Shown one piece after another: positions 1 to 64,000 of a stretch of 64,000 nucleotides of DNA. Each line of letters begins with the position of its first letter. Positions within the stretch are counted from its first letter, which is position 1. Below the pieces are notes generated by a model that had not been told where the DNA came from, did not search any database, and saw only the letters and a program-made list of their open reading frames with translations. The translations under genes were made by a program, and so were the position numbers. Source of the stretch: Mesodorylaimus sp. YZB2_4 (Eukaryota > Nematoda > Enoplea > Dorylaimida > Dorylaimidae); assembly GCA_030248295.1 (NCBI GenBank), contig JASANH010000497.1, forward strand, positions 186,001 to 250,000, written 5' to 3'.

Positions 1-3000
1 AAAATCAAAAATTGTTATTAAAACGACGACATATCGAACAATTGAAAGAACGTGAATATTCGAATTATTCGTGGTCGGATTTAGTGGCGTCGGGTGTTGT
101 GGAATATATCGATACGATGGAGGAGGAAACTGTCATGTTGGCCATGACACCAGAAGATTTGAATACGGAATATTGCGATTCGTATACTCATTGCGAAATA
201 CATCCGAGTATGATCTTGGGTGTTTGCGCGAGTATTATTCCGTTTCCCGATCATAATCAGTCGCCCAGGAACACTTATCAATCGGCCATGGGCAAGCAGG
301 CCATGGGCGTGTACACCACCAATTTCCACGTACGAATGGATACGTTGGCGCACGTTTTATGGTATCCCCAAAAACCGTTGGTCACGACGAGATCGATGGA
401 ATATTTACGATTTAATGAATTACCGGCCGGAATTAATGCGATCGTGGCCATTTTATCTTATACGGGATATAATCAAGAAGATTCGGTTATTATGAATTCG
501 TCGGGTATTGATCGCGGATTATTTCGATCGGTATTTTTCCGAAGTTATCGCGATCAAGAATCGAATCGTGATAGTTATAATGAGGAGATAATCGAGAAAC
601 CGACTCGTGAAACGTGTCAAGGCATGAGGCACGCCATTTATGATAAATTGGACGACGATGGTATTATATCGCCGGGTGTTCGAGTGTCGGGCGAAGATGT
701 GGTGATCGGAAAGACGATCACGTTGCCCGAAGGAGAAGACGACGATTTACAACAAACTACCAAGTAAGGCTGGGAAACCATGTTTTACCCGGGCGTGGAG
801 CAGGTGGTGTGAAATGAGGACCCGTGTCCGAGGGATGGAGTCGAGTGGGTGACATGGATGAATTGATTGTGGGTAAAAGCGAGGTTCAGACCAGGGAGCC
901 TGCGAAGGTGTGGGAAAGATGGGTTAGAAGCTGAAACTATGTTTTACCCTCGCATGGAGCAAGGGATTGGGCCTTACCCCTGTCTGCAGGATGGGTTACA
1001 ATGAGATTCAGATCAAGGAGCCTGTGCTGGTGTGGTAAAGATGGTTTAGAAACTGAAACTATATTTTACCTGTGCATGGAATAGGTAATGTGATGTGAGA
1101 ATGCCAGTTTTGGTTGGCCTGACTTAGGATGAGATGAGTACGCGTCTGCAGGATGGGTTTAGGTGGGTTACAATGAGATTCAGATCAAGGAGCCTGTGAA
1201 GGTGTAAAGATGGTTTAGAAGCTGAAACCATATTTTACCTGTGCATGGAATAGGTGATGTGATGTGAGAATGCCAGTTTTGGTTGGCCTGACTGAGGATG
1301 AGATGAGTCCGCGTCTGCAGGATGGGTTTAGGTTGATGAACTGATTGTGCGTAAAAATGAGTCAAGATAAGGAGCCTGAGGGAGGTGTAGAAAGGGTTTT
1401 TGGGAGCTGAAACTGGGTGATGTGATGTGCCAGTTTTGTTCCGGGCTGGCACGATTAGTAAAGTTCTTGCGGGTCGGTGGAAGACTGATTGTGGGTAAAA
1501 TCGAGGAGCCTGCAAGCTGAAACTGGATTTTACCCGAGGTATGGCAGCGCAGATGATGCGATGTGGTGTGCCAGTTTCGGCCGGGGCTGGCACGATGAAA
1601 TGAGGCCACTGCGGATTGGGAAGCAGTTTAGGTGGACATGGATGAGCTGACTGTGGGCTAAATGAGTTTCGGATGAAGGAACCTGGTGAGATGTAGCGAG
1701 GGTGTTCCCGAAGCTGAAACTATGTTTTACCCGGGCATGGAGCGGGTAATGTGAAGGGATGTGATATGCCAGTATCGGGTTGGGCCTGATCAAGGATGAA
1801 GTGAGACCGCTGTCTGCGAAATGGCATCAATGAGATGATTGTGGGTAATAATAGGTTTCAGATCCAGGCCTGCAAGAGAGGGTAACTCGCCGATTGAAGA
1901 GGTGACAATGGTTGCTGGGTGCAAATTCACAGCCTTGACTATCTTTGGCCAGAATGGATTTGGTTTCCTACTGCCAGATGTCACTTTTGGAGTCCTTGCC
2001 TGTACTCGGAGACTCCAAGTTGGAGTGGTCGCATGAGGGCGTTGGGAGCCAATGATGTCAGCATGACTAGGTCGGAGGATTTGATCCATGCTAGCTCTCC
2101 GCCTCGAGTAGTTGGTACCCGGTCGACTGTGTGTGGGCCGCACCATATCTGGTCTCCCAGGTGTCACACCTAGCCTCATGAGGATGCGGATATGCAGCGT
2201 GTATTGATTATAGGAAATACGTGAAACGGGACGCGTCGACGTTTCTGCGCAGTAGCGAGACGGGTATCGTTGATCAGGTGATGGTGACCTTGAATTCGGA
2301 CGGGAATAAATTCGTGAAGATTCGGGTCCGGTCGACTCGATTGCCTCAAATTGGTGACAAATTCGCCAGTCGACACGGCCAGAAGGGTACGATGGGGATG
2401 ATGTATCGTCAGGAGGACATGCCATTCACGGCCGAAGGTATAACGCCCGACATAATCATCAATCCGCACGCTATACCCAGTCGAATGACGGTCGGCCATT
2501 TGATCGAGTGTCTGCAAGGCAAAGTGTCGGCCAATAAGGGCGAGATCGGCGACGCCACGCCCTTCAACGATACGGTCAACGTGCAGAAGATCAGCACCCT
2601 GTTGAAGGAATACGATTACCATCTCAGGGGCAACGAAGTCATGTACAATGGATTCACGGGACGAAAATTGAACGCGCAGGTGAGTGCCAGGGGCTCCCCC
2701 ACCGTATGTGCTGCGAAAAGTCAGGTTTCTGGTGGCAGATTCGAATTTGAAATTGGCGGGAAAATGTAACATTTAGGGATAGTCAGGGACTCGGAGAAGG
2801 ATTCTGGGAAATCAGGAGGAATGAGAAATTTAGAGTGCGAACTGGGGGGCTCCCTCAACGACTGTGGCTGGGGGTAGGAAAGGTGAGGTTTCCGGTGGCA
2901 GATTCGAATTTGAAATTGGCGGGAAAACGTACATTCGGGTCTCTGGTTAGACAGTCAGGGAATCGGAGAATAGGTCTGGAATTATTCCATTTCCTGAGCA

Positions 3001-5357
3001 TTATCAGTCAGAGATGGGAAACTGTCGGGAACATGCGCTGTAGGGTTCTAGAAAATCGAAGGTAATGAGAATTTTGGAACCAAAATCAGTGGCGATTGAA
3101 GATTCTGTTCTAAATCCTCTAATCCTATCAAATTGGTGGGAACCCTGCGAGCTAGGATCGACCGTTCAACCTCGTAGGAGTACGCTCGACCCTGGCCTGT
3201 GACAGGTTTGAAATTTCGAATTACCCGCTTTTCTTAAAAACTGGAATTTATGTGCGCATTAGTGCTGTATTGAAAAAAGGCGAGAGAGCAATGAGTTGTG
3301 GGATAATGGGAATTGAGACGAGGCTCGATCGAATTAGCTGCCGTATATCCGGGACCACCTCAGACTTGTCCAATATGAGGACATCCCTGAATCATGGTCA
3401 TTTGAATCTTAGTGTGTGTGAAAGTGGTGTAAAATGTACCCATATTGAGATGGAAGGGATTTAGGAGAATGTTGCCGAGTTCAGGGTACTGCCCATGTTT
3501 CTGCACTGACCAGCCTGGCCTCGTAATCGAGCAATGTTTTCCCCGGTTTCAGGTTTTCCTCGGCCCGACCTATTATCAGCGTTTGAAGCACATGGTCGAT
3601 GATAAGATTCACTCGCGTGCACGCGGTCCGTTGCAGATGATGGCCAGGCAGCCTATGGAAGGCCGTTCGAGGTGAGTGCTGGGCGTGGTTGGTAAATGTA
3701 TGATTTGTGCACTTGAAGATGGCATAGTTGGAACTATATTTTACCCAATGTTGCACTCGCAGTTCTTGTGAAATTTTGTTTTGGGCAGGACTACTCTAGA
3801 TCAGAGTCTAAGCAGCCAGCGAGTATCCGAAACCCAGTCCCAGGCAATGAGGGGGGGGTGGGGCCATTAGGCAAAAAAAGATTTTGCATTTTAAACGAAA
3901 GAGGAAGCGCAGCCTAGAATTGATGCGGGAATATTGAAAAAGAAGTATGATATTCAGATTTAGCATCCAAGTTTCGGAGGATGGCTAAAATTTTTGGCCT
4001 CCAAAACTAATGCAAAATAAAGTCGAAATTCTTGGTTTGAAAAGCGAGGACCATTGAGAAATAAAAATTTCGACTTGTGAAAAATAGTTGAAATGGCTGT
4101 TCAGAATTTTGGCTATCCCCAAATCTGAATATCATGTCCTCCTACATCGATTTTCGAGTGTAAGAAGGGTCATACAAGGTTGGAAAAGTTGAAGAAAATA
4201 AGAGTTTTTTAACCGAAATCAGGGAAAACTGGGAAGCTGGGATTTTGAGGCTAAAAAATTTCGAATCTCCCGCCTTTTCTATGTGCTGGTCGATCATGCT
4301 AGAAGTCAGTGAATAATTCAAAATTGATGAAGTAGTGGGAGGACAGTATAAAAATATTCAGGAAAAACCAAATTTTTGTCTGGTAAACCTTGAAAAATCG
4401 GGGAAGATCATTTTCCACTCCTTGTGTGAATTCTTGGGGGGATCGATGTACCGTGTAATATGAGGAGGAAAGGTCTGTGAATGTGGAAATATGTGATTAG
4501 TGTCAGGTGGATTGCTTTGAGAGTATTGACAGAAAACCAATGCGCAGGCTTTACACATTGCAAAATTTGAATTTCCCGCTTCCATTTGTGTGGATTTTCT
4601 GCTTATAATAATTTTACATAGACCGACTAAGGACCATTTCACAGGCTTCGTATATTGCATAATTTGAATTTCCCGCTTGGAACCGCTTATGACTATATTA
4701 CATGGATAAAAAAGTCCTTACTTCAAAGACTGTGCGCAAGTTGTTTGAATTTTCTGTTGAAAGTTTTTCCGATTTTTATGGCTTTAATTGATCATCTTTT
4801 TCAAAAAGTTGCAAGAAGTTGTTGCTATTCTGTTCGAAAAAGCTACAAGCTTTGGAGTTAGGAACTTTTAGTCAATGTAAAAATGCCATAAGCGGGTTGC
4901 AGCGGGAAATTTAAATTTTGCTTAGTAAGATATGTGGGCAGACCCGGGTCGTAGCGGTTAAGGCGTCTCCCTTTGACTCACTCGCAGGTGAGGGTTCGAC
5001 TCCCGCCCGGGTCAAAAGTTATTATCAGTGTAAGTTCTCGAGTTGATAAAGTATGAGAGTATTTTCAGGGATGGTGGTTTACGTTTTGGCGAGATGGAAC
5101 GCGATTGTCAAATTGCTCACGGAGCGGCTCAATTTCTTCGCGAGCGGTTATTCGAAGTGTCGGACCCATATTCAGTGCATGTCTGCAATATGTGCGGATT
5201 GATCGCCATCGCCAATGTGCGCACGAATAATTTCGAATGTCGAGGATGTCGAAATAAAACGCAAATTAGTCGCGTTCGTTTGCCCTATGCTTGCAAATTG
5301 TTGTTCCAAGAATTAATGTCCATGAGTATCGCGCCTAGGATGATGGTGACGAAATGA
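1..5357 (+). CDS. POLR2B: RNA polymerase II second-largest subunit (RPB2), 3' part, 4 exons
   Basis: The gene enters from the left edge. Exons are 1-763, 2214-2679, 3553-3671 and 5069-5357 (stop TGA 5355-5357); all junctions are GT-AG and in phase (AA|G, CAG|GTT, AG|G). RPB2 forms half of the Pol II active cleft in the nucleus. Visible family signatures are the near-universal [20 protein letters not shown] block, GYNQEDSVI, the active-site segment [13 protein letters not shown], the hybrid-binding/anchor region ([20 protein letters not shown]), [12 protein letters not shown], and a C-terminal zinc site C-x2-C ... C-x2-C (CNMCG, CRGCRNK). The protein ends RMMVTK, right at the usual length. The N-terminal half lies outside the window. 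Codons in exon 1 are AT-ending, in exon 2 more C/G-ending. No frame damage is seen. Confidence 0.97.
764..2213. repeat. RPB2 intron 1: degenerate tandem array, about 170-bp period
   Basis: The intron starts at GTAAGG and is almost filled by a degraded array. A block including GATCAAGGAGCCTG recurs at 1011 and 1183 (period 172). Each unit carries the phrase GCTGAAACTATGTTTTACCC or a variant (near 776, 936, 1053, 1223, 1518, 1712). The first unit abuts the donor site. The same GAAACTAT-TTTACCC phrase occurs in introns of other genes in the window. The long reverse-strand open frames here are a by-product of the repeats. Confidence 0.8.
2680..3552. repeat. RPB2 intron 2 with a tandem duplication
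   Basis: Two copies of a segment of roughly 180 bp lie at about 2685-2830 and 2845-2985. Both contain GTGGCAGATTCGAATTTGAA followed by ATTGGCGGGAAAA and then a shared GTCAGGG-A-TCGGAG tail. The rest of the intron shows no feature I can name. Confidence 0.65.
3672..5068. other. RPB2 intron 3, non-coding
   Basis: AT-rich intron holding a tRNA-like sequence (separate entry), a GGAACTATATTTTACCC motif at 3729, and two copies of the dispersed TTTGAATTTCCCGC motif at about 4566 and 4665, the second followed by CCGCTTATGAC. No open frame with coding character is present. Confidence 0.6.
4941..5013 (+). repeat. tRNA-like sequence (SINE head or tRNA pseudogene)
   Basis: The 73-nt stretch has a perfect 7-bp acceptor pairing (GACCCGG with CCGGGTC), a D-arm/A-box (CGTAGCGGTTAAGGCG) and a T-arm with GGTTCGACTCC (B box) and one mismatch. 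The bases where the anticodon stem should be (CTCCC against CACTC) do not pair, so a working tRNA is unlikely. A relative lies on the minus strand at 47731-47813, sharing GCGG-TTAAGGCGT and GAGGGTTCGACTCCCGC, which favours a tRNA-derived SINE family. Confidence 0.6.
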
Positions 5358-6162
5358 AATTGTGTGTGAAGGGCAGCTTTTTTGTGGTCAGATCGTGGAG
5401 TTTGGTGATTTTCTTTTGAAATCCTGTAATTCGATGGTTTTTCTTTTGAAATCGTACACTTTATTGCTTTTTCTTGTGAAGTTGTGTAATTTCGTGTTTT
5501 TTTCTTTGAAATCGTGGAATTTAATCTGTTTTTTTCTTCTGAAATCGTGGAATTTGATGGTTTTGTCTTCTGAAATTATGTAATTTGGTACTTTTTTCTT
5601 TGAACTCGTAGAATTCGATGTTTTTCTTCTGTTTTCCGTTAGCATTCGTGGACCTTATGTAAAAATTTTAAAATTTCTAGTGCACTTGTGAGAAAAGACA
5701 AGAAAAAAAGAGAAAGTAGATAAAGCACGGAATTCAAATTCGAATTTCCCGCCTTGATGTAAGCAGTCGGCGTACCTGCGGCCATCGCGTCTTGGCTCAG
5801 AAAACGTTGAAGAGAATGATCGAAAATCGAATTTCTACTCGAAATTTTTCGAGGTATTACAAAAATATCGATTTCTAATCAATATTTTATCATTTATCGC
5901 AAGTCGGTATTTCATAAATTTATATGCGCGGAATGTGCGCGTAAACGTCGCCTAGTCTCGACACGAAATTCGCGCACACTTTTTGCGCCCGCCGTCTATT
6001 CTCTGCCGTCAGCAAATATTGATCGAAATTGAAAATAATTACTCAAAATATTTTCAAAATTTCTAGCAGATTTTAAAAAAGTAAGTATTTTGATTTATTT
6101 AAAAAAGTTAACGCTTTTATTCCTTGATTTTTCTAGAAATCTTTTTTTCTATATTCTAAAAC
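5358..6162. promoter_or_regulatory. Intergenic: RPB2 3' flank and upstream region of the NRF1-like gene
   Basis: From 5395 to about 5640 there is a degenerate tandem repeat built on TTTTTCTT-TGAAATCGTG with a unit of about 35 bp. From 5935 to 6000 a CpG-rich patch (ATGCGCGGAATGTGCGCG, then GCGCACACTTTTTGCGCCCG) contrasts with the AT-rich surroundings and is the best promoter candidate for the downstream gene. A TTTTTCTAG acceptor-like site sits 28 nt before the ATG. Confidence 0.45.
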
Positions 6163-9100
6163 ATGGCTAATAGGCGTGTCAAATTGCCGCCTTTAGTTTT
6201 GGATGGCGAAGCAAAAGTTTTACATCGAATGACGATAGTAAGTTTAAAAATTTTATTCGTTTTCTTTAAATATTTTTAAAAAAATTGTTTCTTTTCCCAG
6301 CGCGAATTACACGTTTGTTTAACACGTGCATTGCGCGTTGCTGGCGGTGATTCGTTGGAAGAATCTGGACGAAGCGTTTTTTCAATTATGGAACAACCAC
6401 CTTGGTGGCCGCCAGAATTACCATTCGATGCTAAATTCGCCACGAAAATTCCACCGGAAAATGTAAGTTTCCAGAAAAGAAATGTGAAATCAAAAATAGT
6501 TCAAATTTTTACTTAATCTTAATGTGTGGTTTTCTCAATTTTAGCGCAGCGTATGTTATCGTCATTTACTCAGTTCGTGTTATTCGTATTATCAACAAGA
6601 AGATACGTTGCATTTATTCGATAATACGCCCGGCGAAGCGCCTCGATGGCGTCTCGTTCAAGACGGTGACAATTATACCATTTATAGTCGATTTCCTGAA
6701 CGAGCTATTTGGACGTATTCTACAAATTTTCAGGTACTTTTTTTTAGTTCAAGGAGTTTAAAACTGAATCCTTTTTTTACTTTTTATTGAAATAAATTTT
6801 ATTAAGGTTTTTCTGAAAATTTGATTATCGGAATGCCAGTATTTTCCCACCCGCTTTTCTACGTAATTCCAAAGTGTAATAAAATTTCAAATTTTACGCA
6901 AGGTTTTTAGTTGGAAAAACAATTTTTAATCATTTAGATTTCTCTAAATTTAAATACCCTGCTATTTGTCATAAGCGGCTACAGTACACCGCAGGTTGCA
7001 TATGTTTCGGCGGGAATTTGAAATTTTGAATTTTTTAGATTTTGCCGTTAATTACGTTATCGGCTAAACAAACTGAACAATATCGAGCGGCGATGTCGGC
7101 TCGTGGTGAACAATTGAAAGAAAAGAAGAAAACCGATTTAGTAATTCGTACGAGAAGTCAAAAAGCGAATGCTCCATCGAATTCGCGCCACGAAACGGAT
7201 GGCGACGATGAGCAAACTGGTGACGAATCGCCTTTATCGCCAAAGACACGAGAACAATTTCAATTATCGCCCGATGGAAGTCCTCGACGTATTTCGATCA
7301 TGAATCGATTGCCGACATCGCATCGATTCGCTGCCACAGAAATGTTCGGGGGTAAGTTTTTTCGATTATTTCGTTAATTATGTCAATTTAATTTTAAAAA
7401 TAAGTTGAAAAAATGTCAATTTAATTTTAAAATAAGTTGAAAAAATGTCAATTTAATTTTAAAAAAAGTTGAAAAAATGAATGAATTTTTTATTTTTGAG
7501 AAATAGATTAGAAAATTAAGACAGGGTTTTTGTAATGGCGAATATGAAAATTTGCCTAGTGGAAGTTTTGGTTTCATGCTTTTTTTCTTTATTGAACCCC
7601 ATAAGCTTATGGCTATGCAAGAATCAAAAATATATTTTTCACCTTCTCTGTATGGAAATTGGCGTAAAAACGTGTTTCTTGTGTGATATCGCCCATAAGT
7701 CGCTCACTATTCGTCCTATTATCTAGAATATATCAAAATGACTGCAAGATAATAAGCTATCGAATGCTGTTTTCAAAAATCTTGTAAGTCTGATCGTTCG
7801 TGAGATATTACCACCAAAAGTCAAAATTCAAAATTCGAAATTCCCGCGCATTTATGTGCGATTAGCGCAAAATAAGACCCCCTGCAAATTAGACCGTATG
7901 CCCCTTGGTAACTTCTTCCATAAAATGTAGGTGTCTTATTTACTTTTGCTTGTCATGTTAGGGTCAAGGTTGAAAAAAACTGGTTTTTTGGCCAAAATTA
8001 CGAGCTGGGGTTTTGCTTCTCGATCATTCGACTTCGATCGTTAACCGTTATGGAAGCCAGACGTAGCCTATCAGATTGAGGAGAAAAAATTCTATTGAAT
8101 GAATCCTTTCGCATGTTCAGAAGTCACACAGAACCGAGTGCAGGATGCGCTGATCTAACGCGTACCCTGTCGCGAGCTGTGCGGCTGGCGACGCGTCCGC
8201 GACTGCTTTCGTTGCAGTCGCAAATAGTCGCAGACACGTTGCAGGGTCAGATCTTTCTACTTCGATCGCGGGCTATAATGGCAGTTGTATGACGTGTTTG
8301 TCCAGTGTACACTGGCGGCTGGCAACTGTTGCTAAGGTTTCTGTGACGCTTTCTTTGCGGTCGCAAATAGTCGCAGACACGTTGCAAGTGTCGATCTTTC
8401 TATTTCGATCGCGGGCTATTATGGCAGTTGTATGACGTGTTTGTCCAGTGTACACTGGCGGCTGGCGACTGTTGCTCAGGTTTCTGTGACGCTTTCTTTG
8501 CGGTCGCAAATAGTCGCAGACACGTTGCAAGTGTCGATCTTTCTATTTCGATCGCGGGCTATTATGGCAGTTGTATGACGTGTTTGTCCAGTGTACACTG
8601 GCGGCTGGCGACTGTTGCTTAGGTTTCTGTAACGCTTTCTTTGCAGTCGCAAATAGTCGTAGACGCCTCGCAGCTCTCGACAGAGTATTCTTTAGAAAAA
8701 CTCGTCCTGAAAAAGGGTATTTGTGACTTGGTTACCTCGGAAAGGACGAATGCTGTAGCATTTTTTCTGCTCCACAAGATAGGCTACATATGTGCGGTTT
8801 CCATAAAAACCTGCGATCGAAGTCGATAGATCGAGAAATAATTTCATAGCTGATGACTTGATGGTTTTTTGCGATTTTGACCCTAACATTTAACGACAAA
8901 GTATATAACATATCTATATTTTCTGAAAGCGGGTGTCAAGCGGCAGATATGGTGAAGTTTTCAGGGGTTTAGCTCTTTCTATTTCGATTTATTCAAACAT
9001 GAATGCGCGGGAAATTTCGATTTTGACTTATAGCGGGAATATCTCACGAACGGTCAGACTTGAGGAATTTTTTAAAATAGCATTCGATAGCTTATCGTCT

Positions 9101-12100
9101 TGCGGTCATTTTGATATATTTTAGATTATTACAGGAGGAATATTGAGCGAGATATGACCGATATCGCCCAAGCGTTTTCCTTCTAAGTATACTTATCTAG
9201 ATTTTTGGAATCTATGTAATTTCAAGAATTGTCTACACTAAAATTTTTTAGTTGGATGTGAATTTGAAAATGTTTGTTTTCAAGTCGTCATCGACTCATT
9301 GATCACGATTTACCTGTAAAAATCGATTTATCGATGAAAAGTTTTTTGTAGAGCAAGTACCAGAAAAAGAATCGAAGACGGAATTACGTTGTTCGAAATG
9401 TAATGCGAAATTTGAGAAAAAATACGATTTATTGGAACATTTAGTACGTTTCAAAAATCAATCGTCTTGTAATTTAGAGTCGAAAGAAAAAGAAGAGGAA
9501 ATGAAAAAAAATTTGTCACTTTGTCTCGGTTTGAAATTATTACCGCGTGAATGCGTAGAATTTTATGAAAAATCGATGAATAATTTTTCGAAATCGAAAC
9601 AATTATTTCGACGAAAATGGAAACCGCAATTTATCGGATGTCAATTACCATTATCGTCGGAATTGGGACGTCGTTTATTTCAACCGGAAGAAAAATTAAT
9701 TAGCGACGATGAAAAATTTCATGAGAATTTTTTACCATACGAACGTTATTGCCGCACTCGAACGGATTGCGAAATCGGAGGTGAAGAATCGATGGAATTA
9801 GAAGAAATTGGAGAAGACAATAAAAATAAAAAGGAAGAAGAAAAAGAAAAAACTTTGAACAAAGAAAAAAATGGAACGAATTCGCTTTGCGGTTCGGCTT
9901 TGGATGGACGAGCGCCGGATTTGAAGAAAAGAATTAAAAAAATAACGACGAATAATTTGGATGGTTTTGTGAAAATTTATCCAATCGTCTATCGTCCGCC
10001 TCGTTTAATTTATCATACGCATACGTATAAATTTTCGATGGCAGAATATCGACGATATGCGAGGATGGAAAAAAATGGTGGATTAAATTATGAAGCGAGA
10101 GAATTATTAAAAAATTGTCGACCGATAAGAATAAATTTATATCGATTGGGTGAAGATGAATTAAAAGAATATGGAATTTCGTTGAAAGAAAGTGAAGAAG
10201 AAAATGAAACTGAAACTGATAACGACGATTCTGATGATACGTGTATTGGACCACCGGGACCAAAATGTTCGAAAAAAAGAGTGCCGAGGGTAAGAGAAAG
10301 TTTTTTAGATTTGGATTATTTTTGAGCGGGAAACTTAAAGCCACGTGGGAGGGGGGTTTCTATTAAAATGTAAAGGAATTCTTTTATTGGTTTCAGCCGC
10401 CAGGGTACACTTGAGAAGTGCGCGGCTCGCGACTGTAGGGCGCACCACGCAACCCCCCCAGCAACACCACCCCCCCCCCCCCCCCCCCCCCCGCCTCTTT
10501 TTTCAGGGTTCTGCGACCTCTTTCTTTGCAGTCGCGAATAGTCGCGGACGCGTTGGAAGTCCTAATCTTTTGATTTCTACCGCGGGTTTTCGTAGAAGCT
10601 GGGGGGAAGTGTTTGCTAAGTGTATCCTAGCGGCTCGCGACTGTTTTGAGGGTCTGCGACCACGCAACGCTCCCATTAGCAACAGTCGCAGACACGTTTT
10701 AAGTGCGATCTCTCGACTGTGATCGCAGACTTTTATTGAAGCAAGACGACACGCTTTTCTAGCGTACCCTTGCGGCCTGCGACTGTTTTTCAAGCGTGTG
10801 CGACCGCTTTCTTTGCAGTCGCAAGAAGTCGCAGACACGTTGTAAGCGCCGATCTTTTTATTTCGATCGCGGGCTTCTATGGAAGCTACGGGAGGTGTTT
10901 GTCTAGTGTACCCAGGCGGCTCGCGACTGTTTTTTCCATTGAGAAATTTTGGAAGTCACTTTGGCGTTTCATTTTCTGTAAAATATAAGGGAATGTTTCA
11001 ATTAGATTCAGCCAGATGAAAATTTAAATTTATAAAATGGCGGGAAACTTAAGATTTGTATAATTTGAATTTTTCATTAATCGATAGGTTAAGCAAATGT
11101 AAGAATTGCCTTTTTACAAGACTAATGGCCCACCCTGTAAAAGAATATGCAAATAAGTATCGGATTTCTAAGATAATGGCTGAGATTTTTGGTTTTAGTT
11201 GACTAGGTTTTATCGTAGAAATTGCAGATTTTAAAGCGCTGTTTTACAGATTTAAGACAAGGTTTTTGTAGGAGAAGACCATGAAAAGTGGAAATTTTCG
11301 CCCTATGATTTTCTTTTCTTTTTTTGTACCCAAAAGTGAAAAATATTTTTTACTCCCTCAGGAAATCATAAAAACTGGTTGTATTGGCGATTTTGCCCAT
11401 ACCTTCTCAACTCATGGACCTAGAACAGCGCACATTATGCTAAAATGACCCCGTGTCAATGAGGTATCCAACGCTTTTTTAAAAAGTATTGTAGCTCTCA
11501 CAGTTCGTGAGATATTCCCACCAAAAGCTAAAACTCAAATTTTTTGCTCACAATGCAATTTTAGCTCGATACGGAGAAGAGAAGGCCCTATAATATTTTT
11601 ACCAGACAGGTATTTCGGCATGTTTTTTCAGAAAAGGATATGTTCTTATATATTTTTGAGTCAGAAGTAAGGGTAAAGATCGGGAAAAAACGGGGTTTCT
11701 GGATAAGATTTTCAGACATGGGTTTGATTTTACGATTTATAGACTTAAATCGCGTGCAACAATTAAAACCGGACATATCCCATCTTGTAGAACAGAAAAA
11801 ATGCTACAAATAGTGATCCTGTCTCAGTTTTATAAGTCATAAAAAGTCAGGTATGGGGGCTTGCGACGCGTCCGCGACTGTTTACGATTGCAGCGAAAGC
11901 GTGTGTGCGGTCGCAGACCCTCGAAAAATCAGTCGCAGGCCGCCAGGGTACACTAGAAAAACGTTTCGTCTAGCTTCGAACAGCCTACGATCAAAAGCGG
12001 AAGATCGGCACTTGCAAAGTGTTTGCCCAAACCCTCTAAAAACAGTCGCAGACATGTCGCGGGCCGCGCAGCGCCTGTCAAAGCGTATCTTAAAGAGCAG

Positions 12101-15100
12101 AGAAATGCTACAAAAGTAGACTGTTCTCATATTTATAAGTCGCAAAAATCGCGTGCAGAGAGTGTGTTTCTGGGTCGCGTCTGCGACTGTTTGCGACCGC
12201 AGTGAAAGCGCGCGCAGTCGCAGACTAGCAAAAGCCGTCGAGGACGCGTCGCGAGCCACTAGGGCACACTTTAGAAATAGCGTTTTGTCTCCTGCAGATC
12301 TGGCTTATTTTGTAGTATTTTTTCTGCTCTACAAGATGAGCTTTTTGAGAGCTGAATTCCGCGTCGAATCACCATCAAAATTAGACGACTAGTTCTCGAG
12401 ATATCGATTTATAACCAAAATGCAGTATATTCACATTTTCCCGCCATTTTTGAAATTTGAATTTCTCGCCCTCTGTAAAAAACTTTGAAGCAGTTTTTGG
12501 AGATTTTTTAAAAGACGTTTTGAATTTGCATCATTTTTGCGTCATTTTCGGGCTTCAAGTTTTCGAATCGGGGAGTAGGAAATTGTTTTTTAATAAGAAA
12601 TCGATTTTGAGATGTTGAACCTCAGAAATCGATCTTTTTAAAGACTTTTGAAAGAATATGGCGGAAAAGAACTTAAAAAGTGCTCGAGCTTTTTTTAATT
12701 TTGTAACAAGTAAAGAAAGGTTATAAAAAAGTTTCAAGGCTGAATCTGCAAATTTCCCGCCAGTTTTCAAATTTTAAATTTTTTGGAGAAAACGTTTATT
12801 TTGGATTATTGAGAAAGGCTATAGTTTTTTTGTGATAAGAGTTCATAATTGGCGTGATCTGGGGCGCTTGGGACCCTTTGGAAGACCTGGACCACCCAGT
12901 AAGGGGTCGAGTCTTACGAGGCTAATTTAAATTTTGATAAATTTTTCAGTCGTCGCTTCGTCGTTCGAGCAATGAGCCGATGATGACGCGATCGAAAAAT
13001 GAAAATTCTTCATCGAGCGCTGCGCGAGCTTTAGTTCAAATAAGACAAAAATATTGGCCGAATAATGCTCATTTGAGAACACGAATTGGCGGGAAATCGT
13101 TGGATTGGTCGACGAACGAGACGAGAAAATCGCGCAAAGAACGTCGAAGTCGACGAGGACTCGTTCCGAGACGACGATTTTCGTTGGTCGAAGAATTTGA
13201 AAGAGAAAAATTAGAAAAAACGGGTGCCTCTTCGTTGCCTTCATCGCCGAATAAGTTAGAATCGATTGGAAAAAAAGCGAAAAAAATTGAAAGAAAAGGT
13301 AAGAAATTTTTGCGCAGGGTCGTCAGCGAAAAAATTGTGAAATTAAAGGTTTATAAATAAATATCGTCAGGATGAATGGAAAAATGTGTGATTTCTTCTT
13401 TTCAGAAAAACTTTTTACAGCGTTGGAATTAAGATCGCCGAAGAGTCGGGGTCGTCCAAGACGCGAACATCGAATGCCGGCCCGTTATCGAAGTCCAACG
13501 TTTTTGGACGAAGAATCGGGTCAACGTAAGAAAAAGAAATTGATAGTTGCGCCAGCGTCGCCAATTCCGAATGTGACGACCAAAGCAACGAATCGATTAA
13601 CGCCGCAAAAATTAAATTCTTCGTCGATCTTGATCCCAAAAATAATAGCAACGCCGACGAAAGATTCGGATACGAATGCGCAAGTGGCGGCGATCGTGGC
13701 GAAGATTTTTAATCGCGAAATCATCCCAGAACCAGCGCCGATGACGGAATCGTCGACGGGAATGACGGCGATTCGAAAAACGCCAATTCGTCCGTTATCT
13801 CTGATATTGCCAAAAGATCAACGTTGCGATACGCATGGCGGAAATCAACCGCACGCGCCACCACCATACGCTTTGTTCAGTGGCGAACACGTGTACGCCA
13901 ATTTGGGTGGGCAATATAATTTGAATCGCGATTCGCCGACGACGCAAAATAAGAATAATTATGGGCGTTTTATGGCGCCGCGCTCGTTAAGTCCGAATAC
14001 GGAAGAACGAATAAGAGAAACAGTGAGCGAAGTGGTTGAATCTATTTGTTTCGATGCTAATGAACAAAAGGAAGCGTCGAAAATTTCTGCGGCGAATTTA
14101 GATTATTATAATGGAATAAAATTAACGCCCGAACGTAGTTGCGGTGGAACGATAAAACGAGAAATGGACGACGATGCCGTAAGTCGTTGCAGTAGCGAGA
14201 GTACAATCGTGTCGGCTATTTACGAAGTTCCGTCGTCGTCGGACGATGAAGACGATGATGGGAGATCGAGATCGGATTGTCGATCTCCAACGTCGACGCA
14301 ACGAGCGATATTTTTTAATCAAATGCCCATAGATCAGATTACGAACGAACGATTGCCAGCAGCGAAACGTTTGAAAATGACGTTTTCGGAGATCTGCGCT
14401 ACGCCGCAAAATCCATGGTCGAGACCCGCCATTTTATGCGGACGGAAACCGACGATTTTGGGTGGTCGATTAGCTTTACCGAAACAAATTATCGAACAAC
14501 AAGCGACGATGAAAGAAACGAGTGGGGAAGAAAATTTACCAAAGATGTGTGCGCAAGATGAAGATACAAACGAAGATTTCGAGAAACGGAAAGATGGTGA
14601 TGAGAATAGGGAGGGCAAGGTGGGTGAAAAGGGTGTCAATGCGTCGATCTCGAATGACGAATCAGTTCAGGAACGCCCGATCGTCGCGTTGCCGTCGCCA
14701 GGAACGTCGACTCAGGCGTTTGCGATCGATGGTAGTGGTAATCGAATGATAAGAGTCCCTGCTGGATATAAATTGGTGGCATTGACGCCGAGAAATGCGG
14801 CCACGAACGATGCGAGTCCCAAGTTTGTAATGCGTGGTCCGACTGGGATCAACGCGATTCGATCGCGAGTTTCGAACGTCGGCCAAGCTGCGACGACGAC
14901 GTCGAGTGGATTCGCCGTTCAAACAGTACCAGTGCCAGGTTTTATGAATGCTCAACAAATGCCAAATTTGACGACGCCCTCGACTGGCGCTCGTTTCGTT
15001 CATCCGCCGGCGCCTGCGATTTGTGTACAAGAAATGCCACCGACGGCGGTGCCGCAAATTTTGCAACAATTGACGTCGACGCATACGTATTTTAAATGTA

Positions 15101-15258
15101 ATTTTTGCACAGTGGAATTATCGTTCGCCACGCAACGAGCCTGGCAGAATATTCAATATCATATGAGCGTGGCGCATCGAAATTTGAGTTTCAAGTTGAG
15201 AAAAGTGGAAAGACAACGGCCGTCCAGTTCGGTCGTCATCGAAGCGGTGCAGATTTGA
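6163..15258 (+). CDS. NRF1/erect-wing-like nuclear protein with zinc-finger-like segments, 7 exons
   Basis: Exons: 6163-6237, 6301-6462, 6545-6733, 7039-7351, 9352-10289, 12950-13298, 13406-15258; total 3879 nt, 1292 aa, all phases consistent. Residues about 8-130 resemble the later half of the NRF1/EWG DNA-binding and dimerisation domain: KLPPLVLDGEAKVLHRMT, then QPPWWPPELPF, then CYSYYQQEDTL, in the same order and spacing as the family. The family's N-terminal half is not in frame upstream of this ATG. Later parts are low in complexity: a C2H2-like unit beginning CSKCNAKFEKKYDLLEHL with an unusual second half, an acidic stretch, a basic AT-hook-like RSPKSRGRPRREH, a long Ser/Thr/Pro region, and a C-terminal CNFCTVELSF...HMSVAH finger-like unit. 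A nuclear DNA-binding role is inferred. The ATG could be internal if an upstream exon exists. Confidence 0.8.
7378..7480. repeat. Short AT-rich tandem repeat, about 33 bp x 3
   Basis: The phrase GTCAATTTAATTTTAAAA with AAGTTGAAAAAAT repeats three times directly after the donor of intron 4 of the NRF1-like gene. Confidence 0.8.
7500..9180. mobile_element. Foldback-type element with internal 143-bp tandem array
   Basis: The stretch about 7685-8110 (GATATCGCCCATAAGTCGCT, then CAAGATAATAAGCTATCGAA) reappears as reverse complement at about 8700-9170 (reverse: GGCGATATCGGTCATATCTC, then CAAGACGATAAGCTATCGAA). The arms also share GTTCGTGAGATATT and GTTAGGGTCAA. Between them, 8217-8660 is a direct array of 143-bp units; GTCGCAAATAGTCG starts at 8217, 8360, 8503 and 8646. 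It lies in intron 4 of the NRF1-like gene and has no transposase frame. Confidence 0.75.
8150..8665. repeat. 143-bp tandem array, about 3.5 units
   Basis: Exact spacing of 143 bp between successive GTCGCAAATAGTCGCAGACA starts (8217, 8360, 8503, 8646). Each unit includes GATCGCGGGCTATTATGGCA and GTCCAGTGTACACTGGCGGC; the latter holds CCAGTGTACACTGG, a perfect 14-bp palindrome. Confidence 0.9.
10290..12949. repeat. Intron 5 of the NRF1-like gene: diverged foldback/143-bp family copies
   Basis: About 10390-10940 holds diverged direct copies of the 143-bp unit (GTCGCGAATAGTCGCGGACG, GATCGCGGGCTTCTATGGAA). About 11850-12290 holds copies in inverted orientation (GCCGCCAGGGTACACT). Between them, 11265-11540 resembles the left arm of the 7.5-9.2 kb element (AGACAAGGTTTTTGTA, GTTCGTGAGATATTCCCACC). 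A poly-C tract of about 25 nt lies near 10468-10492. The intron ends with ATTTTTCAG at 12949. Confidence 0.65.
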
Positions 15259-17223
15259 TGCGATTGGAAGAAGGAAGGTGAGTGATTAGGTTTGAGGTTG
15301 GGGGGAAAGTTGGAGAAGCGATTAGGGTATATGCTTTCACTGGGGTCGGACTTGGCCGGTAAGGGTGTACAGTATGCTGTGTGTAAGAGAGGGGCCATAT
15401 AAACATTACCTAAGGGCGTATACTGTGAGTGAGGGATCGTATAAATGCACTCTCTGAGGGACTGTATAAATGTCTGAGGGACTGTATCAGTGTGTTTGAG
15501 GGGGCATCTGCGGTGTGCGAGACTTCATGCATAAGTCCTGACTTTGAGAGAAACATACTGTAACATTGTCTGAGGGCTTATACGAACTTTGAGTGAGGGC
15601 TGTATAAATGTGTTTCAGGGGGGGCGTCTACTATGTGTGAGGGGCCGTATATTGTACGTACGTATGTCTGGATACATTTCTGGAGGGGCATCTTTTGGGT
15701 GTGAGATTACATGCATAAGTCTGAGGGGGCGTATACTGTGAGTGAGGGACCATATACTGTAAATGTGTTTGAGGGGCTGTATAAATGCAGTGTGTCTGAG
15801 GGGGCATCTACTTTGTGTGAGGCTGCATACATTACTCCGAGAGGGACCGTATAAATACAATGTGTCTAAGGGGGCGTATATTGTGGTTGAGGGACCGTAT
15901 AAATACAATGTGTCTGAGGGGGGCGTATATTGTGGTTGAGGGACCGTATAAATACAATGTGTCTGATGGGGCGTATATTGTGGTTGAGGGACTGTTTAAA
16001 TACGTCTGAGGGGGCGTATACATCAGAAGGGCTGCATCTAGCTAGACTGATAGGTGGCAATACGTCATGTCATGCTTCATTCATACATAAATTGACGGTA
16101 ATGTTGTGGTTGTACTCGTGTAATTGAGGCTTCTAAAAGCTTAAACATAAATGGATTACTGTAGGGGGTCAAAGTGTGTGAGGTACAAATTATGAGTGAG
16201 GGCCTTATAGCCATCATTTGTTGTTGGTATTTTGATTTACTTGCCACCAGACGCCGTTCAGAGAGGCGGTAACAGAGGTTCAATCAGAATTCGTCTCCTA
16301 TCTGACAAGACTTGTATATGACATCTGAGATCGACAAAGTAGCCAGTGCATGAGCACGCCCTCCTTGACGATCGGGCGGATCAACACTGGTGCACGTAGA
16401 AAAGTCGCCGATTCTACGTTGCGCGCACCAGGGCACTTCCCCGGTTGGACCGCATAAAAGATTCCAATCCCATCCTGCATGACAGGTCGAGCTGGAGGCA
16501 GGGCTGCTCTCTGCTGTACTCAGGTATTCATGTTCTTACAGTCAAGGAAGGCTCACTTGGTCAATCGCAGATGTCACAACTCTCAAGCTGAACATTTTTC
16601 CGCATTAGCGTAAGCCCTGTGGGTCAAGCCCAGTTCCCCACCCAAGTGACCCTGTCTTTTTCGAGCAATCGCCTAGCTAGGTTGGCAGTGGTGGCCTAGG
16701 CACGACTCGGTTTTACAAGTTATGAGGTAGAGATCAAGTGCCGATGGGAAGGCCTTACCACTGAGCCATGTAGGTCTCGTCAGATGGGAGGCGAGTCCTG
16801 ATTGGACCCCTCTTATGTTGTGTTCTGTGCACGATGTGCCCAGCAGAGGGCGCGAGACACAGAATAGCAGAGGTTGCCTTAGTGGTCAGACTTGTCCTCG
16901 GTTGTACTGAGCGCCCTGCGTCCGAGGGAGTAATTATCAGTTTTTCGTTTCAGAACTCAGTTGCCGCTGAACATGGAGAAGTACGGATTGTTAAGAAGTT
17001 AGTATTTTTGTTAGGAGTGTGTAGTTTTCTATGAAATAATACTAACTAGTGGAATGGGGAGGGTGTGAGATAGGGTTTGTTAGGGGAGACGTAACGTTTG
17101 ATGGTTTTTGCGTAATGATGTATTTTCGAATGGACTCAGGAGACATTCCTTATTTGGATATGATACTACAATGAACAAGCTCGCGTGATAAGTATAGGAT
17201 GATAGGCTGGGGATAGCGGGGGT
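15259..17223. repeat. Intergenic region with degenerate minisatellite (about 15400-16030)
   Basis: Units of roughly 48 bp built on GTCTGAGGGGGCGTATA and GAGGGACCGTATAAATA repeat through 15400-16030, best preserved at 15866-16010. About 16670-16770 contains, on the minus strand, a tRNA A-box-like TGGCTCAGTGGTAAGGC, probably a SINE head. The rest to 17223 shows no convincing gene; it includes the 3' flank of the minus-strand membrane-protein gene. Confidence 0.65.
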
Positions 17224-20200
17224 TCAGACCAGGGTCAGTCCGAGGACCAGGCCGAGCACGAGGCCGATGAGTATGATGCCGATGATGATCCATATGATTT
17301 GTGTGAATCCCTTGCAGCAGACCAAGTAGCAGGTGGATCGCTTGGCCGAGTCCTCCTTGCTGCCCTTCTCGTCCTTGCTGGCCTCGATGTCCTTGTTCGG
17401 CTTGCTGTCTCCATTGAGTGGCTGTTTCTTGACGGGCGTGGGGGCTGGTGTCATGGCGGGTGGCGGTGGTGGCAGGGCTAATGGCAGTGGTGGTCGAGGG
17501 GGTGGTGGCGGGGGGAAGGCACCGTATATGGCCGCGTCGTCGACGAATGGCGGGGGTGGGGGCATGAGCCAGGCGGGGGGAGGGGGAGGGATGGGAGGTG
17601 GGATCAGGAAGTCCATACTCCTCGAACGTTTGGGTTTCTTGCCTTTCTTTTTGTTTTTCTGTTGATTCCACATGAACATTTCGAAGTCCATGGGTGGTGG
17701 GGGCGGCAGGAAGGGGCCGGGCATGAATGGCATGGGTGGTGGTGGCCCGTAGATCCCTTCTTCCATCATGACGGGCGGTGGTGGCTGCTGGTCCATGAAC
17801 ACTGGGGGTGGTGGTCCGAAGGGCATGCCCCCGTATCCGTACATGTCTCCTGGTGGTGGGGGCGGGTGTGGCATGCCGGGTGCTCCGAACGGCATCATGG
17901 CCATGGGTGGTGGGAACATGGCTGCTTCAGGGGGTCCCATGAAGGCCATCGGTGGGGGTGGACCGCCAGTGTACAAGACCATTTGTCCTTGGCTCGGTGG
18001 CGCCCCGAATCCACTCTCCAAATATGGCGATCGACGAGCGGCCGCATCTTCGCCACTCGTCCACTCCATGTCCGCACGATTAGTCTCATCCTCGGCGCCC
18101 ACTCGCCTCGCACCACCGCTCGATACACTGCGATTCTGCCTCGGCAACGATGGCACTGGACTGTGCTCGTAGTCCCTATCAGACACAATACTGATATAAG
18201 TGGGAGAAACAGCCGCCCTTGACTGCGACCAATAAAAAATTTGAATTCCCGCCAAAATTTAAAGGGTTAAAAGCGGCTCAATTATGTTTTAAAAAGTGTC
18301 CCGTGATATCTGGCCACAGCAAGGCCCCTTGCCATCCAATACAGGACCACCCGAGCCCCTCCCACGGCAGTATTCCATCACATCCCCTCGCCTACCTTTT
18401 CGGAATAATGGGCGGAGAATCGGACGATGCGGCCATCATGCGTGCCGACACATCATCATTCACTTCCTTCCACGACCTCGTTTTGCCCCCACGATTGCTC
18501 ATAGTCGTCTGAAATGCATACACAGCGTAAAAACGACCAATCTTGCAAAAGTCGGAAACAAATTCTCAAAAAGGCGCCAATTCCAAACTGTGACTTCAAT
18601 TTCTTCAAATTGGCCAAGCCTGACACTCAAAGTATCGCAGCGGTCGTGTGACTGTGCACTGGTGTTCATGGTCAAATATTTGACCAAGCAGATCATAGGG
18701 GCAAATGTCCGAAAATTTGACCCAGCGAATCGTTAAGCGATGTCCGGATGTTTGACACCGTGGGAGCAAGCATCCGGATGCTTGACATCGTGGGAGCAAG
18801 CATCCGGATGCTTGACATCGTGGGAGCAAGCATCCGGATGCTTGACATCGTGGGAGCAAGCATCCGGATGCTTGACATCGTGGGAGCAAGCATCCGGATG
18901 CTTGACATCGTGGGAGCAAGCATCCGGATGCTTGACATCGTGGGAGCAAGCATCCGGATGCTTGACATCGTGGGAGCAAGCATCCGGATGCTTGACATCG
19001 TGGGAGCAAGCATCCGGATGCTTGACATCGTGGGAGCAAGCATCCGGATGCTTGACATCGTGGGAGCAAGCGTCCGGATTTTTGACTCACAAGTCATTCG
19101 GACAAATCTCCGGATATTTGCCTCCATCATGAAAATAAGAGGCGTTCATTGTTCTAGCGGCAAAGCGGCCCAAGTGTATATTAAGATATATAGCCATGGC
19201 TGACAGCCTAGCCATCAGCCGCCACAGTGTCCAAGAATACTGTAAGTTCCAAGGAACACTGCGACGAAATCGGAATCGCCTTCCCGCGGCGTTCCCTTGT
19301 GAGAGGGAGTATGAGGCCCCCTTGCCACGGATGTGCAGGAATCCCTACTGCACTGTGGTCATCATGGGAGCCACCCCCGTCCAACCCTCTCACTTTCTAC
19401 AATTACGCCGATTCTTCTGTTAGCCGTGCACCAAAATGTTTGATTCGATTTTAGCTCGATAAATTAATCAATGGCTTTAAAAAAATCGAAAAATAGAACA
19501 GTTTGATAAGTTCATATTCCGCATTTACTCCTTCGCGCTGGAAAATTGGTAAGGAAAGTGTTTTGAGAAACACGGCTAACAGAAGAAATATAAATCCAAT
19601 AAAAATAAGGTTAGAGTCTATAAATGGTTTGCTTGGGCCTCTTCACTGCTCATCCGACCAGCCGCCCGTCCAAACTACGAACATTCACTCGTCTCGTCGT
19701 GTCGACTTGGCAGTCTCAGGGTCAACTTTCGTCCTTGCATACCTGCGCACAGTGCCAGGCTCACACTCGCACGCGTCGGCCGTGCCCGTTTTGTCACTTT
19801 ATTACCGTCCGCTCTGCCATTCGTGGCCGTGAGTGAACGGGTCGCGAACTACCAGCAATCTTGCCTAGGCACTATTCGATTAGGAACTCCGTCAAGACCA
19901 GGCCACAATGCCATGCACTGCCTTGGACAGCATTCCGATGCATGCGACCTCCCAGTCAAATTAGGTAACGGCACACAAAACGGGCAATCGATTATCGATT
20001 GGCTGCAGGATGAGTGGGGTCTCACCTCGTCGAGGACATATTGCTAGAACCTAGTCGCCGATGGGCACTTTATCTTCGCCAATGGAAATCGATAATCGAT
20101 CCCCGCCCATTCTGCAGCCAATCGATAATCGATTGGCTTATCGATCGATTATCGAATGCCAGCAGGATGAGTGGGGTCTCACCTCGTCGAGGACATAATT

Positions 20201-20676
20201 TCTAGAACCCGGTCGCCGATGGCCATTTTATCGGCCAGAATCGATAATCGATCCCCTCCCATTCTGTAGCCAATCGATAATCGATTGGCTGCAGGATCAG
20301 TGGGGTCTCACCTCGTCGAGGACATAATTTCTAGAACCCAATCTTCGATAGGCGACTCTATCTTCGCTCTCCGCCATGACAGCCTCGCCCACAGCCGAAT
20401 ATCGCCCGCCCGTGTTAGGCTCGATCACATCGTATCGCCGTTGTCCGATCAGTTCGGATCGCGCGTCGAGTTGACTACGACCCCTGCAAGATGTCACTAA
20501 GTGACCAGTGGTCATTCGGGTCGAGGCCTGCTTACCCGAGCTCACTCGGCTCCAACTCGACGATCCTAGGTCCGTCGTGTTGAGTATTGTAGGCGTACCA
20601 CTGGTGCTGGGGATATCCATAATAGTAGTAGGGCCCCGTAGGCGGCCTGGCATACATCTCGGCACTCGTACTCCTC
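17224..20676 (-). CDS. Tyr/Pro-rich tail-anchored membrane protein, 5' incomplete, 4 exons seen
   Basis: Minus-strand exons are 20676-20536, 20483-20312, 18508-18396 and 18217-17224 (stop TCA complement at 17224). Phases join cleanly (2, 0, 2). The first visible exon begins in phase 2, so at least one upstream exon is missing. Readable protein is about 473 aa. Order: a Tyr-rich patch (PTGPYYYYGYPQHQWYAY), a charged region ending NYVLDE, then a long Pro/Gly/Met-rich segment, a polybasic KNKKKGKKPKRSRS, and at the very C-terminus CYLVCCKGF followed by one hydrophobic helix (about 25 residues, small-xxx-small pattern) with nothing after it. That layout suggests a tail-anchored protein with palmitoylatable cysteines. 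I do not recognise a family. Placing ATG at 18255 in the last exon is less likely, since the splice to the 18396-18508 exon keeps frame. Confidence 0.75.
18750..19085. repeat. 30-bp minisatellite of tandem 18-bp palindromes, about 11 units
   Basis: Near-identical 30-bp units; each contains CAAGCATCCGGATGCTTG, a perfect 18-bp palindrome, followed by a 12-bp spacer ACATCGTGGGAG. Only the terminal units vary. Because 30 is a multiple of 3 and no frame has a stop, long spurious frames run on both strands. Confidence 0.95.
19411..19589. mobile_element. MITE, about 179 bp, TIR CTTCTGTTAGCCGTG
   Basis: The left end ATTCTTCTGTTAGCCGTG is matched in reverse complement by CACGGCTAACAGAAGAAAT at the right. 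A second element with the same ends is at 39793-39960. No coding capacity. Confidence 0.75.
20000..20345 (-). repeat. Triplicated exon end plus donor site with ATCGATAATCGAT spacers
   Basis: The last roughly 45 nt of the 20312-20483 exon (minus strand: GGTTCTAGAAATTATGTCCT, then CGACGAG and donor GTGAGACCCCACT) recur twice downstream in the intron (about 20170-20210 and 20025-20070), separated by spacers rich in ATCGATAATCGAT. The two downstream copies have drifted; the most distal one has GCAATATG in place of GAAATTATG. Confidence 0.8.
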
Positions 20677-22987
20677 CTAAAATGGAAGCATCACTCTCGG
20701 GCCTGCCGTCCCTCCTCCCTCTCGCGTGACCATGCCCGTCCTCGCGCCCGCCATAATCTCCCTATTCGGCCAGTGACTGGCATGAGATACGGTCGACCTG
20801 ACACCGATTTGACGACCCCTTCTCGAATGCTCGTGACTCCTTTTCCTCGGCCACTACGATTGGATACACAATAGAATGGCCTAGTCGACGTTTAGACACC
20901 TATTTCCATCAAATATAGGCACTTTCAAGGCACTTTTTAAATTTCCCGCCATACCAGCTATTTTTGCGGTCATTACGGCCATAATCTGTACAGTATTGAA
21001 AGAAGACAACAATTCAAATATTGCGACAAAAACATGTGGTCATTTGTTTGAATTACTAGACTTGGACGAGCTGTTAAGCACACGCGTCTGATCTACAATA
21101 GTCTGGCGATGGCGAGATGGCAGAAAATGAAGGCTTGTTTCCTGGCGCTGGCTGCAAGTTGTAGGCAGTGCTAGGTTGGCACCAGTTGGCCCACCTTATA
21201 CCCCTGGCTCACACAGGCGCCTAGCCAGGGTCTGAGAAACGAGCCAAGATGCAATGTGAATCAGCGATCAATCGAGCAGGTGACTGGTTCAGAGAATGCA
21301 TTCTCCTCAAAGTTTTCTTATGTCAAAAATTTGAATTAAAAGGGACACAAAAATCATGCAAATATGTGTCAGATGCAGATTGTCTCGTCAGCCACAATGC
21401 AAGGTCGGTTTAATAGCAGTACCCTTTTGCACCCGTCAGATATCAGAGAAATGAGGAGCAGAACAGTTGATTCTTTTGTCGGGGATGGACACCGGATTAG
21501 GTCGGGCTTAACCTGCCGAGGATTCGACCCAAAATTTCGGGTTAGGTTGATCCGAATTTGTCAAAAGCAGCTGACACGAATGGTGGTCCAGAGAATTATT
21601 ACTAGCGCAAATTTGGTGTTTTTTCACAAAATAATGCCAGGCTTTTCCAGCCAGGTGTGCCTCAGAACTTACTTCCTCATTCTCAGAAATCAAATGTGAT
21701 TGTATTGCTAATAAGGCTTTTAGAAACTGTAGTCATAATGAGACTATTTACAGGCTTGATTGCAAAGTTTGAATTTCCCCCCTCCAGCTGCTTATGACAA
21801 TTTCACATAGATGACGGAGAGCAAGTATTTGACTTCGTTTGAGCTCGGTAAGGTTCTTCGATTTTTTTTTGCCAAAATTAGATCCCAGACTCAAGTTTAG
21901 CTCGAACGAAAGACGAAACACTTTTTTATCAACATGGCGACCAAATTTTTGCCTAAATGCACCAATTCATAGAGCATGAATTCCTAACAATTTTGCTGAT
22001 ATAAGTGAAAAATGTCATGTTATATGACAAATGGACGTCCAAGTATTCATATTTTGACCACTTCAATAGGCTGGCCAATTAACCGGAGATCAGGCGATTT
22101 TTTCAAGGAAACACGTTGGAGCCTGTAACTCCTGCTTTCGTTTTGCTAATATTGAATTCCAGGCCAATATTGAAAAGTTTTGAGCCAAGGAAATCGATCG
22201 ATGGTTGGATTGCAGGGCAACGTCTTCAAATTTCTTGACAGGCAAAAGAACTCAACAGTCGTCTGCAAAGGCAGTCAGTGAGGTACTGGGGCATCGCTCC
22301 CTAAAATCAGTCAATAGCAGATCGATACAAGCAATAAACACTTCCTTGTGCGACGCCACACCGCAGATTGAACGTTCCATGCACAATTACGAACTGAAAT
22401 CTATTCGACTAGTACGGGTTAAGCCGCCAGAGTCCACTCGAAGCAACTCGACGGTACCGGGTGAGTCATCCACTGCCCAGCGTGCACGGTCAGCGAGGGT
22501 TTATGGCTCGCAAAGCGACCTCTGTCGCGAGATGTAGACATGGAGAGAGGCGACAATGCTTCGAGTTTGGTGCTTTAAAGTAATCAAGAGAAGCGAGAAG
22601 AACAGACCGTTCAGGTCAACAGAAAAAACGCACCCCTGGCATGAACGATACCAAATCACACACCTAGAAGTGTAAAGTGTTGCATTCTCGGGCATTGTGC
22701 AGTAGGCGAGACGCCGCCTCCTCGTATCAATCGCGCATTTCGCGACAACCTTGATCACCGGGCATTGAACCCGGGATGAGTCCAGCCACTGGCTCCCAGG
22801 CAATACGGAGAGACGAATGGCGGACTGCTGCGACCGCGGCCGCTCGCAAGTAAAACACGCTGGAAACAGTTGTGGTAGCATCGATTACTGGAAGGCTGCG
22901 TTTCAGGGAAAAGCGCTCCTTATTTTTTCACAATCTTTTTGATCTTGAGATGCCAGCACTTCTCATGAACACGCGATAAATTCGGAG
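20677..22987. other. No gene recognised; tRNA-like remnants
   Basis: Upstream exon(s) of the Tyr/Pro-rich gene should lie here but I cannot fix one. At 22745-22800, minus strand, GGGTTCAATGCCCGGTGATC resembles a tRNA T-arm/B box, and a similar GGGTTCAATTCCTGGTCATG occurs at 28855-28880. TTTAAATTTCCCGCC-type motifs occur at about 20940 and 21768. Confidence 0.4.
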
Positions 22988-25309
22988 TTGGTGATTTTAC
23001 AACACGAAAACGAGCATTCATCATCGAGACATGATCGCCCTGTCACTCCTCATCGCCTCACTTCTTCAGCCTTTTCACGATTTCTGCAGGCTGCCACCAG
23101 GTTTCGCCGATTTGGCACTGGCTTTGGTCGAAGTCTTGCCAGGCTGCTTCGATTTCTCGGTCATGCTCGGGTCAGCCGCCACGCTGGTCTCGGCGCCTTT
23201 TCCAGCCTCCCCGCCGACGGAAGCGCCGGTGTCAGCGCTCTTGCTCTTGCTCTCTCTTGCTCAGCAGATTTCTCCTTCATTATTTCCTGCTGCTTCTTGG
23301 CCGCGGATTTCCTTTTCTTGCCCACGATCACCACAGCGACGATCACCCCGATCAGGGTCCACTTCGTCCCACCGCCCGTCTTCTCTTTGTGTCGGTTCAT
23401 TCGTGGTCGTCTTCATGGTCTTGGCAGTCTTCGGGGCGGCGGTCGACCCTGGCTTGGTTGTCGTGCCCGATTCCTGGCACGGCTCGCACCCGATGTGCTC
23501 CACGCAGTCCTCCATTCCTGGTGGAGGCGTGCTGGCTGGGCTCCTCTCGATCCTGCCGCAGGTTCCAGCGCAGTTGGGGTCTCGTTTCCACGGCCACTGG
23601 CGATCGCATTCCTTCTGGCACTTTTCACCATCGAAAGTCAGAATTTCGCTCGGAGCCACAATCTGGCACTCGGCGTTGTCGTCGCCGAAGTAGTCGGCCC
23701 GGCTGGAATTTTGGCGCAGGCTGGGCGCGCACGTCTTCTGGCCGTCTTCCTCGAAAGGGCAGATCGTGCACAGATCAAGGACGATGAGGTCTTTGAATGT
23801 CCAGGCGTCATAGATAACCTCTTCGAACAAAGCGAAATGCTCCGACTTCTTGTTCCTGTTCAGGCAATGGCTTCAATGAGCCAGTTTTTATTCGGGGTTT
23901 CTGCACGTCTAGCCACTGTTGTTCGTACATCTCTGACCTGAAGGTCTCTCAGGACAGCATTCTTCTTGCTGGCGCCATCCAGACTGGGCTTCCAGTCCAT
24001 AGTTTGGCATTTTGTCAATTCTAGCCTGCTCGAAGTGCAGCAGCTCCGCTTTATGCTAAACGGAATATATTGCAATTGGCAATGGCTTTCCAAGTTCTAT
24101 TACGTTTTTGCCGCATAAGTTTGTCCCCTGCCTGTGCCCTCGACATTGCCTGAGCTGGTGACATTGGACAGCATGACAGCTGATGTAGTGGGGAACGCCA
24201 TTTTGACGCAGTCTCGATCTCTTTCCACATTTCTCCCACGTCACTGACGTTGTATTGAATTTAGAGAAAGACCACCTCGGCCCGCTCCTGGTTGCCAAAG
24301 TCGAACACATTTTCTCGAATGTGGCGCAGAATGACATGAAAGTTGTTGAGTTTGCCAGGGGACCACCACAAGTTTTTCATTGTGGCGTTGAATTGCCCGA
24401 TATCGCCAGTAAGATTGAGCAGGACGATCGGCGGGTCCGTGATATTGTGAGACGTAGCGGGAAAGATGGCCGCCCTGATCTTCTGCTCGCCCAGTTCGAA
24501 GTAGGACACAAATGTATTTTCCCCTCATGAACTTTCGAGCATTGAACTGAGGCTTCTGTTGCGCTGCTGGCGCAGGGCACTGATGATCCTGAGTGGCCTT
24601 CATTTCTTTCAGTTGCGGCGGGATCAGCTTGCAATCGCGTAATAAATTTAGCGCATCCTGCGTGATCCCAGTCACATGGACGGTGTTTAAGCGTTTTAGC
24701 GCTAATCCGCCATCCACTCCATTCAACATCGCTGACTGGGTATCCAAGGTAGTGTAGACCCCCCCCCCCCCCCCCCTAAAAAATTTTGTAAAGGGGGACC
24801 CTTCCACTTTTTAGACCTGTCCTGCCCGGCAAGGGTGTGCAGGTAACTTTACTGTTTCCCCCCCCCCCCCCCTTCTATCTTTGGCAGAAGAAAAATTTTT
24901 TACTTGGCGAAGACTCTCCTGTCCCGCCCGGCGAGGTTAAGCAGGTACCTTTGCTATTTTTGACCCACCCCCCAACTCTGCCGTGGAAGGCCCAAACTTA
25001 ACTTTAAATTTTCGCGGGAAAAATTTAAATTTAAAATTCAATTTTTACCAGCAACCAAAATGGGCCGCCATGTCGCCGACCCCCGACCCCCCTGGAAGAT
25101 CACACCCCCCGCAGACGAAGTCAGCGATGTTGACTCCATTCAAATCCGAATCCAAATCCGAACTGGACATGGACTTGTGGTATGTTCATGTCAATATTGA
25201 TGCCGACATCCGGTTCTGTAAGCAGCTCAGCCTCCTCATCAGTGTCGCCATGTTTGCTTCCGCGAACTAATCCTAATAAAATTATTGATACGTTAATTAG
25301 AGTTTTCAT
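22988..25309 (-). pseudogene. Decayed type I membrane-protein gene with several frameshifts
   Basis: Reading the minus strand: at 25309-25121 a frame starts MKTLINVSIILLGLVRG, a good signal peptide, followed by an acidic stretch. After poly-C tracts, about 24770-24240 encodes an ectodomain-like segment with N-glycosylation sequons (NIT, NLT, NAT) but changes frame near 24525. Further frame changes or stops occur at about 24250, 24200 and 24100. From 23880 a Cys-rich stretch (LDLCTICPFEEDGQKTC) leads to a Thr/Pro stalk. After another frame change near 23400 comes a membrane helix (WTLIGVIVAVVIVGKKRKS), then after one more a Lys/Ser-rich tail ending KPGGSLQKS near 23040. No GT-AG pairs explain the shifts. 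Family not recognised. Assembly indels next to homopolymers are the alternative to true decay. Confidence 0.55.
24755..24875. repeat. Poly-C tracts inside a tandemly duplicated GC-rich segment
   Basis: C-runs of about 16 to 19 nt at about 24760 and 24858 precede similar text (CCTGTCCTGCCCGGCAAGGG near 24818 and CCTGTCCCGCCCGGCGAGG near 24918). Confidence 0.7.
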
Positions 25310-26269
25310 GATTTTTGTTTACCACGACTTATCCAATGCAGGTTCCTCAGCTAAAGTTCGCAAAGGACAGTTCAGCCTCTTTTGTGGATGTGCAGTGAGA
25401 CTGAAGACAAATTCACTAAGCAAAACCGAGCTAGGTTCTAAAACATTAGCTTTTCTGCATTCATCAATGTGCAGATGTTCTTCTCGATGTCATGCGGCTA
25501 TTTGGAGGGCCTCACTCAAAAAAGGTACCACACATCTGGCGCTAGGAATTCGAAGAAACGCCGCCCCTAGCATACAAAAAACCTGTTTTCAGGCGCGCTC
25601 TCGTTGCTAGTTTTGTGTTTCGCGCCGCCCTTCGTAGTCCAGGCTGCTTAATCCGACTAGTCAAATGTGATGAGGTTGTGGAGACCAGGCACTGAGTGAT
25701 ACCCCTGGTGAATGTTCCACAAAGACCCCGTCACACCCAACAAATCTTGAACGTGCATGCAGAATACGGCGGCTTTTTGAGCGGTTGATACCAGATGCAA
25801 GTTATCTGGCAGGTGATTGGAGCTAGCATGATCTAATCTAATGATCATGATTGTTGGGAAAATGGGTTAAAATCCTGTGGAAGAAGTGGGCTCAACCCAC
25901 AAGTTTTTTTCGAAACCAGCTAGCATGCTTATATACTTCACGCTCGGTCTGACTGGGTACCCTCTTTGCAACCACACCCCGTCTGGCAACGTATGGTGGC
26001 TGGTGAAGCGAGGATCACATGCAGAAACGACAATTGTAACTAAGAATTTCTAGTGCATAAACGACGTCCTTAATGCTTGACTCACTCCTGCTCAACCAAG
26101 TCCTTTGCTGGCCTACCCCCAGCCCCCTCCCCGCCTTGCACCCAAATCAGTACAGCTCCGTCATTTCCGCAATGTCCTCACCATTTTTCACACCGAAGCA
26201 ATTCCAAAACGATAGCCACTACACAAAATGATCACCCTTCCAATCACCCTCAACTCATCATCCCCACAA

Positions 26270-29200
26270 TTACTCTTCCTTCTTCCCACCTTTTCCTTTC
26301 TTTTTGGCCATCTTCTTATCCTCTTCTTCGATCGGCGCTGGTTTCACAAATGGAATGAACTTTTCGTATTCTAAACGCAAATTCCACTTTTTCCCCTGTC
26401 ATCTGCCTGACAGCACAACTTACTCGGCGGCATCCACTGACGCAATACTTCGGGCACCTCGACCCCGTCGTCCGTTTGGTAATTCTCTAATATGCAGCAA
26501 ATGACGCGAGTCGTTGCGCACATGGTCGCATTCAACATATGCACATAGGGCACCTACAATTGTCCACCATACTGTTGTGCCCGTGTAACCCACATCCCCA
26601 TCTCCCCCCCCCCCGTGTTCTGGCAGGGGCACAAGTTTGAGTCTAGCAGTCAGAAAGTGACTTGTACAGGGCCACACCAGAAGTCAGCACAAGAATCAGG
26701 ATTCCCTTAGCTATCCCATGGCTCAAGACTGGAGGGGGTCGCTTCCAGTTTGGACCTGAGATTCTAAGCCACTTAAGTGGGCGGACAGAAAAAGAATTAA
26801 CTGGCATTGTTCGAACATAGCATGCAGTATGGGCAGAGGGAGTGACGCCATCTGGTTTGGTCGGCTAAGTCTGTCAAGAATCCCCTGTCCATAGTATACC
26901 CTACCATTGGTGGGGTCACATGGAATTCCCCTCTCTCATAGCCCCCACACGTCGAGTCCAGCATCGACCGACCCGGGTGTGAGGTCACCAAACCGACCCG
27001 ACCCCACGTTGTATCGCGCCCACTCATTTGTTTTCTGGCATGATGCATTGTTTCTTCAATCGATAACCATCGATAACAGACACCCGCAGTCAGCAAGAAG
27101 GGGCTGACGGATTTCGGACGAAAACAGACAGGGGAGGAGAACGTTAACGTGCCTCATGCTGTCTGAGGCGACAGCGTAGAATTTCACAAATTTTTACTGT
27201 CCAACAGCACTGCAATATCCCGCTTCGCTTCTAGACTTGACTTCATAGAGTGGGAGGCGGCCGGTATGAGGACAGCTTTTAACTGTTTTCGGGCTGGGCC
27301 CCCACCTACCCCAATTTTCAATGGGTTTTGCCAGCAGTCAAAATGACGGGTGCGGCAGTGTGTTAGGCGATCAACTCACAAGGCAGGCTCCCTCTGACGG
27401 CCTGACTTGGAGCTGCTCTGCTGGAGCATCACCGCCGAGGGCATCCTGCGCCAGAATCAGCGTTTCCGGATGATGGAGGGCAAGAACGGAGGGCCCCGAC
27501 TGGCAATTAGGAACAGTTTTCTCAGTCTAGGGCACCACTTCCACCTCCAATTGAATTCCTGGTGAATCGCCCACAGCCAGTTCTCTGAGAACGGGTTTCC
27601 TAAACTGACGTCTTCAGCCAGAATAGAACTGAGGCGTTTCAGTCAGGGTTGCCCCCCCCGCGCCCCTATGGGGACAGAAGGTGGGTGGGGTCGACGTCGA
27701 TGTCATGCATGGGCGGCCAGTCCAGAGGGTTGAAGTGTCGATCCTAGCTGCCTGCACGAAGACATGACTGGACGCCAGAGAAGATATTTTGGCGGGAATT
27801 CAAAATTCCGATCCGGCTGACCCACAGCTTGGGTCGGTTCCCCAAACCGATCCGGCCCGGATCGGCGGGTCGGTCGATGCTGGCGTCGAGTTTCACAGAG
27901 ATGCAGTCTGGTCTGGTGGCTGAGCCCATCAGAAGGAAGCCTGCCACATGAACGCTGGATGATAGAGTGAGCACAACTCGCTTTCGACAGAAGTCCTAAT
28001 CAGTGGCACACACCCTTGTCACATATGGTAACAAACAATAACTTGAATTTATAATTTACCGCACCCGTTTTGCATCCAGACCTTGCCCATGCTCGCCATG
28101 CCGTTCGTCAATCGAATCTAGCAAGCGAGCAGCCTCACAGCCTTCTGCCCCTGATGCCACTCCCTTGCTTCCCAGATCCATTTATCAACAGAACCCTTTT
28201 CCAAGACCCCAGCACGTCTAGCACACGATACGATACGTAGTACCCGCAAACGTGAATCCAGGAGTCTACTGTGGAGTGAAACACGAGTAGGCAGATTGTA
28301 CATACCTCGCCGTCCATTTTCTTCGTTTGCCCGTATCGAACTCGCAGACGTCGAGCTTGATAATCCAAACAATTCGAACAAGATACCAATTCACGAAACG
28401 ATCCTGAGCCAGGGAACCAAGCTTCCAAATCGTATTTTTTCGCAGCTGCGTTATTTAGCTCGCCTGAAAAGTACAGAATAGAAACTTTGGCCTTCCAGTC
28501 AGGGCTGCTGGCCCAGGCGATGCGGGACTAACGCATAGACCCATTGAGCCACCCTGGCTCTGACCAGTCAGTGATGGCCCAGGTCAACATTATCCGCGGT
28601 GGTGCAGCGTCTCTGTCTGCCTTCACCTCCACGAAAGGACATCCTGGACTGGACACCAACTTCCTCAGGCTGTGACCCCTGCTCCCGAGACCGTCTGCTA
28701 GTTTGGCTTCCGTCTCTTCACGCGCGGCGTAACCCTAGTGCCTTGTAGGTCATGGCGAGCTGGCATCGACCGTAGAGGTGTACTCCCAAGACTTGCCTAC
28801 TCCAGTCTTGGTTGCAGCAGCACCTCGACGTTACCCTGCTTGCTTGCTTACAAACCGACCTCCATGACCAGGAATTGAACCCGGGACGAGTCCCAGCCAC
28901 TCACTCCCAAGCAATGCGCCGCACCCCGATCACTTACCCGATACAATATTCACTATTTGATAAGGAAGTTTCAACGCTTGAACAAACATCTCGGCGTGCC
29001 CGATCATTTCGTCAAACATTTTCCAAGAGGCATTATCGAATGGCGAAGTCAAAACGAATTGTTCAATCTATAATAAAAGCAAAAAGTCACACAAAACAAG
29101 CAAAAAACTTTTTACTTACTTTTTCAAACTGATGCACGCGGAAAATTCCACGAGTGTCTCGACCATGGGAGCCGACTTCTTGCCTAAAAAATCAAAAACA

Positions 29201-31759
29201 ATTCGGTAACATGATCAGATACCAAGTTGGGGCACATCAGCGCGTGGGTCGAATGTTCACTGTTCACTGTGGGGTGTGTGGGTCAAATGTCCGCTGGCCA
29301 GACACAAGTATGGGAAGAAGAGGCCCCCCTGTTGGGCCGGCCAGGACGTTGAACCCTTCCTCTCGATTCCCCCCCCCCCACCTCAGGTCCGGCAGGAAGA
29401 GAGAAAAGGAAGCAAGCAAAAGCAAATTGTGTGGGCAGGACCATGACCTGACCTGACGGACCAAGCCCTGGCCTCCAAGCACAGGCCAGTTGTCCAGCCA
29501 GCCTACAGTACTGTAAGCAGTCATGCAACTCACCCACTCGATTCGACCCGAACCTGACCTGTCTCACACGCAATCAGATCAGGCGTAGGCGATCTGATCT
29601 GATCTGATCTCTACCCTCAACCCCCTTCCCCTCTCACCCAGCCGACCTCGTCCATACTTGGCCAGACAACAGGAAACAGCCAACTTACATCAGAATGTCC
29701 GCGGGACATCTAATCTACATTCTGATCCGGTCTGGTGGCCAGTGTATCAGACTGTCGGTCGAATCCGACGGACATTCTAATCTGACAGTGGCCCACAGTC
29801 TGATCTGACAGTGGCCCACAGTCTGATCTGACAGTGGCCCACAGTCTGATCTGACAGTGGCCCACAGTCTGATCTGACAGTGGCCCACAGTCTGATCTGA
29901 CAGTGGCCCACAGTCTGATCTGACAGTGGCCCACAGTCTGATCTGACAGTGGCCCACAGTCTGATCTGACAGTGGCCCACAGTCTGATCTGACAGTGGCC
30001 CACAGTCTGATCTGACAGTGGCCCACAGTCTGATCTGACAGTGGCCCACAGTCTGATCTGACAGTGGCCCACAGTCTGATCTGACAGTGGCCCACAGTCT
30101 GATCTGACAGTGGCCCACAGTCTGATCTGACAGTGGCAGTGGCACCCAGTCTGATCTGACAGTGGCCCACAGTCTGATCTGACAGTGGCCCACAGTCTGA
30201 TCTGACAGTGGCCCACAGTCTGATCTGACAGTGGCCCACAGTCTGATCTGACAGTGACAGTGGCACCCAGTCTGATCTGACAGTGAGTATAATCTGACAG
30301 TTTTACCACGTCTTGCCAACATTCTCTCTTCGTCTCTCGACTCCCAACCACTCGAATTTTGCAAGACTGCATTGCATACCTGAAGCAAGAAGAAATCCCA
30401 GCGTATCGAATAGGTAAACTGGCCTCGGGTAGCCACTCGTCTCGATGATAAGCTGCGATCGGTTGCTCACTAGTTGCGATCAAATATTTTTCCTCCTCCG
30501 CCTTTTCACCTTTCTGCTCCGAGCTTTTACCAATGACCTAAAAAATCACATTATAAAAAATATAAACTGCTCCACTCATTTCTCATACCTTGTACAACTG
30601 ATCATCGAAATCGCTCAGCTGCGCCACTTCTTGCATGACTTCTTTACGCATAAAAAATGGCGTATACAAAGCCGTATATTCTTTATCCGCCAAAATGCGC
30701 AAGGCTAATTGAATAAGTGCCTGTTCAAGAAATACCAGGGGACCCTAAAAAAGAATTTTTCAAATAAAAATCCCCACATTCCATAACCGAACCTTCAAAT
30801 AATATCCACGAGCACCGGCCACAACGGCGCCTCGTTCCAAATCGCATCCATCAACCATCACAGCCAAATCGACCTGAGAATACTTTTTCTTCGTTGATGT
30901 ATCGCCCCACGTTCGTTCAACTTTGTTATTTTCCTACAAGCAAAAGAAAACTTGATTTTTATTCGCTCTTAATCGAAATTTTAAACGGAAACGTTAAAAG
31001 ATGGTTTTTAGCGACCAGTTTCGCCCCCGCACTCACTTCATTATCGCTAACAGGAACTGACTCGTGTACGACATTGCCAATTTCTCTCAACGCTCCGTTG
31101 CGACTATTTTCCAATTCCACAACTCGAGCGCTATTTTTAACCATTTCATCTTCAATAGTTTTGCTAATTTTTTTAATTTGAACTACCGTCAATGTCTAAA
31201 TTTTTTAAAGGAGCAAAAAATCAGTATATTGATGCTTAACAAATTAAAACTGCTTAAAACCTACTGCTGTACAGTATTTTGCGAAAGCAAAAATCATACT
31301 TTTATCGTATCAGCTGTCAATTGAATTAAATTATCAACGAGCCCATTCGGAAGTTGATCGTCATCGCCAACTGGTTCTTTTTTCTGAAAAAATTTAAAAA
31401 ATTATATTTCATTACTTTGACAAAATTTTTGTCTAACCTTCATTTTTTCACCGACTTCTTTGCTACAAAGGTTTTTCAATCGATTATATTCATCCGCTAA
31501 GAAACGACCTGAAAATATGATAAAAGTACTTGGATTACCTACAAAAATTTGAAAATAGATTGGCGAAGGTGGAAATCCCGAGAACACAAAAAATCAAAAA
31601 CCATTTTTTGTTACTTAACTCACATTTTCTCCATTCTTTATCAAGATCGATAACTCGATCTACCAATCCCGCATCGGCGTATCGTTTTCGCTGACTTTCT
31701 CGAATCTTTTCCGGATCTCCGCCTTTTTCCTCTCGAAACAACTCCAAATCCAAAACCAT
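26270..31759 (-). CDS. SARS1: Cytosolic seryl-tRNA synthetase, 12 exons
   Basis: Charges tRNA-Ser with serine in the cytosol. Minus-strand exons: 31759-31624, 31508-31438, 31383-31300, 31195-31037, 30933-30793, 30744-30589, 30537-30380, 29183-29120, 29067-28938, 28463-28306, 26553-26424, 26395-26270; about 505 aa, the usual length. Residues 1-150 form the N-terminal tRNA-binding coiled coil ([19 protein letters not shown]). Class II motif 2 is [18 protein letters not shown] (about 306-323); ATP/serine-site blocks are [19 protein letters not shown] and [16 protein letters not shown]; motif 3 is [19 protein letters not shown]. The lysine-rich tail after [13 protein letters not shown] matches animal cytosolic enzymes. 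Every junction is in phase except the last: 26424 ends at phase 1 but the reading frame at 26395 needs phase 0, across only 28 nt. Confidence 0.95.
26554..28305. other. SerRS intron 10, 1.75 kb, repeat remnants
   Basis: GC-richer than flanking introns, with C-runs near 26605 and 27650 and a GGCGGGAATTCAAAATTCC motif at about 27790. No coding frame with family signal was found. Confidence 0.5.
29184..30379. repeat. SerRS intron 7 carrying a 23-bp minisatellite (about 29785-30290)
   Basis: About 20 units of CAGTGGCCCACAGTCTGATC + TGA (23 bp). Two units near 30135 and 30255 share the same variant (AGTGGCACCCAGTC after an extra CAGTGG or CAGTGA), suggesting a higher-order duplication. Since 23 is not a multiple of 3, all three minus-strand frames stay open with a 23-residue period; these are not genes. 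GATCTGATCTGATCT also occurs at 29598. Confidence 0.95.
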
Positions 31760-32160
31760 TTTTTATAAATTTATAAGAAGTTTATGGGTAAACTGGAAAC
31801 CGCAAGAACGAGAAAACTTTATATTCTCCAAAATGAAGTGACGAAATGCGTCGCAGTCCAAGAATGTCATCATTTCTTTCCTGTCTGGACGACGTGGGCG
31901 AGCTGGTAAAATATGGTTTCGGCAACACGCAAATCAGATAGACCTGAAACATATTTTTACCGGTCACGGCTAACAGAAATACTGTTGCTCAACATGGTGA
32001 GAATTTTCGAAATTACTTCGATTCTCATGTAAATTAATTAGATTCTAGGTCTCCTTAGGACAGGATTTTTGTAAGGTTCGACTCACGGGAAACAGGTTGC
32101 CAGGCTTCAATTCTTTACCCCTCCCCCCTATTTTTTTGTGTAATTTCGTAAGTGGATTGA
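31760..32160. promoter_or_regulatory. SerRS upstream region
   Basis: Immediately 5' of the SerRS ATG (minus strand) is an AT-rich ACTTCTTATAAATTTATAAA stretch. A lone CACGGCTAACAGAAATA at 31966, matching the MITE terminus seen elsewhere, lies inside. Confidence 0.4.
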
Positions 32161-32162
32161 CG

Positions 32163-33400
32163 ATATCTCGGCCATAACTTACTGATCTTTTGGTCTTTAT
32201 CGATCAACGACAAATCAGCGTGTTCGCTAATGAATAAGGAATTGAACGCGCGTCGCGAAAAGTTCCTATCTTCCACCTATCTCGAGATATTGGGCGGCAA
32301 AGTTGAAGGTGCCGCCTGAGTTGACGACTTTTAGATGTCCTGTGTTCTTTTATGTTAACTGCGGGTTTGACCAGCCTAAAATATGCCCAATTCATCTACC
32401 TTTCAACGTGATCCCATCGTCTATACCTCATCTTTACATTTGATATTCAAATATGCAAAAAAACTGCAGCCAAGTACAGGGAATTTTTGGAAAAATCCAT
32501 TTTTGAGAACCTTGCAAAGCAGATCATAAAAAAAGACATTTATTTTCGGATAGAGCTTAAAAAATTGCATGGATTGGTTGTTACCTGGTTGAAATTCGAC
32601 TTCTAATTATGAAAACAGAGGGGAAGGAAGTAGGGTCACCAAGCACCTGAAGTACGCACCTTTTGAATTTCCCGCCCGCATGCCGCTTATGACATTAGAG
32701 CGGTTTCGGCTGGCTACTTTGGAAATCGTGAGAACATATACAACTTTTTCACTACAGGTCCACCTAATTGCGTACTAGATTATGTTTATCGTGAAAAATG
32801 AGAAAAAGTTTAAAATTTACCTGGGATTTCCAGAGTAAGCAGCCGGAACCGCTCTAATGTCATAAGCGGCGCGCAGGCGGGAAATTCAAAAGGAGCGTAC
32901 TTCTAGCACTTTGTGACCGCAACTTTCTTCCTCTATTTTCACAATTATAGGTCGAATTTCAACCGGAGCAGAACCAATCGATGCAATTTTTTGTGCTCTA
33001 CCCGAAAATAAATATCCGACTTCATGATTTGCTTTAAAAGATTTTCAAAAATGACTTTTTCTGAAAATTCCTTGTAGTCAGTTGCGGTTTTTTGCATATT
33101 CGGATATCAAATGTAAAGCTAAAGTATAGACGAAGGGAATCACGTTGAAATCTAGACGGATTGGGCTTATTTTAGGCTGGTCAAACCCCGTCTTCCAGTA
33201 AGCATAAACGAACAGCAGGTCTGAAAGTCTTAAACTTGGGCCACTTCAAACATTGGCGCCCAGTATCTCGAGATAGATGAAAGGTAGAAACTTTTCGCGA
33301 CATGCATTCGATTCCTCATTCATTTGCGAACATGCTGATGTGTCGTTCATCAAAGAAGACCAAAAGATCAATGAATTATGGCTGATATCGCCCAAGCACT
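32163..33400. mobile_element. Large foldback element: two arms of about 570 bp, about 90-bp loop
   Basis: 32163-32740 and 32830-33397 are inverted copies at roughly 80-85 percent identity by eye. Matching landmarks include GATATC-CGGCCATAA and GATCTTTTGGTCTT at the outer ends, GGTTTGACCAGCCTAAAATA, TTTACATTTGATAT, TTATTTTCGG-TAGAGC, and near the loop TTTTGAATTTCCCGCC followed by GCCGCTTATGACATTAGAGC. No transposase frame. It lies between the SerRS and MED4 genes. 33401-33698 shows nothing further. Confidence 0.9.
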
Positions 33401-33698
33401 CCTAGAAGACCTGTTTTTTCGGCATAATCCTGTGAAAATCGATTTTGCACAAGAAACTACTATCGCATCACTATCAGCACTCAAAGGTGCATCAAATTCA
33501 CATGAAAATAGAGGTCAAAAATTGACGCCTGGCAATTCCTGGGTCGACCCATAAAGAAAGCCTGCCTTCATTTCTTCAAGGAGCAGATTTCATTAATGCA
33601 TACGTTTGACCTTGACTTTTTCCGAGAGCTCCAATTAGTGATCAAACTGATCCAAAGCAACATTTAATAAAAAGTACGATGTCTCCCCAAAATGAAAT

Positions 33699-36060
33699 TC
33701 ACTCAGGACTATCACTGGATGAACTGGAACTCGAATCACTGCTCAACAATTCCACAGTGTTCGAATGTTGGGATAACACTTCTTGTTTCACATTTCTCCC
33801 AGCAGCTGCCCCGGGCGACGTTTGTCGATAGGGCGGTGCTTGAGGAGGCAACTGAGCACGCATTTGTTGTTGCTGAGGAGGCAATACAGGCACAACATGC
33901 GGCGAGCCTCGAGTGCCGAACTGATGTTGAAACGATTGAGGCGATGTGATCTGATGTTGAACCAGTGGCGACTGCCCGTGTTGCATATTCGATGACGGCG
34001 GCCCGGACGACGCCGATGAAGCCGAGCCCATAGGCGAAACGGGTCCCATAAAATGACCATGCGGTGGTGTGTGCTGCTGCGACCCAGGATGGAATTGAGA
34101 TGGATGCGGTGGCAGACGCAATGCACGCGGCGACACACTCGGCGGTGTCAACGCCCTTTGAGCTACCCAACCAGCCGGTGGCATATTCCGTGGCGGCATC
34201 ATAGCCCCGCCCGGGGAACCTTGATACACTGAAAAGAAGTTGATCTAGACAAGAAATCGTTCAAAATTCACTTCCTTACTTCCTCCGGGAGCAGTTGGTG
34301 AAAAGGGGCGATGAAGTGGAGAAAACATTCCCTCTGATGCGGCTGGTGGCGGCATGAACGGATGCATGGCACCACCAACGCTCGCTCCTTGACTTCCGCT
34401 CGGCAACAAAGTCGGAGTGGACGGCATACTCGTCGGTTGACCAATACCAACTCCAGGAATATGCTGCTGCGCAAAATCACCCGATCCAACGCGACTTAAC
34501 AAACCAGATCGCATTTCGGCATCGGTGGGAAATGGACGCTGAGGATCACCTGAAAAAATAAAACAAGTTTTCTCCCTCTTCAAGAATGGCAGAATTCCGC
34601 AGCAAAATTAAAAATCCAAGATCGCCAATCACTCACCTTGCTGCCAGGTCAAAGGCGCTGCGATGGCATTGCAAGCACTAATGCGATGGGCGTATCTAAT
34701 CAGATCCTCAGCCGATACTTTCTGATGATTAGCCAATGCGATCGATTTCAACTTTTGATTAGCTTGAAAAATAGCATTTGTCTAAAAATCGATAAAAATC
34801 CTTGTTTTTTATTTTTGATTCAAATTCATCATCTTACCATCAAACTCTCAGAATCTCTTAGACAATTTCGAATCTTCAAAAGATACTCGTCCCTTTTTCG
34901 AACTTCTAGTTCCAATTGCTCCATTACTTTCTGTCGCTCGGCCTGTTGAGCAGCTGCAAAGAAACGCTGTAGTTTTAGATGAATCACAATCTATTCCTAA
35001 TCTTTTCTTAATGAACGACGCCATTTTTCAACTGAAATCTAGCTCTTCCATTGTAGAGAAACAAACGACGGAATCAATGGACGTGGCTGCTGGGCCTGTG
35101 CGTGACCAGTTCACCAAAACTGTAGGAACATGAGATCGAAATGCACACAAAACTCCAAGCAACAGTTCCAGTCCCAGGTCCGACCGATAATGCAATTATC
35201 GGCCGATCGATGCTGGCCAAGAAGTACTGCAGAAAGACGGCAGAAACATCAAACCGACTGGTCTAATGCTTTCCTGTCCTGACACAGAAGAACATCCATA
35301 ATCTGACCGCCCAGGCCAGGAAGGCATGCTGGTCACGCTACCGTACAGTGGAGTGGTGCAGTAGTACATGCATGATCTGCATTCCAGATCATGCGGACTC
35401 CAAGGCTCTTGGTGCAATATTTGTCGTACACATAATGCATCAAGAGGTCTGTCCATAGCACGCTTTCTTCAACCTCCTGAAGGGGCAACCCAGACTTGAT
35501 ATCGCGACTCTGGTTGCAGCGATCCTTGCTACCTGTCATAGAAAGCACGCCGGAAAATCTTGGCACGGCAGCTGAAGGCCAGATTCCGCCGTGACTCTCT
35601 ATTAACACAAGGGCCAAATAAACCATGGACATTCGACCCCCGATAACAAATTGTCATTATTATTTGTCAAAAACGGCCGCCAAACGTTTGATGCATGTGA
35701 TCCCTCGCCACGGGTCATTGGCCTGGCCATAAACCGCAAAGATGTTTCAATATGCTTGGCGTTTCAGCGACCTTACCAAGACATATTTTGCAGCCATGTC
35801 CCCCCCCCCAACTGTCACTCACCAATCTCCAACGTCCTCTCCAACTCTTCTTCTTTAATTTTGAATAATTTAGCCAACTCGGCGGAATTAATCTCTTTGG
35901 CCACACCACGTTCATCCCTCGGCGTCGTCACAACTTCGCCCATTTGTTTGATAATCATCTCCAAATCATCGATAATTCGATGCAATCGTTCACGCACACA
36001 AATACCTTCCGTTGCCGCCACTAATCGATCAGTATCCATTTTTTGAAGCGTATTCTTCAT
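33699..36060 (-). CDS. MED4: Mediator complex subunit 4, 5 exons
   Basis: Middle-module Mediator subunit linking transcription factors to Pol II in the nucleus. Minus-strand exons 36060-35823, 34953-34838, 34781-34637, 34549-34280, 34228-33699; 1299 nt, 432 aa, phases 1, 0, 1, 1. Family marks: RERLHRIIDDLE near the N-terminus, coiled-coil middle, then KVSAEDLIRYAHRISACNAI followed by APLTW and GDPQRPFPTDAEMRSGLL. The C-terminus keeps the acidic serine tail (VELLSSDSSSSSSSDSPE), as in vertebrates. Between them is a Pro/Gln/Ser/His-rich expansion of roughly 230 residues, making it about 160 aa longer than human MED4. TTTGCTTAG sits directly against the ATG, so either a 5' UTR intron or spliced leader addition could end there. 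Confidence 0.95.
34954..35822. other. MED4 intron 1, non-coding
   Basis: Contains no gene. A C-run lies at about 35803-35811 close to the donor. Reverse-strand open frames at 35196-35632 have no family signal. Confidence 0.5.
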
Positions 36061-36812
36061 CTAAGCAAACCAATTAAAAATCCGTGAAACAAGAAAAAAG
36101 ATTTCCTGGCTGGTTAAAAATCGGAAATATTCGCCGACAGCGATGAATTCCTATCGCCACAGAAATTTTCTATCCTCCCGCACAGGATTACACCTAAAAC
36201 GATTCTTTCTTAACATTTTTTCCGTGTCCACTGCAAAAAAAGGACAATACACGTTACACACGGCTTTTAAATTTGAAAAATACACCGAAAAAGCGATTTC
36301 TTTCTTGTCAACAAAATTTTAATTCTACATCAAAACCATATCGCTCGCAACTTCTCAAAAAATTTTTAAAAGCTTTTCAGGCTTAACTTATATTTCCAAC
36401 CCATCCGACCCAGAACGGGCGCACGGCTAAACAAACAAATGTCCGACAGCGAGTCTGGTAAAATTCAGATTCAGATGCACTCGTGTTAAGGCCGCACGCG
36501 CTAGCGGCTACAGTAATCTAAGTGCCCTGAATCTGAAACCGAACTTTTCTAATTCTCGCCGAATGCAAATTTTTGGTTTTTGGAATTCGACACTTCACTT
36601 TCGAATTTTATCGATTAATCATCGGAAAAAATGGACATTGATCGATCATTTCTACCATTATTTCTCTGTATTTAAGTTTTTTGCCATCACTGATGTAAGT
36701 TACAGCCCTATTCGTCAAGATTTAAATGCAAAAAATTTCCATAAAAAGGATTTTCCATACTGAACCATCTTCTTTTAGAGAAAGCTTCTGTTCGATTTCC
36801 GACAAGAAAACA
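36061..36812. promoter_or_regulatory. Shared upstream region of MED4 (-) and PTP (+)
   Basis: 752 bp between divergent start codons. Includes two CTGAATCTGAAAC/TTCAGATTCAGA-type inverted phrases (about 36467 and 36527) and CACGGCTAAACAAAC at 36422. TTCTTTTAG at about 36778 precedes the PTP ATG by 35 nt. Confidence 0.45.
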
Positions 36813-39800
36813 ATGGAATCGCCGCAAGTCGAGACACTTAATTCGTTTATTCTTTCTGTAAAAGAAACTGAACATCGATTGGAAGAAGGCCAAGATGATT
36901 ATGCGCTGGAATTTTTGGTAAGGTTTATAAAAATATTCAAAACAGTCACAATTCTGGGACTGGACTTTCAATTTTTCACATATTCTCCCGCCCTCAAAGG
37001 CTTTTCGTGTGATACTTTTCATTTAAACTTTTTTTGCCCGAGCGTTAAGTAATTTAAAAAATTCTTTTAAAAGGTTACAACTGTTTTCGAACTAAAAACT
37101 TGAGAAAAAGTTTAAATTTTCAACCGAAAATTGCGATTAGCAGACATTCGAGCTAGCCAAAAATTATTTATCTTTTTTTTTCTATAATATGCTCATGTTT
37201 TCCTACTTCTCTGCTCGATCTGCCGTTTCTCCCACGTCCTTCCTCTGATGACTCATCCTCCCTATTTTCTAGAAAATACGCGTGGACAGCGATGATTTAC
37301 GTGAATTGGATGAATTTAAAAGCGTAGTTGGATCGAGAGTTGAAAATTTTCGAAAAAATCGATATCGTGACATTTTACCATGTAAGTAAATTTTTAATTT
37401 TTTTAAAGAATTAAAATTTTCAATTGTTTTTTTTCTCAGTCGATTATAGTCGAGTAACAATCGATACAAAACCGGCTCGGAGCGATACTGGCGATTATAT
37501 CAACGCTAGCTTCATTAATGTAAGAATTTTTATTTTAATTTGATTTTATGCTAATTAATTGATTATTTAGGGTGCTAATGGCAAAGTGGCTTATATAGCG
37601 ACACAAGGGCCTCTAAAAGAGACTTTGGCAGATTTTTGGCAAATGGTTTATCAATACGAAGTCAACGTAATTGTAATGCTTTGCGATTTAATCGAATCCG
37701 GAAAGGTATTATCGGAATTTTTAAATTTTTTGTGATTTTGTTCTATTTTTATAATTTTTTTTAGCCGAAATGTGAAAAATATTGGCCAGAAACCGGTGCC
37801 AAATTCAAATTCGGCGATTTACGAATTGCTATGGTAATCACAGTTTTTTTTGCATTTACGAAAATGAAAAAAAGTTTTTTTCAGGTTTCGGAAGTTCGTG
37901 AACGAGATCATTACGTTATTCGTACGATGCGTATGAAACGTAAAAATAGTTCGGAGAAAGAAAGAATGATTTTTCAATTTCAATATTTCGGATGGCCGGT
38001 AAGAAATAAAGGAATTTTTTGAATAGAAAATTTAAAAATCCGAAGCAAACAAAACAGGATCGAGGCAGACGAGGCTGTCATGCATTTGGACCCTTACAAT
38101 TAGACTGACATTGGCGGTAACAGAAAAAAAACAAGTGCCTTGAGTGGGATTCGAACCCGGGACCTCCCGATTGGCGTGCTAATGCCTACTTGAGCTATAT
38201 TTCGCAGCTAAAATCTAAAAAGTTTTCTTCAGGATCACGGGACGCCGGACGAAATCGCGCCTTTGCTTGATTTTGCGAATCGATTGCGCGATTATCAACC
38301 CGAGGATCAATATTCGCCTCTTGTCGTGCATTGCAGCGCTGGTTGTGGTCGAACGGGCACGATTTGCGCTTTGGATTATGTGCGAACTTTAATTCGAACA
38401 AAAGTCAGTTTTCATTAAATTTTTTATCCATCAGAAGAAAAAGTTAGAAAAATATTTTAATAGTTTTGTTTACTTCTTTTCAGCAAGTTCCATCCGACTT
38501 TAGCGTTTCTCAATTAGTGGCCGATTTAAGGAAACAACGGCCGGCAATGGTGCAATCGAAAGTGCGGTTGTAGAATTTTTTTGAAGGAAGTCGATAGAAA
38601 AGGTGGATTTTTTCCAGGAACAATACGTTTTGTTGCATCGCGCGATCGCTTGCATGTTCGAACAAGAGTTGGAGAAAACGTGCCCGAATGTAAGTGGACT
38701 TTTTTATTAGATCAGGGAAGTAACAGTCTCCGAATGTGAAGGCAAGGTAGGGACAGCCTGGATCTAAACACGTACTGTATTGTAGTTGGCAGCAATGAGA
38801 ATGACGGCTGAGACTATACTGTACTGTAGTTTCTACACAATTACATTAGGTTACATCTGTGACTATAGTTTACCCAGTGTGTCTCGATTCTGAAACTATA
38901 CTTTACTCAACGTTACCGATTTCCGAAACTATATTTTGCCCCACATGGATGTAATTTGAAACTATGGTGCACACAATAAGCCGAATTCTAAGACTCTAGT
39001 TTACCCAAGGTGAAAGAAATCTTAAACTATATATTTTACCCGCCATGTCTGACTTGTTAACTGATAGTTTACTTGATATGTTTCAATTCCAAAATTATAT
39101 TTTCTTCATCGTTGCTGAAATCTTAAACTGTGTACACACGAGCCAAATGCCGAAATCATATTTTACCTACTATGTCTTAATTCTGAAACTATAGTTAACT
39201 CATCGTGTTTGATGTTTGAAACTATAGTTTATCAACGTTGCTTAGATTTCAAACTGGAGCACACTAAGCCGAATTCTGAAACCTAAGTTTATTAGGCGTG
39301 TCTGAATACTGAAACTATAGTTTACCCAACGTTGCTGCTGTCTGAAACTATAGTTTACCCAACGTTGCTGCTGTCTGAAACTATAGTTTACCCAACGTTA
39401 GTGCTGTCTGAAAATATAGTTTACCCAACGTTGGTGCTGTCTGAAACTATAGTTTACCCAACGTTGCTGCTGTCTGAAACTATAGTTTACCCATCGCGTC
39501 TGAATTTTGAAATTATAGTTTACGCACATTGTGCAAGGATGTAACCCGTCTGTTAAAATGTACAGTATTGCATTGGCAGAACCAAAAACACACAAAATAG
39601 ATGGAGTTGACACGATTGAATGCTTGGGGCTCCATATTTTTGAGCGGTGTGAAAAATATGGTTTTTAAACAAGGCGATTGGTGAATTCTTTTTTTTAGGC
39701 TTTGCAAGTCAACGTGTCAGAATTGTTCATTTCGTCGCCTCCGCTTACGCCGGCTCCTCCAGTAAGTAAATTCGATTTTCACAAATTGCATGTTTTCTGT

Positions 39801-41009
39801 TAGCCGTGCACTTTGCACACGAGGTGTATTGTTGTTCAGGGATGGTAGGATAATTTATTGTGTCAAATATTCTCTTTTTTAAAACTCTTTCAGTTTTTAT
39901 TGCTAAAAGAAATGTGAGTTCGAAAATATGATTTCTGTGAGTGCACGGCTAATAGAAAAATGATAAGAAAAGAAGGACTGTAAAATGTGTACTTCTTAGT
40001 TTTTCTTGTTAAAAGACAGTTTTTTAAGATTCCCGCCGATGATTCTGCTAGTGCGAGTCCTCGGCATTCGAATCGAGTATTGCAAAGTGGAGCGCCGATT
40101 TCATTGTCGCCGACGGCATCGTCGGATACGTCGGGCACTTCAGTGTCGGAGGATGCTAGCAGTTCTGGCATTCCGAATAGCGACGAACATAATTTCAGTC
40201 CAAATCTTGTCAATGGTTGTAATAATGCGGTGGCAAAAATTGATTCCGATTCCCACGTTACCAATATGGTCTTACGAGGCGGATCTGATGGCGAAGGTGA
40301 GTGAAAAGTATGGGCGTGGTCAGTATTTCTCTTAGAGGCGAGGGTTCGATTCCTGGTCGGGGTTCAAGTTTTTCTTATTTTTTCAAGGCGACAGGAGCAC
40401 GTCCCCTCTGCTTATGGGCGCGATCAGTTGGGGAGGAGTGTAGTAAATTCGTTGCAAATATCGAAATTTTCATGTTTTAGTTGCTGATAATTCGTCAGTC
40501 ACCAGTTATGAAACGATATCCACTACGAAGACGGATGGTGGATTATCGGCGGTTGACGAGGAAGAAAGTGGAAATGAGAAGGAAATAAGGCGCAAGGATG
40601 TCAGAGACGAAGCAGGTATGTAAAATTGGAAATCAAATGGATTGATGTCTGATTTGATTGGATTTTAGGGCAAATCGATTCGGTCGTGAATAATAAGCAT
40701 TCTGGGGATGAAACGGCGATTACCAGTTCTGTGGCGAATGCTACTTATTCTAGTGTAAGATATTTGATATAGAGTAAATTATGGCGGTTTCATTAAAGTT
40801 TTTGCAGCACGAAATGACAAATATTGGGATGGCAGCTGGCGATTCTACAATTCCTGGTAATTATTGTAAAATTTGTGTAATTTCAGTTTCGACAATTATT
40901 GATTTTAGAATTTCCAGTGCGACTGGCCGAACATCCGATTGGTCCAAAGGACCCGCCATCATCGTGGCCCAATCAGGAAGGTGTATTGAATAATGTTCAA
41001 CGCCTGTAA
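36813..41009 (+). CDS. Non-receptor protein tyrosine phosphatase, PTPN12/18/22 (PEST) class, 15 exons
   Basis: Removes phosphate from phosphotyrosine; PEST-class enzymes act on cytoplasmic adaptor and kinase substrates. Exons: 36813-36917, 37273-37381, 37440-37519, 37571-37705, 37765-37833, 37885-37998, 38233-38403, 38484-38561, 38618-38689, 39699-39761, 40020-40296, 40481-40615, 40669-40754, 40808-40856, 40909-41009; 547 aa, all in phase. The N-terminal catalytic domain has [15 protein letters not shown] (pTyr loop region), [14 protein letters not shown], the WPD loop (W203-P204-D205) and [11 protein letters not shown] with Cys238 and Arg244, plus the Q-loop region after MVQSK. The CGRTG form of the signature is typical of this subfamily. 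The C-terminal half is Ser/Thr/Pro/Asp-rich with [10 protein letters not shown], and ends [19 protein letters not shown]. Confidence 0.95.
38030..38215 (-). repeat. tRNA-like SINE in PTP intron 6
   Basis: Minus strand 38214-38143 has an A-box (TAGCTCAAGTAGG) and a perfect B-box (GGTTCGAATCC) at tRNA spacing with GGGAGGTCCCGGG before it. Acceptor stems do not pair beyond three bases, so this is a tRNA-derived head, not a tRNA gene. Confidence 0.65.
38690..39698. repeat. PTP intron 9: array of GAAACTATAGTTTACCC repeats
   Basis: From about 38800 to 39535 the phrase TGAAACTATAGTTTACCC recurs every 30-45 bp; at 39310-39490 five near-identical 33-bp units (with CAACGTTGCTGCTGTC) stand in a row. 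The core AAACTATAGTTT is a perfect 12-bp palindrome. Earlier units are diverged. Confidence 0.9.
39793..39960. mobile_element. MITE, 168 bp, TIR TTTTCTRTTAGCCGTGCAC
   Basis: Left TTTTCTGTTAGCCGTGCAC and right GTGCACGGCTAATAGAAAAA are inverted with one mismatch. Same family as 19411-19589. Located in PTP intron 10. Confidence 0.8.
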
Positions 41010-41303
41010 ATGTTGCCAGTATTTTCACTTATCGATTTTTGATGGCACTCGTCGAAGCAACTTCCTTTTGTTCGAGTATGCAACATGGACTAGCTTTTAT
41101 CGTCGCTCGTTTATGTTGGCATCAGGTTGGACGTTTTCCTTAATCCTTTATGTATAAGCCAAGTAATTCAGTAGTCGTGTGCGCTGTGATGTATACTTTG
41201 TGGCCTAGTGTCGGCACATTCTTTAGAAGCATTCCATTATTTTTTTCTTAGATGCTCTCTTTAACAGTAAATAATTTCAATAGAGCACAGAAGCTATACT
41301 TAA
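41010..41303. other. Convergent intergenic spacer, PTP and G6Pase 3' ends
   Basis: 294 bp between stop codons; both 3' UTRs must lie here. No AATAAA is unmistakable on the plus strand; AT-rich TTTCAATAGAG at about 41277. Confidence 0.6.
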
Positions 41304-42741
41304 TTAGCTGGGCTTTTCTTGCGAGGAGCGCATTATAAAAGCGGGTATAAGCACAGTGTAGGATATTAATAGAAAAGCGTGCTCTATGAAAGCGCAAGCG
41401 TAAAACCAAATTAAGTTAGGACTAATTTGCGAGATTGGTAATCGAGTAATTAATTGAGCCGCGATCAAACTTAGGAAAAAGCCAAAAAGACGGGTTTTTA
41501 AGGGTGCGCCGTTGTATTTGACTAAAAGATATTTCGGCATCCATTGCGCAACAAAACCTAAGCCGATCAAAGCTCCGGTGTCGCGAAATAATGACCCGAA
41601 TGGCGTAGTGCTAAGATGAATCCAAGTTGGATCTTGGCAATAGCGTTGCGCCAAAGCGATCGACCAGTCGGGATCGTAATTGAGGACGAGTAATGTTTGG
41701 TAGGTGATGGCGGCAGAAATGGCAAGGCTGGCGATCAATTTCAGACAAAATAGGAAATTGATCCTAGTGCTTTTAATTTCGTAGCAAATTGTGCCCACAA
41801 TGATGCCTTAAAAAGTTTTTTTAAAACTAAGCGGTAATTGTACTTGAAGGTCAACTTACCAACGATGATTCCGAAAACCACTTGGTGTGGGAAATGTGTC
41901 CCGACATATAATCGTGATAAAGCTAATATGATCAGGGCGAGAGCGTAGACAATAATGCTTAGGACCCTGAAAAATCACATTTTCTATTTTCTGAATTTAT
42001 CTGAGAAAACCTGATCCGAAACCATATTTTACACACCCTGCGCAAGTGTGCAGCATTTACCAGTGCTTTGCGAGCCCGCATGCCCCTGCATTTATAATTT
42101 TCAAGTCATCAAGTCCTAAAATAGCAGTCTTTCTCAAACCAGAACGTTTTCACTCCATACCTGCTCCTTTTCGATTTTCGAGTGAGGATAACAACAATCC
42201 ACGCGGCAGCCGTGATCATGCAGTGGCCACTGGGGCTACCTGGAAATCAAAACTATAATTAATGAATGTGCAAATGAATATTCCACGCACCTGGCCCTGT
42301 TTCGCAAGTTGGAGGAAATTGTTGAAGTTTAATCAACGACGCGTCACCACCATGTCTACTCGTATGAATCCACCAATAAGGTCGATCAGACATTAACGCC
42401 CTGAAAGTTTAAAAAAATTTACACTTTTTAAAAAAATTTCAGACAAAAAGCGCGCGAGTTTTTTTAAATCTTTTAAAAATTCAATTAAATTTAAAAAAGT
42501 TTTACCATTTAAAAACAGCATTCAAAAATTCGCTGATACAACTGGCCATAAAAAATTGGACGAACGTTGCCGATTCATCGAGAAATGTGAATAACAAAGG
42601 CGCGTGCAATGTGAAAATGGTCGCTGGATCGCCAAGTCGGGTCGAGAAAATCCAAAAATGAGTGTACGGATATTCGGTAAAAATATGATGACGTTGTAAT
42701 TCAATTATTACACTAATTCCCCAAATATATAACCACTCCAT
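41304..42741 (-). CDS. G6PC: Glucose-6-phosphatase catalytic subunit, 5 exons
   Basis: Multi-pass ER membrane enzyme releasing free glucose from glucose-6-phosphate at the end of gluconeogenesis. Minus-strand exons 42741-42506, 42400-42291, 42239-42161, 41966-41860, 41806-41304; 344 aa, all phases close. Phosphatase motif residues are all present: KWALMSDRP (K-x6-RP), PGSPSGH (SGH) and SRLYVGTHFPHQVV (SR-x5-H). Also TTPFGSLFRDTG near the C-terminal third, as in G6PC. I chose the Met at 42741 because MEWLYIWGI aligns with the usual N-terminus; an in-frame Met 12 codons upstream (42777) is possible. The C-terminus (QEKPS) lacks a clean KKxx retrieval signal. Confidence 0.95.
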
Positions 42742-43261
42742 AACGAAATTTTGTGCATTCAACAACAAAAATGTCAACCGCCGTCCGTCATCGACCGTTG
42801 CATTCCAAACTTACCGCGCTCCAGCAGACAGCTGCGAGCAAGCAGCCTAAATTGCGGGAAATTCAAACACAAGTTACTCGTAGGTTGAAAGCTTTGACCG
42901 TAAAAACAAGTATCGGAATTGGGGATCAAATACACAGGTTTATTAAATTGATTTCGCCCATCGAGCTATCCTCGAATTTTCAACTTATCGCGACCTAGCA
43001 GACAACAGCAAACAGAGAATTAAAAAATGGGGGAAATTCAAAAACGAATTGCTTTTAAGTTCAAAATTCTGCATATAAAACAGGCACCAGAAACTAATCA
43101 AAAGTTATTACTTAATTTCGCACGCCATTGGTTTTTTATTAGAACCATTTCTTTTCACCAGTTGCACCAAAATTGGAAGGACATAAAATTGGAGAAAAAA
43201 CAAAATACAACGTACTGACGAAATAAACAAAATCAGCACCGCAAATCACACCTGTTTTCAA
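42742..43261. other. Spacer between fukutin-like gene 3' end and G6PC start
   Basis: About 500 bp, AT-rich with CATAT/AAAATT stretches; should hold the G6PC promoter and the 3' UTR of the fukutin-like gene. No further gene is seen. Confidence 0.5.
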
Positions 43262-43942
43262 TCAGGAACACCCGTTCGGTTTGATTTCTTTCCACCAATT
43301 ATCTTTATAATGGTATTTTTGAATTTCTGCACCTTCGCGAGGCGCGGGAAAAGATAATGCTTTTAATTTAATTTTATTCAATGGTCTATTAATTAATTGC
43401 ATGGGAAATGCATCAGCCGCATCGGCCGCAACAGGAATCGGAATTAATCGATTTAATCCAATTCGTCTCATTTGATTTTCGAATCGATCGAATACGTACA
43501 ATCGTAAAATTCCATTCGATTTTCCTTTTTCTTCGAGCCAAATTGAATATACGCCTTGCGAATTACTATATTCCATTTCCATTTTACGAAAACGAAATAA
43601 TCGACGAAAATAATTTTCATCCATCCGCCATAATAATTCTTCATTTATTATACAAAAATCAAATTCACGTTTCCACGGTAATAAATCGCCATGCCGCAAT
43701 GCACCCCATAATGTACCGTAACACAAAAAATGTGTGATATTTTCTTTATTTAAAATCTCATCAGTCATCGATGCGAGTTGTAATAAATTTGAATGAATTT
43801 TCACATCCGGATTGCAATCGATTTTTATAGGTTTAGATTTAAAAATATTTTTTTCGATAAATATAAAAAGCAAAGCGAAGAAAAACAAAACCAAGACGAA
43901 CATAAAACATCTTCGAGGTGTTAGAAATCGCCGTATCGACAT
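43262..43942 (-). CDS. LicD/fukutin-related type II membrane protein, single exon, 226 aa
   Basis: A short basic N-terminus (MSIRRFLTPRRC), one hydrophobic helix (about residues 13-32) and a lumenal domain give type II Golgi topology. The core ITHFLCYGTLWGALRHGDLL followed by PW is the hallmark of LicD/FKRP/fukutin nucleotidyl- or phospho-sugar transferases. In active members PW is followed by an Asp-rich D-x-D-x-D-type motif; here it reads KREFDF, keeping only one Asp and one Glu. Shorter than FKRP (about 495 aa) and lacking its N-terminal stem. Function is therefore uncertain: possibly a substrate-divergent or catalytically weak member. Intronless among intron-rich neighbours. Confidence 0.8.
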   Translation of the reverse strand: MSIRRFLTPRRCFMFVLVLFFFALLFIFIEKNIFKSKPIKIDCNPDVKIHSNLLQLASMTDEILNKENITHFLCYGTLWGALRHGDLLPWKREFDFCIINEELLWRMDENYFRRLFRFRKMEMEYSNSQGVYSIWLEEKGKSNGILRLYVFDRFENQMRRIGLNRLIPIPVAADAADAFPMQLINRPLNKIKLKALSFPAPREGAEIQKYHYKDNWWKEIKPNGCS

Positions 43943-44453
43943 GACTGATCAGATCGATTGAAACTGTCCAGGAATAAATTGCGCTAGTTTTTAAATATTT
44001 CGATCTGATTTGATTTTGGTCTGGTAAAAGTAAGTTGAAGATCAGTACACAAATTTTTTTGATCGATTGATTTTTAACTCTCTTTAATAAAAAAAACTGC
44101 GTTTATGAACGAGTTTTGTAACTGATTCTTTGAAATTAAAAGAGAAAGTCAATTATTTTTCCCGTCTGAAAGTTAGTTTTACCTTGTTTCCATCCGGATA
44201 TGTGCGCAGGACCCCGCACACCGCGCACGCTCTCGCTCCCGCGCCGCGGAGCCGACCAGTCGCGTTCGTTCGTTTGCCAGCAGCAGCAGGTCATCGCAAG
44301 CTCGTCATTCGTCATTCTTGCATTTTTGTCGCTTAGCCAATATTTATCGCAGGTTCATCGTATTTTATACTTTATTATTACCCATTTGCGACTGACGATT
44401 TTCTTTGCACTTTGGTTAATTTTGCGTTTTGACTCGATTCTTCAGGCGGAAAA
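43943..44453. promoter_or_regulatory. Shared upstream region of fukutin-like (-) and makorin (+)
   Basis: 511 bp between divergent ATGs. A GC-rich core at 44200-44275 (GCGCACGCTCTCGCTCCCGC, GCGCCGCGGAGCC) is the likely makorin promoter. GATTCTTCAG at 44445 lies 9 nt before the makorin ATG: end of a 5' UTR intron or a spliced-leader acceptor. Confidence 0.5.
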
Positions 44454-47400
44454 ATGGCTTCGGGCAGTGCAAATACGATGGCCAACGCGTCTCGTAGCAA
44501 CGTCAGCGCTATGAACAATTCGCATCGTATTTCCATCCCATGTCGATATTTTTTAAACGGATCGTGCCGCGATGGCGTTCGATGCCGTTTTTCTCACGAT
44601 CGAAATATCGATCGTTCAAATTTGAATTTATGCAAATATTATTTGCGTGGACATTGTTCTTACGGCGAAAGTTGCAAGTAAGTTTTTTACTTTTTTGGTT
44701 TCGACGTTTCTCGGTAAGAAAACGAATGAAGGAAAGCTAATTTGGTGTATATTTTATTGGTATGCTCGGCTGGCGGGCGGTTTTTGGGATCGTTAATGCG
44801 CGCTCGCAATGAAAGTCAAAACTTTTGGACCGCATCGCATCTTATCCTTCCAATTTTCCGCGGTATAGATTGCGTTAAAGTGAATCGCTTCTCTTCTTTG
44901 ATGATAAGTCCTCCATAAATTCGCTATTGCCCTCGCTGTGGGTGTGCATTTGCAGCCATTAGCTGAAGTAATTAAAGCGTGATATGTGTACAATAATAAC
45001 ATTTTTCTACTCGATCATTACAGGTACGAGCACGTCAGGCCTTTAAACACTAATCAACGATCAACATCGAGTTCGACTGAAACTGGCGAATCGTCGACTA
45101 GTGTTGATTCGACGCGTGGAAAACCCATTTCGGATTTATCTGATATATTAAGCAAAACCAAACTTCGTCCAGACGCCGAGGAGTTTATTCCCGCTTGGAT
45201 GTCTAACGACAACGGTAATGGGAGAATACTTTAAGTGAGTTTTTCTGAGTTTTATCAGATTTGTGTTCGTTTAAGCCATTGGTCAATCGAACAATTATGC
45301 ATCGATGTTGGACTCGAAAGAATTGGTTTGTCCGTATCATATTCTCGGTCAATGTTGGTACGGCGATCAATGTTCATTCTTGCACGGTACAATGTGCGAT
45401 TTATGCGATCGACCCGTTTTGCATCCGACTGATGCTCAATTGAATCGCAAACATCGCGAGGTTAGTAAACTCGAGGAATCCGATAATAGACTGAATCTGA
45501 AACCATATTTTACACTCCACGTCGCACGTGCGGGGAGTAGCGTAAAATAAGGTTTCGGCCTAGTAGCTTTGTAAAAATACGGGCGATACTTTTCGCATGG
45601 TCTCTTTGCCGGTCAAGAAATTACTTATTTCATTCTTCACGACACCAAACATTCGGTGTTTTATCCGATCTGTAAAAGTTTTCAACTGAAACTATACTTT
45701 ACGCATGGGCCGCAAGGATGTAACATTTCTAGCCGGCTGATCGTGAGACTCGATTTTTGTGGACAGAACAGAAAGCAAGGGCTTGCTCTTAGCCTGCGCT
45801 TTTCCGCAACCGAAGGGCTTTTTCAGGTGAGAACAACAATTATCAATCATTTTTTAGGAATGTTTAGCCGAACACGAGCGCGATATGAAAGCCGCATTCG
45901 CCGTAGCTCGAACGAAAGAGAAACAATGCGGTATTTGTATGGAAATCGTACTGGAGAAAGCTCAAATGAGCGCTCGTCGTTTCGGCATATTGCCCAGTTG
46001 TCGACACTGTTTTTGTTTGGATTGTATTCGAAAATGGAGACAAGCGAAAACATTCGAAACAAAGATTATCAGGTGAGGACAGAAGTGGTTTTCTTATTTT
46101 TAGTCCCCCCCACCCCCAATCGATTGGGTAGTAAATATTTAGTTTCAAAATGCTAAGCTGTTGTGTTGCATTTTGCAGATACCAAGTTTTTGCTGTTTTT
46201 GGAGTGGTCGATAAATTTTTCTCAAGATTTTTCTTCACAGTTTGCATAGTAGCCTGATTTCAACTCTGGCCTTGTGGGAACTTTGTGAAGTTGTCTCTGC
46301 TCCTTGCATCGACTCATCCGATCCGCTTCAAAAAAGGAAAGATTGGTGGGGATGATGTGTTGGCAACGAGTTCTCCCCAGCCTGCTCTCCTTCCTCGCTG
46401 TCTTTTTCTGTCAGACCAGTCCAAAGGACACCGGAGAATTGGCCAGCGCCTAAAAGTGGGATTAAATACCGATTTAAGAGAAAAAAAACTGGATTTTCTC
46501 ATCATAGTATGCCACATTTTATCATTTTCCAGCAGATAAAGCGCGAAAAATATGAGTTGCCGATCCAGCAGTTGGATCGGCGGATCGGATCGGTCGATGT
46601 TGTGACTCTGCGCCTTGCACGTCTGGGATAGAGGAATCATCCTTCATCCCTCCAGGAGAGGTCTTCTCGAATCTGGGTCCCTCCACGGGGCGCGCCGTGT
46701 GCATACCGGGTGGTGTTCAACCGGGGCCTCGTCCTCGCCCCATAAAAAAGGGGGGCGGGGTTTCACCCCCCCCCCCCCCAAAAAAAATATTCTGATGCCA
46801 AATAAAAGAAAAGACCCGCTATTCACAGTACCAAGCATTTTGCTCCATGTTGTGAGAGATACTGTAGTAACACAAAAATGGTTGATCCTTTCTACATGAT
46901 GACGAGATATTGCGCAGTGCTCACGTTTGGCCAGCGAGATCACGTCAGCACTGATGATAGACCTTTTCAGCGTCAGCAAAAATATGAGTTTTTTTTCTGA
47001 ATAGAAAACATGTCTGGACAAAGATGACTCAAAGTTTTTCTTTTGCAAAATTTGTAGGAAACTTCACAGCAGGTCCTTGAATCATTTTAAATCGTGTCAT
47101 AAGAAGATTGCGATTGCGCGAAGGCAGTCGCAAATAACTTATCTCTGCTGAGATGCGTTAGAAGTATGTACAATTTACATGTAGGTGAAGCCTGCTGGGA
47201 GAGAAGTTTTCAGAACATGTCAAGAAATGGATACACAGATTTTGACTCTCAGAAAGCATTTTCTCATCCCTGACCCAGACCTCGATCAGGAAAAGACAAA
47301 CCCGGATCCAAAAAAATCCCCCCCCCCCCCCGTCGATGGCAAGATAGGCTCAACTGACAAGGCTTCTAGGCCGCGAAAAACATCGACCCTCCCCTGGAAT

Positions 47401-48644
47401 GACCAGTATAGGCAAAACAAATTTTTATCCTCAGGGGAGCAGTCCGTTCGGTCGGTTAGGGACCTAAAAATAGAAAACTTTGAGTTCAACTATGTAGAGT
47501 CCATGAGTAAAAATAAATTAAATTTGCCGCCATTTTGCATTGAAAAATTTTGGAGAAAACTGTCTTGTCGCCGCTTGGCGTCTCAATCTTTTGTCGTTGA
47601 TTTCTGAATTCATGATGTAGGTGGGAGTGAAACATACAAAACCCCTCATATCGTGTCATACTGTTGTCCATAGCCAAGCGCTATACAGTGTACTCGAGGG
47701 CTAAGAAGCACATAAATTGACAATTATTTCTGACCCAAGCGGGAGTCGAACCCTCCCCTGTTTTGCGCACCCAGCGTGAGAGGCATACGCCTTAACCCGC
47801 TAGGCCACGACCCAGCATATTTGGCAGTGCTAGGTAGCATTTCCGCAGGATCGTGTTTTTCACTTATTCTCTCTCGATGACCCACAAGCCACCCTGGGTA
47901 GCCAGCAAAAATAGGGCCGACGATTCTCTTTCCTTGGATAATTTTTAGTGTAGTATTTATCATTGTATTCAAAATCAGGCAAGCAAGAAAAGCGAAGAAT
48001 CTGTCACCAATTAGCAAACAAATCTTTTTCTTCTTCTCTATCTTCTCCAGTTTCCCCTTCTGAAACATGTGCACACAATTTAATCGTGACCATTTTTACC
48101 CGTTCTGGAATCTCGAATAAACGCTATTAGTAAACCAGTTATTCAATCGATTAGTGACAGGAATCTCACTTGTAGAGCTTGCCCGGAATGTCGTACGGTC
48201 TCGGATTTTGTGGCCCCCTCGGCAGTATGGGTGGAAGATGAAGAAGAGAAACGATCTTTAATTGAAACTTATCAAAAAGCCATGAAAGAGAAAGTTTGCA
48301 AATATTTTCGCGATGGTGGCGAAGTTGAATGCCCGTTTGGTAATAAATGTTTTTATCGCCACGTGAAACCGGATGGTACGATTGTGAAAGGCGATAGTCC
48401 GCGCACGATTCGTCGTCGTCAAAGGCAACGTCAACGTCGAGAAGGTGGCGGCGATGGGAATAATCAAGGTGCTCGTGGTGGAGCCGCGTCGGGAGATTTA
48501 TATTTATTGTGGGAATTTTTGGATGAAAATGATTGGCGACATAATCGTTTATCGCCCGACGATTGGCCTTGGGAATTTCAAATCGATGATGAATTGGATT
48601 GGATGAGTTTAACTGATTCCGAATCGGATTATTATGATTACTGA
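44454..48644 (+). CDS. MKRN: Makorin RING-type E3 ubiquitin ligase, 5 exons
   Basis: Exons 44454-44677, 45024-45214, 45276-45460, 45858-46072, 48176-48644; 427 aa, phases consistent (AA|G, G|CC, 0, AG|A). Makorins bind RNA through CCCH fingers and ubiquitinate partners via the RING. Seen in canonical order: CCCH at 30-48 (CRYFLNGSCRDGVRCRFSH), CCCH at 60-78, CCCH at 157-175 (CPYHILGQCWYGDQCSFLH), the makorin-type Cys-His motif (CDLCDRPVLHP...HREECLAEHE), C3HC4 RING at about 224-277 (CGIC ... CRHCFCLDC ... CPEC), and CCCH at about 313-334 (CKYF...CPFGNKCFYRH). The acidic C-terminus ends ESDYYDY. Exon 3 starts at a modest acceptor (GTTTAAG, 45275), chosen because it is the only one keeping frame. 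Confidence 0.96.
46073..48175. other. Makorin intron 4, 2.1 kb, repeats
   Basis: Contains C-runs (about 46766-46779 and 47320-47331), a minus-strand tRNA-like element (separate entry), and otherwise no recognisable gene. Intron 3 (45461-45857) carries GAAACCATATTTTACACTCC at 45499 and GAAACTATACTTTACGC at 45686, members of the dispersed palindromic family. Confidence 0.6.
47731..47813 (-). repeat. tRNA-like sequence, relative of 4941-5013
   Basis: On the minus strand: GGCCTAGCGGGTTAAGGCG (A box) and GAGGGTTCGACTCCCGC (B box/T arm) 83 nt in all, as in tRNAs with long variable arms, but without a pairable acceptor or anticodon stem. Confidence 0.6.
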
Positions 48645-49675
48645 TAATCGATCACGAATAGATGAATTTTGTGGAAATCTTTTGTAGCGAGCTTTAGGAG
48701 TTTTTGTTATTCCGCTTTTGATTTCCTTGTAAAATCATAGGCGATTTTTTGGGGTCCCTTTTGACTCGCGCTCATTGACCAGCTTTTGGAATTTTTACAT
48801 TCTCTGAGCAAGATTTCTCAGTTTTTAATGGAGAATGGCGTAGACCAGAAATTTGACCTTTTTTGGTTTTGTGCCGGGGACTTGATTTAGTTTTGGTTCC
48901 TGCATTGCCATAAAATTTGTCCATTTGGCATTGTATTAGGTATCTTTGGCTTATTCGGGTTTTTGTATTTTCTGTAGGGTTAGTTAGTTTTTTGTTTTAT
49001 TTCGCAAAATCAGCCTTTCTTGAGCATTTTATTGAGCAGAAGCTTTTTGATAGGATTGGCTTAAAATGTGTACAGACCAGGCTGGAATGGAATTTGGTTA
49101 TTTATGAATGTACTGGGTGGATTTGACCATTATTTGAGAATAAGTTTAACCAAGAGAAGAGCAATATTGGTTTTTACAGATTAGAAACAAGCTTTTTGCA
49201 TGTTTGGGCAGAGGCTTCTCGAATTTGAAATTCCCGCCAAAATTGTGATTACGACAAAACTGATTAAGAATCGCTAGAAGGTCTGTTGTGACGGAAGACC
49301 ACGGAGTCAGCAGCTGGGGCGTCACCCCAGCCATTGACTAGGTGGATAGGGTTGGCTGCCCTGGCTCCAAGACTGGTGCAAAAGGTCATATTACACAATG
49401 CAGACAGTGGTTATCGGCCCGGGATGTTGTCACTTGCCGTCAAACGCCTGCAATTCTTGCCTAGTCTGGGCCCCTGGGTCAGATCAGGGTTAGGCACATG
49501 GGAGATACCGCTGGGAGCGGATAATAATTGAACGTTTTCGGTAGGGACATCAAGCCGACGGGTTTCTGCCTCGCCGGGAGGGCCAACGAAGGCAACTACA
49601 GCAGGTGCGTGATAACTTCCCGCCTTCACTTAAAATCCAATATGTCAATAACCATTCGACTGAATCGAAAAAATC
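48645..49675. other. Makorin 3' flank and unassigned repeat (49260-49620)
   Basis: 48645-49250 is AT-rich with a GAATTTGAAATTCCCGCC motif at 49217. 49260-49620 is abruptly GC-rich (GTCAGCAGCTGGGGCGTCACC; GGGAGATACCGCTGGGAGCG; GCCTCGCCGGGAGGGCCAACG), suggesting a SINE or retroelement piece adjoining the 3' end of the retroelement copy at 49680. Confidence 0.45.
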
Positions 49676-49679
49676 TTTT

Positions 49680-50812
49680 TCCACTCTCTCTATGCTATGC
49701 TATGCTAAAGTTTATTATGCCAAAAGACTTACCAGTCCACTGATGAGGCACAGCACATAAAACAAGGACAAGATAAAGTTGAAATAAAAGCATGTCAAAA
49801 ACGAATCTTTGTCACAAAATCTTTGAACTCGGTAAAACAACTAAAAGCGATGGTGCTTGGTATCACAGTGTTCCATAAAGTCATTGAAGAAAATTCAAAA
49901 CTACCGTGTCGATAATCCGTTTAATCAGATGATCACAAGCATCGTTGACAGACGGTGCCGAAACTACTAAAGTAACACATGCCTCACTTGATATAGCTTG
50001 ATTGACGCTGTTCCAGTCAACATTCCGTAGACGCCAAAACAATCGTGTATCTAGGGGTCTCGGAGGAGGACGGTAAAGCAGTTTTATCGAAATCGTGTCG
50101 TGATCGGACGTGTGAATTGGAGGGAGCACTGTGGTAGAGACGTGCCTCGAAGCATCCCCAACAATACATAAATCAAGGAGAGTTCGACTATGACGTGTCG
50201 GTGTATCCACAGTTTGAGCTCCATCAATCGACGAAATCAGCTTCAAGATTGAGTTTCTGGCAGGCGACGGGTGCAGAAGGTCAGCGTTCAGATCCCCAAT
50301 AATTACCAGCCGGCTATAATTATGCCGCAGCAGACGCGTGGAATACCGTAATAGATCGTCAATAGCGGCTGGGGGATGTAGACAAATAAGCACGTTATTG
50401 AATCAGTGCCAATTCCAATGCGTAAGGGCAGGACTTCCAATTTTGATTGAAAAACACCAAGTTCGGAGGGCGCTTTTAGACGAACTACAGGAATAATCCC
50501 GAACTACAGGAATAGATGACCGAATGTATGCCAAAACACCACCGCCACCTTTCGTCCTATCAAATCGATAGATGGAATAATCGGCTAGATTCAGTTCACC
50601 ATCGTCCGTAGTGCAATCAATTTTAGATTCGGCTACTCAAAAAATATACTGGGAAGCCACAATTTCCGCTTTTAGATAATCAATCTTTCCAAGAATCCCA
50701 TTGACATTTGCAAATCCAACATGCAAATTCTTGCTTTGCGTGGAAGGTATAGGACAAACAGAGCGTGGTGCACAACCGACCACCCCTGACGCCATATAGT
50801 TTTCCCTCTCTG
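49680..50812 (-). mobile_element. Non-LTR retroelement copy 1 (endonuclease kept, RT deleted)
   Basis: Inverted relative of 53526-54640. Minus strand begins ATGGCGTCAGGGGTGG near 50797 and encodes an APE/L1-type endonuclease region. Readable signatures include FANVNGILGKIDYLK, RLVIIGDLNADL and HTSDHDTISI (catalytic N, D-x-N, S-D-H). It carries a partial local duplication (ATTCCTGTAGTTC twice near 50490), a short deletion near 50375 and a broken frame near 50640. Downstream of the endonuclease stop is the RT-ORF C-terminal remnant (see findings), then (TAGCA)n. No RT region. Confidence 0.85.
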
Positions 50813-53525
50813 ACATGGGCAAGATCATAGTCACATCAGATGTTCAAAATGTCCTCCTTCAAAACTTATGCGTTGCACCTGATTGTCGACTGCAGCCATC
50901 AAGTCATTTTTTCACCCCATGTAGGTTTCTTCTTGAGCGATGTAACGTAATTTACGCTGTTGCTGCTCGTAGAGGACATTTTTCTTTCCAGACCAGGTCT
51001 AAAATCCAACCAGCGTTACCAGGTCTGCAACACAATAATGCCCCAGATGCAGGTTCAGATTGCCCTAAAATTGCCCTAGACCCAACTTCCAGAAAAAAAT
51101 GCAAAGTAGGCCCTTTAAAAAAGTGCCTGCCAGACACTCAACATTATTCCAACCAAGCCATGATTGCGTGTTTGAATACCACATCAGTTTTTCAAAGGCG
51201 CCAGCAACTTCCAATGCTTCTTCGACATCTCCACCCAGCTTGCCATCAAGGAAAACACACTTTGGAACAGCGGCATTGTCGAGAGAGCTAAGACAAAGTG
51301 CCAAAATCTCAGATTGCCCTAAAACCTGCCCTGACAGCTTGAAATTGCCCAGATCCAGGGCAATTGCCCTGCGCCTGGCAACGCTGAATCCAACCCGTTT
51401 TTTTTTGGTTTTTGGGTTGAGTTGAGTCCAGCGATGTTACAGTCAACTGAAACTGAAACTCGCCAAAACTGAATTTAACTGTAACTGAATCTTTTTAGAA
51501 TCAGTTAAATTCAGTTTTCAAGTTACTTCGCTTTTGAAAATTAGTAATCTGTTTGCGGATGTTCGCGCTGGTTCCAATCATCTTATTCGCGAGTTGGAGG
51601 TGTATTTGTCACCCTTAAAACGCTAGTTATCGTAAAAAATCGATCCATTCGAATTTTGGTCCAAATGTAGAGAGAAGCTGCAAAATGTTCACGAATATTG
51701 TAGTGCTTCATCATGCCCGCAGGCTAGCGCCGAGTCGAAGAAGTTATAAGCTAGGCGAGGTCCAAGTTGAAAAGCAGTCGGTACAGTATCATAAAATAAA
51801 AGTAACTACAGTTCATGAAAAAGGGTTTCTTCAGTTTTAATCATTTTATTACAAACATTTTAAAGTTACATCTTCTTGATCTTAGAAAGCTTTGCCAACC
51901 AGTGAGTTGAACTTGACATGCTTATTCGATAATCTCCGAGTTTCTGGTGTGGAAGAAGGCTCTACTGAAAATATTTGACCCTTATGGCCAGCTGGTCAGC
52001 AGCGGTCAGCTCCTAAAATCTTGCGGGTTTCTTAAATTCGTGTGTTGCGAGGCGACAAAAAGTTGAGAAAGACTCGCAGGGCTCTTCTAAACCCGCAGTT
52101 CAGGTTATGGGCTTTGGTTCCGTCTTCCAGGCTTCTGGTTTTGAATTTTTTTGCACAAAAGACCTGACGAAGCGAGAATGTTTCCAAAAATTTGCAGGAC
52201 TTCGGCCGCTGACCTCTGCTGAGTAGTTGCCCAAACGAGCGAAATATTTTGCGCAGAGGTTTCTTTTGGACCAAAAGAAATTACAATCATGAGCTATGGC
52301 ATTAGAATTAGAACGGTTACAAGGATCAGGTACCTGGTCTGCCTGCGGATTTGTTGGTGGGTGGACTGTCGAGACATGGTCGTGCATCGCTGTGCTCGCA
52401 AAGGACCCTCTGGTGTTGACTTTGGTCTTAACTGCGCCTTGTGAGCTGTGAGTCTGAAATGCGGAAGAGTAGTTATTTGAATGAAGAAAAGTGGAGATTG
52501 TTCTCGTCAAGTGTTCACATCTTGATGCGAAATGCTTTTTAAGGAAAAACTGAATCATTCAGTTAAATTCAGTTGACTGAATCTTTTGAGATCCAGTTAA
52601 CTGTAACTGAAACTGAATCTTTTCCCAAAACTTTATTAACGCTAGTTGGGTCAGGTTTTTAGACAGGGTGGTTTTGGGTTGTGCAGGTTGACCTCTTTCG
52701 AACCTAACCCAAAAAAATCACTTTTCCACTCAGCAGGAGTATGTGGTTAATCGGCACAGCTTGAAGCCACTGCGACATGATGTCGGTGGGTTTCTAGTCG
52801 ACAGATCCTGGTATTTCAAAAACGTACCCAGCGCCCCCCCCCCCCCCCGCAGCTAGTCTGATTCGACATGTCACGGCGACGATTCGACTGCGACGGAACT
52901 GAGAAATTGTCTGTCAGCAGATGATATCGAGCTCTGACGATCTTTTGTCGACTCGCAGTCAGAGATCAGGCCGGCCAGGTCCAAATTTTGACGGTTTGTG
53001 TAGGTCAGAATCCATGAAAGGTCCAGCCTTTGCTATAGGTTTCGAGTCGAACAGATCCTGGAGTGACAAAAGCGTTCAGCTGCCACGGTCATCGATCGCG
53101 GCAGTGATCTCATAAGCTGGATTGTGCGCCCAACGGCACAGAAGTCGGGCGCACAATCCAGCTTATAAGATCACTGCCGCGATCGATGACCGTGGCCGCT
53201 CGATAGTGTTAGAAATAACCTCAAGGTCAAGGTCTGAATTCTGTCAAAACCCTGATTGACCGACCCTTAGTCAAAGTCAGGGTCAAGGTCAGAAACTTTT
53301 CGGGGTCTGGTCAAGGTCAGGGTCAGGTCAGAATTTCTTGCACCCGGTCAGAGTATTCTGACAGCGAAAGAAAGTAAATTTAGTGAAATGTTGGTGAAAA
53401 ATTTCAAGCTCCTGCCTTCCCGAGTAGGGATCTGGGGGGGGGGGGGGCAGTTTTTTGTTCTGAGTCCCAAGGCATGTCCTAAATTCTAGGACAGTCCTAA
53501 GTCATTTCACAATCAGAAAAACTGG
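50813..53525. repeat. Repeat-rich stretch, no gene
   Basis: 51000-51390 is built from TTGCCCTA/GGGCAATTGCCC phrases, related in inverted orientation to 54700-54825 (GGCGCAGGGCAATT). 51437-51530 and 52555-52625 are clusters of AACTGAAACTGAATT/AATTCAGTTAACT phrases bounding about 1.1 kb. A C15 run lies at 52834, a G14 run at 53436, and AGGTCA-rich text at 53218-53346. Confidence 0.6.
53083..53195. repeat. Near-perfect inverted repeat, 49-bp arms, 15-nt loop
   Basis: Arms from CCACGGTCATCGATCGCGGC ... to GTGCGCCC and back; a single mismatch (ATCTCATAAGC against GCTTATAAGAT). The loop is AACGGCACAGAAGTC. Confidence 0.95.
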
Positions 53526-54640
53526 ATGGCGTCAGGGGTGGTCGGTTGTGCACCACGCTCTGTTTGTCCTATACCTTCCACGCAAAGCAAGAATTTGCAT
53601 GTTGGATTTGCAAATGTCAATGGGATTCTTGGAAAGATTGATTATCTAAAAGCGGAAATTGTGGCTTCCCAGTATGATATTTTTGGAGTAGCCGAATCTA
53701 AAATTGATTGCACTACGGACGATGGTGAACTGAATCTAGCCGATTATTCCATCTATCGATTTGATAGGACGAAAGGTGGCGGTGGTGTTTTGGCATACAT
53801 TCGGTCATCTATTCCTGTAGTTCGTCTAAAAGCGCCCTCCGAACTTGGTGTTTTTCAACCAAAATTGGAAGTCCTGCCCTTACGCATTGGAATTGGCACT
53901 GATTCAATAACGTGCTTATTTGTCTACATCCCTCGCCAATTCCCAGCCGCTATTGACGATCTATTACGGTATTCCACGCGTCTGCTGCGGCATAATTATA
54001 GCCGGCTGGTAATTATTGGGGATCTGAACGCTGACCTTCTGCACCCGTCGCCTGCCAGAAACTCAATCTTGGAGCTGATTTCGTCGATTGATGGAGCTCA
54101 AACTGGATACACCGACACGTCATAGTCGAACTCTCCTTGATTTATGTATTGTTGGGGATGCTTCGAGGCACGTCTCTACCACAGTGCTCCCTCCAATTCA
54201 CACGTCCGATCACGACACGATTTCGATAAAACTGCTTTACCGTCCTCCTCCGAGACCCCCAGATACACGATTGTTTTGGCGTCTACGGAATGTTGACTGG
54301 AACAGCGTCAATCAAGCTATATCAAGTGAGGCATGTGTTACTTTAGTACTTTCGGCACCGTCTGTCAACGATGCTTGTGATCATCTGATTAAACGGATTA
54401 TCGACACGGTAGTTTTGAATTTTCTCCAATGACTTTATGGAACACTGTGATACCAAGCACCATCGCTTTTAGTTGTTTTACCGAGTTCAAAGATTTTGTG
54501 ACAAAGATTCGTTTTTGACATGCTTTTATTTTAACTTTATCTTGTCCTTGTTTTGTGTGCTGTGCCTCATCAGTGGACTGGTAAGTCTTTTGGCATAGTA
54601 AACTTTAGCATAGCATAGCATAGCATAGCTTGGTATCCCA
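53526..54640 (+). mobile_element. Non-LTR retroelement copy 2 (endonuclease kept, RT deleted)
   Basis: Starts ATGGCGTCAGGGGTGG; the frame 53526-54125 carries the APE-type endonuclease motifs (FANVNGILGK, DIFGVAESKID, GGGVLAYIRSS, GDLNADL) and a 2-nt deletion near 54105 puts the SDH block (HTSDHDTISI) in the next frame, 54088-54432, ending NFLQ-stop. Just after, in another frame, 54434-54520 reads LWNTVIPSTI ... FKDFVTKIRF-stop, the usual C-terminal end of jockey/CR1-type RT ORFs. The element closes with GGCATAGTAAACTTTAGCA and repeats of TAGCA (about 54610-54632). The whole RT is missing, at the same point as in copy 1. Confidence 0.88.
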
Positions 54641-57600
54641 CCCAAGGACACCAGGCAGTCATACAGTAAGTTAAAGGCACTCACTGGTGTCTTTATTTTC
54701 TAGCAGCGCTGTCAGGCGCAGGGCAATTTCCCTTGATCTATGGCAATTTTGAGCTGATCTTTTTAGAGCAACTTTTTGGGCGTCTTGAGATTGTGGCATT
54801 TTGCGTTAGCTCTCTCGAGCCGTAAAAATGGTTCTTTTTCAGCTGAACTAAAATTCTGTCGTCCCTTTTTAACCATTGAGGCCAAAAAGGGACGACAGAA
54901 TCCCATTATCATCATTTTACTCCTTCATCCAAGCATACATGCATTTGACAGGGGAGGGGGGACACAGTATTAATTAAAACTTTTACGCGTGATAGGGTCA
55001 CTAGCAAGCACGATCCCGTAAAACAGTCGCAGAAAACACAAAACTCTGTGGACTCAAAATTATGACTTGGAAAAAAACAAATGATGTGGTTCACGCAGTC
55101 TGCTGACATGACGGTCAGATTCTGTGCATAAAACGAGGATTCCCAAATCGCTAAACCCATGGTAAACCTTATAAAATAAAACCAATTTGGCACGTTTACA
55201 GAGCTCATATAATGTGGACCAGCCCGTAGATTCCCATTTCCGCGAGTGTCCCGATTCAGCGAGTGCTTTTTTACTTGCCCCTCAAACGCGGCCGCCGCGA
55301 CTCGAGCGTACCTACTGTAACCGCTCATTTAGTTCATCCGTAAAGTTTTAACGCTGTGCAGAAATTTTCTTTACTCTACTGCTACAATATGCAATAAGAT
55401 CCATCGTTAAATTAGACGACATCATAAATGTTAAAGTGAAAAAAAGACAAAGGAAACTGGCAATAAAGCGTACACAGCTTGTCAGTAGGGCGTCAGTAAG
55501 ACACCGTTTTTTGCTATATTTTGATCGGCCTGATTTTTCTGAACCTTCAAGTCGTCCGTATGACTGTTCAGTCATGTCCGGTATGAGGGCATGGCATAAT
55601 GGTATTCCTACAGGCAACCAAAGTCTTGGTGTTGCTCTTTGAACAGTACACACACGGTACATTACCTTCTTCATTAACGAGGTATACAATTGCTTGAAAT
55701 GCCTTGGACATGTTTCAAATGTACCGTTTGCCACTCAGAATTCTGACTGATGCAAGGCCTTGAGCTGGTTCAAAGAACAAAAGACACAAAAAATTGTCTC
55801 CGCCATTGTACAAAAGCAGTTGATCAGCTAGTGCAATCGGACCATGGTCTTGCGAACCAAAGCGCTGTCTGACGATTCTTCCATGTAAGCGAGCATTCTT
55901 CTCTTCACATTTTTTTGCATCTGTAACAATGCGAGACTCCACCACCAGCCAATTGTGTAAACTTGGTTTTGCAGAATAAATTGTAACGATTTTCCAAAAC
56001 CGAACATTAATGCAAAAGCATGTCTTCCGAATTTGATGATAAGAATTGCGGCACAATAAAATCTTCATTTGCAATAAAGTTAGCCAATAATTGCTTAATC
56101 CATAAGATTTTTGCAAATTAAAGTTTCAACATACTGACAAGCGCAAATTCACTTTACCTATGAAATCTTCACAAGTGTTTTCGAGCTTGAGATAGGTAAA
56201 GTGCTTATGTACCTGCGCGCGTGTGCGCTTGCCACTCGTGCACTCGCGGATATGGGACACTCGCTGAATCGGGACACAATCGACCAGCCTGCCTTTGCCG
56301 AGGCGTCCTCGCGACGCAGTAAAATTATTTAGATACAATGGCGCAGCAAACTTGGACCAGTAATGGGTGCCCAGCTTACACGTACAGTATGTATTTCCCG
56401 CGTTAAATTTTGTTGTCCGCTAAAATGTCTCAAGTCAACCTTTTTAATTATGAAACAAGATAAGACCTGTCATTGGACGCGCCTAAATCCACGGATAAGG
56501 CACCCCTAGAACAGCTGTTGTGACACGTCCTGAATTAGTGTCTCGGCGCTGTCCCAAGTTGCTGTCTAATAGTGCCCTGAATTCGTACTGTGAAACTGGC
56601 CCCAGCTGATTGAGTCTGGTGCTGTTGCATTTGTCCTACTCGTCCAGTCCCCTACCAGCCCAGCTGCATGGACTACTGTGTCCCAGCGTAGTGTGTGTTT
56701 GCGAATGCCATCCATGCGTGGCCTAGCCATCCCTATTTCTTCCCATTCGTTCATATCCAAACTTGGCGTCATTGGAGCGAGGTATTTTGGCTGTACCAGC
56801 CAATTCTAGCCTGGTAAGGCTCCTGTTCTCAAAAGCCAGCATTGCGATTGGTGGGAAAAGATATCGATCATGTGGAGGCAGTTTGAGCAGGAATCGATGT
56901 GTAACCCCCCGCCTGGTAGGCCATGGCGAGTGGGAGAGAGTAATCGATACTCTCCCCTGGCTGGGAAACGTCAACCCCTCGGGTTGATGTTTCAGCCGTA
57001 GCTATAGTCGCAAGACTATCCTGCTCCAGTCGGAGTTTTTGTCCCGCCGACTTCGGTCGGCCGCCTCCCTCCTACGCCTACCAGGCTTGGTTACAGATGT
57101 TATAACGAAATAAATCTACTTTTGATTTTCAATGGGTGTTAGCTTCTCTAGTTTTCCCGAAGCCATCAAAAACAGCTTTGCATATCTTTTTGAGCTTGAA
57201 AAAATTTAGTTTCTTGGACTGCCCGTGAAATTTCACGTAATGCCAGAAAATTGTCAGCTGTAGTGAAATTTCTTGGTAAAATTGCAAACACAGAAGCTTT
57301 GTTGCTGGTGCCGGTTAAGCAAATTTTTTTGTCTGATCAGTGCCAAAGTCAGAGCCAGAAAATTTACAATTCCTCGCAGGTCAACGGTCAGGTCAGAAAG
57401 TTTTTTTAATTCGGTCAAGGTCAAGGTCAGGTCAGAAAAGTTTTTGAGGGGTCGGTCGAGGTCAGGGTGAGGTCAGACAGTGCAAAACCCAGGTCATTAG
57501 AACATTAGTTTGGGTCGAATTGTGAACCATTTTGGGGCCTGGTTTCTAGAATAGACCAACTATGGAGCGGAGAGTGTTCAGATCTGGGAAATCAGAAAGC

Positions 57601-58560
57601 AAAAATCCTTTTCAAAACTTTTTGGAAACAGATCTCTGCAATGGCCAATGTCGATATAGCTGCAAGGGCGAACGACCAGCCCCACTATAGCGTCCACAAC
57701 TGATTTCCGAGGTTGGATCGAGGCCAAATATCGACCACTGCCTCTAAAATCTAGTCTCGGTAACTTTTTGCATTGATTTTGACCTTGCAGTCAACAAACG
57801 CCCGTCGCGAATGGTGCAAACCACGTGCAAACCAGAGCTGGCAGCACACTTGGATCGCCGGTCCCTGATCTGAACCACTTATCGCATAGCAGAAACAATT
57901 GTCTGCTCCAGCACGGTTAAATTGTTTACTAAACAAGATATGCACATATGCGTGCACTACGCAGATTTTGAAAATGGCGGGTTTTGTTATAAGTGGCTAG
58001 ATCGACCTTGCATGGCGATCCAAAAGTTGGATCGTCCATGGTGCCGCGTGTACATTCTCAAAGAAAACAGATAGTAGCTTTCCCTGTTTCATAAATTCCA
58101 ACTCATCACGACTGATGCAGCACATGCAACCAAGTCACGAATTCATCTACTTATGTGACCTGGGGGGACCCTTTGATAGCAGCTAATCTGCTAACGAAGC
58201 TAACAAAGCTTTTGGCGATTGTGAGCTTTCTCAAACAGGAAAATCATTCTCGTCAGAGAAGAAACTCGATCTGTGATTGCCAGCAGCGGCAAGGGAACGA
58301 TATGATTTGAATTTCTGCACTCGAGTCACCTTTAGCCGATGTTTTAGATGACGAGGTGTCGCAGTCTTGCAGGGATTATCCTAGCTCATCCTTGACCTTT
58401 TTTATCCGATAAATCACTGATTGCGGGTGATCAAGCCATTGATTGCATTGATCGCAGTAAATCTTGCTGAATTCGCATGCAGATGGCTTGGTTTTGGGTC
58501 ACTGAGCTCATGACATGATTAAAACGCATCCCGCACTGTCCAAATCGGCGCATTAAGCAA
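54641..58560. other. Gene-poor stretch with repeat fragments
   Basis: Includes a perfect hairpin at 54853-54901; inverted TGTCCCGATTCAGCGAGTG copies at about 55244-55262 (+) and 56247-56265 (-) bracketing minus-strand frames 55348-55734 and 55715-56116 that I cannot assign; a repeat at 56900-57090 (GTAGCTATAGTCGCAAGAC, CTGCTCCAGTCGG) resembling 28735-28815; and an AGGTCA-rich block at 57375-57480. No gene is supported. Confidence 0.5.
54853..54901. repeat. Perfect hairpin, 18-bp stem, 13-nt loop
   Basis: ATTCTGTCGTCCCTTTTT, loop AACCATTGAGGCC, then AAAAAGGGACGACAGAAT. Confidence 0.97.
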
Positions 58561-59328
58561 ATTTCCAAAAAAAGTCCGTTATCGACAACAAACGGTTAGC
58601 CCAGCCACCGTACTCTGACCAAATGGAAGGCGAGACTAGGTTGGCTGGGCTCCCTCGGCGACGCATGCTTGCGAGTACGTTTCTGTGAATGATATAGTAT
58701 CTAATGCATCACGGAATGGCTGCATCCGTACTAATTTCGACGACGCTAGCTGAACTTTTGATGGTGTGCAGTGCGTATCCACCAAATAAAGTATGTCGTG
58801 GTCAGGGCCCAGGATCAACTCATCACAGTGGCGGGCTTGCAGAGCCAGAGGCCACTGTCGTTGTAAAGCGGCATTGTACATGCAGATACGGCATAACTTT
58901 TATGTTGAGCATGCGGGTGATAGTTATGCGAGCTGGAAAGGTGAAATACCCTGGTTCCTGGAGAGGTAAAGTAGCCGCGTATCGACGAGTCATCATGTGC
59001 ACAGGCTTGCGATTGAATAGCTCGTTGTTGAACAAAGCATTGTCGATTAGGGTAGGTGCTGTACTAACAGCTTTGTATATCAGGTACTCTTGCGGAAGTG
59101 CCCTTTTTCGCACGTACCAACCAATCACGCAGTGCTTGTGGCATGTTGCTTCAATGCAGGAGTAGGCAAGAACTTTTTTCCAAGACATACAGTACGAGGC
59201 ATACTTGATCACCACAACCTACAATTGTCGCCGAGGGAGCCCAGCCAACCTAGTCTCGCCTTCCATTTGGTCAGAGTACGGTGGCTGGGCTAACCGTTTG
59301 TTGTCGATAACGGACTTTTTTTGGAAAT
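58561..59328. mobile_element. Element A: 768 bp with identical 102-bp terminal inverted repeats
   Basis: 58561-58662 and 59227-59328 are identical inverted copies; ends ATTTCCAAAAAAAGTCCGTT / AACGGACTTTTTTTGGAAAT. The interior (564 bp) has no recognisable transposase. Ends match element B (62475-63254). Confidence 0.92.
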
Positions 59329-61189
59329 ACCAATACTTTTTCGCGTCTAATTTCCATTGTAAATGTCTAGTGTGATAGGCTCTAATCCATAAAACAGCTA
59401 ACAACGGCTAATAACTCATAAAACAGCGCGTATGCGCCGCACGGCTAACAAATATACTTCACCTGCTGGTGGTATTTGTGCTGAAAACCAGCATAAAAAA
59501 ATTGATTAGCTCGAATCTAAAAATCACACCCCAAAAGAATAATTCGCGCTATGAGAGCTTTCAGAAAAACCATTTCTTTTGTCTGTACCTTCAGTGGTTA
59601 TTGCTGTAGACGTGATTTCAGTACTTCGTCGTCGTCTTCCGTCTTCCCCCCTGGAACAGCAAAACGTGCATTTTGGATCTCGAGAATGGCAGAACCATTT
59701 TGAATGAAATTTTGCATGATCATTGGCCATGGCAAACATAGCTCACTCCTAAAATTTTGTGCATTTTTGTTGGTTTATTGTAGAGTTATGGACGAGCAAA
59801 GTTGCCCGCTTAACATTGCGCGTCTGTGTGGCTGGGCTAAACAGGCAGCTACCGCGCCTGTTGATTTGAAATTTCAATCACCTAAAAATTATCTTCCGTG
59901 CAGCATAATAATCGTGGGTCCTCTACTTCCGCCCATTTTATTCAGCTCTAAATAGGGCCATGAACATACCAAACAGCCCTGTCTGATAGAGAAAAAGACG
60001 CTGAATCGAATGGTATCTAACACTTGAAGACGACCTATTATTGCGCAATACACATAAAAAAAGGCGGGAACTTATCAGGCACCCTGTATTGCACCACATA
60101 TTGCTCCGCGTATCAGGCAATCAAATACACAACCCGAACCATCTCCACAGGCCAAACACCTACTGCACCACCCCTTGAACCTGTGCGGTCTCGGTGGTGC
60201 AGCGCGGGATTTCGAGGTCGTTGGGTGCCAACAAAAAGTTTGCATGGATATGCTAATTAGCGGCTCGCGCAAAGTCCAGATGACGGATGTGGCGAAATGG
60301 AAAGTGGAGTCAAAAAGCTGAAGGCTCTGCATTGATTCTGACTGACCAAAATCCAAACTGAATCTCTGATCATACAGAAGCAATGAGGAGCAGACGACTT
60401 CGATCAAGTACATGGTGAAGAGGCCTCCATGACGTCATTTTATTTGGTTTATACTGGAAGAGTCAACTGTGGAGCAGGTACTTGGTTTGTCTGTGGATAA
60501 GACATGGTCGCGCAACGGTGTGTTCGTATAGGCCCGTCTTTTCCCTGTCTAACTAGCTTGAAAAAATCTTGGTGGCAGGTATATAATTTGGACAGGCGCC
60601 AGCCTCGAAAAATCTTGCATCGTCTAATCAACTGTAAAGATGTGGGTGAAAACGAGAATTGGCCAACAAGAAGCGGCTTTTCGATGCAGGCCCCACGTCT
60701 GGCTGAAGTCAGCTGGAGTAACCTGGTCGCCAGGTCGAATGCGTACGCGCATACGCATTCGACCTGGTGTACGCATATACGCATACGCAAAATGGTTCTC
60801 TGTCCAGAGCGCGTATCCACGGTATTCGGCCCAGCGTCGGGTCGCTCCCGTAGCAGCACATCGATTCCTTTCGCGCGCGGAGCGTTATTTCTCTTTCTAT
60901 TCGTAAGCAGATTTAACAATTTCAACAAAAATTTACTAGCTCGAGACTTTAGGACACGATATTCATTACCGTCGAATTTGTTTTCGATACTAGCGTTTTC
61001 CTTGTATTATTCCCCAATACACCTAAAAATAAAAGTTCAGCCTCTTGATTGCGCAACTTCTCATCATGCAACAATTTATAACATGCGAGATTCAGCGATT
61101 TCAGAAAGAAGAAAAGAAAAGAAAAAGGTGAGACTGAGGTTTTACAGAAATAGTCAAAGAAGATGGCGCATAAGATAGAATCAACTCAC
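59329..61189. other. No gene recognised; near-palindrome at 60730-60767
   Basis: A 16-bp-stem hairpin lies at 60730-60767 (CCAGGTCGAATGCGTA, loop CGCGCA, TACGCATTCGACCTGG). A lone CACGGCTAACAAATA MITE-like end is at 59440. The region 60900-61190 should contain further exons of the minus-strand gene starting at 61262, but I could not join any in phase. Confidence 0.5.
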
Positions 61190-61262
61190 CTTTTTCGGCC
61201 GATTTCTCAATGTTAGCGTTCAAATAGTTCCGAAAGTTTCGCATTTCTTCTTTTCCCGCCAT
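61190..61262 (-). CDS. First exon of an unidentified minus-strand gene
   Basis: Minus strand from 61262: ATG in a GGAGAAATGGCGGG context, 24 codons beginning MAGKEEMRNFRNYLNANIEK and continuing SAEK, then donor GTGAGT at 61189 in phase 1. Strong start context, an amphipathic lysine-rich frame and a consensus donor support it; no downstream exon was confirmed and the family is unknown. Confidence 0.45.
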
Positions 61263-62474
61263 TTCTCCTTCCTACAATCTTCATGAGTGCTTGTTTGAGC
61301 GCTACTGGATAGCTACAGTCGCTAAAGCAATCATGCCGAATTATAAGGTATCTCCAATTCACGGCTTAAAATTCTTCCCCGTCGAAGATCCCAAATTCCA
61401 AATTGACTGCAAAAATAATTACAGCCTATCTTGTGAGATTTTTCTCTATCAAAATATCTATTTCTTTTAGGTCCTTACAACTGAAAATTTTGAGAAAAGC
61501 TTGGAAAAATCTTCGCGTTCCTCCCTCCGGCCGTCGGCCCAGAACTCTTCCCCGCCTATGCTAGCATTTTCACCCTAACCGGCGATTCGGATTTTTATTT
61601 TTTAATACAGATCGCCGATCTACATCGTCCAATTTTTATCTCCGTCCGGCTATTGTCGATTCAGATAGGCGATTTCTTGTTCAGGGGGGAGACGAGGAGG
61701 AGGAGGGGTAACATCAGCCTGGCCAGGTCGCAGGTTAAATTTAGTTTTTCTGAGCTTGCATCTTCAGATCTGCCTTTTGCATTCGTTTTTTCGCTTTAGT
61801 TTCGAAAGTTATTCCAGAAAATAATCACTTTTTTGCTTTTTCCCGTCGCTTCGACTCCAGATTTTATAAAATCGCTCTCCTATCTTGCAAAGCGTGCGAA
61901 AATAAACTTTTTTGGTGTATCATTCTTGAGTTATTGCTCCGAAAGTAGCTGGCTCTGGTGTTTCTGTTTTTTTCATTTTCGGCGCGCAGCTTAGAAACAT
62001 CAACTGAACGGGTTGAGGTGCAGCGCTATTGATTGGCTAGGCTCACTTAGCGCGCTTTCACGAAGATGGGCTGAGGAAAATAGGAGCTAAAAATAACTTA
62101 TAAAACTTGCGGATCCTAAGTATTCAGTTTCAGCTTCTGATGGAATACTCTGAGGATATACGAACGAGTGTAGCGAGTATTACGAATGAGCTTTATTGTT
62201 TTTCATGCCGCCTGTATATCTGAGTACATATGCGAAAAAATGCGCATTTCATGAGCAGGCACGGGTGAGAGTTTCTGACTATGAAATGGTCGATCGATCT
62301 GTAGGCGGTCTTTACGAGTAATTTCATGGGCGCGGGTTAACGTTCCGCTCTATGTTTCTGTTTTAAGAGGTTTGGAAGAAGGTGTATGACAGTCAAGTCG
62401 CTCAATTCTCTCAGTTGTAGGAACAAGTGTTTTGGGCCAAACTATAGTTTCTAGCAAAAAACGAAAAACGGTTT
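61263..62474. promoter_or_regulatory. Possible divergent promoter and unassigned sequence
   Basis: 70 bp upstream of the 61262 start, on the plus strand, is ATGCCGAATTATAAG followed by GTATCT (61333), readable as a tiny first exon or a 45-codon frame to 61470. The remainder, to 62474, shows no gene. Confidence 0.3.
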
Positions 62475-63254
62475 TATTATTTCCAAAAAAGTCTGTTATG
62501 ACAGACTCAAAACTTTTAGGCCAGCCTATGCACACAGTGGAACCAGGGCTTAGGATGGCTGGTCTACTCGGCCACAAGAAAAAGGGAAAGTGCCCCAACA
62601 GGCAGTGCACACACAGCTTGTAATTGCTCGCACACATATACTGTATGTATGTATGCATTGATATGTCAGCATCCAAGCCACAAAGCTTGTGTTCGGTGCA
62701 TGTACTGCTGCTGTTCAGACAGGCTCCCCAAAGGCAGCTGTGCTGTTCCACACAATTAACCTGCACACTGCATGCTAAAGCTGTAGCGCTGGGAGCAAAG
62801 TGATATTGCTTATCGTTACATGCCTAAGCCTCGATGAACACTGTAAAATCTTTCCCCTTCTTCCAACTTTATGTTCATGCTCATGGTTTATCATATCAGT
62901 AATGACACACTCTAGGATAAAAGGGCACATGACACAAAATGATTTACCTGGCCGCGAGTCGAACACTCCCTAGTAATGATACGAGCAAGCGCTACTACGC
63001 ATAGCCCGAGAGTTAGACACTCCTAGCCCACTTTGAGGACCACGAGCACAAGATCGTGTGGCCCTCTACCAGGATCAGTCGTCCTGTTGATATTCATGCA
63101 GAAAAAGCAGCTTCTGCTCAGACATTTTTCCTAAACCGTGGTTGCGCTTAGCAGTGGCCGAGTAGACCAGCCATTCTAAGCCCTGGTTTCACTCTGTGCA
63201 TTGGCTGGTCTAAAAGTTTTGAGTCTGTCATAACAGACTTTTTTGGAAATAATA
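62475..63254. mobile_element. Element B: 780 bp with about 101-bp terminal inverted repeats
   Basis: 62475-62575 and 63154-63254 are inverted copies with about seven differences. Ends TATTATTTCCAAAAAAGTCT match element A after ATTTCCAAAAAA. The inner arm end GGCTGGTCTACTCGGCCAC parallels element A's GGCTGGGCTCCCTCGGCGAC. A tRNA-like B box (GTTCGACTCGCGGCC, minus strand, about 62950) lies inside. Confidence 0.85.
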
Positions 63255-64000
63255 TCCAAGAGCGTTGAACTCGAGCAGGGCTCGAGCGCTGCTCGGCCCT
63301 ATGCAAGAGCGCATACCCGATTTCAGGTATTGGCTCGAAGCCGCTCGTTATCTGGAGTTCCACCGCGCCCCGTCAGCATTGGCCGCGTGGTGGCGCTCCA
63401 GATGCTCTGGAAACAAAATGGGTTGTACGCAACATACAATGCGTATTTTCATGTTAGCGACTTCAACAAAATCAAAAATTATTGCGCGATTTCCGACTTT
63501 GTTGTAGTAGAAGAAAGGGCTACCGTAGTATAACTTCCTTTTTGTACCATATTTTGTATTTATTGCACGTCTTTGTAATCGGGAATGCTTGTCAAATTAT
63601 GTTAGAGGAAGTAGTCGAGTTACTTTAGAAAGTTTACCATAGAGTTCTCTCGCAGTAAGGCTGCAAGTTTACAGCAAAATGCAATAAATTACAGCGATTA
63701 ACTTGGGGTCATTATTTTTGGATTCGGATTTCTTATGTACACGTACATTGTGGAGGTGCGAAAGAATCTGTACTCGTTTCCTCAAAGTGACTGACCTTGA
63801 CATGACTGCTCAGGATTCTCAATGAAGATCCTTCCAAAGCGAGTCCGCGCGCATGCAGGATATGAGGAAAATGCCCATAGTTATAAAACCTGTTTTTTCA
63901 AATAATCGGCCAGCAAAAGAGCTGTTTCAATACAGCGAGTAAGGGACCATAAAATTGTAGCTTCTCAAAGATAGACTAGAAGGTAGTCGAAGAAGCGCAA
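63255..64000. other. No gene recognised to window end
   Basis: Plus-strand open frames 63243-63533 overlap element B's end and show no family signal. AT-rich, with no repeat I can define. Confidence 0.4.

Follow-up and report, generated by a model that had tools for sequence, protein, structure and literature searches.

Two Inverted, Internally Deleted LINE Copies Without Reverse Transcriptase in the Nematode Mesodorylaimus: Probable Retrotransposition in Trans

Introduction

NARTc/L1Tc is a non-autonomous LINE derivative formed by internal deletion, and NARTc, TbRIME, and Ag-Sponge form multi-copy families in which short segments remain of the two ends. TbRIME and Ag-Sponge are likewise described as non-autonomous LINE derivatives that arose via internal deletion (PMC3414825). 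The same account calls the Short Internally Deleted Elements (SIDEs) of non-LTR retrotransposons rare. In Drosophila, R2/R1 SIDEs keep the 5′ and 3′ ends and rely on intact elements for the machinery that moves them; their deletion is proposed to stem from a template jump or recombination (PMC3414825). Mammalian HAL1 (half-L1) elements are non-autonomous, lack the reverse transcriptase (RT), encode ORF1p only, and have several origins (PMC5753468). In SpIREs (spliced integrated L1 elements), GT-AG splicing deletes the 5′UTR or the 5′UTR/ORF1 (PMC5860796).

The window analyzed here, a 64-kb stretch of Mesodorylaimus sp. YZB2_4, contains two LINE copies that have lost the RT. Like the R2/R1 SIDEs, these copies combine an internal deletion with retained 5′ and 3′ ends (PMC3414825). 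The two have a common junction. R2 SIDEs are specific to rDNA, are made up of a 5′ ribozyme plus a 3′ end, and form old lineages (PMC3414825), whereas the window pair is dispersed, numbers two copies, is close to its relatives, and keeps an endonuclease segment. No HDV-like 5′ ribozyme was found among 38 Rfam matches (E ≤ 1) in L002, L010, and L011; the matches listed were below gathering scores and, apart from Actino-pnp, were to microRNA-type models. Unlike TbRIME, Ag-Sponge, and NARTc, the deleted form described here was found in no more than two copies, and it keeps ~890 bp that include the endonuclease region. The copies resemble HAL1 as LINE derivatives without RT but keep the endonuclease segment rather than ORF1 (PMC5753468). 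They share with SpIREs an internal deletion whose junction is identical at different sites but differ in having lost the RT and in the GT...AA edges of the lost stretch (PMC5860796). The original prediction that an endonuclease-only derivative with two fixed ends would be unusual is weakened by known internal-deletion derivatives with both ends, namely R2/R1 SIDEs, TbRIME, and Ag-Sponge (PMC3414825). A partial literature search on non-autonomous or RT-less LINEs returned no RT-less derivative that keeps the endonuclease.

Results

Structure of the Two Deleted Copies

The features of the locus, in window coordinates, are as follows.

49677 to 49689, no strand: target-site duplication flanking the 3′ end of copy 1 (TTTTCCACTCTCT)
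49690 to 50799, minus strand: copy 1, internally deleted LINE (endonuclease segment and 3′ segment, without RT); bounds from the empty-site comparison
49902 to 49903, minus strand: deletion junction of copy 1, its bases identical to those of copy 2
50800 to 50811, no strand: target-site duplication flanking the 5′ end of copy 1 (TTTTCCCTCTCT), shorter by one base
50804 to 53517, no strand: stretch between the copies, ~2.7 kb, with another dispersed repeat at about 51445-52648
53220 to 54930, no strand: dispersed repeat interrupted by copy 2; uninterrupted relatives elsewhere, e.g., C210:933-1518, 93%
53517 to 54629, plus strand: copy 2, also an internally deleted LINE; bounds likewise from the empty-site comparison, with five leading A counted in that the empty site lacks
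53526 to 54125, plus strand: endonuclease frame of copy 2 (PF03372, E 1.9e-11), with a frameshift due to a 2-bp deletion and a stop at codon 200
54410 to 54411, plus strand: deletion junction of copy 2, GACACGGT joined to AGTTTTG
54411 to 54518, plus strand: remnant of the RT-ORF C-terminus in copy 2, 35 codons and a stop, in a frame different from the endonuclease frame
54606 to 54629, plus strand: (TAGCA)n tail of copy 2

The inverted pair was confirmed as predicted: the 5′ end, endonuclease segment, deletion junction, remnant, and (TAGCA)n tail are common to both copies. The remnant reads SFEFS.MTLWNTVIPSTIAFSCFTEFKDFVTKIRF-stop in each, in a frame other than that of the endonuclease. Shared element sequence begins at CTGGATGG in copy 2 and at CTATATGG in copy 1. 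The AAAACT noted earlier before the ATG is there but is not simply part of the element, as the AAAA of copy 1 belongs to the target-site duplication and the A5 of copy 2, missing from the empty site, is unexplained. The last three bases of copy 2 (AGC) are ambiguous between element and target. Both endonuclease frames are broken today, that of copy 1 by a stop at codon 53 and that of copy 2 by its frameshift and stop.

The deletion takes out about 1.85 kb, including the RT. What is kept is ~890 bp with the endonuclease region, whose end now abuts the last ~215 bp of the element. The junction is blunt, without microhomology to the parental edges. The removed stretch begins with GT and ends in CTCAA, followed by the retained AG. 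Among the 16 parental 3′ edges listed, a single one has CGA and the other 15 have CAA; one insertion is represented twice among them, by duplicates. A search of the 145-Mb assembly for the junction (≤3 mismatches) found two places, both within the window, and the reversed-junction control gave no match in 145 Mb, which shows that the two are not due to chance. The intact, undeleted boundary occurs at five places. The term "family" in the original prediction is thus too strong for two copies genome-wide (≤3 junction mismatches) that lie 2.7 kb apart. With its two copies, the pair is probably a non-autonomous lineage that failed or is incipient, and not an established family.

The Parent LINE and Its Relatives

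The parent type is an APE-type non-LTR retrotransposon (LINE), with endonuclease (PF03372, E 9.9e-14) and RT (RVT_1, E 4.8e-31) domains in the C145 copy. Its best sequence relatives in the PDB are R2 and L1 ORF2p, and its motifs GVPQGSVLGPILF and AYADDL resemble those of a CR1/Jockey-like clade, to which it may belong. A search for RT-bearing relatives recovered C145 and C151, both near full length, and C392, which a ~12-kb insert seems to have split; their endonuclease segments are ~95-98% identical to those of the deleted copies. Twelve other loci (≥92%) are 5′-shortened, their matches setting in at differing internal positions and running in the 3′ direction. The search of the family revealed no helper that is intact today, because none of the four other 5′-complete relatives as assembled has an unbroken frame from endonuclease through RT to the end. 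The C163 copy has a different internal deletion, with GA microhomology (read by eye), and is single-copy. TTAGGC-like repeats, which fit the nematode telomere motif, adjoin the C151 copy.

Breakpoints were taken by hand as the 5′ ends of shortened copies and the 3′ deletion edges, with the C312 duplicate counted once. Four of these 15 fall within 51 bp (2798-2848), with a scan P of 0.024 under uniform placement versus 0.12 under a 3′-biased model. This is only a hint of an RT pause site at 2798-2848.

Target Sites and Flanks

Copies 1 and 2 are two separate insertions at unrelated targets, since empty-site relatives exist for each. For copy 1, two diverged relatives lack the element. One of them (C11:1091981-1092283, 72%) carries a single copy of the target motif; in the other (C28, 69%) the motif is not conserved. 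For copy 2, seven relatives align around the insertion. Inspection of the target-site duplications, proposed earlier as a check, gave 12-13 bp for copy 1 and at most 2 bp, none of it clear, for copy 2. Homology between the copies ends at the element termini. By contrast, the flanks of a true duplication used as positive control, the C312 pair (at 77 and 89 kb), are 98.4-99.2% alike over kilobases.

Divergence and Kinship

The copies differ at 7 of 878 aligned sites in the endonuclease part and at four sites in the 3′ part, a comparison that omits columns 215-220 at the border of tail and flank. The difference is thus ~1% (11 aligned substitutions). Four short indels add to it, three in copy 1 (-3, +19, and -10 bp) and one in copy 2 (-2 bp). 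The earlier statement that the copies differ at many other positions was an overstatement. All 11 substitutions are private to one copy or the other, as expected if decay followed insertion. The shared deletion belongs to two sister copies, which group with a bootstrap of 97 in a six-sequence tree and have three substitutions in common that all four other 5′-complete copies lack.

Discussion

Retrotransposition in Trans

The pair probably represents two separate insertions from one internally deleted, RT-less LINE RNA that was retrotransposed in trans. For the deletion itself, the probable cause is either RT drop-off with a template jump or DNA repair. The source RNA would have kept the 5′ end, with a probable internal promoter there, as in complete copies a mere handful of nucleotides separates the start codon from the 5′ end. 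It would also have kept the 3′ end and the (TAGCA)n tail, which the parent RT would have to recognize. Against such recognition, the fold of the 3′ segment is no more stable than that of its shuffles (z = +0.96). The RT of relatives may then have copied the deleted RNA in trans via target-primed reverse transcription. One window copy may be the source of the other, and after insertion each would have decayed independently.

We infer trans-mobilization here, and conversion between two neighboring insertions would give an identical pattern. Also speaking against retrotransposition in trans are the lack of an intact helper among the 5′-complete relatives and, in copy 2, the missing clear target-site duplication and the leading A5. 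A random second insertion as near as 2.7 kb has a probability of about 4e-5, and this spacing, with the inverted orientation, suggests a linked process such as gene conversion, local reinsertion, or regional bias.

Gene Conversion Between Neighboring Insertions

Gene conversion is a serious rival, although we judge it rather unlikely. Two independent endonuclease-bearing insertions would have landed 2.7 kb apart, one would have been deleted, and ectopic conversion would have overwritten the other. The nearness of the copies, their inversion, and an identity of ~99% suit this course of events, which makes trans-mobilization unnecessary. It also asks less of chance, because some pair among ~19 family insertions would lie this near with a probability of ~0.6%, versus 4e-5 for two given copies. 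However, the tract must cover nearly the whole element, and within the element no site was found with different alleles in the two copies that both occur in the family. This allele test has low power because the LINE family is star-like. The private differences are spread along the element, one of them just 16 bp past the junction, although private substitutions are compatible with an old conversion that covered the whole element.

Reinsertion Beside the Donor, Spliced RNA, and Other Origins

It is clearly improbable that machinery acting in trans picked up an RT-less, endonuclease-only LINE RNA and inserted it beside its own donor. If it did, the copies 2.7 kb apart would record retrotransposition near the transcription site, and a stand-alone endonuclease would perhaps act on its own neighborhood.

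We give little credence to a spliced or processed parent RNA, in which a full-length parent twice gave the same shortened RNA, as in human SpIREs, and each copy would stem from the transcript of a competent parent. One junction at unrelated sites and a removed stretch beginning with GT would fit, but the terminal AG is present in none of the 16 3′ edges listed, which excludes a canonical GT-AG intron, and the three substitutions shared by the pair are missing from all four other 5′-complete copies.

A segmental inverted duplication of one deleted copy would account for the proximity and the common junction, but it was rejected on the non-homologous flanks, the separate empty sites, and the end of homology at the termini, with the C312 pair as contrast. 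A single duplication event, with only these two copies and homologous flanks, had been named as the alternative to the original prediction; the copies are indeed only two, and the duplication fails on the empty sites and the flank comparison. An assembly artefact, whether the RT was collapsed or the inverted pair falsely joined, is scarcely credible: the copies are known from the assembly, but 11 aligned substitutions and four indels separate them, so neither echoes the other, and RT-bearing copies are assembled elsewhere, against the collapse that the original prediction had considered.

Implications

Internally deleted LINE derivatives are already known, and the picture of LINE biology is unchanged. 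In this deleted pair, the ends, junction, and empty sites are all resolved, and the question that it poses is one of local reinsertion versus gene conversion. The copies suggest that the RT of the parent LINE may accept RNA in trans. The pair may show an autonomous LINE at the first stage of giving rise to a non-autonomous derivative, with RT-bearing relatives still present.

Two copies of one LINE without reverse transcriptase

The window holds two copies of one LINE, inverted relative to each other:

Copy 1, 49690-50799, minus strand: 5'-complete LINE copy, ~1.1 kb
Copy 2, 53517-54629, plus strand: 5'-complete LINE copy, ~1.1 kb

Each consists of ~890 bp with an APE-type endonuclease fused directly to the element's last ~215 bp, and (TAGCA)n forms the 3' terminus of both. 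The endonuclease domain PF03372 was matched in a domain scan of copy 2. The original prediction of two copies lacking the reverse transcriptase (RT) was correct. The junction left by the deletion, where GACACGGT meets AGTTTTG, is identical in the two copies, and comparison with the parental copies revealed no microhomology between it and the parental edges. The endonuclease frame runs seven codons beyond the junction to a stop (VVLNFLQ-stop), and the RT-ORF remnant (SFEFS.MTLWNTVIPSTIAFSCFTEFKDFVTKIRF) is indeed read in a different frame, as first proposed. Both endonuclease frames are broken at present, each differently.

Relatives in the assembly

With up to three mismatches, the junction occurs at two places in 145,146,385 bases, both in the window; the reversed-junction control had no match in the same bases. 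The intact boundary at this point is found at five places (contigs C145, C392, C151, C163, and C190). At least 18 loci are ≥92% identical to the C151 copy in an assembly search that scored 40 of 625 candidates, a count that merges pieces of one element, includes both window copies, and excludes matches to the C151 flank alone. At least two further loci from another search carry just the last ~90 bp. Six of the 18 are 5'-complete (C151, C145, C392, C163, and copies 1 and 2), and the remaining 12 match from internal points onward only.

Endonuclease, RT, and 3' end are all present in C151 and C145. They are apparently also present in C392, yet split there by an insert of ~12 kb (C392:35790-47935), which appears to interrupt the family member and has the short motif AGGCACACCCTCTCAATCG, inverted, at its two ends. 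The C163 copy (C163:19119-21142) has its own, independent internal deletion of ~0.95 kb within the RT region, unlike that of the window copies; its junction occurs once, and its 5' end follows an incomplete repeat of the first ~17 bases of the element. An array of TTAGGC-like repeats, which we take to be reminiscent of nematode telomere repeats, adjoins the 5' end of the C151 copy. C145 contains a 739-aa open frame with Exo_endo_phos and RVT_1; among proteins of solved structure, its best sequence matches are R2 and LINE-1 ORF2p. None of the four 5'-complete relatives outside the window has a single unbroken frame to the element end; in remoter relatives, whose proteins are about 46-56% identical, the open frames span about 980-1,056 aa. 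RT-bearing parents exist in the same assembly, so the two copies have truly lost the RT by deletion and do not reflect an assembly collapse.

One source, two insertions

Copies 1 and 2 share three endonuclease substitutions found in none of the other four 5'-complete copies, and a tree of the six sequences groups them with a bootstrap of 97. They differ at 7 of 878 aligned endonuclease sites and at 4 sites in the 3' part (excluding columns 215-220, the tail/flank border), every substitution being private to one copy; four indels also separate them. One of the shared changes is synonymous, and the other two are amino-acid replacements (S to G versus C163; T to A versus C392), too little to claim selection on the endonuclease. 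All three (alignment columns 206, 488, and 597) are A to G on the sense strand, too few for an argument that an RNA intermediate was edited.

Duplication of a single insertion is rejected. In a comparison that took in the spacer and 3 kb of flank on the outer side, the copies have only short repeats in common outside the element ends (the longest 123 bp at 89%), in contrast to a pair on contig C312 (77 and 89 kb), whose flanks are 98.4-99.2% identical over kilobases, the pattern expected of a duplication. Copy 2 sits inside a dispersed repeat. In seven relatives without the interruption, the alignment shows CAATCAGCTTGG at the insertion point, or a version one base different. These relatives fix the ends of copy 2, giving a target-site duplication (TSD) of at most 2 bp and an additional A5 at the 5' end. 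The target of copy 1 is a different sequence, with two element-free relatives at 72% and 69%; its TSD is 12-13 bp, TTTTCC(A)CTCTCT, against the nearer (72%) relative, and the motif itself is not conserved in the other. Judged by sequence comparison, copies 1 and 2 are two insertions at unrelated targets, since their flanks are non-homologous and each site has its own element-free relatives.

Other features of the window

Between the copies lies a ~1.2-kb dispersed repeat (51445-52648), 85-91% identical at the 39 other places scored and bearing related short motifs, CAGTTAACTGAAACTGAA-like, at either end. At 53078-53200, an almost perfect inverted repeat has 57-nt arms, 95% complementary, around a 9-nt loop; sub-threshold microRNA-family matches there look like a by-product of the hairpin. 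A minisatellite at 29772-30256 (23-bp unit, 20.8 copies, 96% matches) yields long repetitive minus-strand open frames, which are probably non-genes. Two ordinary host genes were also found:

12-764: RNA polymerase RPB2-type exon (RNA_pol_Rpb2_5/6)
43265-43942: LicD-family protein

Origin of the pair

The reading that fits best is that one RT-less LINE derivative inserted twice. Trans-retrotransposition of RT-less RNA into both sites is the somewhat favored route. In the simplest account, a deletion-bearing RNA would have been reverse-transcribed into the two sites by the RT of relatives, because the deleted form lacks its own. In all six complete copies the start codon lies a few nucleotides downstream of the 5' end, a closeness that suggests an internal promoter near the 5' end that the deletion would have spared; the retained 3' segment would be the part the RT requires. 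The 3' breakpoints of both family deletions lie within one 51-bp stretch, together with the 5' ends of two shortened copies; this hints weakly that the deletion arose by RT pausing and template jumping.

The two members of this two-copy lineage are 2.7 kb apart, a closeness with a probability of about 4e-5 under independent random insertion. Such spacing points to local reinsertion, a favored neighborhood, or gene conversion between neighboring members. Conversion between two adjacent family members, which would have spread the deletion and would account for the closeness, is less likely but a serious rival: the tract must cover nearly the whole element, and positive signs of this are absent, though the star-like family affords low power to see them. 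For trans-retrotransposition, reinsertion may have been local or the neighborhood may be favored for insertion.

Comparison with known non-autonomous elements

Short Internally Deleted Elements (SIDEs) of R2 and R2/R1 retain both ends after internal deletion; the same source cites TbRIME and Ag-Sponge as additional cases and terms non-LTR SIDEs rare (Eickbush and Eickbush, PMC3414825). Among L1-derived forms are HAL1, a derivative coding for ORF1p alone (PMC5753468), and SpIREs, spliced insertions that are mostly dead on arrival (PMC5860796). Among the papers listed in the literature searches there was no LINE derivative that keeps the endonuclease but is RT-less, and Rfam found for the window pair no 5' ribozyme of the kind that R2 SIDEs carry. 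The pair works in the manner of SIDEs but retains an endonuclease segment and is unamplified. The most fitting description is a non-autonomous lineage, incipient or failed, of an already known kind.
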